A stretch of 64,000 bases of DNA. Origin: Rhodocyclaceae bacterium. GTDB lineage: Bacteria; Pseudomonadota; Gammaproteobacteria; Burkholderiales; Rhodocyclaceae. Shown here one piece after another: positions 1 to 64,000 of the stretch (positions are counted from its first letter, which is position 1; every line of letters starts with the position of its first letter). The stretch spans positions 1-64,000 of the forward strand of contig JAGTRP010000008.1 of assembly GCA_018261935.1 (NCBI GenBank), written 5' to 3'. The translations under genes were made by a program, and so were the position numbers. The notes beneath the pieces were generated by a model. The model saw only the letters and a list, made by a program, of their open reading frames with translations. It had not been told where the DNA came from and searched no databases.

Positions 1-69
1 AATCCCTCTGGATCGGCATGCAGCGGATCAGGGATTTCGTCCAGGGGATGGAGTTCATGAAGAAAACTC

Positions 70-1485
70 ATGCTTTATGAGTTGTGTGGAATCGTATGCG
101 TCAAACCGGGCCATGTCTGGGCAGATTTGCCAATCTCCGAGTTCCTGGAACGTATCGGCGCGGTTGGCAAGAACCGGGAAGAGGGATATTCAGGCATTCG
201 CTTGGCCGGCTTGTTGATGTTCGGGCGTGCCGAGGTAATCCGGGACGCGTTGCCACATTACATGGTCGATTATCAAGAGCGACCGGAAGCCAAGGCGGAA
301 AAGCGTTGGGTTGATCGGCTGGTCCCGGATGGTAGTTGGTCGGGGAATATCTATGACTTCTTCCGCAAGGTTTATCAGAAGCTGACGGCCGACCTAAAGA
401 TTCAGTTCCAGCTAAGGGACGGGCAGCGCATCGAGGACACCCCAGTCCACGAAGCCTTGCGGGAAGCCCTAGTCAATACGCTTATCCATGCCGATTTCTC
501 GGGGCGTGTTTCCGTTCTGGTGGTCAAGCGGCCTGATATGTTCGGTTTCCGGAACCCCGGCCTGATGCGGATTTCTCCAGAGCTGGCAATCCAGGGGGGT
601 AACAGTGACTGCCGTAACCGCCGGTTGCAAACCATGTTCCAGTTGGTTGGCTACGGTGATCATGCTGGTTCCGGGATTCCCAAGATTTATAGCAACTGGG
701 CAAATCGGCATTGGCGCCGCCCGATCCTGTACGAGGTCCGCGAACCGGAACAGACCCTGATGGAATTGCGGATGACCAGTCTGGTGCCGGAGGAAACGAT
801 TGCTGAACTGGAAGCTCATCTGGGCGAGCGTTTCCATGCGCTCTCGGAAACCGAACGAATGGCGTTGATCATTGCGAGTTCAGAAGGCGTGGTAAATCAT
901 GCTCGGTTGCTGGAGGTTTGCACCGAACACCGGGCGGATGTCTCAAAAATGCTGGCCCGGCTGGCACGAGAAGGATTGCTGCTTTCCGATGGCGTCGGGC
1001 GAGGAATGGTGTATTTCCTGCCGTGGCAAAGGGAACGCGAAGAAGTGCTGTTTGATTTACGAACGAACGTTGCTCACTTGGTTAAGGGCAGTCCAATACC
1101 TCCAGAGCTAAGCGTCATACCTCCAGAGCTTGGTGCAATACCTCAAGAGCTAAGCGCCATACCTCCAGAGCTAAGGCCCCAGTATCTCGACTGGGAAGAC
1201 TTGCCTCCAGAGCTGCAAACAGAACTACTCGCGCTTTCATCGCCAGTAAGAGAGAAACGTCGTGTTTCCCCGGAGACCATGCAACAAGCAGTCTTGGACC
1301 TGTGCCGGGGTCGATTCCTGGGGCGAAGAGTTTTGGCGCACCTCTTGGCCCGCAATGCAGATGACCTGCTGAAACGGATATTGAACCCCATGGTCCAGGC
1401 AAAGACATTGATCCCGGCCTTTGCGTCGAGCAGCAATCCGAAGCAAGCCTACATGGCTTCTGAAGCCTCTGATTCAGAAGAATAA
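70..1485 (+). CDS. AlbA_2/RecG-C-like ATP-binding regulator, 5' part displaced by a probable frameshift
   Basis: The reading frame has 471 codons. Residues about 10-100 (PGHVWADLP, AGLLMFG, PHYMVDYQERPEA) and 125-215 (ALREALVNTLIHADF, GYGDHAGSGIPKI) match the C-terminal ATP-binding, RecG-C-like half of AlbA_2 (Schlafen-like) proteins often found beside type I restriction-modification genes. The N-terminal AlbA_2 domain is absent: this frame has a TGA at 58-60. The neighbouring frame is open from the window edge to about 214 and reads ESYASNR where the present frame reads KPGHVW. Joining them near 105-112 would give a continuous protein, so the gene is probably frameshifted, or it contains a sequence error. 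Four 21-bp repeats at 1096-1179 encode a heptapeptide of the form IPPELSx. Base composition looks poorer in GC than that of the neighbours, suggesting horizontal gain. The product is probably a regulator or accessory protein of the modification locus, not a true helicase. Confidence 0.6.
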   Translation: MLYELCGIVCVKPGHVWADLPISEFLERIGAVGKNREEGYSGIRLAGLLMFGRAEVIRDALPHYMVDYQERPEAKAEKRWVDRLVPDGSWSGNIYDFFRKVYQKLTADLKIQFQLRDGQRIEDTPVHEALREALVNTLIHADFSGRVSVLVVKRPDMFGFRNPGLMRISPELAIQGGNSDCRNRRLQTMFQLVGYGDHAGSGIPKIYSNWANRHWRRPILYEVREPEQTLMELRMTSLVPEETIAELEAHLGERFHALSETERMALIIASSEGVVNHARLLEVCTEHRADVSKMLARLAREGLLLSDGVGRGMVYFLPWQREREEVLFDLRTNVAHLVKGSPIPPELSVIPPELGAIPQELSAIPPELRPQYLDWEDLPPELQTELLALSSPVREKRRVSPETMQQAVLDLCRGRFLGRRVLAHLLARNADDLLKRILNPMVQAKTLIPAFASSSNPKQAYMASEASDSEE

Positions 1486-1494
1486 ATCTATTCC

Positions 1495-1536
1495 CTATAC
1501 GCCTTCTATACGCCGCGGCGCATAGAAGGCGTATAG
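1495..1536. promoter_or_regulatory. 42-bp palindrome upstream of hsdM, candidate operator
   Basis: The arm 1495-1509 is perfectly complementary to 1522-1536 (15 bp). The centre 1511-1520 is itself a palindrome, CGCCGCGGCG, so only the 1510/1521 pair is unmatched. The heptamer CTATACG occurs at 1495 and 1506. Its reverse-complement form CGYATAG occurs at 1519, 1530 and 1542, so copies lie 11-13 bp apart, close to one helical turn. The site fills the 81-bp gap between the AlbA_2-like gene and hsdM, 31 bp before the hsdM start. It has no T-run on the + strand. A repressor operator is more likely than a terminator, but this is inference. Confidence 0.5.
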
Positions 1537-1566
1537 AAAAGCGCATAGCACCCAAAAAGTCCATTC

Positions 1567-3048
1567 ATGAACGCAACCGCATCCATCGTCTCCCGCGTCT
1601 GGAGTTTCTGCACCACCCTGCGGGACGACGGGGTCAGCTACGGCGACTACCTGGAGCAGCTGACCTACCTGATCTTCCTGAAGATGGCCGACGAGTACAG
1701 CCGGCCGCCCTACAACCGCAGGATCGGCATCCCCGCCGACTTCGGCTGGCCCAGCCTGAAGGCCAAGCGGGGCGCCGATCTGGAGGTGCATTACATCTCG
1801 GCCCTGCTGCAGCTGGGCAGCAAGCCGGGGCTGCTGGGGCAGATTTTCACCAAAGCCCAGAACAAGATCCAGGACCCGGCCAAGCTGGCCCGCCTGATCG
1901 ACATGGTCGATGAAACCAACTGGGTGACCCTGGGTGCCGACGTCAAGGGGGACATCTACGAGGGCCTGCTGGAGCGCAACGCCGAGGACACAAAGTCCGG
2001 CGCCGGCCAGTACTTCACCCCGCGGGCGCTGATCCGGGCCATGGTGGAGTGCGTGCGCCCCCTGCCGGGGAAGACCATCGCCGACCCGGCCTGCGGCACC
2101 GGCGGCTTCTTTCTGGCCGCCTACGATTTCCTGGTGGCGGCTTATCCGGAAATGGATCGCGACCAGCGGGCCTTCCTCAAGCACGAGACCTTTTTCGGCA
2201 ACGAGATCGTCGCCAGCACGCGGCGCCTGGCGCTGATGAACATGTTCCTGCACAACATCGGGGAGATCGACGGCGACAGCCCGATTTCCCCCAACGACGC
2301 CCTGGTTGCGTCGCCGATCCGGACTTTCGATTACGTGCTGGCCAATCCCCCCTTCGGCAAGAAGAGCAGCATGAGCTTCACCAACGAGGAAGGCGAGCAG
2401 GAAAAGGACGACCTGACCTACAACCGCCAGGACTTCTGGGCCACGACCTCGAACAAGCAACTCAACTTCGTACAGCACATCAAGAGCCTGCTGAACACCA
2501 CGGGCCGTGCCGCCGTGGTGGTGCCGGACAACGTGCTGTTTGAGGGCGGGGCCGGCGAGACGGTGCGCCGGAAGCTGCTGGAAACCACCGACCTGCACAC
2601 CATCCTGCGCCTGCCGACGGGCATTTTCTACGCCAACGGCGTCAAGGCCAACGTGCTTTTCTTCGACAACCAGCCGGCCCGCAAGGAGCCGTGGACGCGG
2701 GAAGTCTGGATCTACGACTACCGCACCAACATCCACCACACCCTGAAGAAGAAGCCCCTGCGCTACGAGGACCTGCGGGACTTCATCGCCTGCTACAACC
2801 CCATGAACCGCTTCGAGCGCAGCGAGACCTGGAACGAGCAGACCAACCCGGAAGGGCGTTGGCGCAGGTTCGGCTACGAGCAGATCGTCGCCCGCGACAA
2901 GACCAGCCTGGACATCTTCTGGCTCAAGGACAAGAGCCTGGCCGACCTCGACAACCTGCCGGAACCGGACGAACTGGCAGGGGAAATCATCGAGAACCTG
3001 GAGGCCGGGCTGAGCAGCTTCCGCGCCGTCGCCGCAGCCCTGCAATAG
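1567..3048 (+). CDS. hsdM: Type I restriction-modification methylase subunit HsdM
   Basis: This 493-residue protein has the N-terminal HsdM helical domain (res. 10-130) followed by an N6-adenine methyltransferase domain. The SAM-binding motif DPACGTGG starts at D173 and the catalytic NPPF motif at N260. The tail (LADLDNLPEPDELAGEI) is the usual end of the family, so the gene appears complete. HsdM normally works only with the specificity subunit HsdS. No hsdS or hsdR follows; the next gene is an unrelated ABC permease. The left neighbour belongs to a family common in such loci, so the missing partners may lie left of the window or be lost. Alone, this protein has no obvious target specificity. 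Confidence 0.93.
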   Translation: MNATASIVSRVWSFCTTLRDDGVSYGDYLEQLTYLIFLKMADEYSRPPYNRRIGIPADFGWPSLKAKRGADLEVHYISALLQLGSKPGLLGQIFTKAQNKIQDPAKLARLIDMVDETNWVTLGADVKGDIYEGLLERNAEDTKSGAGQYFTPRALIRAMVECVRPLPGKTIADPACGTGGFFLAAYDFLVAAYPEMDRDQRAFLKHETFFGNEIVASTRRLALMNMFLHNIGEIDGDSPISPNDALVASPIRTFDYVLANPPFGKKSSMSFTNEEGEQEKDDLTYNRQDFWATTSNKQLNFVQHIKSLLNTTGRAAVVVPDNVLFEGGAGETVRRKLLETTDLHTILRLPTGIFYANGVKANVLFFDNQPARKEPWTREVWIYDYRTNIHHTLKKKPLRYEDLRDFIACYNPMNRFERSETWNEQTNPEGRWRRFGYEQIVARDKTSLDIFWLKDKSLADLDNLPEPDELAGEIIENLEAGLSSFRAVAAALQ

Positions 3049-3145
3049 AGGTGGGAGGACTGCCCATCCTTGGCTGCCCATAGGGAAAGTGCAGCGCGGC
3101 CGGGGTAGAATCGGCCTCCTTACCCCGGCAAGATTCTTTCCCCGC

Positions 3146-3910
3146 ATGCCCTCAAGCATCTTCGGCTGGTTCCCCGTTTGGCAGCGCAACTTCCTGGTCT
3201 GGAAGAAGCTCGCCATCCCTTCCATCCTGGGGAACCTGGCCGATCCCCTGATCTACATGGTCGGGCTGGGCTACGGCCTCGGTTCCCTGCTGCCGACCAT
3301 CAACGGCCAGTCCTACGTCGGCTTCCTGGCCGCCGGCACGGTGTGCGCCTCCACCATGAACGCCGCCACCTTCGAAGCCCTCTACTCGTCCTTCTCCCGC
3401 ATGCACGTCCAGAAGACCTGGGACGCCATCCTCAACACCCCCCTGGGGCTCACCGAGGTGGTGGCCGGAGAGCTGCTCTGGGCCACCACCAAGTCCTTCA
3501 TGGCCGGCGCCGCCATCCTCCTGGTGGTGGCCATCCTCGGCCTCGCCCACGGTCCCATGGCCCTCTGGGTCCTGCCCACCATCGCCCTCACCGGGCTGGC
3601 CTTCGCGGCCCTCGGCCTCATCTGGACCGCCCTGTCGCCGTCCTACGATTTCTTCATGTACTACTTCACCCTCTTCATCACGCCCATGACCTTCATCAGC
3701 GGCGTCTTCTTCCCCACCGACCAGATGCCGGCCTGGCTCGCCGCCATCGGCAACTGGCTGCCCCTGGCCCAGGGGGTGGCCCTGGCCCGGCCGCTGATGG
3801 CCGGCCGCATGCCCCCCGATGTCCTCCTCCATGTCGGCGCCCTCCTGGGCACCGCCGCCATCGGCTTCGCCATCGCCCTGGTCCTCACCCGCCGCCGCCT
3901 GCTCAAGTAG
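3146..3910 (+). CDS. ABC-2 type transporter permease (NodJ-like)
   Basis: The 254-residue membrane protein has about six hydrophobic segments, beginning around res. 20 and ending near res. 245. It carries the ABC-2 permease signature region FALYYFTLFITPMTFISGVF-type near res. 170-195, where PMTFISGVFFP is visible. NodJ-family permeases export small molecules or cell-surface glycans together with an ATPase of the NodI type. The frame is open upstream to 3089, but ATG 3146 is chosen because the family begins just before the W-x-R-N-F motif. No ATPase gene is adjacent: hsdM lies where nodI usually sits. The downstream cutA follows after 9 bp, suggesting one transcript. Confidence 0.85.
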   Translation: MPSSIFGWFPVWQRNFLVWKKLAIPSILGNLADPLIYMVGLGYGLGSLLPTINGQSYVGFLAAGTVCASTMNAATFEALYSSFSRMHVQKTWDAILNTPLGLTEVVAGELLWATTKSFMAGAAILLVVAILGLAHGPMALWVLPTIALTGLAFAALGLIWTALSPSYDFFMYYFTLFITPMTFISGVFFPTDQMPAWLAAIGNWLPLAQGVALARPLMAGRMPPDVLLHVGALLGTAAIGFAIALVLTRRRLLK

Positions 3911-3919
3911 AATTTGCCG

Positions 3920-4237
3920 ATGGAAAACCTCCTCGTCCTCACCAATTGTCCCGACGCCGCCGTCGCCGAGGACATCGCCCGCCACCTGGTGGATGCCGGG
4001 CTCGCCGCCTGCGTCAATATCCTGGCGCCCTGCCGCTCCATTTACCGCTGGCAGGGCGCGGTGGAAACCGCCGCCGAGGTACCCCTCCTGATCAAGACCC
4101 GCCGGGAGCGCTATGGGGAACTGGAAGCCGCCATCTGCGCCCTCCATCCCTACGAGGTGCCGGAGATCGTCGCCCTGCCCATCGAGCAGGGATTGCCCGC
4201 CTACCTCCAGTGGATCGCCGCCGAGACCCGACCATGA
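3920..4237 (+). CDS. cutA: Divalent cation tolerance protein CutA
   Basis: The 105-residue protein is the usual CutA length. It shows the conserved N-terminal LVLTNCPD strand, the AACVNILAPCRSIYRWQG segment and the LHPYEVPEIVALPI core of the trimeric ferredoxin-like CutA1 fold. CutA is a soluble protein linked to copper tolerance, and its molecular role is unsettled. A TTG two codons upstream (3914) is an alternative start. The stop codon overlaps the dsbD start (ATGA). That coupling fits the classical cutA-dsbD (dipZ) arrangement, in which copper stress and disulfide handling are linked. Confidence 0.93.
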   Translation: MENLLVLTNCPDAAVAEDIARHLVDAGLAACVNILAPCRSIYRWQGAVETAAEVPLLIKTRRERYGELEAAICALHPYEVPEIVALPIEQGLPAYLQWIAAETRP

Positions 4238-5985
4238 TGCGAATCCTGCTCCTTTGCCTCGTTTTCCTCTTCCCCCTGGCCCAGGCCCAGGAGTTCCTCG
4301 ATCCCGCCGTCGCCTTCAAGCCCAGCGCCCGGGCCGTGGACGGCCGGACGGCGGAGGTGCAGTTCGATATCGCCAAGGGCTACTACCTCTACCGGGACAA
4401 GTTCCGCTTCGCCGTCGACGGTGAAGCCGCCAAGGTCGGGACGCCCCAGTTCCCCAAGGGCAAGGAAAAGGACGACGAGAATTTCGGCAAGATGGAGGTC
4501 TATTACCAGGACGTCGCCATCCGCCTGCCCGTGGAGCACAACGCCTCCGGCAGCCAGTCCCTGACCCTCAAGGTGACTTCCCAGGGCTGTGCCGACGCCG
4601 GCATCTGCTACCCGCCCCAGACCCAGACCATCAGCCTCGAACTGCCGTCCCCGGATGCCGCGCCGGCCGCGGCGCCGATGGCCGCCAGCGATGAGAGCGG
4701 GCGCATCGCCCAGGCCCTCAGGCACGCCGGCTTCTGGGCCAATCTCGCCTTTTTCTTCGTGGCCGGTTTGGGCCTCGCCCTGACCCCCTGCGTCTTCCCG
4801 ATGATCCCCATCCTTTCCGGCATCATCGCCGGCCAGGGCCACAAGGTTTCCCGGGGCCGGGGCTTCGCCCTCTCCATGGCCTACGTCCTCGGCATGGCGG
4901 TGACCTACGCCGCCGCCGGCGTCGCCGCCGGCCTCACCGGCACGCTGGTTTCCAGCGCCCTGCAGAATCCCTGGGTGCTGGGGAGCTTCGCCCTGGTCTT
5001 CGTCGCCCTGTCCCTGTCCATGTTCGGCTTCTACGAGCTGCAGCTGCCTTCCAACCTGCAGAGCAAGCTTTCGGAGGAGGCGGGCCATCTCCAGGGCGGG
5101 CGCGGCATCGGCGTTTTCCTCATGGGGGTGCTGTCGGCCCTTATCGTCGGGCCCTGCGTCGCCGCCCCCCTGGCCGGCGCGCTCCTCTACATCGGCCAGA
5201 CCCGGGACGCCCTCCTGGGCGGCGCCGCCCTCTTCGTCATGGCCCTCGGCATGGGGGTGCCCCTCATCGCCGTCGGTCTCTCCGCCGGCACCCTGCTGCC
5301 CCGGGCGGGGGCCTGGATGGAAGCAGTGAAGAAGGCCTTCGGCGTGCTGCTCCTGGGCACCGCCGTCTGGCTGCTTTCGCCGGTGCTGCCGGGGGCGGTG
5401 GCGATGGTCGCCTGGGCGGCGCTCCTCATCATCCCGGCCATCTATCTCCACGCCCTCGATCCCCTGCCGCCCAACGCCCGGGGCTGGCAGCGCTTCTGGA
5501 AGGGGATCGGCATCGTCATGCTGCTCACCGGTGCTTCCCTCCTGATCGGCGCCCTGGCCGGCAGCCGGGATCCCCTGCAGCCCCTGGCCGGCCTGCGGGG
5601 ACAGGCGGTGGCGGCGGAAGCCAAAAAGCTGCCCTTCGAGCGGGTCGCCTCGGTGGCCGACCTGGAAGCCCGGCTGCGCACCGCCGGCAAGCCGGTGATG
5701 CTGGATTTCTATGCCGACTGGTGCGTGTCCTGCAAGGAGATGGAGCGCTTCACCTTCGCCGATGCGGGCATCCAGGCCAGGCTTGCCGGTTTCACCCTGC
5801 TCCAGGCCGACGTCACCGCCAACAGCGAGAACGACAAGGCGCTCCTCGCCCGCTTCGGCCTCTTCGGGCCGCCGGGCATCGTTTTCTTCGACCCCCGGGG
5901 CAAGGAGATTCCCGGCCTGCGGGTGGTCGGCTACCAGGATGCCGCCGCCTTCGGGCAAGTCCTGGAGAAGGCCGCCCGGTCCTGA
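4234..5985 (+). CDS. dsbD: Thiol:disulfide interchange protein DsbD
   Basis: This 583-residue inner-membrane protein passes electrons from cytoplasmic thioredoxin to periplasmic DsbC/DsbG and to cytochrome c maturation factors. A signal peptide ends near AQA (res. 18). The periplasmic alpha domain carries a C-x5-C pair in GCADAGIC. Eight hydrophobic segments follow, with the redox cysteines C186 (TPCVFP) and C308 (GPCVAAP). The C-terminal thioredoxin-like domain has the CVSC active site at C497-C500. All three cysteine pairs are present. The start overlaps the cutA stop; the frame is open far upstream, but only this start gives a signal peptide. It converges on the next gene with 21 bp between stops. 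Confidence 0.95.
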   Translation: MMRILLLCLVFLFPLAQAQEFLDPAVAFKPSARAVDGRTAEVQFDIAKGYYLYRDKFRFAVDGEAAKVGTPQFPKGKEKDDENFGKMEVYYQDVAIRLPVEHNASGSQSLTLKVTSQGCADAGICYPPQTQTISLELPSPDAAPAAAPMAASDESGRIAQALRHAGFWANLAFFFVAGLGLALTPCVFPMIPILSGIIAGQGHKVSRGRGFALSMAYVLGMAVTYAAAGVAAGLTGTLVSSALQNPWVLGSFALVFVALSLSMFGFYELQLPSNLQSKLSEEAGHLQGGRGIGVFLMGVLSALIVGPCVAAPLAGALLYIGQTRDALLGGAALFVMALGMGVPLIAVGLSAGTLLPRAGAWMEAVKKAFGVLLLGTAVWLLSPVLPGAVAMVAWAALLIIPAIYLHALDPLPPNARGWQRFWKGIGIVMLLTGASLLIGALAGSRDPLQPLAGLRGQAVAAEAKKLPFERVASVADLEARLRTAGKPVMLDFYADWCVSCKEMERFTFADAGIQARLAGFTLLQADVTANSENDKALLARFGLFGPPGIVFFDPRGKEIPGLRVVGYQDAAAFGQVLEKAARS

Positions 5986-6006
5986 TTCCCCCGGGGCCGT
6001 CCCGGG

Positions 6007-9000
6007 TCACGGCCCGAGGGTGAAGTAGAAGGTGGCGCCCTGGTCCACGGCGCCCTCGCCCCAGATCCTGCCGCCATGGCGGCGCACGATGCGCTGCACG
6101 GTGGCCAGGCCGATGCCGCTGCCCGGATATTCGTTGGGGCTGTGGAAGCGCTGGAAGGCCTTGAACAGCCGGTCGGCGTACTGCATGTCGAAGCCGACCC
6201 CGTTGTCCCGCACGAAATAGGCCTGCCCTCCATCCTCCAGCGGGACAGTGCCGAATTCGATGCGCCCCACCGGGCGCTTGACCGAATACTTCCAGGCGTT
6301 GCCCACCAGGTTGTCGAGGACCACCCGCAGCAGCCGCGGGTCCCCATGGGCATGGACCCCGGCCTGGATGACGAACTCGACCTGCCGTTCGGGTTGGCCG
6401 GCCCGCAGGTCGTCGGCAATCTTGCCCACCATCTCCGACAGGTCCACATCCTCCCGGCGCATCTCGCCGCGGCTGACCAGGGACAGGGAGAGCAGGGCAT
6501 CCACCAGTTGGGACAGGCGCTGGCTGGACTTGCGGATTTGCTCGAGATAAGTCCGCCCCGTGTCGTCCAGCCGGTCGGCGTATTGCTCCATGAGAATCTG
6601 GGTCATGCCGTTGAGGCCGCGCAACGGCGCCCGCAAGTCGTGGGACACCGAATAGGAGAAGGCCTCCAGCTCCTGGTTGAGGGCTTCCAGCTGCTCGCCC
6701 CGGGCCGCCAGGTCCCGGTTGAGGTCCCGGATGGCTTCTTCCGCCCGTTTGCGCTCGGTGATGTCGGTGGCGATCCCGCACAACGCATAGACCTGTCCAT
6801 TAACGTCGCGCAGGGGAAACTTGACGGCCAGATAGGTGCGCATCCCGTCGAAGGCGGGCAGCGTTTCCTCCATTTGCAGCGGCTTGCCCGCCTCCAGCAC
6901 CCGCCGGTCGTTGCGCACGTAGACATCGGCCAGTTCGCTGGAATAGAGGTCGTGGTCGGTCTTGCCCTTGATGTTTTCCCGGCCGACCAGGATAAAGGAC
7001 TCGTACTGCCGGTTGATGAGCAGGTAACGGCCCTCCAGGTCTTTCATGAAGATCACCGCCGGAGCGTTGTCGATGATCGCTTCGAGGCGCTCCTCGCTCT
7101 CCCGCAGGGCAGCCGCCAGGGCCTCCAGCTGGCGCGACTGTTGCTCCAGCCGATGGCTGTGGGCGATGGCATGGGACGTCTCGTCGACGATTTCCATCAC
7201 TTCCCGGGTGCCGACCGGCGCCCTCCGCAGGACGCTATCCACCAGGATGCGTGCCGACGGCGCGCCGATCACCCCGGCCAGCAGGCTCTCCGTCCGGCCC
7301 ACCAGGTCCGCATTCGGCTCCAGCTCCTGCCAGTGGGCGACCCCGCTTTCCTGGGCGAAGCGGGCCATGGCTTCGTCGGCGTAGCCGGGGCCGAGAAAGC
7401 GCGCCAGCAGGCCGTGCAGGTCCCTTGCCGAAGCCAGCCGGCCCGCCAGGCCCATTTCGGCCGTTCCATCCTGCGCCAGGCCGTCGATGAACCGCAATGT
7501 CTCCAGCCTTTCCTCCAGGCTCGCCGGCTTGGCGAGGGAGACCCCGACATAGGCCCCGGTGTTGGCGAGCAGGCTCCAGAACAATCCGTGGCTGATCCAA
7601 TCGACGTCCTCCAGACCGAACAGCGCCAGGGGCTTCAGCCACGGGATGCCGAAGGGCCCCGCCTGGACGAGGTCGGGTGGCAACCAGCCGGAAGTGGCCA
7701 GGACCGGCAGGACCAGGGTATAGGCCCAGGCCAGGAAGCCCAGGATCAGCCCGGCCAGGGCCCCCCGCCGATTACCGTGGCGCCAGAACAGGCCGCCGAG
7801 GACGACGGGGGCGAACTGGGCGGCGGCCACGAAAGACACCAGGCCGATCTGGACCAGGGCGTAGCTATGGCCGGTGAGACGCAGGTAGCCGTAGGCGAGG
7901 GCCAGCAGGAGCAGGATCGAGAATCGGCGCAGGTAAAGCACCCGCCGGCCGCCGTGGCCAGGTCCGGAAGCGCTTATCCAGCCCAGGCGCAGCAGCAGGG
8001 GCAACACCAGGTTGTTGCAGATCAGGATGCTGAGGGCCAGGGTCGAAACCACCACGTGAGCGGTAGCGGCCGACAGCCCGCCGAGAAAAACCAGCAGCGC
8101 CGGCCCCGGGGAACCGAAGGCCACGGGCAAGGCTATTGCGAAGGTGTCGGGCTCGACGGCACCCAGTGGAAAGCGCAGCAGGCCGGCGAAGGCGACCGGC
8201 AGCACGAACAGGGTAATCAGCAGCAGATACAGGGGGAACAGCCAGAGGGCGCTATAGAGGTGTTTCTCGCCCCGGTTCTCCACTGCGACCAGGTGGAATT
8301 GGGAGGGCAGCAGCATCACCGACAGCATCCCCAGGACCAGGAGGGCCAGCCAGCGGCCATAGGACAAGCCCTCGCCGCCGATGGCGATGAGCCGTCCGTA
8401 CTGGGGGAGCCGGACGGCCTGGTCGAAGAGATCGGCGACGCCCTGGTACAGGAAGAAGACCACGAATACGCCGATGGCCAGGGCCGCCAACAGCTTGGCC
8501 ACCGATACGATGGCGACGGCGGCTACCAGCCCGTCGTGCCGCTCGGCCGGCGACAGGCGCCGGGCGCCGAAGAGGATGGCGAAGGCCGCCAGCAGCAGCA
8601 CCGCGTAGAAGGCCGTGTCGTGCAGGACGGGCACGGCGGCGGCGGAAGATGCTCCGGCTTCCCCCGCCAGCATCAGGAAAGTGTTGGAAATGGCCTTGAG
8701 CTGAAGGGCCAGGTAGGGAATCAGGCCGATCACCGCCCCCAGGGCAACCGCCCCGCCCACCCAGCCGCTCTTGCCGTAGCGGCTCGCCGCCAGGTCGGCA
8801 ATGGACGTGACATGGTAGCGCTGGACGGCCCGCACCATCCTGCCCATCACCGTCCCCGACAACAGGACCGCCAGGCTGGCCCCCAAATAAATGGCCAGGA
8901 AGGCGGCCCCATCGACCGCGGCCATGCCGGCGCTGCCGTAGAAGGTCCAGGCGGTGGCGTAGGTGCCGAGGGAGAGGGCGTAGACCCAGGGGTTGGCCAG

Positions 9001-9102
9001 CAGGCGGCCGCGTTCGGCGCGCTGGTCAAACCAGTAGGCGACGGCGAAGAGGATGCCGACGTAGGCCAGGCAGCTGGCGATGATGACCCATCGGCTCACC
9101 AC
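6007..9102 (-). CDS. Sensor histidine kinase with N-terminal sodium:solute symporter domain (CbrA-like)
   Basis: The 1031-residue protein begins with a membrane region of about 13 segments resembling the sodium:solute symporter fold (res. 1-550). A linker follows, then a PAS domain (EERLEAIIDNAPAVIFMKD, about res. 670-790), a HisKA box (SVSHDLRAPLRG) with phospho-acceptor H821, and a HATPase domain with DNGVGF and GSGIGL boxes near the end. This is the architecture of CbrA/ErcS'-type kinases, which may sense flux of a transported nutrient. There is no receiver domain, and no response regulator gene lies beside it. The small membrane protein upstream (15 bp away) is probably co-transcribed. 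The true ligand cannot be read from the sequence. Confidence 0.88.
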   Translation of the reverse strand: MVSRWVIIASCLAYVGILFAVAYWFDQRAERGRLLANPWVYALSLGTYATAWTFYGSAGMAAVDGAAFLAIYLGASLAVLLSGTVMGRMVRAVQRYHVTSIADLAASRYGKSGWVGGAVALGAVIGLIPYLALQLKAISNTFLMLAGEAGASSAAAVPVLHDTAFYAVLLLAAFAILFGARRLSPAERHDGLVAAVAIVSVAKLLAALAIGVFVVFFLYQGVADLFDQAVRLPQYGRLIAIGGEGLSYGRWLALLVLGMLSVMLLPSQFHLVAVENRGEKHLYSALWLFPLYLLLITLFVLPVAFAGLLRFPLGAVEPDTFAIALPVAFGSPGPALLVFLGGLSAATAHVVVSTLALSILICNNLVLPLLLRLGWISASGPGHGGRRVLYLRRFSILLLLALAYGYLRLTGHSYALVQIGLVSFVAAAQFAPVVLGGLFWRHGNRRGALAGLILGFLAWAYTLVLPVLATSGWLPPDLVQAGPFGIPWLKPLALFGLEDVDWISHGLFWSLLANTGAYVGVSLAKPASLEERLETLRFIDGLAQDGTAEMGLAGRLASARDLHGLLARFLGPGYADEAMARFAQESGVAHWQELEPNADLVGRTESLLAGVIGAPSARILVDSVLRRAPVGTREVMEIVDETSHAIAHSHRLEQQSRQLEALAAALRESEERLEAIIDNAPAVIFMKDLEGRYLLINRQYESFILVGRENIKGKTDHDLYSSELADVYVRNDRRVLEAGKPLQMEETLPAFDGMRTYLAVKFPLRDVNGQVYALCGIATDITERKRAEEAIRDLNRDLAARGEQLEALNQELEAFSYSVSHDLRAPLRGLNGMTQILMEQYADRLDDTGRTYLEQIRKSSQRLSQLVDALLSLSLVSRGEMRREDVDLSEMVGKIADDLRAGQPERQVEFVIQAGVHAHGDPRLLRVVLDNLVGNAWKYSVKRPVGRIEFGTVPLEDGGQAYFVRDNGVGFDMQYADRLFKAFQRFHSPNEYPGSGIGLATVQRIVRRHGGRIWGEGAVDQGATFYFTLGP

Positions 9103-9117
9103 CTCGTGCCTCCGGCC

Positions 9118-9309
9118 TCAACGTCGCGTCGCCAAGCCGGCGAGGACGATCAGCGTCGCCCAGGCGCCGTAGAGATACACGTAGAGCAAGGGTATGCCGA
9201 ATATCGTCCCGCTCCGGCTGAAAAGCGAAAGCAGGGGATAGGTCAAGGCCAGGCAGCCCAAGAGGAAGAGAGCGATCAGGCGTGCGTCTTGCAGCGAGCG
9301 CTTGGGCAT
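9118..9309 (-). CDS. Small two-segment membrane protein upstream of the symporter-kinase
   Basis: This 63-residue protein has a short basic start (MPKRSLQDAR), two hydrophobic segments (about res. 10-28 and 37-58) joined by a loop containing FSRSGTIFGIPLL, and a basic end (RR). Its length and FGIPLLYVYLYGAW segment resemble the small companion subunits found next to symporter-type transporters and the CbrX-type proteins upstream of cbrA. It sits 15 bp before the kinase start on the same strand, so translational coupling is likely. It may assist the symporter domain, but that is inference from position. Confidence 0.7.
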   Translation of the reverse strand: MPKRSLQDARLIALFLLGCLALTYPLLSLFSRSGTIFGIPLLYVYLYGAWATLIVLAGLATRR

Positions 9310-9434
9310 GATGCCGGCCTTTCCCGGAAAAGAAAGCGCGATACCCCTTCAAGACAACCCTGCCGGCGTTTGGTTGCACCCGGCCCCGGCCGACGGATGC
9401 GGCGCCAAGCCAATGGCCATGCGGTTCTTCGCCG

Positions 9435-10214
9435 CTATCCGCCGAAAGTGTCCCAGGCGAAACGGGCGATGAGCAGGCCCACCACCACCAGGAAGACCCG
9501 GCGCACGAAGGCGCTGCCGTGCTTGAGGGCGAGGCGGGTGCCCGCCACCGACCCGGCGACGTTGCAGGCCGCCATGGCCAGCGCCAGTCCCGGCAGCCAG
9601 TAGCCGTTGGGGACGAAATAGGCCAGCGCCGCCAGGTTGGTGGCGACATTGACCACCTTGGCGGCGGCCGAGGCGTGCAGGAAGTCGAAGCCGAACCAGC
9701 GGACGAACAGGAAAATCAGGAAGCTCCCCGTGCCGGGGCCGAAGAAGCCGTCGTAGAAGCCGATGACCGCCCCCAGCAGGCTGGCGAAGGCCAGTTCCCG
9801 GTGGCCGGTGTGGGCGGGGCGGTGGAGCTGGCCGAAATCCTTGCGGGCCAGGGTGTAGGCCGCCGCCAGGATGAGCAGGAGCAGGATGAGGGGGCGCAGG
9901 GCCGCCTTCGGCAGCCAGGCCACGGCGGCGGCACCGGCGTAGGAGAAAGCGAAGGCGGCCAGAGCCGCCGGCACGATGGTGCGCCAGGGCATGGCCACGC
10001 GCCGGGCGTAGCGCCAGGTGGCGTTGGCGGTGCCGACCACGCTGGCGCACTTGTTGGTGCCGAAGAGGGTGGCCGGGCTGGCGTTGGGGTAGGCGGCGAA
10101 GAGGGCGGGAATCTGGATGAGGCCGCCGCCCCCCACCACGGCGTCCACCCAGCCGGCCAGGAAAGCGGCCGGCAGCAGGAAGAGCACGGCGGCCGGCCAG
10201 GCGTCCGGGCTCAC
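9435..10214 (-). CDS. TauE/SafE (TSUP) family membrane transporter
   Basis: The 259-residue protein has about eight hydrophobic segments and the duplicated family signatures: [18 protein letters not shown] (res. 21-38) and [17 protein letters not shown] (about res. 143-159). Members move sulfite, sulfoacetate or other organic anions; the substrate cannot be told here. The start codon overlaps the mnmE stop by 4 bases, so it is the last gene of the leftward rpmH operon or is translated by coupling to it. Confidence 0.9.
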
Positions 10215-11563
10215 TTGCCGATGCAGAAGCGGCTGAAAATCACTCCCAGCAGGTCGTCGGCGGTGAATTCGCCGGTGATTTCCCCGAGGGCCTGCTGGGC
10301 CAGGCGCAATTCCTCCGCGAAGAGCTCCAGGGCCGGCATCGTACCCTCGACCACGGCCCGGGCCGCGGCGATGTGCTCCCTGGCCAGCGCCAGGGCCCGC
10401 AGATGGCGTTCCCGGGCGATGAAGACATCCTCCGCCTGGTGCCAGCCGGCGACGGCCAGCAATTCCTGCTGGAGGAGGGCGATGCCTTCGCCGCCCCGGG
10501 CGGAAAGGGAAATGGCGATGCCGTCGGCTTCGTCATGGCGTTCGGGGCTGGCCCCGGCCAGGTCGATCTTGTTCCGGACGGTGATGCGCTTGAGGCTTGC
10601 CGGCAGGCGGTCCACGATGGCCCGGTCGGCATCGGTGACGCCGGTGCGGGCATCCACCAGCAGCACCACCACGTCGGCCCGCTCGATTTCCTTCCAGGTG
10701 CGCTCGATGCCGATCTTCTCCACCTCGTCCTCGGTCTCCCGCAGGCCAGCGGTGTCGATGATGTGGAGCGGTATCCCCTCGATCTGGATGGAGGACTTCA
10801 GGGCATCCCGGGTGGTCCCGGCGATGGGGGTGACGATGGCCAGCTCGTCGCCGGCCAGGCGGTTGAGGAGGGAGGATTTCCCCACATTGGGCTGGCCGGC
10901 GAGGACCACGTGCAGTCCGGACTGCAGCAGCTTGCCCTGGCCGGCCCGGTCGAAGACCTCGGCCAGCCGTTCCTGGAGCCGGTGGAGGCGGCCGAAGGCA
11001 TCGGCGGCCTGGAGGAAGTCGATTTCCTCCTCCGGGAAATCCAGGGTGGCCTCCACCAGCATGCGCAGGTTGATGAGCTCGTCGGTGAGGCCGAGGATGG
11101 CCTTCGAAAACTCCCCCTGCAGGGAGCGCACCGCCGAGCGGGCGGCGGAGGCGGTGGCGGCGTCGATGAGGTCGGCCACGGCTTCCGCCTGGGCGAGGTC
11201 CAGCTTGCCGTTCAGGAAGGCGCGGCGGCTGAATTCCCCCGGCTCGGCGAGGCGAGCCCCCAGGTCCAGGCAGCGGGAGAGAAGCATCTGCATCACCACC
11301 GGGCCGCCATGACCCTGGAGTTCGAGAACGTCCTCGCCGGTGAAGGAATGGGGCGCGGGAAAGTAGAGGAGCAGCCCCGAGTCGATGGCGCTGCCGTCGG
11401 CCGCCTTGAAATCGGCCAGGGTGGCGTAGCGGGGTTTGGGAGTCTTGCCGGTGAGGGCCTGGGCGAAGGGCAGCAGGTCGCTGCCCGACACCCGGACCAC
11501 GCCGATGCCGCCACGGCCGGGGGCCGTGGCGATGGCGGCGATGAGATCAGGCCTTGGCGTCAT
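10211..11563 (-). CDS. mnmE: tRNA modification GTPase MnmE
   Basis: The 450-residue protein acts with MnmG to install the carboxymethylaminomethyl group on wobble U34 of certain tRNAs. It shows the N-terminal tetrahydrofolate-binding domain ([20 protein letters not shown]), a helical region, and an inserted G domain with [12 protein letters not shown] (P-loop), the TTRD switch, DTAGLRE, and a shifted NKID. The C-terminal FCIGK motif carries the expected catalytic cysteine. The ATG lies inside the end of yidC (17-base overlap), so translation is probably coupled. Confidence 0.97.
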
Positions 11564-13202
11564 TGGCGGCCTTGCCGCCCGCCTCGATCATGCGGGTAAT
11601 CTGCCATTGCTGGGCGATGGACAGGACGTTGTTCACCACCCAGTAGAGCACCAGACCGGCGGGGAAGAAGAAGAACATGGCGCCGAACATGAAGGGCATG
11701 AACATCATGACCTTGGCCTGGATGGGATCCGGCGGCGTCGGGTTCAGCTTGGTCTGGATGATCATGGTGACCACCATGATCACTGGCAGGATGTAGTAGG
11801 GATCGGCCGAAGCCATGTCCTTGATCCACAGGATCCAGGGCGCGTCGCGCATTTCCACGGCGCCCAGCAGCACCCAGTAGAGGGCGATGAAGACCGGGAT
11901 CTGCACCAGGATGGGCAGGCAGCCGCCGAGGGGATTCACCTTCTCGGTCTGGTAGAGCTTCATCATCTCCTGGTTGAGGCGCTGGCGATCGTCGGCGAAG
12001 CGCTCCTTCAACTGCACGAGGCGCGGCGTCAGGGTCCGCATCTTGGCCATGGACTTGTAGGAGGCGGCCGAGAGGGGGAAGAAGACGGCCTTGATGCCGA
12101 TGGTCAGGATGACGATGGCCCAACCCCAGTTGCCCACCAGCTTGTGGATGGCTTCCAGGGCCCAGAAGATGGGCGCCGCCACCACCGTCAGCCAGCCGTA
12201 GTCCACCACCAGTTCGAGGCCGGGGGCGATCTGCTTCAAGCGCTCCTGTTCCTGGGGACCGGCATAGAAACCCATCGAAGCGGACGTCTTGGCCCCCGGC
12301 GCCACCTCGGGCACAGGAATCATGACGCCGGCCTGGATCAGGTTGCCGTTGGCATCGGCCTTGCGCATGTAGAACTCGCGCGGCGTATTGCCCTGGGGCA
12401 CCCAGGCCGAGACGAAGTAGTGCTGGACCATGGCCAGCCAGCCGTTGTCGGCGGTCTTGGCGAATTTGGCGCTGCCCTTGGCGATGTCGCCGAAATCGAT
12501 CTTCTGGTACTTGTCGGCGGCGGTATAGACGGCCGGTCCGGTGAAGGTGGACACCATGCGGGACTCGCCTTCGGGGGCCACGTTGTCGCGCTGGAGCTGG
12601 AAGTAGGCGTGGGGGGCGAGGGGCTTGGTGCCGCCGTTTTCGATTTCCCAGGCCACGTCGATCAGATAAGCGCCGCGCTTGAAGGTATAGACCTTGGCCA
12701 CCTTGACGCCTTCCGGCGTCACGGCTTCGAGGCGGACCTTGAGCTCATTGGCGCCTTCGGCCAGTTCCCGGGGGCCTGGCACCAGCTTGAAGACGGAGCG
12801 GTGGTTCGGCAGGCTGTCGCCGATAAGGCCGCTCTGGGCCTCGTATTGGTGCTTGGGATCCAGGAGGGCGAAGGTCTTGTCCTTGTTCTCGTGGGCCTTG
12901 TACTTGAGGAGTTCCAGGTCGACCAGGTCGCCGCCCAGGGCGGAGACGGTGGCCTCCATGAGGTCGGTCCTGATCCGGACGGTCTCGGCGGCAGCGGGGG
13001 CCGGGGTGACGGCGCTGGGAACGGGCTCGGGCTTGCCCTGGAGGCTGGCCGAGGGCTGAGGCGCTGCACTGCCGGTAGCGGCCGGCGCATTGGCGGTGGT
13101 GCCCGGCAGCGGCTTGGGCTGGTTGTACTGCTGCCACTTGTCCCACAGCATGAAAAGGGAGAAGGAGAAAATCAGGAGCAGTATCAGGCGTCGATTGTCC
13201 AT
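11547..13202 (-). CDS. yidC: Membrane protein insertase YidC
   Basis: This 551-residue inner-membrane protein inserts and folds membrane proteins, alone or with SecYEG. It has one N-terminal membrane anchor ([16 protein letters not shown]), a low-complexity Ala/Pro linker, a large periplasmic P1 domain (about res. 70-330), and the conserved five-helix core from about res. 340. The core includes [40 protein letters not shown] and the last helix near [10 protein letters not shown]. It belongs to the rpmH-rnpA-yidD-yidC-mnmE operon. Confidence 0.97.
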
Positions 13203-13235
13203 GCACAGCCTTTTCGTTGTAGCCAGTAAATCTCT

Positions 13236-13448
13236 TCAGGGCACCGGATCGTACCCGCCGGGATGCCAGGGATGACAGCGGCAGACCCTCTTCAGGCCCA
13301 GCCAGCCGCCCCGCGCGGCACCATATTTTTGCACTGCCTCCACCGCATATTCCGAGCAGCTCGGAACGTAGCGGCAGTTTCGCCCCAACAAGGGGCTGAT
13401 AGCGTACTGGTAGCACCGCAGGAGAGCAACCAGAAAGCCCTTGATCAT
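13236..13448 (-). CDS. yidD: Membrane protein insertion efficiency factor YidD
   Basis: The 70-residue protein has the YidD core: [22 protein letters not shown] followed by [11 protein letters not shown] and a C-terminal [17 protein letters not shown]. The four cysteines and the HPWHPGG motif are all present. It is a small membrane-associated helper of YidC-dependent insertion. The start overlaps the rnpA stop by 4 bases, and the stop lies 33 bp before yidC. Confidence 0.95.
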
Positions 13449-13846
13449 CGATCGATAACCTTCGGTCTGGGGATCCGGTGCGCCAGCTTGGCGAAAAGGC
13501 CCGCAATTTCGGCCGCGATGGCCTTGCGATCCATGTTCACCGGTTTTGCCACCAGTCTCACCACCAGGTCGCAGGCAGGCAGGCCGGACCGAACCAGGCG
13601 GAATTGTTCCCTGACCAGACGTTTGAGCAGATTGCGGTGGACGGCCCGCTTCAGCAATTTCTTGCCGACCACCAGGCCCAGACGGGCCGGAGCGCCTTCC
13701 TCGTCCCGGGGCCGGTAATGCAACATCAGCAACTGGCCTCGGATAGCCCGCCTAAAACCAAAAACGGATGAAAACTCATCCGTTTTGGTCAGACGATATT
13801 GCCTGGCGAAAGCGAGTTCCGGTTCCGCCGCAGTGTCCGCTTTCAA
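13445..13846 (-). CDS. rnpA: Ribonuclease P protein component
   Basis: The 133-residue basic protein binds the RNase P RNA and helps mature tRNA 5' ends. It shows the usual [12 protein letters not shown] start region, the [11 protein letters not shown]-like strand and the RNR-type motif [16 protein letters not shown]. No ATG exists before the conserved core. The best start is the TTG at 13846-13844, which overlaps the rpmH stop codon, implying translation coupled to the ribosomal protein gene. Confidence 0.93.
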
Positions 13847-13977
13847 ACGCCCAGGCGATGACGGCCCTTGGCACGGCGGGCAGCGATGACCTTGCGGCCG
13901 CCCTTGGTGCGCATGCGAACCAGAAAGCCATGGGTGCGCTTGCGGCGCACGACCGACGGTTGATACGTGCGTTTCAT
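13843..13977 (-). CDS. rpmH: 50S ribosomal protein L34
   Basis: This is a 44-codon gene too short for most ORF listings. The product starts [20 protein letters not shown] and ends GRHRLGV, which is standard full-length L34. It is the first gene of the leftward operon rpmH-rnpA-yidD-yidC-mnmE. A strong promoter lies 39 bp upstream of the start codon. The stop codon overlaps the TTG start of rnpA. Confidence 0.97.
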
Positions 13978-14015
13978 GTCGTGAAGTCCTTGAAATTTAT
14001 TGAGACAAACATGCA

Positions 14016-14045
14016 ATTAGACTCTGAAGTCGGGAATTTTGTCAA
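14016..14045 (-). promoter_or_regulatory. Probable sigma70 promoter of the rpmH operon
   Basis: On the minus strand a perfect -35 TTGACA (14045-14040) is followed after 18 bp by TCTAAT (14021-14016), one base from the -10 consensus. Transcription would start near 14009, giving a leader of roughly 30 bases before the rpmH ATG at 13977. Confidence 0.75.
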
Positions 14046-14121
14046 GGGACACACCACACGGACTTGCTTTAGCCGCTGGCGACGGGGGCCGAGAGGGTGG
14101 GCAAGCGGCGCCGGAGGAGGG

Positions 14122-14430
14122 TGATTGGTTTTGAATAAGAACCTTAAATCAAAGGACAACATAGATTAAGTACGGAACAAGTCTGTGGAGAAACGATATT
14201 TTCCGTTTGTCAACAGTGACTTGTATTCCAAAATGCCCCGTGGACAAGCGCCGTTTTAAGCTGTGGAGCAAACTCGAACAACTTTTCCACATCGGGAAAA
14301 ACCGCCTGTAATCCCCAAACGCCCGACAACTTTCCCACAGACTTGTCGACACCCCCGTCCGGAGGGATCCGAAACCCCGGAAAACCGCCCCGGAGGACGA
14401 AAAAATGTTCACAGGCTGTGGATAACTTAC
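14122..14430. other. oriC: Putative replication origin (oriC) between rpmH and dnaA
   Basis: The 591-bp gap from 13978 to the chosen dnaA start holds this block. An AT-rich stretch at 14129-14170 could be the unwinding element. DnaA boxes follow: TTCTCCACA on the minus strand at 14192-14184, TTTTCCACA at 14283-14291, TTTCCCACA at 14331-14339 and a perfect TTATCCACA on the minus strand at 14425-14417. Weaker copies lie at 14239-14247 and 14262-14270. Divergent gene orientation and the rpmH/dnaA context fit a bacterial oriC. The region 14431-14550 shows no gene and only a tentative dnaA promoter. Confidence 0.75.
14127..14190 (+). repeat. Left copy of an inverted duplication flanking dnaA
   Basis: This stretch matches the reverse complement of 16111-16173 at about 53 of 63 aligned positions with one 1-base gap. 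The block 14161-14190 against 16140-16111 is 27/30 identical and contains the extended DnaA box. The part 14127-14153 corresponds to the dnaN start and its first codons, with the ATG changed to AAG. It looks like a decayed inverted copy of the dnaN 5' region. Confidence 0.75.
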
Positions 14431-14488
14431 GGCGGGAAGGGTAGAATCAAGACTTTAGAGGCGGCTTTAGCGGCTGCCCGCTGCTTCG

Positions 14489-14494
14489 TATAAA
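14489..14494 (+). promoter_or_regulatory. Tentative -10 element of a dnaA promoter
   Basis: TATAAA sits about 70 bp before the dnaA start, with only a poor -35 (TTTAGC at 14466, 17 bp spacing). A perfect DnaA box lies 64 bp upstream (14417-14425), which would allow autoregulation. The promoter call is weak. Confidence 0.3.
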
Positions 14495-14568
14495 TACCCC
14501 ATAGATTCAACACATTAGTTTTACCGCTGCAGCCTGGTGCTGATGGGCGGGAAGGAGTTTTGTTGGCT

Positions 14569-15945
14569 GTGTCCGGATTCTGGGAGTCCTGTCTCTTACG
14601 TTTTGAGCAGGAACTGCCTTCGCAACAATTCAATACCTGGATCAAACCGTTGCGGTTGGAAGGCGAGGACGCGCCCCAGGACGGCCTGCGCCTTGTCGCG
14701 CCCAACAGCTTCATCCTGAAATGGGTCAAGGACCGTTACCTGGGCCGGATCGAGGAATACGGGCAGACGTTCTTTTCGGCGCCGGTCTCCATTGCCCTGT
14801 GCATTGCCGAACGGAAGGCGGCCCCTCCCCCGGTGCGCAGCGAAAGCAAGCCGGCCGGCGGCAAGAGCGAAGCCGAGGCGGCCTCCGCGCCGGCCCGGCA
14901 GCCGGCCAGCCGGCCTTCCAGCTACGAGAAATCCCGGCTCATCTACGCCTTTACCTTCGACAACCTGGTGGTGGGCAAGGCCAACGACCTGGCCCGGGCC
15001 GCGGCCGTCCAGGTGGCGAACAATCCGGGCGGGGCCTACAACCCCTTGTTCATCTACGGCGGTGCCGGCCTGGGCAAGACCCACCTGATGCACGCCATCG
15101 GCAACCAGATCCTGGAACAGCAGCCGGAGAAGGTGGTGCGCTATGTCCACGCCGAGGACTACTACTCGGACGTGGTGCGGGCCTATCAGCAAAAGTCCTT
15201 CGACACTTTCAAGCGCCAGTACCGCAGCCTGGACGTCCTGCTCCTGGACGACGTGCAGTTCTTCAACGGCAAGAATCGCTCCCAGGAGGAATTTTTCTTC
15301 CTCTTCAATGCTCTTATCGAAGCGAAGAAACAGATCATCATCACCTGCGACACCTATCCCAAGGACATCAACGGCCTCGACGACCGGCTGGTGACCCGTT
15401 TCGATTGGGGCCTGACGGTGCAGATCGAGCCCCCCGAGCTGGAGATGCGGGTGGCGATCCTCAAGAAAAAGGCGGAAGCGGAAGGCATTCTGTTGAACGA
15501 CGAAGTGGCTTTCTTCATCGCCAAGCATCTCCGTTCCAATGTGCGGGAACTCGAAGGGGCCTTGAAGAAGGTGCTGGCCTATTCCTCCTTCCATGGCCGG
15601 GAAATTGCCCTCGACCTGACCAAGGAAGCCCTGAAGGATGTCATCGGCTCGGCCCGCAACGTCGGCATCGAGAATATCCAGAAGACCATCGCCGACTACT
15701 ACAAGATCAAGGTCGCCGATCTCTTCTCCAAGAAGCGCACCCGGGCCATCGCCCGGCCCCGGCAGGTGGCCATGTGGCTGTGCCGCGAAGTGACGACCCA
15801 CAGTTTCCCGGAAATCGGCGATGCCTTCGGCGGCCGGGACCACACCACGGTCATCCACGCGGTCAAGACCATCGACAGCCTGCGCACCAAGGACAACGAA
15901 TTGAACCATGACCTGCATGTGCTGATGCAGGTCTTGAAAGGATGA
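14569..15945 (+). CDS. dnaA: Chromosomal replication initiator protein DnaA
   Basis: About 458 residues. Domain I opens with SGFWESCLLRFEQELPSQQF. A variable Pro/Ala-rich domain II follows (about res. 90-125). Domain III has Walker A GGAGLGKTHL and Walker B LLLDDVQF. C-terminal domain IV has the DnaA-box-binding signature CREVTTHSFPEIGDAFGGRDHTTV. No ATG start exists. Candidates are TTG 14563 (5 bases after the AAGGAG ribosome site at 14552-14557) and GTG 14569 (11 bases); GTG is chosen because family members begin near SxFW. It is first in the dnaA-dnaN-gyrB series and is probably autoregulated through nearby DnaA boxes. Confidence 0.97.
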   Translation: MSGFWESCLLRFEQELPSQQFNTWIKPLRLEGEDAPQDGLRLVAPNSFILKWVKDRYLGRIEEYGQTFFSAPVSIALCIAERKAAPPPVRSESKPAGGKSEAEAASAPARQPASRPSSYEKSRLIYAFTFDNLVVGKANDLARAAAVQVANNPGGAYNPLFIYGGAGLGKTHLMHAIGNQILEQQPEKVVRYVHAEDYYSDVVRAYQQKSFDTFKRQYRSLDVLLLDDVQFFNGKNRSQEEFFFLFNALIEAKKQIIITCDTYPKDINGLDDRLVTRFDWGLTVQIEPPELEMRVAILKKKAEAEGILLNDEVAFFIAKHLRSNVRELEGALKKVLAYSSFHGREIALDLTKEALKDVIGSARNVGIENIQKTIADYYKIKVADLFSKKRTRAIARPRQVAMWLCREVTTHSFPEIGDAFGGRDHTTVIHAVKTIDSLRTKDNELNHDLHVLMQVLKG

Positions 15946-16155
15946 CCCCTGTCGAGAAAGTTGTGGGAAAGCTGTCAGGCAATTGTGAGTGGTTTGTGAT
16001 TTGGCGCCCTGTGGATAAATTGTTCGATTTTCTTCCACAATGTTCCGGGACCGTTGTTCAGACCCGTTTTGGTTGATTAAGGCATTGAAATAAAAAAGGA
16101 AAGTTCTGTTTTCCACAGACTTGTTCCGAACCTAATCTATATAGGAATTTGATTT
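15946..16155 (+). promoter_or_regulatory. dnaA-dnaN intergenic region with DnaA boxes
   Basis: This 210-bp gap holds a perfect DnaA box on the minus strand (TGTGGATAA read on +, 16010-16018), a weaker TCTTCCACA (16031-16039), and TTTTCCACA at 16109-16117, which is part of the 16-base extended motif. An AT-rich run lies at 16076-16106. The region may be a second origin half or a DnaA-controlled dnaN promoter. Confidence 0.6.

Positions 16156-16173
<18 letters not shown>
16111..16173 (-). repeat. Right copy of the inverted duplication flanking dnaA
   Basis: This copy spans the extended DnaA box, the dnaN leader and dnaN codons 1-6. It pairs with 14127-14190 in inverted orientation. It is probably the original, since it contains the functional dnaN start. 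Confidence 0.75.
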
Positions 16174-19789
<3,616 letters not shown>

Positions 19790-19804
19790 CGGCTCGTGTA
19801 GGAT

Positions 19805-19848
19805 CCCGCGAAATTCTGGATTTATATCGGAAATCCAGATTTCGTGGG
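19805..19848 (+). other. Long hairpin downstream of gyrB
   Basis: 19805-19814 pairs with 19839-19848 (nine Watson-Crick pairs plus one G-T) and 19816-19823 with 19831-19838 (perfect 8 bp), with one bulged base at 19815 and a 7-base loop. There is no T-run, so it is more likely an mRNA 3' stability element than a stand-alone terminator. Confidence 0.55.
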
Positions 19849-19864
19849 AATTGCCTCAATGAAG

Positions 19865-19890
19865 AAGCCACTCCCAGCGAGTGGCTTTTC
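19865..19890 (+). terminator. Rho-independent terminator after gyrB
   Basis: The stem AAGCCACTC (19865-19873) pairs perfectly with GAGTGGCTT (19879-19887) around the 5-base loop CCAGC and continues into TTTTC. It closes the dnaA-dnaN-gyrB transcription unit. Confidence 0.85.
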
Positions 19891-19950
19891 TATGCCCTCT
19901 GATGGCGATCTCCCAGGCGTTACAATCCCTCGGCTTTAGGGGAATTAGGC

Positions 19951-20142
19951 ATGACACCAGAACAACAGGAAAAGCTTGGCTGCGACTACCGGAAATACCA
20001 GGAAGAGGCCGCCAAGATGGCCGCCGAAGGGAAGGCCATCGGCACCTTCATCGGATGGCAGTACGAGAACAAGCTAGTCAAAATCAAGATCGCCACGACC
20101 TGGGAAGAGCATCGGCGGACCGGCATCATTTTTGGCGACTAG
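19951..20142 (+). CDS. Small hypothetical protein
   Basis: The 63-residue product is hydrophilic, with an N-terminal helix rich in Glu/Lys/Ala (EQQEKLGCDYRKYQEEAAK) and a C-terminal strand-like part (ENKLVKIKIATTWEEH). It has no signal peptide, membrane segment or known motif that I recognise. An AGGGG ribosome site lies about 9 bases before the ATG. It stands alone between the gyrB terminator and the FMN reductase gene on the other strand. I cannot suggest a function, and it may not be a real gene. Confidence 0.45.
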   Translation: MTPEQQEKLGCDYRKYQEEAAKMAAEGKAIGTFIGWQYENKLVKIKIATTWEEHRRTGIIFGD

Positions 20143-20240
20143 GGGCTGGTGCGGACCTGCGCGCTGGAAAGCAGGTCATTAGACAGGCCGGTAAGCCAAA
20201 AGAAGCAGGCTATGTGACCGAGCGCTCGAATCAGGCGCGG

Positions 20241-20807
20241 TCAGCGGTTCCGCGGCCGTTGGCGCACGTAGTCGACGAAGCCTGCAACGAATTTGGCAAG
20301 GTTGTCGCGGATGGCTGGGTCGGTGATTTGTCCATTGGCATCGATCACGCCGGCTGCCCGCGATACGAGCAGGCGGCCGCCGGACCAGAGGTCGGCCCCT
20401 AAAGTCCGGAAGACGGGCAGCCAGGCGTTCTGTGAAAGAATGGTGCCGAATCCCCCGGGCGAGGCGCCGGCGAGAGCGACCGGCTTGCCGCCGAATACCC
20501 GCGCTATATCGCTCGGCGGGCGGGACAGCCAGTCGATGGCATTCTTCGTAACGCCCGGCATGCTGTTGTTGTATTCCGGCGTGACCAGCAGCAGGCCGTC
20601 GGCGGCGGCGATCGCCTCTTTCAGCCGGGCGACCGGCTCCGGAACCCCGGAAGCGGCCTCGGTATCCCCGTCGTAAAGGGGGATGGCGGCAATGGATTCG
20701 ATGCGAAGCTCGCTGTCCGGCGGCATCATCGAGGCGGCGGCGCGCAGTACGGCGGTGTTGTAGGAGCCTCTGCGCAGGCTGCCTGAAATGCCGATCAAGG
20801 TCACCAT
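20241..20807 (-). CDS. NADPH-dependent FMN reductase family protein
   Basis: The 188-residue flavodoxin-like protein has the phosphate-binding GSLRRGSYN loop near res. 8-16 and the TPEYNNSMPGVTKNAIDW segment around res. 75-92. Both are typical of ChrR/YieF-type quinone, chromate or azo reductases that use FMN and NAD(P)H. ATG 20807 is chosen because GGAG lies nine bases before it; the ATG at 20816 has no spacing. It is transcribed away from the SDR gene, from a 135-bp shared upstream region. The substrate is unknown. Confidence 0.88.
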   Translation of the reverse strand: MVTLIGISGSLRRGSYNTAVLRAAASMMPPDSELRIESIAAIPLYDGDTEAASGVPEPVARLKEAIAAADGLLLVTPEYNNSMPGVTKNAIDWLSRPPSDIARVFGGKPVALAGASPGGFGTILSQNAWLPVFRTLGADLWSGGRLLVSRAAGVIDANGQITDPAIRDNLAKFVAGFVDYVRQRPRNR

Positions 20808-20942
20808 GGCGTTCATCTCCGGGTAAGCGTCTCTGTCCAGGGCATGCAGCGAATTAGGACCATGGTCGCCAGCGGCGGTTTCCTTGCGAAGACGGCTTCG
20901 ACTGCTGTCTAAGCCTGAAATCAATTCAAGGAGATGGATCCT

Positions 20943-21650
20943 ATGGAAACCCCGAGAATTATCGTCGTCACCGGCGCCAGCCGTGGCCTGGGCCGGGCCG
21001 CCACCCATCGCCTGGCCATCGAGGGCCACCAGGTGGTCGCCACGGCACGGCATGTGGAAGACCTGGCGCCTTTGCGGGAAGAACTGGAAATTCTCGGCCA
21101 TCGAATCGATTGCCAGCCTCTGGACGTGACCGACGACGCTTCGGTCGCCGCGCTCGCCCTCTGGCTTGAAGGCCATTTTGACCGGGTGGACGGGCTCATC
21201 AACAATGCCGGCATCGCGGTCGATGGATGGGACACCGGCATCCTGGAACTCCCGCTGGACAAGCTGCGGACCACCCTGGAAACCAATCTGTATGGTGCCC
21301 TGAGGGTGACCCAGGCCGTCATGCCGCTGTTACGGAGGAGTGCAGCCGGGCGGGTCGTGAACCTGTCCTCCGGGATGGGGCAATTGGCGGACATGGGAGC
21401 CGGCTCCCCCGCCTACCGGATTTCAAAGACCGCCCTCAATGCCCTAACCCGCATCCTGGCTGCCGAACTGCGGGATACCCCGATCAAGGTCAATGCAGTC
21501 TGTCCCGGATGGTGCCGCACGGACATGGGAGGACGGAAAGCGACCCGCTCGCCGGAAGAGGGCATCGACACCGTGGTCTGGCTCGTGACGATCCCGAAAA
21601 CTGGCCCCACCGGCGGATTCTTCCGGGATCGAAAACCGATCCCCTGGTAG
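20943..21650 (+). CDS. Short-chain dehydrogenase/reductase
   Basis: The 235-residue Rossmann protein has the NAD(P)-binding TGASRGLG at res. 10-17 and NNAG in the middle. The catalytic Y158-x3-K162 (YRISK) is preceded by the LSSGM serine, and PGWCRTDMGG follows. This is the classical SDR pattern close to carbonyl reductases. AAGGAG at 20928-20933 sits nine bases before the chosen ATG; the ATG at 20934 would leave no spacing. It is divergent from the FMN reductase gene, and the two may share redox-stress control. The substrate is unknown. Confidence 0.9.
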   Translation: METPRIIVVTGASRGLGRAATHRLAIEGHQVVATARHVEDLAPLREELEILGHRIDCQPLDVTDDASVAALALWLEGHFDRVDGLINNAGIAVDGWDTGILELPLDKLRTTLETNLYGALRVTQAVMPLLRRSAAGRVVNLSSGMGQLADMGAGSPAYRISKTALNALTRILAAELRDTPIKVNAVCPGWCRTDMGGRKATRSPEEGIDTVVWLVTIPKTGPTGGFFRDRKPIPW

Positions 21651-21664
21651 AAACCAAGGCTGTC

Positions 21665-21943
21665 CTAATGCCCGTGACCGTGCTTGCGATGAGGCTTGGC
21701 GATAACCGGTTCGGGCTCCGGCGGCGGGTGGCGAACCACGACAACGGGCTCGTCCGGCTCGAACCAGAACTCGCCGTGGGGAGTGTCGAGACGGCCTGTA
21801 ATCAGCTGGATCAGACCATCCACCGTATTGACCTGGGTGATGGCTTCCCAGGCATCGGTTGGGTGCTTGCTCGTGCCAAGGCCGTTGTAGATGAAGTCGC
21901 CGATCCGGATATCGCCAGCGGCGATGGTGATCCTGGTTGTCAT
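21665..21943 (-). CDS. Small hypothetical protein with a His-rich tail
   Basis: The 92-residue product has a beta-rich N-terminal half (TTRITIAAGDIRIGDFIYNG) and a C-terminal tail rich in Pro and Glu that ends KPHRKHGHGH. The tail could bind metal, but nothing in the neighbourhood confirms this. There is no signal peptide or membrane segment. An AGGAG lies 10 bases before ATG 21943; GTG 21949 is the alternative. It converges on the SDR gene with 14 bp between stops. I do not recognise the family. Confidence 0.55.
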   Translation of the reverse strand: MTTRITIAAGDIRIGDFIYNGLGTSKHPTDAWEAITQVNTVDGLIQLITGRLDTPHGEFWFEPDEPVVVVRHPPPEPEPVIAKPHRKHGHGH

Positions 21944-22134
21944 GCCCACTTTGCTCCTGAACCGCCCATGAAAGTTTCTTCAGCTTCGAGCATGGCCGAA
22001 GCGGGAGAGTTCGCCGGAAACAGCCGCTGGAACACCGGAGGCTCACCACCCCGGCCAACATCCTCCGAAATGAATGCAGAAACCATCTGCCCGAATTGGA
22101 GTCATGATGCCTATACCCAGAACCAGGGCTCGAA

Positions 22135-22878
<744 letters not shown>

Positions 22879-22886
22879 ATTGATTC

Positions 22887-22924
22887 AAGCAAAAAGCCAA
22901 TTCTTCGGAGTTGGCTTTTTGCTT
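22887..22924. terminator. Rho-independent terminator of tRNA-Pro
   Basis: A perfect 14-bp stem (22887-22900 with 22911-22924) around a 10-base loop carries A-runs on the left arm and T-runs on the right, so it can work in both directions. It lies 8 bp after the tRNA. Confidence 0.85.
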
Positions 22925-23121
22925 TCTGGGGGCTCACCGGCTCCGGACAAGATGACCGGCGGGCCACCCCGGTCCTGATCGATGGACAAGGTTGGGTTGG
23001 CTTTGGGGTTAAGGCTCGCTTAAGTTCCTCGTCATATGCTTCCGTTTCGTGCGATGCTTGTGGGTTGCCAATATGCCTTTTCGCACAACGTTGCGAGTCC
23101 AATCAAGATTCAGGGAATCCC

Positions 23122-24747
23122 ATGCTAAGAAACTACACAATCAGCGCTCGGCTGGGGCTGACTTTGTTCGTGCTCTGCCTTGCCCTTGCTGTCGCTGGTT
23201 CATTGGGGATATACGGTACTGTCGTCAACCACAAAGCGACGGAGCGTGTGGGCAACGACGAGGCGGTGGTCATGGTCGTCGGGCGGATCAACGTCAAGGT
23301 CTTTGATTCCCGCCTGCACGTCGCCCAGGCCCGGCTCAACGTCGAGGCTGCAAATCTGGCGAAGGAAGGCAAGGTGCTCAGCGAAAACAACCAGGAAGTC
23401 CTGAAAGACCTCGCCGAGCTGACAAAGCTGGCCGAGGGCACGGACAACGGCGCCGCCGTCCAGGCCTTCGTCACCACCGTCGGCGCCTTTGTCGATAACT
23501 ACCTGAAGCCCGTGGAGCAGGCCCTGCTGGCGGCCGACGGGCAGCAACTGGAACAGCTCAGCCATGCCAGCGGCAGCCGCTACTACAGCCCCATCAAGCA
23601 GAGCCGTACCGACCTGATGGCGGCCATCGAGGCGTCCACCGAAAGGCATCGCACCGAATCGAGCGCCATGTACAGGACCACCTTCGCCCTGGTGGTGGGG
23701 GTCGTCGGCCTCGGGATACTCCTAGCGGCCTTGGCGGGGGGCCTGGTCCTGCGCACCATCAGCCGGGATACCTCCCTGCTCCTGAACGGCATGCTGGAAG
23801 TGGAGCGCGGGCGCGACCTGACCCACCGACTGCCGGTGCAGGGAAGCGACGAGCTTTCCAGGATCGCTGCGGCCATCAACGGACTGCTGTCCTCGATGCA
23901 CGATTTCGCCGGGGCGGTGCAGGACCAGAGCGGGCGGAACATCGCCGCCACCGCCGACCTGCTGGACAAGGCTTCGTCGGTGTCCGAGAGCGCCAGGAAG
24001 CAGGACGAGGCCGCCCGGCTGACGGATGCGCGGCTTTCCGAGATGGTCGCCAGCATCCAGGCGGTCGCCCGGCGGGCGGCGGAGACCCGGGACCTGACCC
24101 TGGCCGGGGCGCAGCTCGGGCGCCAGGGAAGCGAGGTGGTGACCGGGACGGCCGCCGAAATGGCCAATGTGGCCAGACAGGTCCAGATTGCCGCCGACGA
24201 TATCCGCAACCTGGACAAGCAATCCTGCGAGATCGACAGCATCGTGTCGGCCATTTCGGAGATCGCCGAACAGACCAACCTGCTCGCCCTCAATGCCGCC
24301 ATCGAATCGGCCCGGGCCGGCGAGGCGGGGCGCGGCTTCGCCGTGGTGGCGGACGAGGTCAGGAAGCTGGCGGAGCGGACGCGGCATTTCACCGGCGAAA
24401 TCCAGAAGACCATCACCACCATCCGCCATGAGACCGCCGCCGCGGCCGAATGCATGGAGTCCGGACGCCGCCTGGCCGAGGAGGGGGTGGCGACGGCCCA
24501 GGCCGCCGCCCAGATGATCGTCGAGATCCAGAATTCGCTGGATTCGATCAACTCGGCGGTGGGGGACATCGCGGTCAGCGCCGGCAGCCAGGAGGCTTCC
24601 GTTGCCGACGTGGCGGACCAGATCAAGCGCATCGGCGTCCTGTCCGCCGACAACGCCGGCAGCGCCGAGTCGTCCCGGCAGCTGGCGCTGGAGACGGAAA
24701 AGGGCAGCCGTTCCCTGGCCGAGGCGGCTTCCGCCTTCCGGGTATGA
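23122..24747 (+). CDS. Methyl-accepting chemotaxis protein
   Basis: 541 residues. The first membrane segment is near res. 10-32. A periplasmic helical sensor (four-helix-bundle type) runs to about res. 180, and the second membrane segment is near 187-211. A HAMP-like region and a long helical signalling domain follow. The hairpin tip is present at [20 protein letters not shown] and [16 protein letters not shown], which contacts CheA/CheW. No CheR-binding pentapeptide ends the protein. The frame is open back to 22834, but ATG 23122 starts directly before the first membrane segment. No chemotaxis genes lie nearby, so it is an orphan receptor with unknown ligand. Confidence 0.93.
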
Positions 24748-24759
24748 ACCGGGCAGGTA

Positions 24760-24792
24760 ATTACCCAATAAACGATAGGATTATTGGGTAAT
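24760..24792. terminator. 12-bp inverted repeat between convergent genes
   Basis: ATTACCCAATAA (24760-24771) is perfectly repeated in reverse at 24781-24792 around a 9-base loop. It lies just after the MCP stop and before the end of the leftward gene cluster. There is no T-run, but the location fits a bidirectional transcription end. Confidence 0.5.
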
Positions 24793-24822
24793 GAAAAACC
24801 GTGGCCCTGGAACCGCGCCGGG

Positions 24823-25023
24823 CTACAGGAAGGCTCGGCCAACCAGATAGATCACGGCAATGCCGGCGGCAACCGCGAATCCCATCCCGAAACGGCCGGC
24901 CCAGCGGGCCCGCCGGCGTTCATCGGCCGCCTCTTCGTCCACCATCCGCCGCAGCCGCCGCAGGGCGGCGATGCCGACGATGCGCTGGATGGCGTGGTCG
25001 ATCTGTTGCTGTTCCGGGGGCAT
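24823..25023 (-). CDS. Small C-tail-anchored membrane protein
   Basis: The 66-residue protein has an N-terminal charged helical part (PEQQQIDHAIQRIVGIAALR), a strongly basic/acidic middle (MVDEEAADERRRARW) and one membrane segment near res. 45-64 (GFAVAAGIAVIYLVGRAFL). It follows the helicase gene by 15 bp on the same strand and is probably in its operon. I do not recognise the family. Confidence 0.6.
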   Translation of the reverse strand: MPPEQQQIDHAIQRIVGIAALRRLRRMVDEEAADERRRARWAGRFGMGFAVAAGIAVIYLVGRAFL

Positions 25024-25038
25024 GGCACAACTCCAGTG

Positions 25039-29174
<4,136 letters not shown>

Positions 29175-29178
<4 letters not shown>

Positions 29179-30206
29179 GGCAGGACGTGCAGCGGCGGCC
29201 TGGGGCTGACGAATTCCAGCCGCCGGCCCAGGGCCTCGGTGACGGAAACGGAGCCGTCGGCATCGACCCGCAGGACCGCCTCGATGCCCAGTTTCCGGGC
29301 TTCGCCGCGCCAGGTTTCGGGGCCGGCGATGAAGACGGGCTTGGAGGAGGCGTCGGAGCGGGTGCCGGCGTCGGCCCCGCCGGGGATGAGCACCGTCACC
29401 GCCTGGGTATGGGTGGCGGGGTAGCCGGTGCGGGGATCGAGCAGGTGGGGGTAGCGCCGGCCGCCCACCTCGAAATAGCGCTGGTAGTCGCCGGAGGTGC
29501 CGATGGCCTCGCCGTCGTTCAATTCCAGGGTGGCCAGGGGGCCGGGCTGGCGGGGGTGCTGGATGCCCACCTTCCATTTGCGGCCGGCCTTGTCCCCCAA
29601 GGCGAGTATGTTGCCGCCGATGTTGATGAGGGCGTTATGGACGCCCTGGCCCTTGAGGATGGCCGCTGCCCGGTCCAGGGCGACGCCCTTCAGGTAGCCG
29701 CCGAAATCCAGGGCCACCTGGCGGTTGCGGCTGGTGACCGTGTCGTCCTGGACCGTGAGGTCGGCGATGGAGGGGTGGGCCTTGAGCCAGGCCTGGATGG
29801 CATCCGGGGGGGGCAGCTCGGCCTTGAATTCATCCGACTGGAAGCCCCAGAGGGCGATGAGGCGGCCGATGCCGGGGTCGAAGAGGTAGTCCCCCCGGCG
29901 GGCGAGGTCCTGGGCTTCCCGGATGAGCCCGGCCATCTCCGGAGAGACCCGGTGGGGCCGGCCGGCGGCGATGGCGTCGTTGAGGGCGGTGAGCTCGGAG
30001 GGCTGCCAGGCGTGGTAGGCCCGGTGCAGGCGGTCGAATTCCCGCAGCACGGCGGCGGCGGCGCTGCGCCCCTTCTGGGGATCGGGGTCCACCACCAGCA
30101 CTTCGACCCGGGTGCCGAAGACGTAGGACTCCTGCTGCTGGATGGCGGGGGGTCGGGTACAGCCGGCCAGGACCAGTGCGCAGAGGAGGGCGATCAGGCC
30201 CCGCAT
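29175..30206 (-). CDS. apbE: FAD:protein FMN transferase ApbE
   Basis: This 343-residue lipoprotein has signal RGLIALLCALVLAGC with the lipobox LAGC. It contains DFGGYLKGVALDRA, NIGGNILALG, the DPRTGYPA motif and the TRSDASSKPVFIAGP region with magnesium and flavin ligands. ApbE attaches FMN covalently to Thr in targets such as NqrB, NqrC, RnfG and NosR at the membrane. No flavoprotein target is nearby. It overlaps gshB by 13 bases upstream and the helicase by 4 downstream. Confidence 0.94.
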
Positions 30207-31219
30207 GCGTGCTCGAGGGCGGTGATGAAGGCGCCGGCGGCGTCGAAGCCGGTCTGCTGGCGGATTTCCACCATGCAGGTGGGGCTGGTGACGTTGATCT
30301 CGGTGAGGTGGTTGCCGATGACGTCGATGCCCACCAGCAACAATCCGCGCTGCCAGAGGACGGGGGCCAGGGCCTCGGCGATTTCCCGGTCCCGGGGGGA
30401 GAGGTCCTGGGCGACGCCGGTGCCGCCGGCGGCCAGGTTGCCCCGGGTCTCGCCAGCCTTGGGGATGCGGGCCAGGCAATAGGGCACCACCTGGCCGGCG
30501 ACGAGGAGGATGCGCTTGTCGCCGTGGATGATGTCCGGCAGGTAGGCCTGGGCCATGATGGTGCGCTCGCCGTGGTGGCAGAGGGTCTCGACGATGACGT
30601 TGCGGTTGGGGTCGTTGCGGTGCACCCGGAAGACCTGGCTGCCCCCCATGCCGTCCAGGGGTTTCAGCACCACGTCCCGCTGCTGGTCGATGAAATGGTG
30701 CAGGTGGGCCATGTTCCGGGTTACCAGGCTGGGGACGGTGAAGCGGCCGAACTCGGCGATGGCGAGCTTTTCCGAATGGTCCCGCAGAGCCCGGGGCTTG
30801 TTGAAGACCCGGGCGCCTTCGGCCTCGGCCCGCTCCAGGAGCCAAGTGGCGGTGACGTACTCGACGTCGAAGGGCGGGTCCTTGCGCATCACCACGGCGT
30901 CGAAGGCGGTGAGCGGCATCATTTCGCAGCCGGTTTCCAGGTACCACTCGTGGTCGTCGGGCCGGGTGCGCAGATGGATGGCCTCACCATAGACGCTGGG
31001 CTGGCCGGGGTGGGCGGCGGGGTCCGGGCGGCGCCAGCACAGGCTGGCACAGTCGACGGCGAAGACCTCGTGGCCATGGCGCTCGGCGGCCCGCATCATG
31101 GCGACGGTGGAATCCTTCCAGGCCTTGAGGCTGTCCAGGGGATCGACCACGAAGGCCAGCCGCAGGGGGCGGCCGCTGCCACCGAGGACGTCGGTGGGGA
31201 AGCGGAGTTGCTGAGCCAT
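30194..31219 (-). CDS. gshB: Glutathione synthetase
   Basis: The 341-residue ATP-grasp enzyme joins gamma-glutamylcysteine and glycine. It shows the GshB N-terminal LRLAFVVDPLDSLKAWKDST, the RKDPPFD motif, KPLDGMGG in the ATP-binding loop, and GIDVIGNHLTEINVTSPT at the metal site. ATG 31219 is chosen, preceded by GAGG at a good distance; the first 18 residues exceed the E. coli protein. gshA is 8 bp upstream, so the whole two-step glutathione pathway is in one operon. Confidence 0.95.
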   Translation of the reverse strand: MAQQLRFPTDVLGGSGRPLRLAFVVDPLDSLKAWKDSTVAMMRAAERHGHEVFAVDCASLCWRRPDPAAHPGQPSVYGEAIHLRTRPDDHEWYLETGCEMMPLTAFDAVVMRKDPPFDVEYVTATWLLERAEAEGARVFNKPRALRDHSEKLAIAEFGRFTVPSLVTRNMAHLHHFIDQQRDVVLKPLDGMGGSQVFRVHRNDPNRNVIVETLCHHGERTIMAQAYLPDIIHGDKRILLVAGQVVPYCLARIPKAGETRGNLAAGGTGVAQDLSPRDREIAEALAPVLWQRGLLLVGIDVIGNHLTEINVTSPTCMVEIRQQTGFDAAGAFITALEHACGA

Positions 31220-31227
31220 GGGTGGCC

Positions 31228-32514
31228 TCAGGCTGCCCCGGGGGCGGTGCGCTCCAGTTCGATGGCAGCGGCCAGGCAGGCCAGCCGCCCGACGACGCCG
31301 TAGGCGTAGAAGCGGTTGGGGGGAGCGTCCGGATCGCAGCAGCGGTAGTCGGGCAGGTTGCAGCCGGTCTCGAAGGCCAGGGGCTCGAAATGCATGCCCG
31401 GGGCGTTCAGGTTCTCGTCCTTGCCGCGGCCGGTATGGACCCGGTAGAAGCCGCCCACCACGTAGCGGTCGATCATGTAGATGACGGGCTCGGCCACGGC
31501 TTCCCGCAGGGTTTCGAAGGTCGGCACCCCTTCCTGGATGATGACCTCGTTCACCTCCAGGCCCTCCTTGATGACGCTCATCTTGTTGCGCTGCTTGCGG
31601 TTGAGGCCCACCACTTCGGAGGCGTCACGCACAGTCATGACCCCCATGCCGTAGGTGCCGGCATCGGCCTTCACGACCACGAAGGGGCTCTCGTCGATGC
31701 CGTATTCCCGGTACTTCTCCCGCACCTGCTCAAGGACGGCATTGACGTTGGCGGCCAGGCATTCCTCCCCCTGGCGGTCATGGAAATTGACGCTGCGGCA
31801 GACGGAGAAGGCGGGGTTGATGCGCCAGGGATCGATACCGATGTGTTCGGCGAAGCTCCGGGCCACCTCGTCGTAGGCGGCGAAGTGGTGGGACTTGCGG
31901 CGCAGCGCCCAGCCGGCGTGGAGCGGCGGCAGGATGAACTGATCCGAAAGGCCCTGGAGGATCTCCGGGATGCCGGCCGACAGGTCGTTGTTGAGGAGGA
32001 TGACGCAGGGGTCGAAGCCGTCGACCCCGAGGCGGTGCTGGGTGCGGACCAGGGGCTCCAGGAGCAGGGTCTGGCCGTTGCCGGTATCGATGGGGGTCGG
32101 TTCCTTGATCTCCGGCAGCAGGGTACCGATGCGCACGTTCAGCCCGGTCTGGCGCAGGATGGCGGCGAGCTGGGCGACGTTCTGCAGGTAGAACTGGTTG
32201 CGGGTGTGGTTTTCCGGGATGAGGAGGAGATTCCTGGCTTCCGGGCAGAACTTCTCGATGGCGCCCATGGCCGCCTGGACGCAGAGGGGCAGGAAGGCCG
32301 GGTTGAGGTTGTTGAAGCCGCCGGGGAAGAGGTTGGTATCCACCGGCGCCAGCTTGAAGCCGGAATTCCTCAGATCACAGGAGGAGTAGAAGGGCGGGGT
32401 GTGTTCCAGCCATTGGCTGCGCAGCCAATGCTCGATCTGTGTGCTGCTTTCCAGGAAACGGCGCTCGAGTTCGAGCAGGGGGCCGCTCAGGGCTGTGGTG
32501 AGGTGGGGCACCAT
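31228..32514 (-). CDS. gshA: Glutamate-cysteine ligase, proteobacterial GshA type
   Basis: The 428-residue protein is the family of GshA found in many beta-proteobacteria, distinct from the E. coli type. Recognisable stretches include YSSCDLRNSGFKLAPVDTNL, FPGGFNNL, VVKADAGTYGMGVMTV and GGFYRVHTGRGKDENLNAPG. It makes gamma-glutamylcysteine, the first and rate-limiting step. It is the first gene of gshA-gshB and perhaps of the whole apbE-helicase run, since spacing stays tight downstream. Confidence 0.94.
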   Translation of the reverse strand: MVPHLTTALSGPLLELERRFLESSTQIEHWLRSQWLEHTPPFYSSCDLRNSGFKLAPVDTNLFPGGFNNLNPAFLPLCVQAAMGAIEKFCPEARNLLLIPENHTRNQFYLQNVAQLAAILRQTGLNVRIGTLLPEIKEPTPIDTGNGQTLLLEPLVRTQHRLGVDGFDPCVILLNNDLSAGIPEILQGLSDQFILPPLHAGWALRRKSHHFAAYDEVARSFAEHIGIDPWRINPAFSVCRSVNFHDRQGEECLAANVNAVLEQVREKYREYGIDESPFVVVKADAGTYGMGVMTVRDASEVVGLNRKQRNKMSVIKEGLEVNEVIIQEGVPTFETLREAVAEPVIYMIDRYVVGGFYRVHTGRGKDENLNAPGMHFEPLAFETGCNLPDYRCCDPDAPPNRFYAYGVVGRLACLAAAIELERTAPGAA

Positions 32515-32563
32515 GGGGATTGTTCTCCGGCGTCGTATTTATTGGGTCTTATAGCGGGCAATC

Positions 32564-33787
32564 TTACACCGCAAGGGGTGAAAAGACGCGGAAGGATTCG
32601 GGGAGCGGCGCATTCTGCAGGCTGCGCTGGGAGAAGATGAATCGACCGTCGCAGACGAAACCGAGTTCCGCCCAGTCCACGGCGTTCATGGCGGCGCACA
32701 GGGCGTCCAGGTCCACGTCCGGGACGAGAGGGAAAAGGCCGAGGATGGCGCCATCGAAGTAGGGGCAGTCGTGCCGGAAGAAGGGCTCGGAACGGCGCGT
32801 CTTGGTATTGACGTAGAGGCGCGGTGCATCGGTCTCCGGGCAGGCGCGGCCCCATTGCCACCAGTTGCTCTCGTCGAAGCGGCGGATGCGGCGGCTGATC
32901 AGGCGTTCCTTGTGGGGCAGGAGGGCCGGGTGGGGTTCGGCGCTGCCAGGGGCCTGCCAGAGCATGGAACGGGGAAGCCCGGTGCGGGCCGTCTCGGAGC
33001 AGACGAAATCCCGGTTGGTCTGGCCCGTGGCGCCGTAGAGATCGTCGGCCCCGGAGACGGCGCCGACCTTGACCGAAAAGAGGTCCCGGACCCGCAGGGG
33101 ATAGGTTGCCCGGGTGAATAGCAGGTGGCCGCCGACTTCCATGAAATGGCGCTCCTCCCAGGGCGGGGCGGCGAGGACGGATTTCAGGTCGCTGGCGGTG
33201 CCGAGTTCGGCGTAACGGGTGCGGCGGGAGAAATTGCCGCGCTCGAAGCGCCAGATCAGGCAGTTGGGCACGGCGCCGTCGAAGATGCGGGCGTCCCCCA
33301 GCTCGATGGCGTCGGTGATGGTGCCCTGCTCGAAGAGCCAGGCGTTGAGCTTGACGGCGGAGGTGGCCTTGAGGAAATCCCGGGGAGTGATGAAGATGAG
33401 CTCGCCGCCCGGCTCCAGGTGGCGGACCGCCTTCTCGATGAAGAAGAGGTAGAGGTTGGAGCGCCCGTCGAAAAGATCCGACCGGAGCAGGATGGCGGTA
33501 TCCGGCCGGATGTCCTGGCAGCGCACGTAGGGCGGGTTGCCGACGATGGTCTGAAAGCGCTCGCTTTCCGGGTAGGCGAAGAAATCCGCCACCATGGCGC
33601 CGGGGGGCGCGTGCCGGGGGTCGGCCTCGATGGCGACGCAGCCGGGCAGCCGCCCGGAGAAGGCGCCGTCGCCGGCCGAGGGCTCCAGCACCCGGCCGCT
33701 GTTGCGGCGCAGGGCGAGCATGGCATCGACTACGGCGGGGGGCGTGAACACTTGCCCGAGGCGGGCGATATCGAAGGGATGGCTCAT
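32564..33787 (-). CDS. Orphan N6-adenine DNA methyltransferase (gamma class)
   Basis: 407 residues. The order is GQVFTPP (motif X, res. 11-17), EPSAGDGAF (motif I), and the catalytic NPPY at N84-Y87, then a C-terminal target-recognition part. This order is that of TaqI/Eco57I-like gamma-class enzymes acting on adenine N6. No restriction nuclease lies beside it; its neighbours are gshA (49 bp away) and, divergently, ybiT. A solitary methylase in a housekeeping region suggests either epigenetic regulation or a remnant of a lost restriction system. The target sequence cannot be read from the protein. Confidence 0.88.
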   Translation of the reverse strand: MSHPFDIARLGQVFTPPAVVDAMLALRRNSGRVLEPSAGDGAFSGRLPGCVAIEADPRHAPPGAMVADFFAYPESERFQTIVGNPPYVRCQDIRPDTAILLRSDLFDGRSNLYLFFIEKAVRHLEPGGELIFITPRDFLKATSAVKLNAWLFEQGTITDAIELGDARIFDGAVPNCLIWRFERGNFSRRTRYAELGTASDLKSVLAAPPWEERHFMEVGGHLLFTRATYPLRVRDLFSVKVGAVSGADDLYGATGQTNRDFVCSETARTGLPRSMLWQAPGSAEPHPALLPHKERLISRRIRRFDESNWWQWGRACPETDAPRLYVNTKTRRSEPFFRHDCPYFDGAILGLFPLVPDVDLDALCAAMNAVDWAELGFVCDGRFIFSQRSLQNAPLPESFRVFSPLAV

Positions 33788-33914
33788 GGGGGAAACTTTC
33801 GCAGGCCGGCATTCTACCCCTTAAGGGCTCAGTAAACGTGCGGCATGTCCTTGAAAAAAGGTACAATTCGGCCTTTTGCCGGTCCCTTGCCGGCGACCGG
33901 AAAGAGTATTCACC

Positions 33915-35537
33915 GTGCTAGTTGCAGCCAACATCACCATGCAGTTCGGGGCCAAGCCCCTCTTTGAGAACGTCAACGTCAAATTCGGCGAGGGCTATCG
34001 CTACGGCCTCATCGGCGCCAACGGCGCCGGCAAGTCCACCTTCATGAAGATCCTGTGCGGGGCCCTGGAGCCCTCCGCCGGCAATGTCTCCAAAGAGAAG
34101 CACGAGCGCATGGCCTACCTGCGCCAGGACCAGTTCGCCTACGAAGACATGCGCGTCCTCGACGTGGTGATGATGGGCCACGAGGAAATGTGGGCCTGCA
34201 TGCAGGAGCGGGACGCCATCTACGCCAACCCGGAAGCCAGCGAGGACGACTACATGCGGGCCGCCGAGCTGGAATCCCACTTCGCCGAGTACGGCGGCTA
34301 CACGGCGGAATCCCGGGCCGGCGAACTGCTCCTCGGCGTGGGCATCCCCACCGAGCAGCACAACGGCCCCATGCGCGAAGTGGCCCCCGGCTGGAAGCTG
34401 CGGGTGCTGCTCTGCCAGGCCCTGTTCGCGAACCCGGACATCCTGCTGCTGGACGAGCCGACCAACAACCTGGACATCAACACCATCCGCTGGCTGGAGG
34501 ACGTGTTGAACGCCCGGGAATCGACCATGGTCATCATTTCCCACGACCGCCACTTCCTCAACCAGGTCTGTACCCACATGGCCGACCTGGACTACGGCAA
34601 GATCACCCTCTACCCGGGCAACTACGACGACTTCATGGAAGCCTCGACCCAGGCGCGGGAACGCCAGTCGGCGGCCAACGCCAAGGCCAAGGAGCGCATC
34701 GCCGAGCTGCAGACCTTCGTCCGTCGCTTCTCGGCCAACGCCTCCAAGGCCAAGCAGGCCACCAGCCGCCTGAAGCTCATCGACAAGCTGAAGCCCGAGG
34801 ACGTCAAGCCATCTTCCCGCCAGTACCCGTGGATTCGCTTCGAGTACGACGAGAAGGAAAAGCTGCATCGCCAGGCGGTGGAAATCGAGAACCTCTCCTT
34901 CGCCTACGAGGGTTCCGGGCGCAAGATTTTCAACAACCTGACCTTGACCATCAACGCCGGCGAGCGTATCGCCGTCATCGGCGAGAACGGCGCCGGCAAG
35001 ACCACGCTGCTGAAGCTCCTCATGGGCGAGCTGCAGCCCCAGTTCGGCACCTTGAAGTGGGCGGAGAAGGCCAAGCCCGGCTACTACGCCCAGGACCACA
35101 GCGCCCTGTTCCAATCCGACATCAACCTCACCGACTGGATCGCCGAGGATGCCCGGGATTCGGCCGGCGACGGTGGCGATGTCGAAACCCTCATCCGCGG
35201 TACCCTGGGCCGGCTGCTCTTCTCCGGCGACGACGTCAAGAAGCCGGTCAAGGTCATCTCCGGCGGCGAGCAGGGCCGCATGCTGTTCGGCAAGCTGATG
35301 CTGCAGCGGGGCAACGTCCTCATCATGGACGAGCCCACCAACCACCTGGACATGGAATCCATCGAGTCCCTCAACAGCGGCCTCGAGAAATTCCCCGGCA
35401 CCCTGGTCTTCGTGTCCCACGACCGGGAGTTTGTGTCCTCCCTCGCCACCCGCGTCTTCGAGGTCAAGGGCGACGGCCGCATCGTCGACTACCTGGGCGG
35501 CTACGAGGACTACCTCGCCAGCCAGGGCGTCGAGTAA
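33915..35537 (+). CDS. ybiT: ABC-F family ribosome-associated ATPase YbiT
   Basis: The 540-residue protein has no membrane segments and two ATP-binding cassettes: first Walker [10 protein letters not shown] (about res. 36-44) with [11 protein letters not shown], and second Walker [10 protein letters not shown] with [12 protein letters not shown]. The linker between them, about 80 residues, contains the P-site tRNA interaction motif region ([18 protein letters not shown]). Close match in length and motifs to E. coli YbiT. ABC-F proteins act on stalled or initiating ribosomes. GTG 33915 is chosen because homologues begin with MLVxxNxTMQFG. Confidence 0.93.
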
Positions 35538-35545
35538 GACGACCC

Positions 35546-36436
35546 GTGCAGGGGGCCAGGACTCAGCTCGACCGCTTCGCCATCGGGCTGATGGTGGTCC
35601 TCTGCGCCATCTGGGGCGTCCAGCAGGTCACCATCAAGGTGGCCAACGCCGGCATCTCGCCCCTGTTCCAGGGCAGCCTGCGCTCCCTGGGGGCGACCCT
35701 CCTGGTGGGCCTGTGGGCCCTCGGGCGCGGCGTGCCCCTCGGCAAGCGGGACGGCACCCTGGGGCCCGGCGTCCTGGTGGGGCTGCTGTTTTCCGTGGAA
35801 TTCGGGTTCATCTATTGGGGCCTTACCTACACCACGGCCTCCCGGGGGGTCATCTTCCTCTACACGGCCCCCTTCTTCGTGGCCCTCGGAGCGGTGTACC
35901 TGCTGCCCCACGAGCGGATGCACCGCAGCCAGTGGCTGGGGATGGCGCTGGCCTTCGGCGGCATCGTCGCCCTCTTCGGGGAAAACCTGCTGCGGCCCCA
36001 GGAAAAGGCTTGGCTGGGGGACCTGATGCTCCTCGGCGGGGCATTTTTCTGGGCCGCCACCACCCTGACCGTCAAGGCCTCGCGGCTCTCGACGGCAGCG
36101 CCGGAAAAGACCCTGCTCTACCAGCTGGGCGGCTCGGCCCTGCTGCTGCCTTTCCTAGCCTGGGGACTGGGGGAGCCGGGGGTGACCGCCCTGACCCTGT
36201 CGGTGGCGCTGGCCCTGGCTTTCCAGGTCGTGGTCGTGGCGTCGGTGAGCTACCTGGCCTGGTTCTGGCTGGTGCGCCATTACCCGGCGACGCGGCTTTC
36301 TTCCTTTTCCTTCCTCACTCCGGTCTTCGGCGTCCTGGCGGCGGGTGTCCTGGGCGGCGAGGCCCTGACCCCGGGGGTGTGGCTGGCCCTGGGGCTGGTG
36401 GCCGCCGGCATCTGGGTGGCCAACCGCCCGGGCTAG
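35546..36436 (+). CDS. EamA/DMT superfamily transporter
   Basis: The 296-residue membrane protein has about ten hydrophobic segments arranged as two EamA repeats. The first starts with AIWGVQQVTIKVANAGISP and the second with LMLLGGAFFWAATTLTVKAS. These proteins export amino acids, nucleosides or other metabolites; the substrate is unknown. GTG 35546, 8 bp after the ybiT stop, is the best start. The end overlaps the oppositely oriented SRPBCC gene by 4 bases. Confidence 0.88.
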   Translation: MQGARTQLDRFAIGLMVVLCAIWGVQQVTIKVANAGISPLFQGSLRSLGATLLVGLWALGRGVPLGKRDGTLGPGVLVGLLFSVEFGFIYWGLTYTTASRGVIFLYTAPFFVALGAVYLLPHERMHRSQWLGMALAFGGIVALFGENLLRPQEKAWLGDLMLLGGAFFWAATTLTVKASRLSTAAPEKTLLYQLGGSALLLPFLAWGLGEPGVTALTLSVALALAFQVVVVASVSYLAWFWLVRHYPATRLSSFSFLTPVFGVLAAGVLGGEALTPGVWLALGLVAAGIWVANRPG

Positions 36437-36903
36437 TGCCCGCGGCCGCCGGCGGCCAGGGTGCGGATGACCCGCACCGTATCCACATCGGATTCCCGGT
36501 AGGCGGACTTCACGTATTCCACGTAATTCGCATCTTCCGAGAAGGCCACTTCGGCGAGGGTGGTCTGGTAGGCGAAGCGCAGGAAAAGATGGCCTGCGGT
36601 GGGCTCCTCGATGCTGATGGTGAGGCTGCCGCCGGCATGGCTCTCGGCCGCCGGGATGTCGAAGCGCACCCAGCTGTCCTCCTCGTAGGTGACCTGGTCG
36701 TGGATGAGGGCGGAGCCGAAATTGAGCTCCCGCCGGATTCCGGCCGCCTCCCGGTCGAGGATGGTGAAGGATTCGAGGCCGGGCAGGAAGGGGAGGGGAT
36801 TTTCCACCCGGTGCATCAGCCCTGCCCAGACCTGCTCGCGGGTCAGGGATTCGACGAGGGGATTGCCGGGATCGTTGATCTGGATGAGATGTTCGAACTT
36901 CAT
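36433..36903 (-). CDS. SRPBCC-fold protein (DUF1857/AtaL-like)
   Basis: The 156-residue soluble protein begins MKFEHLIQINDPGNPLVESL and contains LTREQVWAGLMHRVENPLPFLPG and a C-terminal helix (YVEYVKSAYRESDVDTVRVIR). Both suit the helix-grip fold of DUF1857. Members bind small hydrophobic ligands in related families. No neighbouring pathway hints at a ligand. Its start is 23 bp from the divergent rsuA start. Confidence 0.8.
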   Translation of the reverse strand: MKFEHLIQINDPGNPLVESLTREQVWAGLMHRVENPLPFLPGLESFTILDREAAGIRRELNFGSALIHDQVTYEEDSWVRFDIPAAESHAGGSLTISIEEPTAGHLFLRFAYQTTLAEVAFSEDANYVEYVKSAYRESDVDTVRVIRTLAAGGRGH

Positions 36904-36926
36904 GGCGGGATGGTAGCATCGGCCCC

Positions 36927-37634
36927 ATGGAACTAGAAAGAATCCTCCAACGCCAAGGATTTGGCACCCGCAAGGGCTGCCGCGCCCTCATTCGCTCCGG
37001 CCGCGTGGCCGTCAACGGGGAAGTGTGCGACGACCCTTTCACCGATGTCTGCACCGATGATCTGACCTTCAGTGTGGATGAGATCGCCTGGCCCTACCGG
37101 GAGTTCGCCACGATCATGATGAACAAGCCGGCGGATTACGAATGCTCGCGCCGGCCCATCCATCATCCCAGCGTCCTTTCCCTGCTGCCCCCTCCCCTGG
37201 TGGAGCGGGAAGTTCAGCCCATCGGCCGCCTGGACGAGGACACCACGGGCCTCCTCATCCTCACCGACGACGGGCAGCTCAACCACATTCTCTCGTCCCC
37301 CAGGAAGAAGGTCCCGAAGGTCTATATCGCCACCACCAAGCATCCGGTGGATGCCGGGCAGATCGAGGCCATGCTGGCCGGCGTGGTGCTCCACGACGAC
37401 CCGGAGCCGGTGCGGGCCGCTGCCTGCGAAGTGGTTGGGGACTGCCTGCTGCGGCTCACCATCACCGAGGGCAAGTATCACCAGGTGAAGCGCATGGTGG
37501 CTGCCGCCGGCAATCGGGTGGAGAACCTCCATCGCCTGTCGGTGGGCGGCCTCATCCTGCCTCCCGATCTGAAACCCGGGGAGTGGCGCTGGCTGGAGCC
37601 ATCGGACATCGCCTTGCTGAAGGCGGAGGAATAG
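36927..37634 (+). CDS. rsuA: 16S rRNA pseudouridine-516 synthase RsuA
   Basis: The 235-residue protein has an N-terminal S4 RNA-binding domain (LERILQRQGFGTRKGCRALI) and a pseudouridine synthase core. The catalytic Asp103 lies in GRLDEDTTGLLILTDDG, and the GKYHQVKRM motif follows. Length and motif positions match E. coli RsuA, which modifies U516 of 16S rRNA. oxyR begins 3 bp after the stop, so both genes are probably on one transcript. Confidence 0.93.
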   Translation: MELERILQRQGFGTRKGCRALIRSGRVAVNGEVCDDPFTDVCTDDLTFSVDEIAWPYREFATIMMNKPADYECSRRPIHHPSVLSLLPPPLVEREVQPIGRLDEDTTGLLILTDDGQLNHILSSPRKKVPKVYIATTKHPVDAGQIEAMLAGVVLHDDPEPVRAAACEVVGDCLLRLTITEGKYHQVKRMVAAAGNRVENLHRLSVGGLILPPDLKPGEWRWLEPSDIALLKAEE

Positions 37635-37637
37635 GCT

Positions 37638-38564
37638 GTGACGCTCACCGAAATGCGCTACATCGTGGCCCTGGCCCGGGAGCGCCATTTCGGTCGGGCG
37701 GCGGAGAGCTGCCATGTCAGCCAGCCGACCCTGTCGGTGGCCATCAAGAAGGTGGAAGGCCAGCTGGGTACGGCGCTTTTCGAGCGCAACGCCGCCGAGG
37801 TCCGCATCACTCCGGTCGGTGAGCGTATCGTCGCCCAATCCCAGCGGGTGCTGGAGGAGGCCCTGAAGCTGGAGGAGATCGCCGACGAGGGGCGGGACCC
37901 GCTGACCGGGTCCCTGCGCCTGGGGGTGATCTACACCATCGCCCCCTACCTGCTTCCCCAACTCATTCCCGCTCTCCATCGGGAGGCGCCGGCCATGCCG
38001 CTTTTCCTCAAGGAGGATTTCACCGGCAACCTGATCCCGGCGCTGAAGGCCGGCGAACTGGACGTCATCGTCATCGCCCTGCCTTTTTCCGAATCCGGCC
38101 TGGTGGCCCAGGCGGTCTACGACGAGCCCTTCCGGGTGGTGGTGCCGGCGGGCCACGACTGGGTCGGGCGCCCGGGCATCCGGCCGGATGAACTGGAGGG
38201 GCAGGATCTCCTGCTCCTCGGGCAGGGCAACTGCTTCCGGGACCAGGTGATCGAGTCCTGCCCGCGCCTTTCCGCCCCGGAAGGGCTGGCCAATTCCCTG
38301 GAAGGCAGCTCCCTGGAGACCATCCGCTACATGGTGGCGAGCGGCGCCGGGGTGGCGGTGATGCCGAGCACGGCGGCGGATCCCCTGATGGAGCGGGAGC
38401 CCCTGGTGCGGGTCCTGCCCTTTGTGCCGGGCGACGACGGCAGCCTGCCGGCGCGCCGGGTCGGGCTGGTCTGGCGCGTCACTTTCCCCCGACCCCAGGC
38501 CATCGACGCCGTGCGGGCGGCGATTCTCTCCTGCCAGCTACCCGGAGCTACCCCGGTCCGCTGA
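37638..38564 (+). CDS. oxyR: Peroxide-sensing LysR-type regulator OxyR
   Basis: The 308-residue protein has an N-terminal winged helix-turn-helix (HFGRAAESCHVSQPTLSVAIKK) and a periplasmic-binding-like effector domain. The redox pair falls at C199 (GNCFRDQ) and C208 (ESCP), exactly the E. coli OxyR positions. This strongly supports a disulfide-switched activator of catalase and peroxiredoxin genes. The GTG start lies 3 bp after rsuA. The adjacent genes are not obvious OxyR targets; the peroxiredoxin at 22 kb could be. Confidence 0.93.
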   Translation: MTLTEMRYIVALARERHFGRAAESCHVSQPTLSVAIKKVEGQLGTALFERNAAEVRITPVGERIVAQSQRVLEEALKLEEIADEGRDPLTGSLRLGVIYTIAPYLLPQLIPALHREAPAMPLFLKEDFTGNLIPALKAGELDVIVIALPFSESGLVAQAVYDEPFRVVVPAGHDWVGRPGIRPDELEGQDLLLLGQGNCFRDQVIESCPRLSAPEGLANSLEGSSLETIRYMVASGAGVAVMPSTAADPLMEREPLVRVLPFVPGDDGSLPARRVGLVWRVTFPRPQAIDAVRAAILSCQLPGATPVR

Positions 38565-38717
38565 CAAAATAGCCTCTCCTGGGACATCAACCGGAGGGTG
38601 GGGCGTTTGAGGAGCTGGGCGAGGACTGTCTGAGGGCGCGCAGCGCCCGAGTTCCGCAGCCCGGCGGAGCAAATGCCCCGCCCGACGCGTAAGGAAATCG
38701 GAGATCCAATAGCCAAT

Positions 38718-38737
38718 GGGGTTCCACGTGGAACCCC
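38718..38737. other. parS: parS-like centromere site 1 (20-bp perfect palindrome)
   Basis: The core GTTCCACGTGGAAC (38721-38734) fits the ParB recognition consensus GTTYCACGTGRAAC. It is extended by GGG/CCC to a 20-bp perfect palindrome. It lies in the intergenic gap just past the topB stop. ParB spreading from such origin-near sites drives chromosome segregation. Confidence 0.75.
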
Positions 38738-38743
38738 GACCCC

Positions 38744-41266
38744 TCAGGCCGCGACCTTCTTCTTAGCCGCCGCAGGCTTCTTGGGCGCCTTCTGTTCGAA
38801 CTCGAAGCCCACCTTGCCGTCCTTGACCACCAGGAAGGCGGAGAACTTGCGGCGGGTGCGGGCGGAAACGAACTCCTTGAGTAAATCCGTCTTGCCCTGG
38901 GCCAGGAGTTTCTGCATCTGCTCCCGTTCCACCGGCTGCTGCAGGATGATCTTGCCGGAGCGGAAATCGCAGGTCTTGCCGCTGCCCACCGACTTTTCGC
39001 AGACGTAGGAGCTGCCGTGCTCGTAGACGTTGCCGCCGCACTTCGGGCATTTGCCCAGGCTTTCCTGGCCGGAGAAATCCACCGCTTCGGCTTCGCCCTC
39101 TTCGCTCGCCCGGTCCTGGCCGAAATCGAATTCCGGCTCCATGTTGTCATTCAGGCGGATGGCGGCGGCGAAGCTGCGGCCCATCTTGTTGCGGAAGCCG
39201 GTCAGGGGCCCGACCTTCTTCTCGGTGAGAAGGGTTTCGATCTCCTCCGGCTCGAACTGGCGGCCGGCGACGATTTTCCACAAGGAGTAATCGCAGCCGC
39301 TGCACTGGAATTTCTTGTAATTCTCCCGGATGACGCTGCCGCACTTGGGGCAGGGGGAGGAAAGGACGCCGAAGTCGCCGGGGATGGTGTCGTTGTCGTA
39401 GGTCTTGGCCCGCTCGACGATGTGCCGGGTCATCTCGGCGATTTCCCGCATAAAGGCTTCCCGGGTCATCTCGCCCTTCTCGATGCGGCCCAGTTTCCAT
39501 TCCCACTCGCCGGTGAGTTCCGGGGCGGTGAGTTCGGTGACCCCGAGGCCGTTCAGGAGGGTGAGCAGATTAAACGCCTTGGCGGTGGGGATGAGTTCCC
39601 GGCCTTCCCGCAGCATGTACTGCTCGGTGATCAGGTTTTCGATAATCTGGGCCCGGGTGGCCGGGGTGCCGAGGCCGCGGCCGGCCATGGCCGCCCGCAG
39701 TTCCTCGTCGTCCACCATCTTGCCGGCGCCTTCCATAGCCGACAGCAGCGTTGCTTCGGAATAGCGGGGGGGCGGCTTGGTTTCGTTGGCCTTGAGGACC
39801 ACGTCCTCGGTCCGGACCTTTTCCTTCGGCTCCACTGGCGGCAGGTTGCCCTCGCCATCTTCCTGAGACTCCTTGCCGTGGACCGCCAGCCAGCCGGGGG
39901 CGACCAGAACCTTGCCTTCGGTCTTGAAGGGATTGCCGGCGACCCGGGTGATGCGGGTGGTGACCAGGTATTCCGCGGCCGGGAAGAAGACCGACAGGAA
40001 GCGCTTGACCACGAAGTCGTAGAGCTTCTGCTCGACTTCGTTCAAGTTCTTCGGCGCCTGGGTGGTGGGGATGATGGCGAAGTGGTCGGAAATCTTCGCG
40101 TTGTTGAAAATGCGCTTGTTGGGCACCACCCAGTTCCGGGACAGGATCTGGTGGGCGAAGGGCGCATAGCGGGAAAGCAGCACCTCGTCGTGGCCCTTGC
40201 CGGTACCCTCGCCGGTGAGCATGGAAAGCGTCTGTTTGACGCTGCTCAGGTAGTCTTCCGGCAGGCAGCGGGAGTCCGTCCGCGGATAGGTGAGGACCTT
40301 GTGCTTTTCGTACAGGGCCTGGGCGATGGAAAGGGTGGTCTTGGCCGAGAAGCCGAAACGGCCGTTGGCTTCCCGCTGCAGGCTGGTGAGGTCGAAAAGG
40401 AGCGGCGACAGGCGGGTTTCCGGCTTGGATTCCTCGCTCACCTCGCCGGGCTGGCCCAGGGCGGCGGCCCGGATGGCGGCGGCCTTGGCCTCTTCCCAGA
40501 GGCGGTCGGCCCGGGCGTGCTCGTCCTCGGCCTTGCCCTTGAAGCCCTCGTCGAACCATTTGCCCTTGTATTCGCCGGCCTTGCAGCCGAAGGTGGCCTC
40601 CACTTCCCAGTAGGGGCGGGGCTTGAATTCGCGGATCTTCTTTTCCCGCTCCACCATGATCGCCAGGGTCGGTGTCTGGACGCGGCCGACGGTGGTGAGG
40701 TGGAAGCCGCCGGTCTTGGAATTGAAGGCGGTCATGGCCCGGGTGCCGTTGATGCCCACCAGCCAGTCGGATTCCGACCGGCAGACGGCGGCATCCCCCA
40801 GGCCCCGCATTTCCTCGCCCGCCCGCAGGCGGGAGAAGCCGTCCCGGATGGCGCCCTGGGTCATGGACTGCAGCCACAGCCGCTGCACCGGCTTGCCGGC
40901 CTTGGCGTGCTGGGCGATGTAGTTGAAGATCAGTTCGCCTTCCCGCCCCGCGTCACAGGCATTGATGAGGCCATCCACATCCTTGCGCTTGATGAGCTTG
41001 GTGAGAACCTTCAGGCGGGACTCGGTCTTCTCGATGGGCTGGAGGGCGAAGTGGGGCGGGATCACCGGCAGGTGGGCGAAGGACCACTTGCCGCGCTTGA
41101 CCTCGTATTCCTCCGGGCAGGCCAGTTCGAGCAGATGGCCGATGGCCGACGAGAGCACGTAGTGCTCGCTTTCATAATAGTCGTCGTGCTTGGTGAAGCC
41201 TCCCAGTGCCTTGGAGATGTCAGTGGCGACGGAAGGTTTTTCGGCGATGATCAGCTTTTTGGCCAT
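38744..41266 (-). CDS. topB: DNA topoisomerase III
   Basis: 840 residues. The TOPRIM start is KKLIIAEKPSVATDISKAL with DAGREGE. The catalytic tyrosine is Y327 in LTYPRTDSR, one residue from the E. coli position. Two C-terminal zinc-ribbon-like clusters follow: CPKCGSVIRENYKKFQCSGC and CPKCGGNVYEHGSSYVC with a further Cys in KTCDFRSG. The protein ends in a Lys/Ala-rich tail (KKPAAAKKKVAA). It is about 190 residues longer than E. coli TopB owing to this tail. It decatenates DNA, often with RecQ. ATG 41266 is the family start. Confidence 0.95.
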   Translation of the reverse strand: MAKKLIIAEKPSVATDISKALGGFTKHDDYYESEHYVLSSAIGHLLELACPEEYEVKRGKWSFAHLPVIPPHFALQPIEKTESRLKVLTKLIKRKDVDGLINACDAGREGELIFNYIAQHAKAGKPVQRLWLQSMTQGAIRDGFSRLRAGEEMRGLGDAAVCRSESDWLVGINGTRAMTAFNSKTGGFHLTTVGRVQTPTLAIMVEREKKIREFKPRPYWEVEATFGCKAGEYKGKWFDEGFKGKAEDEHARADRLWEEAKAAAIRAAALGQPGEVSEESKPETRLSPLLFDLTSLQREANGRFGFSAKTTLSIAQALYEKHKVLTYPRTDSRCLPEDYLSSVKQTLSMLTGEGTGKGHDEVLLSRYAPFAHQILSRNWVVPNKRIFNNAKISDHFAIIPTTQAPKNLNEVEQKLYDFVVKRFLSVFFPAAEYLVTTRITRVAGNPFKTEGKVLVAPGWLAVHGKESQEDGEGNLPPVEPKEKVRTEDVVLKANETKPPPRYSEATLLSAMEGAGKMVDDEELRAAMAGRGLGTPATRAQIIENLITEQYMLREGRELIPTAKAFNLLTLLNGLGVTELTAPELTGEWEWKLGRIEKGEMTREAFMREIAEMTRHIVERAKTYDNDTIPGDFGVLSSPCPKCGSVIRENYKKFQCSGCDYSLWKIVAGRQFEPEEIETLLTEKKVGPLTGFRNKMGRSFAAAIRLNDNMEPEFDFGQDRASEEGEAEAVDFSGQESLGKCPKCGGNVYEHGSSYVCEKSVGSGKTCDFRSGKIILQQPVEREQMQKLLAQGKTDLLKEFVSARTRRKFSAFLVVKDGKVGFEFEQKAPKKPAAAKKKVAA

Positions 41267-41356
41267 GGGTTCTGCTCGTAAAGTGCCGGGGCATGATAAG
41301 AGGCGGGATGCCCCTTGGCAAGGGCGATTGTTGGCGCCCCGGCGGAATGTCAAGGG

Positions 41357-42943
41357 TCAGGGACGACCCGTTGCGGCGTTGCTGTCGGCCCGGTAGAGGG
41401 CCGCGAGCGATTGGAAAGTCCGGCTCTGGACTTGTTCCCATTCGGAGTCCCGCCCCAGTTCGGCGGCCATCAGACGAGCCACGGCGGGTGCGGCGGCGGC
41501 GGCCGCTTCGGCGTCGAAGAAGAGGCTGCGGGTGCGGCGGCCCAGCACGTCTTCCACCGTCCGCGCCATCTCGTGCCGGCAGGCCCAGACCACTTCGGCG
41601 GCGATGGCCGGCAGGCGGGGGTGGAGCCGCTCTCCGAGGGCCGGGTCGCGGCCCGCCAGTTCGACGATGGCCGGTGCATCGGCGCCGTAGTGGGCGAGGG
41701 TGCCGAAGTGCTCGGCTGCTGGATGGGAGCCGTGGATAGGCAGGGCCCGGGTGATGCAGGGCCTGGGAATCAGCCCGGCCGCGCCGGCGGCGAGATTCAC
41801 CGTGTCCTGGGCCATGCGGCGGTAGGTGGTCCATTTGCCGCCGGTGACGGTGATAAGGCCGGAGCGGGGATCGCGGAAAAGGCTGTGGTCCCGGCTCAGG
41901 CTGGTGGTAGCGGCGTGGCCGGTTCCGCGCACCAGGGGACGGATGCCGGCGAAGACGGAACGCACGTCGGCCCGGCTGGCGGGCCGGGACAGATAGCGGT
42001 TGAGATTGTCCAGGAGGAAATCGATCTCCTCCCCGCTGGCCCGGGGTTCCCTCGCGACGGCGGGCACCGGGGTGTCGGTGGTGCCCACCAGGACGCAGTG
42101 GTGCCAGGGGATGGCGAAGAGCACCCGGCCATCGTCGGTGTGGGGCACCATGAGGGCCGAATTGCCTGGCAGGAAACCCCGGTCGAGGACCAGATGGACT
42201 CCTTGGCTGGGGGCGATGATGGAGTCGGCATCCGGGTCATCCAGGCGGCGCAGGGTGTCGCAGAAGGGGCCGGTAGCGTTGATGACGGCGCGGGCGGCGA
42301 CGGCCTGTTCCCGGCCACTTTCCCGGTCGAGGAGAATGGCGCCGACGACTCTTCTGGCACCGTCCTTGGTGAGGGCCCGCGCCTCGCAATAGTTGACGAG
42401 GGTGGCGCCCTCGTCGGCGGCGGTACGGGCCAAGTGGATGGCGAGACGGGCGTCGTCGAACTGGCCGTCGTAGTAGAGGGTGCCGCCGTGGAGGCCGGCG
42501 GTGGCGATGGTAGGAATGGCGGCGGCGACTTCAGCCCCGGAGAGGTGGCGGGAGGGACCGAAGCCGTGGTGGCCTGCAAGGAAATCGTAGAACTTGAGGC
42601 CAACCCCGTAGAAGGGCGATTCCCACCAGGCGTAGCTGGGCACCACAAAGGCCAGATCGCGGACCAGGTGGGGAGCGTTCCGGCGCAGGATGCCCCGTTC
42701 CTCCAGGGCTTCCCTGACGAGGCCGAGATTGCCCTGCTGCAGGTAGCGGACGCCGCCATGGACCAGCTTGGTGGAACGGCTGGAGGTGCCTTGGGCGAAG
42801 TCGTCCCGCTCGACGAGGAGCACCGCGTAGCCCCGGGCCGCTGCGTCCACCGCGATCCCGAGGCCGGTGGCACCGCCGCCGATGACCAGGAGGTCCCAGG
42901 GGCGCCCATCCTCGACCCGGGCGAGCATTTCCGGCCGCTTCAT
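41357..42943 (-). CDS. glpD: Aerobic glycerol-3-phosphate dehydrogenase
   Basis: This 528-residue FAD enzyme oxidises glycerol-3-phosphate to dihydroxyacetone phosphate and passes electrons to quinone at the inner membrane. The FAD fold is at [20 protein letters not shown]. The family motifs [21 protein letters not shown] and [16 protein letters not shown] are present, and a C-terminal helical domain follows. It overlaps glpK by 4 bases, forming glpK-glpD without the glpF permease or glpR repressor nearby. Confidence 0.95.
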
Positions 42944-44436
42944 GCCGCCCAGTTCCCGGAGCGGCCCACGGCGTCCCGCCAGCGGTCCCGCCGGCTGGTC
43001 GCCTCGGCAGCCGGCAGGCGGGGCAGGAAACGGCGGTCCGCCTGCCAATGATTGGCGATCTCTTCCGGGCTGGACCAGAAATCCGCCGCCAGCCCGGCGA
43101 AGTAGGCGGCACCGAGGGCCGTGGTTTCTGTGATGACGGGGCGCGCCACCGGCTTTTGCAGGAGGTCGGCCTGGATCTGCAGTAACAGGTTGTTGGCGGC
43201 GGCGCCTCCGTCCACCCGCAATTCGGCCAGGGGGCTGCCGGCGTCGGCTTCGATGGCATCCACGAGATCGGCCACCTGGAAGGCAATGGCGTCCAGGGCC
43301 GCCCGGGCAATATGGGCGCCGCTGGTGCCCCGGCTGAGGCCGATCAGGGTGCCGCGGGCGTGGGGGTCCCAATAGGGGGCGCCTAGGCCGGTGAAGGCGG
43401 GAACGCAGACGACGCCGCCGGCGTCGGGGACGGAAGCGGCCAGCGCCTCGATATCCGCAGCCCGCTTGATGATGCCGAGGCCGTCCCGCAGCCATTGCAC
43501 CACGGCGCCGCCGGTGAAGACGCTGCCTTCCAGGGCGTAGGTGAGACGCTGCTGGTGCCGGGCAGCGACGGTGGTCAGAAGGCCGTGCCGGGATGGGGCC
43601 GGCGCTTCGCCCGTGTGCATGAGCAGGAAGCAGCCGGTTCCGTAGGTATTCTTGGCCAGGCCCGGCGCGAAGCAGGCCTGGCCGGCCAGGGCACCCTGCT
43701 GGTCGCCGACCAGGGCAGCCAGGGGGATGCCCGCGAGTTCGGGAATGCCGGTAACGACGCCCACCGTCTGGCTGGAATCCACCACCTGGGGCAGCAGGGG
43801 GGCCGGGATGCCGAGGCATTTCAGCAGCGCCTCATCCCAGGCGCCGGTGTGGAGGTTGTAGAGGAGGGTACGGGAGGCGTTGGTGGCATCGGTCACATGG
43901 GCCAGCCCGCCGGTGAGGCGCCAGGCGAGCCAGCTATCGACGGTGCCGAAGCACAGTTCGCCCGCCGCGGCCCGGGAGCGGGCATCGGGGATGCAATCCA
44001 GAAGCCAGGCGAGCTTGGTGCCCGAGAAATAGGGGTCGAGGACGAGGCCGGTGCGATCCCGGAACATTTTCTCGTGGCCGGCTTCCCGCAGGGCTTTACA
44101 GTGGCCGGCGGTGCGCCGGTCCTGCCAGACGATGGCCCGGTGCAGGGGGCGGCCGGTGCTGCGTTCCCAGAGAAGGGTCGTTTCCCGCTGGTTGGCGATG
44201 CCGATGGCGGCCACCTCCTGGGACTGGACCCCCGCTCGGGCAAGGGCCTCGACGGCGACTGCCGCCTGGGTGCGCCAGAGGTCCTCCGGATCGTGCTCGA
44301 CCCAGCCCGGCTGCGGGAAATGCTGGGGGAACTCCTGCTGGGCGAGGCCCAGAATCCGTCCGTCCCGGTCGAAGACGATGGCGCGGGAACTGGTGGTTCC
44401 CTGGTCGAGGGCGAGGACGCAGCGGGGGGCGGGCAT
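42940..44436 (-). CDS. glpK: Glycerol kinase
   Basis: 498 residues, the normal family length. [15 protein letters not shown] opens the first FGGY ATPase lobe, ANQRETT lies in the middle, and the second lobe shows [17 protein letters not shown] and [16 protein letters not shown]. It phosphorylates glycerol to feed GlpD. A 73-bp gap separates it from dprA. No glpF is in the window, so glycerol uptake must be encoded elsewhere or be passive. Confidence 0.96.
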
Positions 44437-44509
44437 GGCGGACTCCCGAGGACTTTGCGGCCAGCATAGACGCAGCCCCGCCCAGATGCAATCGCCGGGA
44501 AAGGGACGG

Positions 44510-45580
44510 TCAGCCGTTCAGGCGCTGGTAACGGTTGCCCGGCAGCACCGCCACCTGGCCGGTCAGTTCGAGGGCGAGGAGACGGGGCAGCAGGGCGTCG
44601 GCGGCCAGTTCGGTGCGGTCCGCCAAGTCATCCAGGCTGCAGGGGTCGTGACCCAAGGCGGCGAGGACCGGATCGGCCTCGTTGGCGGTTGCCGTGGCGG
44701 CGGGGGCCACCGGAGGGCCGATCTCCTCCAGGATGTCCTCGGCGGTTTCCACCAGCTTGGCGCCCTGCTTGATGAGCCGGTGGCAGCCCCGCGCCACCGG
44801 GGAATGGATGGAGCCGGGGATGGCAAAAACCTCGCGGCCCTGCTCGGCGGCCAGGCGGGCGGTGATGAGGGAACCGCTCTCGGGGGCGGCCTCGACCACC
44901 AGGACGCCCCGGGAAAGCCCCGAGATGAGCCGGTTGCGGCGCGGAAAGTTGGCGGCCACGGCCGGGGTCCCGAGGGGGAATTCGGAAACGATGGCGCCCT
45001 TTTCGGCGATGGCCAGAGCCAAGTCCCGGTTGCGGGCCGGGTACAGCCGGTCGGCGCCGGTGCCGATGACCGCCACAGTGCCGCCCTCCGCGGCCAGGGC
45101 TCCCCGGTGGGCGGCGGCGTCGATTCCCAGGGCGAGGCCGCTGACCACGGTGTAGCGCTGGCCGGCCAGGGCCTTGGCGAAGGCTTCCGCCGTCTGCAGG
45201 CCCTGGCGGGTGGCGTTGCGGCTGCCGACGACGGCGAGGGAGGGGCTGTTCAGCAATTCGGTCCGGCCGCGCACGTAGAGTACGGTCGGCGGATCGGGAA
45301 TCTGGAGCAGGGCCTGGGGATAGGCTTCATCGGCCAGGGTGACGATGCTGTGGCCGGGAGCGTCGGCCCAGGCCAGGGCAAGGTCGACGGCTTCGGCATT
45401 GTCGGTGTCGAAGAGGAGATCGGCCTTGTCGCCGATGACGCCCCGTACCGTCAGGCGATCGGCGGCGAAGAGGGCTTCCGGCAGTCCGAAGGCGGCGAGG
45501 AGCTTGCGCTGGGTCTCGCCGCCGATGCCGGGAATGAGGGTGAGCCGCAGCCAGTCGTTCACCGCTGCGGCCGGGGTCAT
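44510..45580 (-). CDS. dprA: DNA processing protein DprA
   Basis: The 356-residue protein loads RecA on incoming single-stranded DNA during natural transformation. A Rossmann-like DprA core shows [18 protein letters not shown] and [18 protein letters not shown], followed by [13 protein letters not shown] and [12 protein letters not shown]. The C-terminal winged helix region ([21 protein letters not shown]) is present. It is co-transcribed with the LysM gene (4-base overlap), an arrangement often found divergent from def-fmt. Confidence 0.95.
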
Positions 45581-46596
45581 GGATTCCGGGTGGCGTCGCC
45601 GATGGTGACCGGCTTGGCGCTATCCATGACCAGGGCGTAGGCCACCCGCTCGAAGGTGCGGAAGACGAAGACCAGGCCGTAGCGCTCCTCGGGAAGGGCC
45701 GTGGTTTCACGTTTGCCCGACTTGGGGTCGTAGCCCGTAAATGACTGTTTGCGGTGGAGGGCGAGAACGTGCCCGACCTCGATGCCGTCGCGGCTGCCGC
45801 GGTTGAGGCTCACGATGGAATGCTTGCCGCCCTCGGTCAGGCCGCCGTAGATGGAGACGACCCGTCCGGCCACTGTCCCGTCGGGCTTGTGGGGAGCGTA
45901 GGACACCAGGGTGGGGAGGGGGGCGGGAACCAGGCGGTCGCCGCGGCCGATTTCTTCCTTGGCGGTGGTGATGGTCACCGTGGCGGGCTCTCCCGGCTGG
46001 ACCAGCCTGGCCGTGCCGAGAAACGTCGCTTCGTGGCCGAGTACTTCGCCGTTTTCCGGGTCCTTGAGGGGCTTGCCCGGGCGGTAGACCTGCCAGTTCG
46101 CCGTCTTGGCGTCGGGGATTCCGGCGACGAAGCCGGAGTCGCCGCTGCCCATGATGATGCGATTGTCCTGGCCGGCAATGATGAACGGCGATTTTTCCAG
46201 GGCGTCGGCCTCGACGATCAGGGGCCGGGAAATGAACGGCTCGATGACGTTGGGCGGGATGCTGGGGATGGCCTGCTTGATGGCTTCGCTGTGGACCTGG
46301 GGCTGGAGCTTGACCGGCTTGGCGATCTTGAGCTGGGGAGCGCCGGAGGAGGTGTCGAGCAGGACGATGTCGCCCGGGTAGATGCGATGGGGATTGCGGA
46401 TCTGGTCCTTGTTGAGGCGCCAGACTTCGGGCCAGCGCCAGGGTTCCTTGAGGAATTTGCCGGCGATGCTCCACAGCGTGTCGCCGGAAGCCACGATATG
46501 GCGGTCGGGGGGATTGTCGACCAGCTGAACGGGCTCTTGGGCGAAAGCGCAGGCCGCCATCACGGCAAGAACGAGCGCGGATATAATGCGGACCAT
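45577..46596 (-). CDS. Secreted LysM-domain protein
   Basis: The 339-residue product has a signal peptide (RIISALVLAVMAACAFA) and one LysM domain at about res. 36-85 (HIVASGDTLWSIAGKFL, NPHRIYPGDIVLL), which binds peptidoglycan. A long beta-rich region of unknown fold fills the remainder. The frame is open to 46698, but ATG 46596 gives the signal peptide and has GGATAAG before it. The gene is divergent from def and overlaps dprA by 4 bases. A role at the cell wall is inferred from LysM. Confidence 0.9.
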   Translation of the reverse strand: MVRIISALVLAVMAACAFAQEPVQLVDNPPDRHIVASGDTLWSIAGKFLKEPWRWPEVWRLNKDQIRNPHRIYPGDIVLLDTSSGAPQLKIAKPVKLQPQVHSEAIKQAIPSIPPNVIEPFISRPLIVEADALEKSPFIIAGQDNRIIMGSGDSGFVAGIPDAKTANWQVYRPGKPLKDPENGEVLGHEATFLGTARLVQPGEPATVTITTAKEEIGRGDRLVPAPLPTLVSYAPHKPDGTVAGRVVSIYGGLTEGGKHSIVSLNRGSRDGIEVGHVLALHRKQSFTGYDPKSGKRETTALPEERYGLVFVFRTFERVAYALVMDSAKPVTIGDATRNP

Positions 46597-46738
46597 TGTC
46601 TTATCCTCACGTGCCGGTGGAACGGGGTGCCGACTCCATTGTCGGAGTTCACGAGTGAAACCCTGTCCATATCTCGGAAAGTGGCTCTGATTCTGCACTT
46701 AATGGCTTAGGCGAGCAAGTTTTCATTCGGTTTTATCT

Positions 46739-47242
46739 ATGGCTTTGTTACCCATTCTGCGTTACCCCGATCCCCGCCTCAAAAAGACCGCGGCGCCCAT
46801 CGCCACGGTCGATGACGGCATCCGCACCCTCGCCCGGGACATGGCGGAGACCATGTACGAGGCGCCGGGCATTGGCCTGGCGGCTACCCAGGTGGATGTC
46901 CACAAGCAGTTGGTGGTCATCGATATTTCGGAAACCAAGGACCAGCTCCTGGTCATGATCAATGCCCGCATCCTGGCGCGGGACGGGGTCCAGGAGGGCG
47001 AGGAAGGCTGTCTTTCGGTGCCCGGCATCTACGACCGGGTGCAGCGGGCCGAGCGGGTGACCGTGCAATACATGAACCTGGACGGCCAGGAAAAGACCCT
47101 GGAGGCGGAAGGCCTGCTGGCGGTCTGCATCCAGCACGAGCTGGATCACCTGAAAGGCAAGGTTTTCGTCGACTATCTGTCCCAACTGAAGCAGACGCGG
47201 ATCAAGAACAAGCTCATGAAGCAGGCGCGCATCACGGCATGA
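46739..47242 (+). CDS. def: Peptide deformylase
   Basis: The 167-residue enzyme removes the formyl group from nascent proteins. All three motifs are present: [15 protein letters not shown] with metal ligand C91, and QHELDHL with H133 and H137 and catalytic E134. The stop overlaps the fmt start (ATGA), the classical def-fmt operon. Confidence 0.97.
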
Positions 47243-48162
47243 GAGTCATCTTTGCCGGCACGCCGGAATTTGCCGCCGTTGCCCTGCGCGCCATCGCGGC
47301 CGCAGGCCATGACATTCCCCTGGTGCTGACCCAGCCCGACCGGCCCGCCGGCCGGGGCATGGCCTTGCAGGCTTCGCCGGTCAAGCGCCTGGCCCAGGAG
47401 TTGGGCATCGAAGTCTTCCAGCCGCCCACCCTCAGGGACGCCGACGCCCAGGCCCGGCTGCGGGAAGTGGGCGCCGATGTCATGGTGGTAGCGGCTTATG
47501 GCCTGATCCTGCCCCAGACAGTGCTGGACCTGCCCCGCTTCGGCTGCATCAATATCCATGCTTCGCTGCTGCCCCGCTGGCGGGGCGCCGCTCCCATCCA
47601 GCGCGCCATCCTGGCGGGGGACGGGGAAACCGGCGTCTGCATCATGCAGATGGAAGCCGGCCTCGATACCGGCCCAGTGCTCCTGTGCGACAAGCTGCCC
47701 ATCGAGGCAGGGGACACGGCGGGGGATGTGCATGACCGGCTGGCCGCCCTCGGCGGCGAACTCATCGTGGATTGCCTGGCCCGCCTGCCCATGCCGGCGG
47801 AGCCCCAGTCCGAGGCCGGGGTGACCTATGCCGCCAAGCTCGAAAAGAGCGAGGCCCTGATCGATTGGTGGCGCCCGGCTCCGGAGATCGATCGTCTGAT
47901 CCGCGCCTTCAATCCCTTTCCCGGTGCCCAAGCCCTGCTGGGCGGGACCGGCATCAAGATCTGGCGGGCCCGGCCCATCGACGGCCGCGGGCAGCCGGGG
48001 GAGATTCTGGCGGCCGGTAAGGAGGGCATCGCCGTCGCCTGTGGCGAGGGAGCCATCCTGGTCACCGAATTGCAGAAGGCCGGGGGAAAACGCCTGCCGG
48101 CGATGCAGTTCCTGGCGGGCAACGCCTTGGTGGTCGGCAGCCGCTTCGACGGCGCGGCTTGA
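47239..48162 (+). CDS. fmt: Methionyl-tRNA formyltransferase
   Basis: The 307-residue enzyme formylates initiator Met-tRNA. The N-terminal formyltransferase domain has [14 protein letters not shown] and the [18 protein letters not shown] catalytic segment. The C-terminal OB-like tRNA-binding domain begins near res. 205. It is coupled to def by a 4-base overlap and converges on speD with a 6-bp gap. Confidence 0.97.
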
Positions 48163-48168
48163 AAGCCG

Positions 48169-48549
48169 CTACGCCCGGATGCTGCCCCGGGCGACCCGTT
48201 TTTTTTCCACCCTTTCCGGGGCGAAGGCAGCGATGCTTTCGTCGAACAGGGCATGGGCCCGGTCGCTATTGTCGGCGCTGAAGTTGCAGACGTAGATATC
48301 GAGGGTCGCTCCCGCCATTTCCGGCCAGGTATGCACGGCCAGGTGGGATTCGGCCAGGACCACGGTGCCGGTGACGCCGGCCGGTTCCCCGGCGGCGGTG
48401 CGGAACTGGTGGAAGCAGCGACCGACGACGGTCAGGCCGTGGCGCTCGCAGGCGGCGATGCAGAAGGACTCCAGCCCCGGGGCATCGAGGAGGAATTCCC
48501 GCCGACAGCGGCAGTCATGGAGGTCGGCGATGAGGTGGAGGCCGTGCAT
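48169..48549 (-). CDS. speD: S-adenosylmethionine decarboxylase proenzyme, class 1B
   Basis: The 126-residue proenzyme self-cleaves to form a pyruvoyl group. ESHLAVHTWPE places the cleavage at E67/S68, with H73 and C88 at the same spacing as the T. maritima enzyme (S63, H68, C83). It makes decarboxylated AdoMet for spermidine synthesis, but no spermidine synthase (speE) is adjacent. It follows the S1/P1 nuclease gene by 9 bp on the same strand. Confidence 0.92.
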   Translation of the reverse strand: MHGLHLIADLHDCRCRREFLLDAPGLESFCIAACERHGLTVVGRCFHQFRTAAGEPAGVTGTVVLAESHLAVHTWPEMAGATLDIYVCNFSADNSDRAHALFDESIAAFAPERVEKKRVARGSIRA

Positions 48550-48558
48550 GACGGAATT

Positions 48559-49449
48559 CTATTCCGTTTCACGTGAAACCTGCCCGAATGTCCCCTCCAG
48601 AAGGCGGCCGAGGCGATAGCCCGCCGTCGCCAGCCGCTGGTTGGCGACGGCCTGGGAGCGGGCCGCGAAGTCCGCAGTGATGGCCGGCAGCAGGCTGCCG
48701 GTGGCGGCGGGGTAGGCCGTTTCTCGGCTGAGTTCCCGGCTCTCCTTTTCCCACAGGGCCAGCGAGCCCTGGCGGGGCGGCTTCGGCTGGGACGCCAGGA
48801 GAGCGTCCGCCGCCCGCTCAAGGCGGGGGCCGCGCAACCAGGGCGGACCCGGCAGGTCGTCCCACCAGGTATGGAGGTTGGTGAAAGGCAGGCGGCGATT
48901 GAAGGGATTTTCGATTTCGAAGCGGTTGCCTCCTCCATCGTCCCGGCTGCCCACGTGCAGTGGCTGGTGGATGTCGGCCAGGAGGTGGATGAGCCAGGGC
49001 AGGGCGTAGGCCCGCTCCGCCGGCGGCGTGCCGGGGTTGCGCAGGAGGCGGGTCAGGCGTTCGAGCTGGTGGTCCAGTTCTCCATCCCGGACCTTATTGG
49101 AGAACTGATCCACGTAGTGCCAGTCTTTGTGGCGGGCCGTATCGGCCATGCCGGGAAAAGGGGGCGTTGGCGCTTCCCGCCCCTCGTCATGGAAGCGCCG
49201 ATCCTTGCGGATGTCGTCGGGCCAGGTGGAGGCTTCGAGGAAAGCGGTGTAGCCAGGGTTATCCCCGGCCTTGGCGGTCCACTTGCGGTAGTCGGGGTGA
49301 ATCTGCAGCAGGTCGGTGACCCGGTGCTGGGCGATGGGAGACATCTGGCGCCAGGCGATGGCCGCCACCAGGCGATGGCCGGCGGCGTTCCAGCCCCAGG
49401 CGGGCAAGGTCGTGAGCAGGAGGGCGAGGGCGGTCAAAATGCTTTTCAT
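48559..49449 (-). CDS. Secreted S1/P1-type zinc-dependent nuclease
   Basis: 296 residues. The signal peptide KSILTALALLLTTLPAWG precedes mature WNAAGH, where the N-terminal Trp and His are zinc ligands in S1/P1 nucleases. Further ligands are visible: STWPDD, HYVDQ, LIHLLADIHQPLHVG and NLHTWWDD. These enzymes degrade single-stranded DNA and RNA at the periplasm or outside. The frame runs open to 49716, but ATG 49449 gives the signal peptide. The last six codons contain parS-like site 2. It may be co-transcribed with speD. Confidence 0.92.
   Translation of the reverse strand: MKSILTALALLLTTLPAWGWNAAGHRLVAAIAWRQMSPIAQHRVTDLLQIHPDYRKWTAKAGDNPGYTAFLEASTWPDDIRKDRRFHDEGREAPTPPFPGMADTARHKDWHYVDQFSNKVRDGELDHQLERLTRLLRNPGTPPAERAYALPWLIHLLADIHQPLHVGSRDDGGGNRFEIENPFNRRLPFTNLHTWWDDLPGPPWLRGPRLERAADALLASQPKPPRQGSLALWEKESRELSRETAYPAATGSLLPAITADFAARSQAVANQRLATAGYRLGRLLEGTFGQVSRETE
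48566..48579. other. parS: parS-like centromere site 2 (within nuclease coding end)
   Basis: GTTTCACGTGAAAC, a perfect match to the ParB consensus 14-mer and a full palindrome. It encodes VSRET just before the nuclease stop codon. Confidence 0.8.
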
Positions 49450-49483
49450 GGGGGCATTATGCCCCGTGCGATAATGGCGGCCC

Positions 49484-50746
49484 ATGTCCCAATCCCTTCC
49501 TTCCGACTCCCTCGCTTTCGCCCTGCTTAACGCCGCCCAGGTGGTGACGGCCGTGGTGGGCGGGCAAAGCCTCGCCGATGGACTGCTTGCCAAGGTGCCC
49601 GCGGTGGCGCGGCCAGCGGCCCAGGATCTGGTGTATGGCAGCCTGCGGCAGTACGGCCGCGGTGGCTTCTTCCTCTCCCATCTGCTGGAGAAGCCCCTCG
49701 GCCAGCCGGTGGTCAATGCCCTCCTGCTGGTGGCGCTTTACCGCCTCGAAAGCCGGCCGGACAGCCCCCACACCGTTGTGGACCAGGCGGTGCGCGCCGC
49801 CGGTCAGGTGGCGGGCGGACGCTTCAAGGGGCTGGTGAACGGGGTGCTGCGCAATTTCCTGCGCCGCCAGGAGGAACTGCTTGCCGCCGTGGCGGCCGAC
49901 GAGGTGGCCAGCCTGACCCATCCCGAGTGGTGGCTGCGCCGTCTCAAGACGGCTTATCCCGAGGACTGGCCGGCCATTGTCGCCGCCGGGAATACACCGC
50001 CCCCCATGGCTCTGCGGGTCAATCGGCGGCGGGCCGGCCGGGACGACTACGCCAGCGGCTTGCCGGACGTCGGCATCGAGGCCTGGCCCCGCGGCGAAGA
50101 CGGCTTGCTGTTGGCGAGGCCGGTGCCGGTGGATCGCCTGCCCGGTTTTGCGGAGGGGCTGGTGTCGGTCCAGGACCTGGGGGCCCAGCGGGCGGCGGCA
50201 CTGCTCGATCCGGCCCCGGGCAGCCGGGTGCTGGACGCCTGCGCCGCTCCCGGCGGCAAGACCGCCCATATCCTGGAAAGGGCCGATGTGGACCTCCTGG
50301 CCCTGGACCTCAAGCCGGCCCGCTGTCGGCGCATCCAGGACAACCTGGACCGCCTGGGCCTGCAGGCCCAGGTCCGGGCGGCCGATGCCTCCAGGATCGA
50401 CCAATGGTGGGACGGCAATCCCTTCGATGCGGTGCTGGCGGACGTGCCGTGCACCGCCAGCGGCGTCGTGCGCCGCCATCCCGATGCCAAGTGGCTGCGG
50501 CGGGAGGCCGACATCGCCGGCTTCGCCCGCGCCCAGGCCGCCCTTCTGGATGCCCTGTGGCGGGTTGTGAAGCCCGGCGGTAAACTGCTGTACGCGACCT
50601 GCTCGGTCTTTCCGGAAGAGGATGCCGGCCAGGTGGATGGCTTTGTCGCCCGGCAGCCCGAAGCGCTGCGATGCCACGAAGAATTATTGCTGCCCGACGC
50701 CGAACACGATGGTTTCTATTACTGCCTGCTTGAAAAACCGCTTTGA
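49484..50746 (+). CDS. rsmB: 16S rRNA m5C967 methyltransferase RsmB
   Basis: 420 residues. An N-terminal NusB-like RNA-binding domain (res. 5-135) is followed by the Rossmann methyltransferase. SAM motif I is ACAAPGGKTAHILE. The two active cysteines are in DVPCTASGVVRRHPD and YATCSVFPEED. The next gene starts inside its end. It opens the rsmB-DUF4390-ntrY-ntrX run typical of this bacterial group. Confidence 0.96.
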   Translation: MSQSLPSDSLAFALLNAAQVVTAVVGGQSLADGLLAKVPAVARPAAQDLVYGSLRQYGRGGFFLSHLLEKPLGQPVVNALLLVALYRLESRPDSPHTVVDQAVRAAGQVAGGRFKGLVNGVLRNFLRRQEELLAAVAADEVASLTHPEWWLRRLKTAYPEDWPAIVAAGNTPPPMALRVNRRRAGRDDYASGLPDVGIEAWPRGEDGLLLARPVPVDRLPGFAEGLVSVQDLGAQRAAALLDPAPGSRVLDACAAPGGKTAHILERADVDLLALDLKPARCRRIQDNLDRLGLQAQVRAADASRIDQWWDGNPFDAVLADVPCTASGVVRRHPDAKWLRREADIAGFARAQAALLDALWRVVKPGGKLLYATCSVFPEEDAGQVDGFVARQPEALRCHEELLLPDAEHDGFYYCLLEKPL

Positions 50747-51323
50747 GCCCTGGCGGGTGTGGGCCATCGTCTTTGGCCTCCTGTTCACCTTGGCGGCCCG
50801 CGCTGCCGAGATCGAAATCTCCAATCCGGAACTGACAGCGGTGGAGGACGGCTATGCCGTTTCCGCCGATTTCGCCATCGATTTCAACGAGCGCCTGGAA
50901 GAAGCGGTCACCAAGGGCGTGGTGCTCAATTTCGTTGTCGATTTCGAGCTCACCCGGCCGCGCTGGTACTGGCTGGACGAAAAGCTGGTGAGCCGCAGCC
51001 TGACCTATCGCCTTTCCTACCACGCCCTGACGCGCCAGTACCGCCTATCCACCGGCGCCCTGCACCAGTCCTTTCCGAACCTGAGCGAAGCCCTGCGCAT
51101 GCTGTCCCGCCTGCGCAACTGGGTAGTGATCGAAAAAGCGCCGGATAAATCGGACAAAGTCCCGGTCAAGCCCGGCGACGCCTATCGTGCCGCCCTGCGC
51201 CTGCGTCTGGACGTCAGCCAGTTGCCCAAGCCCTTCCAGATTTCCGCTCTCGGCAACCGGGATTGGCATCTGGCTTCGGATTGGAAAGTCTGGCAGGCCA
51301 CCCTGCCGGCGGAGAGCAAGTGA
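50709..51323 (+). CDS. DUF4390 family secreted protein
   Basis: About 204 residues. A hydrophobic N-terminal segment (WAIVFGLLFTLAARA) probably acts as a signal peptide. The beta-rich remainder shows EIEISNPELTAVEDGYAVSADF, FVVDFELTRPRWYWLDE and YHALTRQYRLSTGALHQSFP, which are DUF4390 hallmarks. ATG 50709 overlaps rsmB by 38 bases; TTG 50730 (MKNRFEPWRVW) is an attractive alternative giving a cleaner signal peptide. It is coupled to ntrY. A periplasmic partner of the kinase is possible but unproven. Confidence 0.85.
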   Translation: MVSITACLKNRFEPWRVWAIVFGLLFTLAARAAEIEISNPELTAVEDGYAVSADFAIDFNERLEEAVTKGVVLNFVVDFELTRPRWYWLDEKLVSRSLTYRLSYHALTRQYRLSTGALHQSFPNLSEALRMLSRLRNWVVIEKAPDKSDKVPVKPGDAYRAALRLRLDVSQLPKPFQISALGNRDWHLASDWKVWQATLPAESK

Positions 51324-53476
51324 AGCGTTTCGTCGCCATCGGGGGAGCGCTGGCGGCCACCATGGGCGCCATCGTCTGGTTCCTGCTGCTACTCTCCACG
51401 GCAGCCAAGACATCCCTGTTTACCCGTCACTACTCCCTCCTGATCGGCCTCAACATCGTCCTGGCGGCGGCCATGGTCGGGCTGGTCGGCTGGCAATTGC
51501 GGTCCCTGTGGCGGGATTACCGGGCCCAGGTCTTCGGGGCCCGCCTCAAGCTGCGCCTGATGATGATGTTCGGCGTCGTGGCGGTGCTCCCCGGCGTCCT
51601 GGTCTATGGGGTATCGGTGCAGTTCGTCACCCGTTCCATCGAAGGCTGGTTCGATGTGCGGGTGGAAAAGGCCCTGGAATCGGGCCTTGCCCTCGGGCGC
51701 ACGGCCCTCGACTCGATGCTCGGCGAACTGGTGGACAAAACCCGCGGCATGGCCCTGGAACTGTCGGACCTGCCGGAACCCGGGCGGCGCTCGGCCCTCC
51801 TGCGCCTGCGGGAGCAATCCGGCGTCGAGTCGGCGGCCCTTTTCTCGGTCGGCGGCCAGCTCCTGTCCAGTGCCAGCGACGATTTTTCCAGCCTCCTGCC
51901 TTCCCTGCCGAGCTCGGCCCAGTTGAAGCAGGCCCGGAGCAGCCGGGCCGTCACGGCCATCGACGGGGAGGGGGGCAAGCTCATGTTGCGGGTTCTGGTG
52001 CCGGTAGCCGCCCATGGCGTCTTCGAGGAGCCCCGCATCCTGCAGGTGGTGAATCCGGTGCCGCCTGCCCTCGGCCAGAACGCCGACGAGGTCCAGACCG
52101 TGTACCGGGATTACCAGGAACTGCAACTGGCCCGCCAGGGGCTCACCCGCATCTACGCCCTGACCCTGACCCTCACCGTACTGCTCGCCCTCTTCGCGGC
52201 CTTCGCCCTGGCCTTCGTCCTTGCCCGGCGCCTGTCGGCGCCCCTGTCCATCCTGGCGGAGGGGACCCAGGCGGTGGCCCAGGGCGACTTCTCGCCCCGC
52301 CAGGCGGTGTATAGCCGGGACGAACTGGGGATGTTGACCCAGTCCTTCAGCCAGATGACCCGGCAGCTGGACGATGCCCGCCGGGAGACCGAAAGGCACC
52401 GGGCCGAGCTGGAGTCGGCCCGGGGTTACCTGGAATCCATCCTGGCCAATCTGTCCACCGGGGTGCTGGTCTTCGACCGGCGTTTCGTACTGCGGACCGT
52501 CAATGAGGGTGCCCTGGCCATCCTGGGGGACGAGTTCGACGGCCTGGCGGGCGTGGCGGTGGAGTCGTGGCCGCGCCAGGAGGTCCTCGGCCGTTTCATC
52601 CGCGAGCATTTCGACGCCACCGACGAGGCGGAGTGGCAGGACCAGCTCGAACTCGAACGCTCCAACGGCATGCCCCAGGTTTTGCTGCTGCGGGGCTCCC
52701 GCCTGCCGGAAGCCAGCGGCGGCGGCGAGGTGGTGGTGTTCGACGATGTCACCCGCCTCATCGCCGCCCAGCGCAGCGCCGCCTGGGGCGAAGTCGCCCG
52801 GCGCCTGGCCCACGAGATCAAGAATCCCCTCACGCCTATCCAGCTGTCGGCGGAGCGCCTTCAGCTGAAGCTGGCCGACAAGCTTTCCAACGGCGATGCG
52901 GAGATGCTGCAGCGGGGCACCCAGACCATCATCAACCAGGTCCAGGCCATGAAACGCATGGTCAATGATTTCCGGGACTACGCCCGGTTGCCGGCGCCAT
53001 CGGTGGCGCCCCTGGACCTGAATGCTCTCATCGGCGAAGTCCTCGGCCTCTACGAGACCGCCAAGGTGGCCTTGCGCGTCCGGCTGGACAGCCAAGTGCC
53101 GCCTATCCTGGGGGATGCCACCCAAATCCGGCAAGTCATCCACAACTTGCTGCGTAATGCCGAGGACGCCCTGGAAGGGCGCGAGGAAGGAAGAATAGAT
53201 GTAACTACCGAAGTGGCAGGGCGCTGCGCCCGGCTGCTGGTGACGGACAACGGCCCGGGTTTCCCGGCGGAGCTGTTGCCCAAGATTTTCGAGCCCTACG
53301 TGACCACCAAGGCGCGGGGAACCGGTCTCGGCCTGCCTATCATCAAGAAGATCATCGATGAGCATCAGGGCCATATCGAGATCAGCAACGCACCGGAGGG
53401 CGGGGCACGGGTCGATATCCGCCTGCCGCTGGTGAAAGAAGAAGGAGCCAACCATGGCGATCATTCTGGTCGTTGA
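51320..53476 (+). CDS. ntrY: NtrY-like membrane histidine kinase
   Basis: 718 residues. Three or four membrane segments lie in the first 120 residues, followed by a periplasmic sensor and another segment near res. 275-305. Then come HAMP (ARRLSAPLSILAEGTQAV), PAS (about 380-480), and HisKA with H498 in RRLAHEIKNPLTP. HATPase boxes show NLLRNAEDAL, DNGPGF and GTGLGLPI. The GTG start overlaps the DUF4390 stop. It is partner to the NtrX-like regulator, which overlaps by 23 bases. NtrYX pairs sense nitrogen, redox or envelope state; the signal is unclear here. Confidence 0.93.
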   Translation: MKRFVAIGGALAATMGAIVWFLLLLSTAAKTSLFTRHYSLLIGLNIVLAAAMVGLVGWQLRSLWRDYRAQVFGARLKLRLMMMFGVVAVLPGVLVYGVSVQFVTRSIEGWFDVRVEKALESGLALGRTALDSMLGELVDKTRGMALELSDLPEPGRRSALLRLREQSGVESAALFSVGGQLLSSASDDFSSLLPSLPSSAQLKQARSSRAVTAIDGEGGKLMLRVLVPVAAHGVFEEPRILQVVNPVPPALGQNADEVQTVYRDYQELQLARQGLTRIYALTLTLTVLLALFAAFALAFVLARRLSAPLSILAEGTQAVAQGDFSPRQAVYSRDELGMLTQSFSQMTRQLDDARRETERHRAELESARGYLESILANLSTGVLVFDRRFVLRTVNEGALAILGDEFDGLAGVAVESWPRQEVLGRFIREHFDATDEAEWQDQLELERSNGMPQVLLLRGSRLPEASGGGEVVVFDDVTRLIAAQRSAAWGEVARRLAHEIKNPLTPIQLSAERLQLKLADKLSNGDAEMLQRGTQTIINQVQAMKRMVNDFRDYARLPAPSVAPLDLNALIGEVLGLYETAKVALRVRLDSQVPPILGDATQIRQVIHNLLRNAEDALEGREEGRIDVTTEVAGRCARLLVTDNGPGFPAELLPKIFEPYVTTKARGTGLGLPIIKKIIDEHQGHIEISNAPEGGARVDIRLPLVKEEGANHGDHSGR

Positions 53477-54719
53477 CGACGAAGTCGGAATCCGCGAACT
53501 GCTGTCGGAAATCCTCATCGACGAGGGTTACGACGTGCGCCTGGCCGAGAACGCCGCCGCGGCGCGCCGGATCCGGGACGAGCTGCGCCCCGATCTGGTG
53601 CTGCTCGACATCTGGATGCCCGATACGGACGGCATTTCCCTCCTGAAGGAATGGCATGCCGGAGGGCAGCTCAACATGCCGGTGGTGATGATGTCGGGCC
53701 ACGGCACCATCGACACGGCGGTGGAGGCGACCCGCTTCGGCGCCTTCGATTTCCTCGAGAAGCCCATCGCCCTGCAAAAGCTCCTGACCACGGTGCACAA
53801 GGCCCTGAAGCACGACAGCCTGCCCCAGCGCCCGCCCCTTACTCTGGAGGCCTTCGCCCGCTCCGGTTTCATCAAGGAGTTCAAGCGCCGGCTGGAGCAG
53901 GCGGCCGCCAAGGCCCCGGTGCTGTTCCTCAAGGGCGCCACCGGTGGCATCGCCGAAATCTGCGCCCGCACCCTGCAGCCGCCCCGGGCGCCCTGGGTCG
54001 ATCTTTCCGCCACCAGCAACCCCCTGACCCAGGATATGCTGCAGAAGGCCGGCGGCGGCATCCTTTTCGTCCCGGACGTGGCGGCCCTCGGAAAATTGCA
54101 GCAAATGAACCTGGCCTTCGCCCTGGAGCGGGTCGATCGGATCAACGTCCAGCTCGTCGCCGCCAGCAGCCGGCCCCTCTCCGCCCTGGCCGACGCCGGC
54201 TGGGACAGCAAGCTTCTGGCACGCCTGGGGGAGGTCTGGATCGCCCTGCCGTCCCTGGCCGGCCATGCCGACGAGGTGCCCGAGATCGCCTCCCTGCTGC
54301 TTACCCATTTCACAGAGCGCGGCGAGGTGCCGGCCCGGCGGTTTTCCAGCGGCGCCCTCAACAGCCTGCGCAACCTGCCCTGGAAGCATCATCCGGACAG
54401 TGCCTGGACCAGCCTTTATACCTTGGTGAGGAACCTTGCCCTGACCGCCCTGGAGGAGGACATCGGCGCCGAGGATGTGGCCCGGCTGGCGCCCCTGGAA
54501 AGCGATGACCAGCCCCAGGCGGTTTCCCTGAGTCCCTTCTTCGAGCAGCCCTTGCGGGAAGCCCGGGACGCCTTCGAGAAGGCCTACTTCGAATACCATT
54601 TGCGCCTGGAAGGGGGCAACATGACGCGCCTGGCGGAAAAATCCGGCCTGGAGCGCACCCATCTCTACCGCAAGCTCAAGCAGCTCGGGGTGGCTCTCGC
54701 CAAACGCGGCGAAGAATAG
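53454..54719 (+). CDS. ntrX: NtrX-like response regulator with degenerate AAA+ domain
   Basis: 421 residues. The receiver domain has D8/D9 and phospho-acceptor D52 (LVLLDIWMPD) and K in FLEKP. The C-terminal Fis-type helix-turn-helix is at NMTRLAEKSGLERTHLYRKLKQ. The central region aligns in position with the sigma54-activator AAA+ domain but lacks a Walker A (LFLKGATGGIAE in its place), a DExx Walker B and the GAFTGA sigma54 contact. It is also shorter than usual. It therefore should not hydrolyse ATP or activate sigma54, and more likely acts as a phosphorylation-switched DNA-binding regulator. Confidence 0.9.
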   Translation: MAIILVVDDEVGIRELLSEILIDEGYDVRLAENAAAARRIRDELRPDLVLLDIWMPDTDGISLLKEWHAGGQLNMPVVMMSGHGTIDTAVEATRFGAFDFLEKPIALQKLLTTVHKALKHDSLPQRPPLTLEAFARSGFIKEFKRRLEQAAAKAPVLFLKGATGGIAEICARTLQPPRAPWVDLSATSNPLTQDMLQKAGGGILFVPDVAALGKLQQMNLAFALERVDRINVQLVAASSRPLSALADAGWDSKLLARLGEVWIALPSLAGHADEVPEIASLLLTHFTERGEVPARRFSSGALNSLRNLPWKHHPDSAWTSLYTLVRNLALTALEEDIGAEDVARLAPLESDDQPQAVSLSPFFEQPLREARDAFEKAYFEYHLRLEGGNMTRLAEKSGLERTHLYRKLKQLGVALAKRGEE

Positions 54720-54833
54720 GGGAAAGAGCGCAAGTCAGGGGGTTATCGGCGATTTCCGGCCCGGCGGGCGGCTTTTGCAGGAAGCCCCCTTCGGGCGGAT
54801 AATCCGTTCTTTTATTTTCGGCACCTTCCAACC

Positions 54834-55904
54834 GTGACCCGCCCCCACAACGATACCTTCTTGCGTGCGCTGCTCAAGCAGCCGACCGAGTACACCCCCC
54901 TCTGGCTGATGCGCCAAGCGGGCCGCTATTTGCCCGAATACTGCGAGACCCGCAAGCGGGCCGGTAATTTCCTCAATCTCTGCAAGACGCCCTCCCTGGC
55001 CTGCGAAGTGACCCTGCAGCCCCTGGCGCGCTACGACCTGGACGCTGCCATCCTTTTCTCCGATATCCTGACGGTGCCGGATGCCATGGGCCTGGGGCTC
55101 TATTTCGAGGAGGGCGAAGGGCCGAAATTCGAGCGTCCCCTGCGGGAGGAATGGGCTATCCGCGACCTCACGGCGCCGGACCCCAACGACCATTTGCGCT
55201 ACGTCATGGATGCGGTGGTGGAAATCCGCCATGCCCTGGACAACTCCGTGCCCTTGATCGGCTTTTCCGGCAGCCCGTATACCCTGGCCTGCTACATGGT
55301 GGAAGGCGGCAGTTCCAGCGACTTCCGGCACATCAAGGCCATGCTCTACGATCGTCCCGACCTGCTGCACCACATCCTGACGGTGACGGCGGATGCGGTG
55401 ACGGCTTACCTCAACGCCCAGATCGATTCCGGCGCTCAGGCGGTGATGATTTTCGATACCTGGGGCGGCTCCCTCTCGGCGGCGGCCTACCAGGAATTCT
55501 CCCTGAGCTACATGCAGCGCATTATTGCCGGCCTCACCAAGTCCAAGGACGGCGAGCGCGTTCCCTCCATCGTATTCACCAAGGGCGGGGGCCTCTGGCT
55601 GGAAAAAATCGCCGCCTGCGGCTGCGACGCGGTGGGACTGGACTGGACCATCGATATCGGCGAAGCCCGTCGCCGGGTGGGGGACAAGGTGGCCCTGCAG
55701 GGTAATCTGGATCCCAATGTGCTTTTCGCTTCCCCCGAGGTAGTGGCGGCCCAGGCCAAGCGGGTGCTGGACAGCTTCGGCCCCGGCGATACCGGCCATG
55801 TCTTCAATCTTGGCCATGGCATTTCCCAATTCACGCCGCCGGACAATGTATCCGCCCTGGTGGAAGCCGTGCATTCCCATAGTCGGATATTGCGTAAGCC
55901 CTAG
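54834..55904 (+). CDS. hemE: Uroporphyrinogen decarboxylase
   Basis: 356 residues, normal length. It shows the signature [17 protein letters not shown] near res. 24-40, [32 protein letters not shown], and [14 protein letters not shown] at the end. It decarboxylates uroporphyrinogen III to coproporphyrinogen III in heme synthesis. The GTG start at 54834 is followed directly by the conserved N-terminus. It stands alone, 114 bp after ntrX. Confidence 0.96.
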
Positions 55905-55915
55905 ATACAAACAGG

Positions 55916-55954
55916 GGGGCAGGGGCCAACTTATACACAGAGTTGGTCTGCCCC
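55916..55954 (+). terminator. Hairpin after hemE with a DnaA box in its loop
   Basis: GGGGCAG (55916-55922) pairs with CTGCCCC (55948-55954) and CCAACT (55926-55931) with AGTTGG (55941-55946), separated by a small internal loop. No T-run follows, so termination strength is doubtful. A consensus DnaA box TTATACACA (55931-55939) fills the loop. Confidence 0.45.
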
Positions 55955-55982
55955 GCCGGGTGCGGGCCCCTATCCCGCCGCG

Positions 55983-55996
55983 GTTTCACGTGAAAC
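55983..55996. other. parS: parS-like centromere site 3 (hemE-priA intergenic)
   Basis: GTTTCACGTGAAAC, perfect match and palindrome, extended by one pair to 55982-55997. It lies in a 297-bp gene-free gap. Confidence 0.82.
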
Positions 55997-56109
55997 CAGT
56001 AATGGACTGAAAAATCGAACCTTTTTGCCGCCGGTCCCGGTCAGTGCAAGGGCCGGAGGGGTCCGTGACGGAATCGTCCCGGCAAATCTTCCAACAGCAA
56101 TCCACAAAG

Positions 56110-56125
56110 TTATCCACAGATTTGT
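56110..56125 (+). promoter_or_regulatory. Perfect DnaA box upstream of priA
   Basis: TTATCCACA at 56110-56118 continues as GATTTGT, so the 16-base string matches the extended motif seen three times at the origin with one change. The priA start is 77 bp downstream. DnaA may regulate priA. The rest of the gap 55905-56201 holds a hairpin and parS site 3 and no gene that I can see. Confidence 0.6.
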
Positions 56126-56201
56126 CCCCGGACAAAAAATTGCTGTTTGCAGAAGGGCTTGCATGAGTTTTCAGAGAATCGACAGCAATACCCTGCGCTA
56201 A

Positions 56202-58184
56202 ATGCCCATTCTGCGAGTCGCCCTCGATCTGCCCCTGCACCGCTTGTTCGATTATGTGTCGGACGAGGCGGGGCATGGCGACGTCGGGCTGCGGGTCCGG
56301 GTACCCTTCGGCCGCGGGGAGCGCATCGGCATCATCCGGGAAGTCCGGGAGGATAGCGACTGGCCGGCGGAGCAGCTGAAGCCCGCCATCGCAATCCTCC
56401 GGGACCTGCCACCCCTGCCGGAGGATTTTTTCCGCCTCTGCGACTTCGCCAGCACCTATTACCAGGCTCCTATCGGGGAGGTCATCCTGCAGGCCCTGCC
56501 GGTCGGTCTCAAGCGCCTGGCGGCCCCGGAGCGCAGGGCCGGGCGCAGGACGGCGGCGGTGGCCACCGTGCCCGCCCCCGAGCTGACCGGCGAGCAGGCC
56601 GCAGCCATCGCCGCGGTCTCCCTGGGCGCCGGCTTCGCCGTCCATCTCCTGTACGGCGTGACGGGCAGCGGCAAGACCGAGGTCTATCTGCGCCTGATCG
56701 AAAAGGCTTTGGCCGCCGGCGGGCAGGCCCTGGTGCTGGTGCCGGAAATCAACCTCACCCCCCAGCTGGAAACCCGGGTCCGGGGCCGCTTTCCCGGCGC
56801 CGGAGTGGTCGCGCTCCACAGCGAACTGGCCGAGGCCGCCCGGGAGCGCCACTGGCGGGCCGCCTTGGAAGGGGAGGCGCAGATCGTCCTCGGCACCCGG
56901 CTGGCGGTGTTCACCCCCATGCCGCGCCTGGCCCTGATGGTGGTGGACGAGGAACATGACGCCTCCTTCAAGCAGCAGGACGGCATGCGCTATTCCGCCC
57001 GCGACCTGGCGGTCTTCCGGGCCCGGGACCTGGAGATTCCGGTGGTGCTCGGTTCGGCGACCCCGTCCCTGGAATCGTGGGCCAACGCCAAGTCCGGGCG
57101 CTACCAACTCCTGACCCTGCAGGAGCGGGCCAATGCCCAGGCCACCCTGCCGGCGGTCCGGCTCCTGGACACCCGCAGGATGGTGCTCCAGGAAGGCATC
57201 TCGGAGCCGGTCCTGGCGGCGGTGGCGCAGCGCCTGGAGCGGGGCGAACAGAGCCTGGTCTTCCTCAACCGCCGGGGCTATGCGCCGGTCCTGGCGTGCC
57301 CGGCCTGCGGCTGGATTTCCCATTGCCGGCGCTGCGCCGCCAACCTGGTGCTGCACTTGGCCGACCGGCGGCTGCGCTGCCATCACTGCGGCTTCGAGGT
57401 CCGGGTGCCCAAGAGTTGTCCCACCTGCGGCAACCAGGACATCCACCCCTTTGGCCGGGGCACCCAGCGCCTGGAGTCCTGGCTCCAGGAACACTTCCCG
57501 GAAGCCCGCATCGTCCGGGTGGACCGGGATTCGGTGAAGAGCCGCAAGCAGTGGGAGGCCATGCTGGAACGCATCCATGGGGGCGAAGCGGACATCCTGG
57601 TGGGCACCCAGATGCTGGCCAAGGGCCACGACTTCCCCAAGCTGACCCTGGTGGGCGTCCTGGGGGCCGACGCCGCCCTGTTCGCCGCCGATTGGCGGGC
57701 ACCGGAAAGGCTTTTCGCCCAGCTTATGCAGGTGGCCGGGCGGGCCGGCCGGGCCGAGCTGAAGGGCGAGGTGCTGGTCCAGACCCAGTACCCGGATCAT
57801 CCTCTCTACGGCGCCCTTGTCGCCCACGACTATCCCTCCTATGCAGCCACCCTTCTGGAGGAGCGGGAGCAGGCCGGTTTTCCACCGTACGCCTATCAGG
57901 CCATGCTGCGGGCCGAGGCTCCGGACATGGCGGACGCCATTGCTTTCCTGACCAGTGCCCGGGCGCTGCCGGTTGCCCAGGAGCATTCCGAGATCGCCCT
58001 CTACGACCCGGTCCCCATGCACCTGTCCAGGCTCGCCAATCTGGAGCGCGGCCAACTTCTCGCCGAATCGCCGTCCCGGCGCGCCCTGCAGACCTTTCTG
58101 CCGCAATGGCGGAAGGCGATCGAGGGCATCAAGGCGCCGGCCAAGCTGCGCTGGCATCTGGAGGTGGATCCCCTGGAATTCTAG
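56202..58184 (+). CDS. priA: Primosomal replication protein N' (helicase PriA)
   Basis: 660 residues. The N-terminal DNA 3'-end-binding domain begins RVALDLPLHRLFDYV. The helicase has Walker A GVTGSGKTEVYL, DEEHD box VVDEEHDASFKQ and GSATPSLES. A zinc-binding block with eight cysteines runs from CPACGWISHCRRC to CPTCGNQD. Motifs V-VI include GTQMLAKGHDFP and QVAGRAGR. It restarts stalled replication forks. A DnaA box and a parS-like site lie in its upstream gap, suggesting coordination with initiation and segregation. Confidence 0.97.
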   Translation: MPILRVALDLPLHRLFDYVSDEAGHGDVGLRVRVPFGRGERIGIIREVREDSDWPAEQLKPAIAILRDLPPLPEDFFRLCDFASTYYQAPIGEVILQALPVGLKRLAAPERRAGRRTAAVATVPAPELTGEQAAAIAAVSLGAGFAVHLLYGVTGSGKTEVYLRLIEKALAAGGQALVLVPEINLTPQLETRVRGRFPGAGVVALHSELAEAARERHWRAALEGEAQIVLGTRLAVFTPMPRLALMVVDEEHDASFKQQDGMRYSARDLAVFRARDLEIPVVLGSATPSLESWANAKSGRYQLLTLQERANAQATLPAVRLLDTRRMVLQEGISEPVLAAVAQRLERGEQSLVFLNRRGYAPVLACPACGWISHCRRCAANLVLHLADRRLRCHHCGFEVRVPKSCPTCGNQDIHPFGRGTQRLESWLQEHFPEARIVRVDRDSVKSRKQWEAMLERIHGGEADILVGTQMLAKGHDFPKLTLVGVLGADAALFAADWRAPERLFAQLMQVAGRAGRAELKGEVLVQTQYPDHPLYGALVAHDYPSYAATLLEEREQAGFPPYAYQAMLRAEAPDMADAIAFLTSARALPVAQEHSEIALYDPVPMHLSRLANLERGQLLAESPSRRALQTFLPQWRKAIEGIKAPAKLRWHLEVDPLEF

Positions 58185-58240
58185 GCGGTGGGCATGGCCC
58201 TTGCAGTGACTTGCTCCCAATCACTGCCCAGGAGGCTGCC

Positions 58241-59212
58241 ATGCGAATCCAGGAGTCCGACATCCGTCTTTCCAGCCGGCACGAACAGGACTACCGGCAC
58301 GAGATCGAAACCCACGGCGGAATGACCTTCCGCAACGTCCTTCAGGATATTTCCGGCGCCCAGCCGGAGGAATCCCGGGAGGATGCGCGGGAGCGGGTCA
58401 TGCGTCTGCTGCAGTCCCTGGTGGATGCCATCCTTGCCGCTCTCGATGGCAAGAAATGCCGCACGGCGGCGGCCGATTGCCAGGGCCCGACGCAGCAGCC
58501 CGAAGCCAGGCAGGGGGAGCGAGAGGTGGAATGGAAATGGGAGTCCACCGAGAAAATCAGCGACCACGAACGTACCCAGGTGGAAGGGAGCGGCATCATC
58601 CGGACCGCCGACGGCAAGGCCATCGACTTCAAGGTAGGCCTCGATCTTTGCCGGGACTACCGCTGCGAAAGGAAGTACGAGGAGAGCGGCAAGGCCGTCC
58701 TGCACGATCCCCTGGTGGTCAATTTCGAGGGCAAGGCGGCGGATCTCGGGGGAGAGCGCCTGGATTTCGACCTGGACAGCGACGGCAAGCCGGAACGGAT
58801 TCCGGGGCTCGGCTCGGGCAGCGGCTTCCTGGTCCTGGACCGCAATGGCAACGGCCGGGTGGATGACGGCGGCGAGCTTTTCGGTGCCCGCTCCGGCGAT
58901 GGTTTCGGCGATCTGGCCAAGCTGGACGCCGACGGCAACGGCTGGTTGGACGAGGCGGATCCGGAGTTCGCCAAGCTCCAGGTCTGGCGCGGAGGGAAGG
59001 AACTCGGTTCGGTAGGCGAAAGCGGCATCGGCGCCCTCTGGCTGGGGTCGGCGGAGAGCCCCTTCGCCCTCAAGGACAAGGCCAACCGGCTGCTGGGCGA
59101 GATTCGCGCCTCCGGCATCTACCTGGGCGAGGATGGCCGGGTCGGCACGGTGCAGCAGGTGGATCTCGCCGTCGACGCCCGGGAGAATGCCGAGGCGTCA
59201 GCCTCGATCTGA
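58241..59212 (+). CDS. Hypothetical protein with EF-hand-like calcium motifs
   Basis: 323 residues, hydrophilic, no signal peptide or membrane segment. An N-terminal helical part is followed by a charged middle (EVEWKWESTEKISDHERTQV). The C-terminal half has three acidic loops: DLDSDG from D177, DRNGNGRVDDGG from D200 and DADGNGWLDEAD from D229. The last fits the 12-residue EF-hand loop pattern D-x-D-x-N-G-x-L-x-x-x-D. GGAGG lies 5 bases before the ATG. The end overlaps the opposite ROK gene by 15 bases. Function unknown. Confidence 0.75.
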   Translation: MRIQESDIRLSSRHEQDYRHEIETHGGMTFRNVLQDISGAQPEESREDARERVMRLLQSLVDAILAALDGKKCRTAAADCQGPTQQPEARQGEREVEWKWESTEKISDHERTQVEGSGIIRTADGKAIDFKVGLDLCRDYRCERKYEESGKAVLHDPLVVNFEGKAADLGGERLDFDLDSDGKPERIPGLGSGSGFLVLDRNGNGRVDDGGELFGARSGDGFGDLAKLDADGNGWLDEADPEFAKLQVWRGGKELGSVGESGIGALWLGSAESPFALKDKANRLLGEIRASGIYLGEDGRVGTVQQVDLAVDARENAEASASI

Positions 59213-60106
59213 GTGCCAGAGCCAGGCAGCCCCCCGGACTCCCGACGAATCGCCATGGACGGGGCGCAGCAGCCGGGTGGCGACCTGGTCCGAGAAGATG
59301 TGGCGGCCCCAGAGCCGGGGCACGTTCTCATAGAGGCGCTCGAGATTCGACAGGCCGCCGCCGACCACGATCACATCCGGATCAAGGACGTTCACGACGC
59401 CGGCCAAGGCTCGGGCGAGGCGCTCCTCGTAGCGGACCAGAGTGGCCTCGCAGTCGGCGTCGCCGGAGCGGGCGTGGCGGTCGATATCGGCGGGCGCCAG
59501 GCTTCTGCCGGTGCGGGAGGCGTGGTCGGCGGCCAGGGCCGGGCCGCTCAGGTAGGTTTCGATGCAGCCGGCGCGGCCGCAGTAGCAGGCGGGCAGCGGC
59601 AGGTCGGCGGCGGTAGGCAGGGGCAGGGGATTGTGGCCCCATTCGCCGGCGATGGCGTTCCTGCCGGCGAGGACCTCGCCCCGGACGACGATGCCGCCAC
59701 CCACCCCGGTGCCGAGAATGACGCCGAAAACCACTTCCGCCCCCGCGCCCGCCCCGTCGACGGCTTCCGACAGGGCAAAGCAGTTGGCATCGTTCATGAC
59801 CCGGACCTCCCGCTGCAGGAGGGCCTGCAGGTCCCGATTCAAGGGCTTGCCGATGAGGCAGGTGGAATTGGCGTTTTTGATGAGGCCCTGGGCCAGGGAC
59901 TCGGCGCCGGGAATGCCGATCCCGACGGTGCCACGGCGCCCCAGTTGGCTTTCCACACCTTCCACCAGTCCGGCCACCGCCATCACCGTAGCCATGTAGT
60001 CGCCCTGGGGGGTGGCGATCCGCCGACGCAGCAGTTCGCCGCCGTCATCGGCGAGGGCGATGATCTCGATCTTGGTGCCGCCCAGGTCCACGCCGATGCG
60101 CAGCAT
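59198..60106 (-). CDS. ROK-family sugar kinase
   Basis: The 302-residue protein has the ATP-binding start MLRIGVDLGGTKIEIIAL, the catalytic NDANCFALSEA (D in NDA), GTGVGGGIV, GEWGHNPL and the zinc site CYCGRAGCIETYLSG. This fits fructokinase/N-acetylglucosamine kinase-type ROK enzymes; the sugar is not certain. It has no DNA-binding domain, so it is not a ROK repressor. No sugar transport genes are near. Confidence 0.88.
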   Translation of the reverse strand: MLRIGVDLGGTKIEIIALADDGGELLRRRIATPQGDYMATVMAVAGLVEGVESQLGRRGTVGIGIPGAESLAQGLIKNANSTCLIGKPLNRDLQALLQREVRVMNDANCFALSEAVDGAGAGAEVVFGVILGTGVGGGIVVRGEVLAGRNAIAGEWGHNPLPLPTAADLPLPACYCGRAGCIETYLSGPALAADHASRTGRSLAPADIDRHARSGDADCEATLVRYEERLARALAGVVNVLDPDVIVVGGGLSNLERLYENVPRLWGRHIFSDQVATRLLRPVHGDSSGVRGAAWLWHSDRG

Positions 60107-60226
60107 GTCAGGCCTCGGACGGCGTTCTCTGGAACAGATGATGTACCCCGGGCATCGGATTTTCTTCAGGGTGGCGGAAGGCCAATTCTAACCTGGCCCC
60201 CGCGCTTTCCCCGACGGCGGCGGGAA

Positions 60227-60877
60227 TCACACCCGGACGGCTACGCCTTTGACGTTGCCGTGGGTGGTGGTGAAGGTGCGCAGCACGCTGCCGCCGGCTT
60301 CCATCAGCAGCAGGAAGAGATTCCTTTCGGAATAGAGGCAGACCGGGTCGGCGATGCCGTACTTCTGGGCCATGCCGGGATCCAGCGGGCAAAAACGGTC
60401 CTCCACTGCTTTTTCGGCCTCGGGGTAATGATCGCCCAGTTCCGAATGCATGCCGAGGACGGAGACGTAGAGCTTGCCGCCGATCTTCAGATTGCCGAGG
60501 AGCTTCCGGAGGATTTGCCGGGCCCGGGGGTAGGGGAGAGTGCACAGGCCGCGTCGGATGTAGATGATGTCGAAGGGGCCGCCGCAGATCCGGTCCGGGA
60601 GGGATTCCAGGTTGCCGGCCAGGAAACTCAGGTCATCGGTGCTGCCGGCGGCCAGGGCGCGGCCCTTGAAGTCGTTCTCGTGGCAGGCCTCGTCGACCCC
60701 GGTGACACTGCAGCCGAGGCGAGCCAATTCGATGGTCACATCGGCGCGGACAGCCGGGATGACGAGGGCGGAAACTGGGTTTCTGGAGCGCCGGCGCTTA
60801 TGAACTTCTTCCAGCACCAGGCGCTCTAGCTGATCAGAGCAGCTTTCGAGCAGATTGATATTAGTATTTGTATTCAT
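60227..60877 (-). CDS. Methyltransferase-like protein, class I fold
   Basis: 216 residues. ALVIPAVRADVTIELARLGCSVTGVDEA resembles strand 1-helix-strand 2 of a SAM-binding fold but lacks the usual glycine-rich GxGxG loop. FDIIYIRRGLCTLPYPRARQILRKLLGNLKIGGKLYV fits the later strand 4-5 part. The N-terminal 30 residues are Asn/Thr/Arg-rich. ATG 60889 is another possible start. Loss of the glycine loop makes catalytic activity doubtful. It is divergent from the DUF1840 gene with 67 bp between starts. Confidence 0.65.
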   Translation of the reverse strand: MNTNTNINLLESCSDQLERLVLEEVHKRRRSRNPVSALVIPAVRADVTIELARLGCSVTGVDEACHENDFKGRALAAGSTDDLSFLAGNLESLPDRICGGPFDIIYIRRGLCTLPYPRARQILRKLLGNLKIGGKLYVSVLGMHSELGDHYPEAEKAVEDRFCPLDPGMAQKYGIADPVCLYSERNLFLLLMEAGGSVLRTFTTTHGNVKGVAVRV

Positions 60878-60944
60878 TTGTCTCTGCATACCATTCTGCA
60901 TGAAGGGAAAAGCTCTGACAACAAGCGATACGATAGGAGTCCTT

Positions 60945-61268
60945 ATGCTGGTCAAATTCATTTCGAGTGAAACGGGCGAACTGATGATGTTCGCGGAAGT
61001 GGCGCACCAGTTGCTGGCGGCGGTGGGCAAGCAGGGTACGGTCCGGGGCACTTTCACGGTGGAGGAAATGCTGCCGGCGGCGAAGGCGCTTAAGGCTGCT
61101 GTCGAAAGGGGCGAGGCCCCACCCAGCCGGGACGAGGAAGAGGAGTCGGAAAAGGAGAAGCCCGTCGCCCTGGGACAGCGGGCCTGGCCCTTCATCGACA
61201 TGTTGGAGCGCACCGCCCAGGGCGGTTCTCGCGCCAACATCATCTGGCAGGCAACCCGGGAGTTCTAG
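60945..61268 (+). CDS. DUF1840 family protein
   Basis: The 107-residue cytoplasmic protein begins MLVKFISSETGELMMFAEVA with HQLLAAVGKQGTVRGTF, contains an acidic linker (SRDEEEESEKEKPV) and ends with WPFIDMLERTAQ, the DUF1840 pattern found in beta- and gammaproteobacteria. AGGAG is six bases before the ATG. No function is known for the family. Confidence 0.85.
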   Translation: MLVKFISSETGELMMFAEVAHQLLAAVGKQGTVRGTFTVEEMLPAAKALKAAVERGEAPPSRDEEEESEKEKPVALGQRAWPFIDMLERTAQGGSRANIIWQATREF

Positions 61269-61296
61269 ATGCCCGGTCGGGCGGATGGGGTTCTAA

Positions 61297-62300
61297 TCAA
61301 AGAAAGACGGGTTCCGGCGTCAGCTGGACGCCGAAGCGGGCGAGCACATCCGCCTGGACGGCGGACATGGTCCGCTGAACATCGATACCCCGGGCGCCGC
61401 CCCGATTGACGAGGACCAGGGCCTGCTTCTCATACATGCCCACCGGCCCCAGGTTGCGGCCTTTCCAGCCGGCCTGGTCGATGAGCCAGCCCGCCGCCAG
61501 CTTGACCCGGCCATCGGCCTGGGGGTAGCGGGGCAGGGCGGGATGGACGGCCAGGAGAGCCTCGGCGGTGGCGGCGTCCACCACGGGGTTATGGAAGAAG
61601 CTGCCGGCATTGGGGATTTCGACCGGATCCGGCAGCTTGCGCCGGCGCAGGCGGACCACGGCGTCGGCGATGTCCCGGGCGGAAGGGGTGGAAGTGCCGT
61701 CCAGCTCCCGGGCCAGGTCGGCATAGCCGGTGACCGGTGCCCACGCCTTGGGCAGGCGGAAAGTGACGGCGGTGATGGCGAAGCGTCCCGAAAGGTGCCA
61801 GCCCTCCTGCTTGAAAATGCTGTCCCGGTAGCCGAAGCGGCAGTCGCCGCGGCTGAAGGCGACCAGGCGGCCGGCGGAGAAGTCGAAGGCGGTGAGGGAA
61901 TGGATGCGCTCCCCCGCTTCCAGGCCATAGGCGCCGATGTTCTGGATAGGAGCAGCGCCCGCCGTCCCCGGAATGAGGCTCAGGTTTTCCAGTCCCGGCC
62001 AGCCCTGGGCGAGGGTCCATTGGACGAAGTCGTGCCAGTTTTCTCCGGCCCCGGCCTCCACGTACCAGGCGTCGGCGTCCTCGCCGGCCAGGCGGCGGCC
62101 GGGGATGGCCATGTGCAGGACGAGGCCGTCGAAATCCCCGGTCAGCACCAGATTACTGCCACCCCCCAGGATGAAGCGGCGGGAGCGGGCGTGTTCCGGA
62201 TCGCCGAGCTGCTCCGGGCTGTCGATGCGGGCGTAGCGGGCCGCCTGCCCCGGCAGGGCCAGGGTGTTGCAGGCGGTCAGATCCACGTCCCGGCGCAGCA

Positions 62301-62301
<1 letters not shown>
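61297..62301 (-). CDS. murB: UDP-N-acetylenolpyruvoylglucosamine reductase
   Basis: The 334-residue FAD enzyme makes UDP-MurNAc in peptidoglycan synthesis. [17 protein letters not shown] is the FAD-binding loop, and [21 protein letters not shown] and the catalytic [11 protein letters not shown] segment are present. Its order and length fit type I MurB. ATG shares a base with the metH stop (TGATG), so translation may be coupled. It converges on DUF1840 with 28 bp between. Confidence 0.95.

Positions 62302-64000
<1,699 letters not shown>

Follow-up and report, generated by a model that had tools for sequence, protein, structure and literature searches.

A conserved DnaA-IHF element before priA in a betaproteobacterial order, with a predicted datA-like role

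Introduction

What does a cluster of DnaA boxes do in the short gap between hemE and priA, and does the parS site that lies among them belong to it? The question arises from a 64,000-nucleotide stretch of a Rhodocyclaceae chromosome (hereafter the window), which is contig C10 of a 4.06-Mb genome in 42 contigs (G000). A sequence-only reading of the window had described two DnaA boxes, one of them in a hairpin loop, and a perfect parS within 210 bp before priA, and had proposed a control point joining initiation, segregation, and fork restart, or a site similar in concept to datA or DARS. To our knowledge, how DNA sites control the ATP/ADP cycle of DnaA has been worked out in Escherichia coli only. 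Here, we compare the gap with those of relatives, with other loci of similar layout, and with the E. coli sites. The gap holds one copy of a predicted DnaA/IHF control element that is kept across the betaproteobacterial order. We consider it probable, on sequence comparison, that this copy is the origin-proximal member of a conserved pair and has a datA-like role, with a DARS-like partner at xseA.

Results

The gap spans 297 bp (55905 to 56201). It is preceded by hemE, encoding uroporphyrinogen decarboxylase (54834 to 55904, plus strand; Pfam URO-D, E 5.7e-134), and followed by priA, encoding the primosomal helicase (56202 to 58184, plus strand; Pfam PriA_3primeBD, DEAD, and PriA_C). Both DnaA boxes of the earlier reading are present where it had placed them. 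The distal one, box A (TTATACACA, 55931 to 55939, plus strand), has a position like that of datA box 2, and the proximal one, box II (TTATCCACA followed by G, 56110 to 56118, plus strand), is perfect and has the extended form TTATCCACAG. Strict TTATNCACA sites number four in the 64 kb, two of them in this gap and the other two flanking dnaA (~14560 to 15945); genome-wide there are 26, versus 12 in a reversed control. A DnaA box upstream of dnaA (14417 to 14425, minus strand) lies on the presumed oriC side of the window.

Three further parts had been absent from that reading. An IHF-type site (56000 to 56012, minus strand) lies at a conserved position 110 bp before box II; it is weak, with two mismatches to WATCAANNNNTTR. 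A degenerate DnaA box III (CAATCCACA, 6/8) occupies 56098 to 56106 on the plus strand. After 56118 are the remains of an inverted box I, whose place (56124 to 56132, minus strand) now reads GTCCCCGGA and scores 1/8, where relatives have, for example, TGTGGACAA. A known RNA family was ruled out as the identity of the element, as an RNA family search of the window matched one tRNA only. A search against a plasmid collection gave a short hemE match only.

We located PriA across the family and the order (61 genomes) and read the hemE-priA gaps. hemE is directly upstream of priA in 55 of the 60 loci read, and nearly all gaps longer than 200 bp carry two same-strand DnaA boxes spaced 173 to 190 bp apart (mode 176). 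The layout is fixed in sequence, strand, and spacing: box A comes first, then an IHF site, then boxes III and II in tandem, in many gaps followed by an inverted box I. Counted from box II (TTATCCACA), box III starts at −12 on the same strand, box I at +14 on the opposite strand, the IHF consensus at −108 to −110 on the minus strand, and box A at about −177. A scan of all offsets in same-family relatives (f1) gave −12 on the plus strand (6.3/8) and +14 on the minus strand (5.3/8) as the best positions, against means of ~2.0. In other families, −12 was again top on the plus strand, and +14 (3.8) was third on the minus strand.

An unbiased survey of 49 priA gaps, in which box II was chosen by the III/II pair only, recovered box II (at least 7/8) in 49/49, box III (at least 6/8) in 46/49, and box A (at least 7/8) in 47/48, with a perfect box A in 44/48. 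The IHF site, with at most one mismatch at the conserved position, was present in 41/48. Box I (at least 6/8) was found in 31/49 and was perfect in 4/49. Shuffled gaps gave 9% for II, 12% for III, 1.1% for A, 1.4% for IHF, and 0.3% for I. The sequence-only reading had named, as the result that would speak against it, the absence of both motifs from close relatives with hemE-priA synteny; the DnaA boxes and their spacing are kept order-wide together with that synteny.

The parS site did not fare in the same way. Its exact core, GTTTCACGTGAAAC, is present at 55983 to 55996, as had been claimed, within a palindrome (GGTTTCACGTGAAACC, 55982 to 55997) that is flanked by box A and the IHF-like site and differs from TGTTTCACGTGAAACA in the two outer bases only. 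The perfect core occurs twice in the whole genome, here and at 48566 to 48579, and not at all in the control. Perfect parS occurs somewhere in 48 of the 61 genomes, yet in the hemE-priA gaps read, sites with at most two mismatches were found in the window's own genome only; parS was thus ruled out as a part of the element. The gap copy resembles a ParB centromere in its exact 14-bp core and its origin-proximal region, but is lineage-specific and no part of the conserved element, a local ParB site that came to lie within it. Four parS sites, two perfect and two near-perfect, lie ~7 to 10 kb apart in the window (38721, 48566, 55983, and 63204) and form an ordinary origin-proximal parS cluster. 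The parS in the gap ends 2 bp before the IHF-like site, and ParB and IHF might compete there. The hairpin (55916 to 55954, plus strand), with most of box A in its 9-nt loop, is a real fold and better than shuffles (−15.2 kcal/mol, z −3.0). A hairpin loop encloses box A in 10 of 41 relatives' gaps, mostly weakly, and a functional hairpin was ruled out for want of conservation; it is possibly the end stem of hemE.

E. coli DARS1 and DARS2 (DnaA-reactivating sequences), datA, and oriC were read directly from NC_000913. DARS1 and DARS2 have boxes I, II, and III at start offsets of 14 and 12, with I inverted; the box order of DARS is described in PMC5742627. The III-II-I offsets of the element (12 and 14 bp) and its inverted box I are exactly the same. 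Its distal DnaA box, near −177 to −190, has a counterpart in a DARS2 box at −197, which we take to be box V, although the two are on opposite strands. The IHF site of the element is displaced by about one helical turn relative to that of DARS2 (108 to 110 versus 99 bp before box II). A scan of DARS2 in the same orientation put IHF sites at −99 and −83 with a 3-bp interval, in agreement with the footprinted IBS1-2, whose separation is likewise 3 bp (PMC4245941). Unlike DARS, which is found at mutH or uvrB, the element is at priA near the origin, and the window's copy has no box I.

The likeness to datA is one of spacing, and the comparison is with one E. coli locus. There, in the glyVXY-queG region, box 2 is 65 bp from the IHF site and the IHF site 97 bp from box 3, versus ~68 bp from box A to IHF and 97 to 98 bp from IHF to box III here. 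In both, same-direction boxes flank one minus-strand IHF site, and the location is origin-proximal and intergenic. The element differs in that a tandem III-II pair, usually joined by an inverted I, takes the place of the second box, that its neighbors are hemE and priA, and that the window copy's IHF site is weak. The suggestion of a site like datA or DARS in concept thus gains strong support from geometry, in both the III-II-I spacing (12/14) and the A-IHF-III spacing (68/97 versus 65/97). Published descriptions confine the DARS2 core to gammaproteobacterial relatives of E. coli (PMC4245941 and PMC8682772). The openly searchable literature, as distinct from subscription papers, yielded nothing relevant on DARS or datA in Betaproteobacteria, or on DnaA boxes at priA or xseA.

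Upstream of xseA is a sister element in which the III-II-I core is complete but a perfect box A is lacking. Among 30 xseA upstream regions read, II was present in 30, III in 25, and I in 29 (perfect in 14); the IHF site was present in 25/29 and a perfect box A in 0/29. The contrast between priA and xseA gives Fisher P values of 3e-17 for box A and 8e-4 for box I, which overstate the evidence because they treat genomes as independent when they are not; the box A contrast is nearly complete. The core at xseA is also oriented, relative to its gene, opposite to that at priA.

The two elements occupy different parts of the chromosome. In ten genomes with long assembled chromosomes, with the origin set at dnaA in most and at the skew switch in G040, the median position along the origin-to-terminus arm is 4% for the priA element and 62% for the xseA element, and the latter is farther out in nine of the ten. 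The priA element lies at no more than 18% of the replichore in 9 of 10 such relatives; in G040 it is 85% of the way to the terminus, unlike datA. By the same measure, E. coli datA is at 20%, DARS2 at 41%, and DARS1 at 66%. The window's element, ~41 kb from dnaA, has the origin-proximal, intergenic location of datA. Thus, the priA copy is near the origin and the xseA copy is mid-arm, as are datA and DARS in E. coli.

Set against this anatomy, the window's own copy is reduced. Boxes A and II are kept, III is weaker (6/8), the IHF site has its two mismatches in the right place, and I is lost. Its datA-type geometry remains (A to III 167 bp, A to IHF 69 bp), with an IHF consensus that is weak here and good in relatives. 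The three-box core of DARS (I inverted, 14- and 12-bp offsets) is lacking; as the core was tested and found incomplete, this copy must not be filed as DARS. At best, its sequence would fit a datA-like site or a DnaA sink, and it may be decaying. The xseA copy of the same genome (C4:210570, L220) has an intact core, an IHF site with no mismatches, III at 7/8, and I at 7/8; this xseA was identified by tblastn with a homologue that had been recognized by eye rather than by a family model, and the window's PriA was confirmed by Pfam.

Further copies are dispersed between genes of this genome, at C5:29095-29305 (L061/L221), C12:36038 (L062/L222), C30:18460 (L063/L223), and C33:178836-179031 (L064). 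They have a common spacer, GGCAAAGTAGGGAAA..CTTAG..TTTCC, and those on C5, C12, and C30 are identical in TTATCCACAGGAAATGTGGATAA. Element copies in the window's genome outnumber the two DARS of E. coli.

The core pattern CACA-N3-TTATCCACA-N5-TGTGGATAA occurs, with at most three mismatches, in 57 of the 61 genomes of the order and, with at most two, in 218 of 274 genomes sampled across the class; the controls gave no hits in either case. In an exact core scan of named genomes, the matches listed were almost exclusively gamma- and betaproteobacteria, including Pseudomonas, Legionella, Lysobacterales, Nitrosomonas, methanotrophs, and others; the two odd entries are metagenome bins, of which L294 has the hemW neighbor seen in gammaproteobacteria. 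The neighbors of 137 cores, whose gene names rest on clustering and reading of sequences, include priA in 29 cases (28 with the core upstream and in the same direction), xseA in 19, and hemW in 11. Both priA and hemW loci again have box A and the IHF site; in other gammaproteobacteria, box A is at about −189, roughly one helical turn further out, and full-core elements of these other lineages keep box A too. Full elements also lie downstream of hemW (L277, L278, L291, L294, L302, L303, L308, and others), with gltA as right neighbor in some. In these hemW-side elements, from Woeseiaceae and related gammaproteobacteria, the core is complete and box A is at about −190; most have the IHF site at −110. 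The hemW(-gltA) region is a third conserved home of the predicted element.

hemE was ruled out in favor of priA as the linked gene, the element being present without an adjacent hemE in G006 and G045. We favor priA because class-wide cores adjoin it with other left neighbors. Some short hemE-priA gaps have no element, and their genomes mostly have cores elsewhere (G014, G037, G042, G044, and G050).

Discussion

The assignment of this element family to DnaA-IHF sites of the datA/DARS class is well supported by its layout, and the window's site is most likely one of DnaA-state control or titration; the biochemical activity is predicted from that layout. In the mechanism that we propose, IHF would bend the DNA and thereby bring DnaA bound at box A into contact with DnaA at boxes III and II. 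As at E. coli datA, known for datA-dependent DnaA-ATP hydrolysis, ATP-DnaA would then be held and inactivated soon after the site, close to the origin, is duplicated. The xseA element, with its head-to-head I-II pair, would be the reactivating, DARS-like partner, and in the window's genome it is this copy (contig C4) that is intact. The split into two roles may be limited to this order, as full-core elements of other gammaproteobacterial lineages also retain box A.

Could the priA element instead be a reactivation site of the DARS2 type? ADP-DnaA would then sit head-to-head on boxes I and II, with IHF bending the flank, ADP leaving, and DnaA being recharged. The III-II-I geometry is identical to that of DARS1 and DARS2, the offset of IHF from its place in DARS2 is about one helical turn (DARS2 moderately tolerates a 10-bp shift), and box I is kept in 31 of 49 priA copies. 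Yet about one-third of priA copies, the window's among them, have lost box I, which the head-to-head pair requires, while xseA copies keep it, and E. coli DARS are mid-arm rather than near the origin. We therefore regard this reading as possible but not likely. Passive titration of DnaA, leaving its nucleotide state unaffected, is more doubtful. High-affinity boxes in any conserved cluster bind DnaA, and titration has been argued for in E. coli (PMC12371093), but passive titration has no need of a set position for IHF, of box orientation, or of the 12/14-bp spacing, and all three are conserved here.

That DnaA regulates transcription of priA (and xseA) through a conserved operator is a little less credible still. 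Of the 29 priA-linked cores found class-wide, 28 are directly upstream of priA and share its orientation, and the element stays with priA where hemE is elsewhere (G006 and G045). However, its distance to the gene ranges from 0 to 311 bp, the core at xseA points the other way, elements of similar layout lie downstream of hemW and, in one genome, 3′ of priA, and no promoter-like site was found in the window's gap. The variable gene distance, the elements at other genes, and the cores elsewhere in genomes with short, element-free gaps suggest that the element acts in trans, and it is probably not a plain priA operator. A cis link to fork restart is doubtful: similar elements are found at xseA and hemW-gltA, and element-free short gaps occur, yet most such genomes have cores elsewhere. 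The hub joining initiation and restart to segregation is unsupported, as no relative's gap has parS.

A chromosomal origin or backup origin in the gap is very improbable. The A+T-rich stretch of relatives, like the DnaA boxes and the IHF-type site, does resemble parts of oriC, but the GC-skew switch is elsewhere in G004 and G040, two of the three genomes read for it, which ruled out oriC at the gap: in G004 it is at dnaA, with priA 270 kb away, and in G040 it falls at a five-box cluster near 1.7 Mb, with hemE-priA at 0.14 Mb and its element intact. On contig C1 of G040, dnaA is at 1.282 Mb, the skew switch at ~1.66 to 1.82 Mb, and the five DnaA boxes at 1695210 to 1695399. The origin of this genome appears displaced by ~0.4 Mb from dnaA, at the DnaA cluster.

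Returning to a datA-like priA copy paired with a DARS-like xseA copy, we tentatively suggest an evolutionary route, although we think it less likely than not to be the actual one. The ancestral gamma/betaproteobacterial element might have been a single two-way DnaA switch that combined a DARS core (III-II-I) with a datA-like half (box A-IHF-III/II), often before priA. Copies would then have specialized, the priA copy keeping the inactivating half and the mid-arm copy (at xseA in this order) the reactivating half, with E. coli datA and DARS2 as later descendants or parallels.

The presence of a core with this geometry in ~80% of the gamma/betaproteobacterial genomes sampled, together with a second conserved site and complementary box loss, would open the evolution of DnaA-site control to testing in dozens of species. 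It would also allow prediction of which site does which job in bacteria without prior knowledge. For the window, a cluster of motifs becomes a defined, testable element, set apart from an unrelated parS.

DARS-type cores repeatedly adjoin repair or restart genes: uvrB (DARS1, bioD-uvrB), mutH (DARS2), priA, and xseA. This neighborhood may be due to chance or to a shared cell-cycle logic. The element is also found in multiples. In G043 (C1, ~5094449 to 5095123; L020/L156/L185), the hemE-priA element occurs twice in tandem in an 845-bp gap, and in G045 (C2:588840-590089; L157 and L226), where hemE is not adjacent, four DARS-like cores lie ~180 to 500 bp apart before priA.
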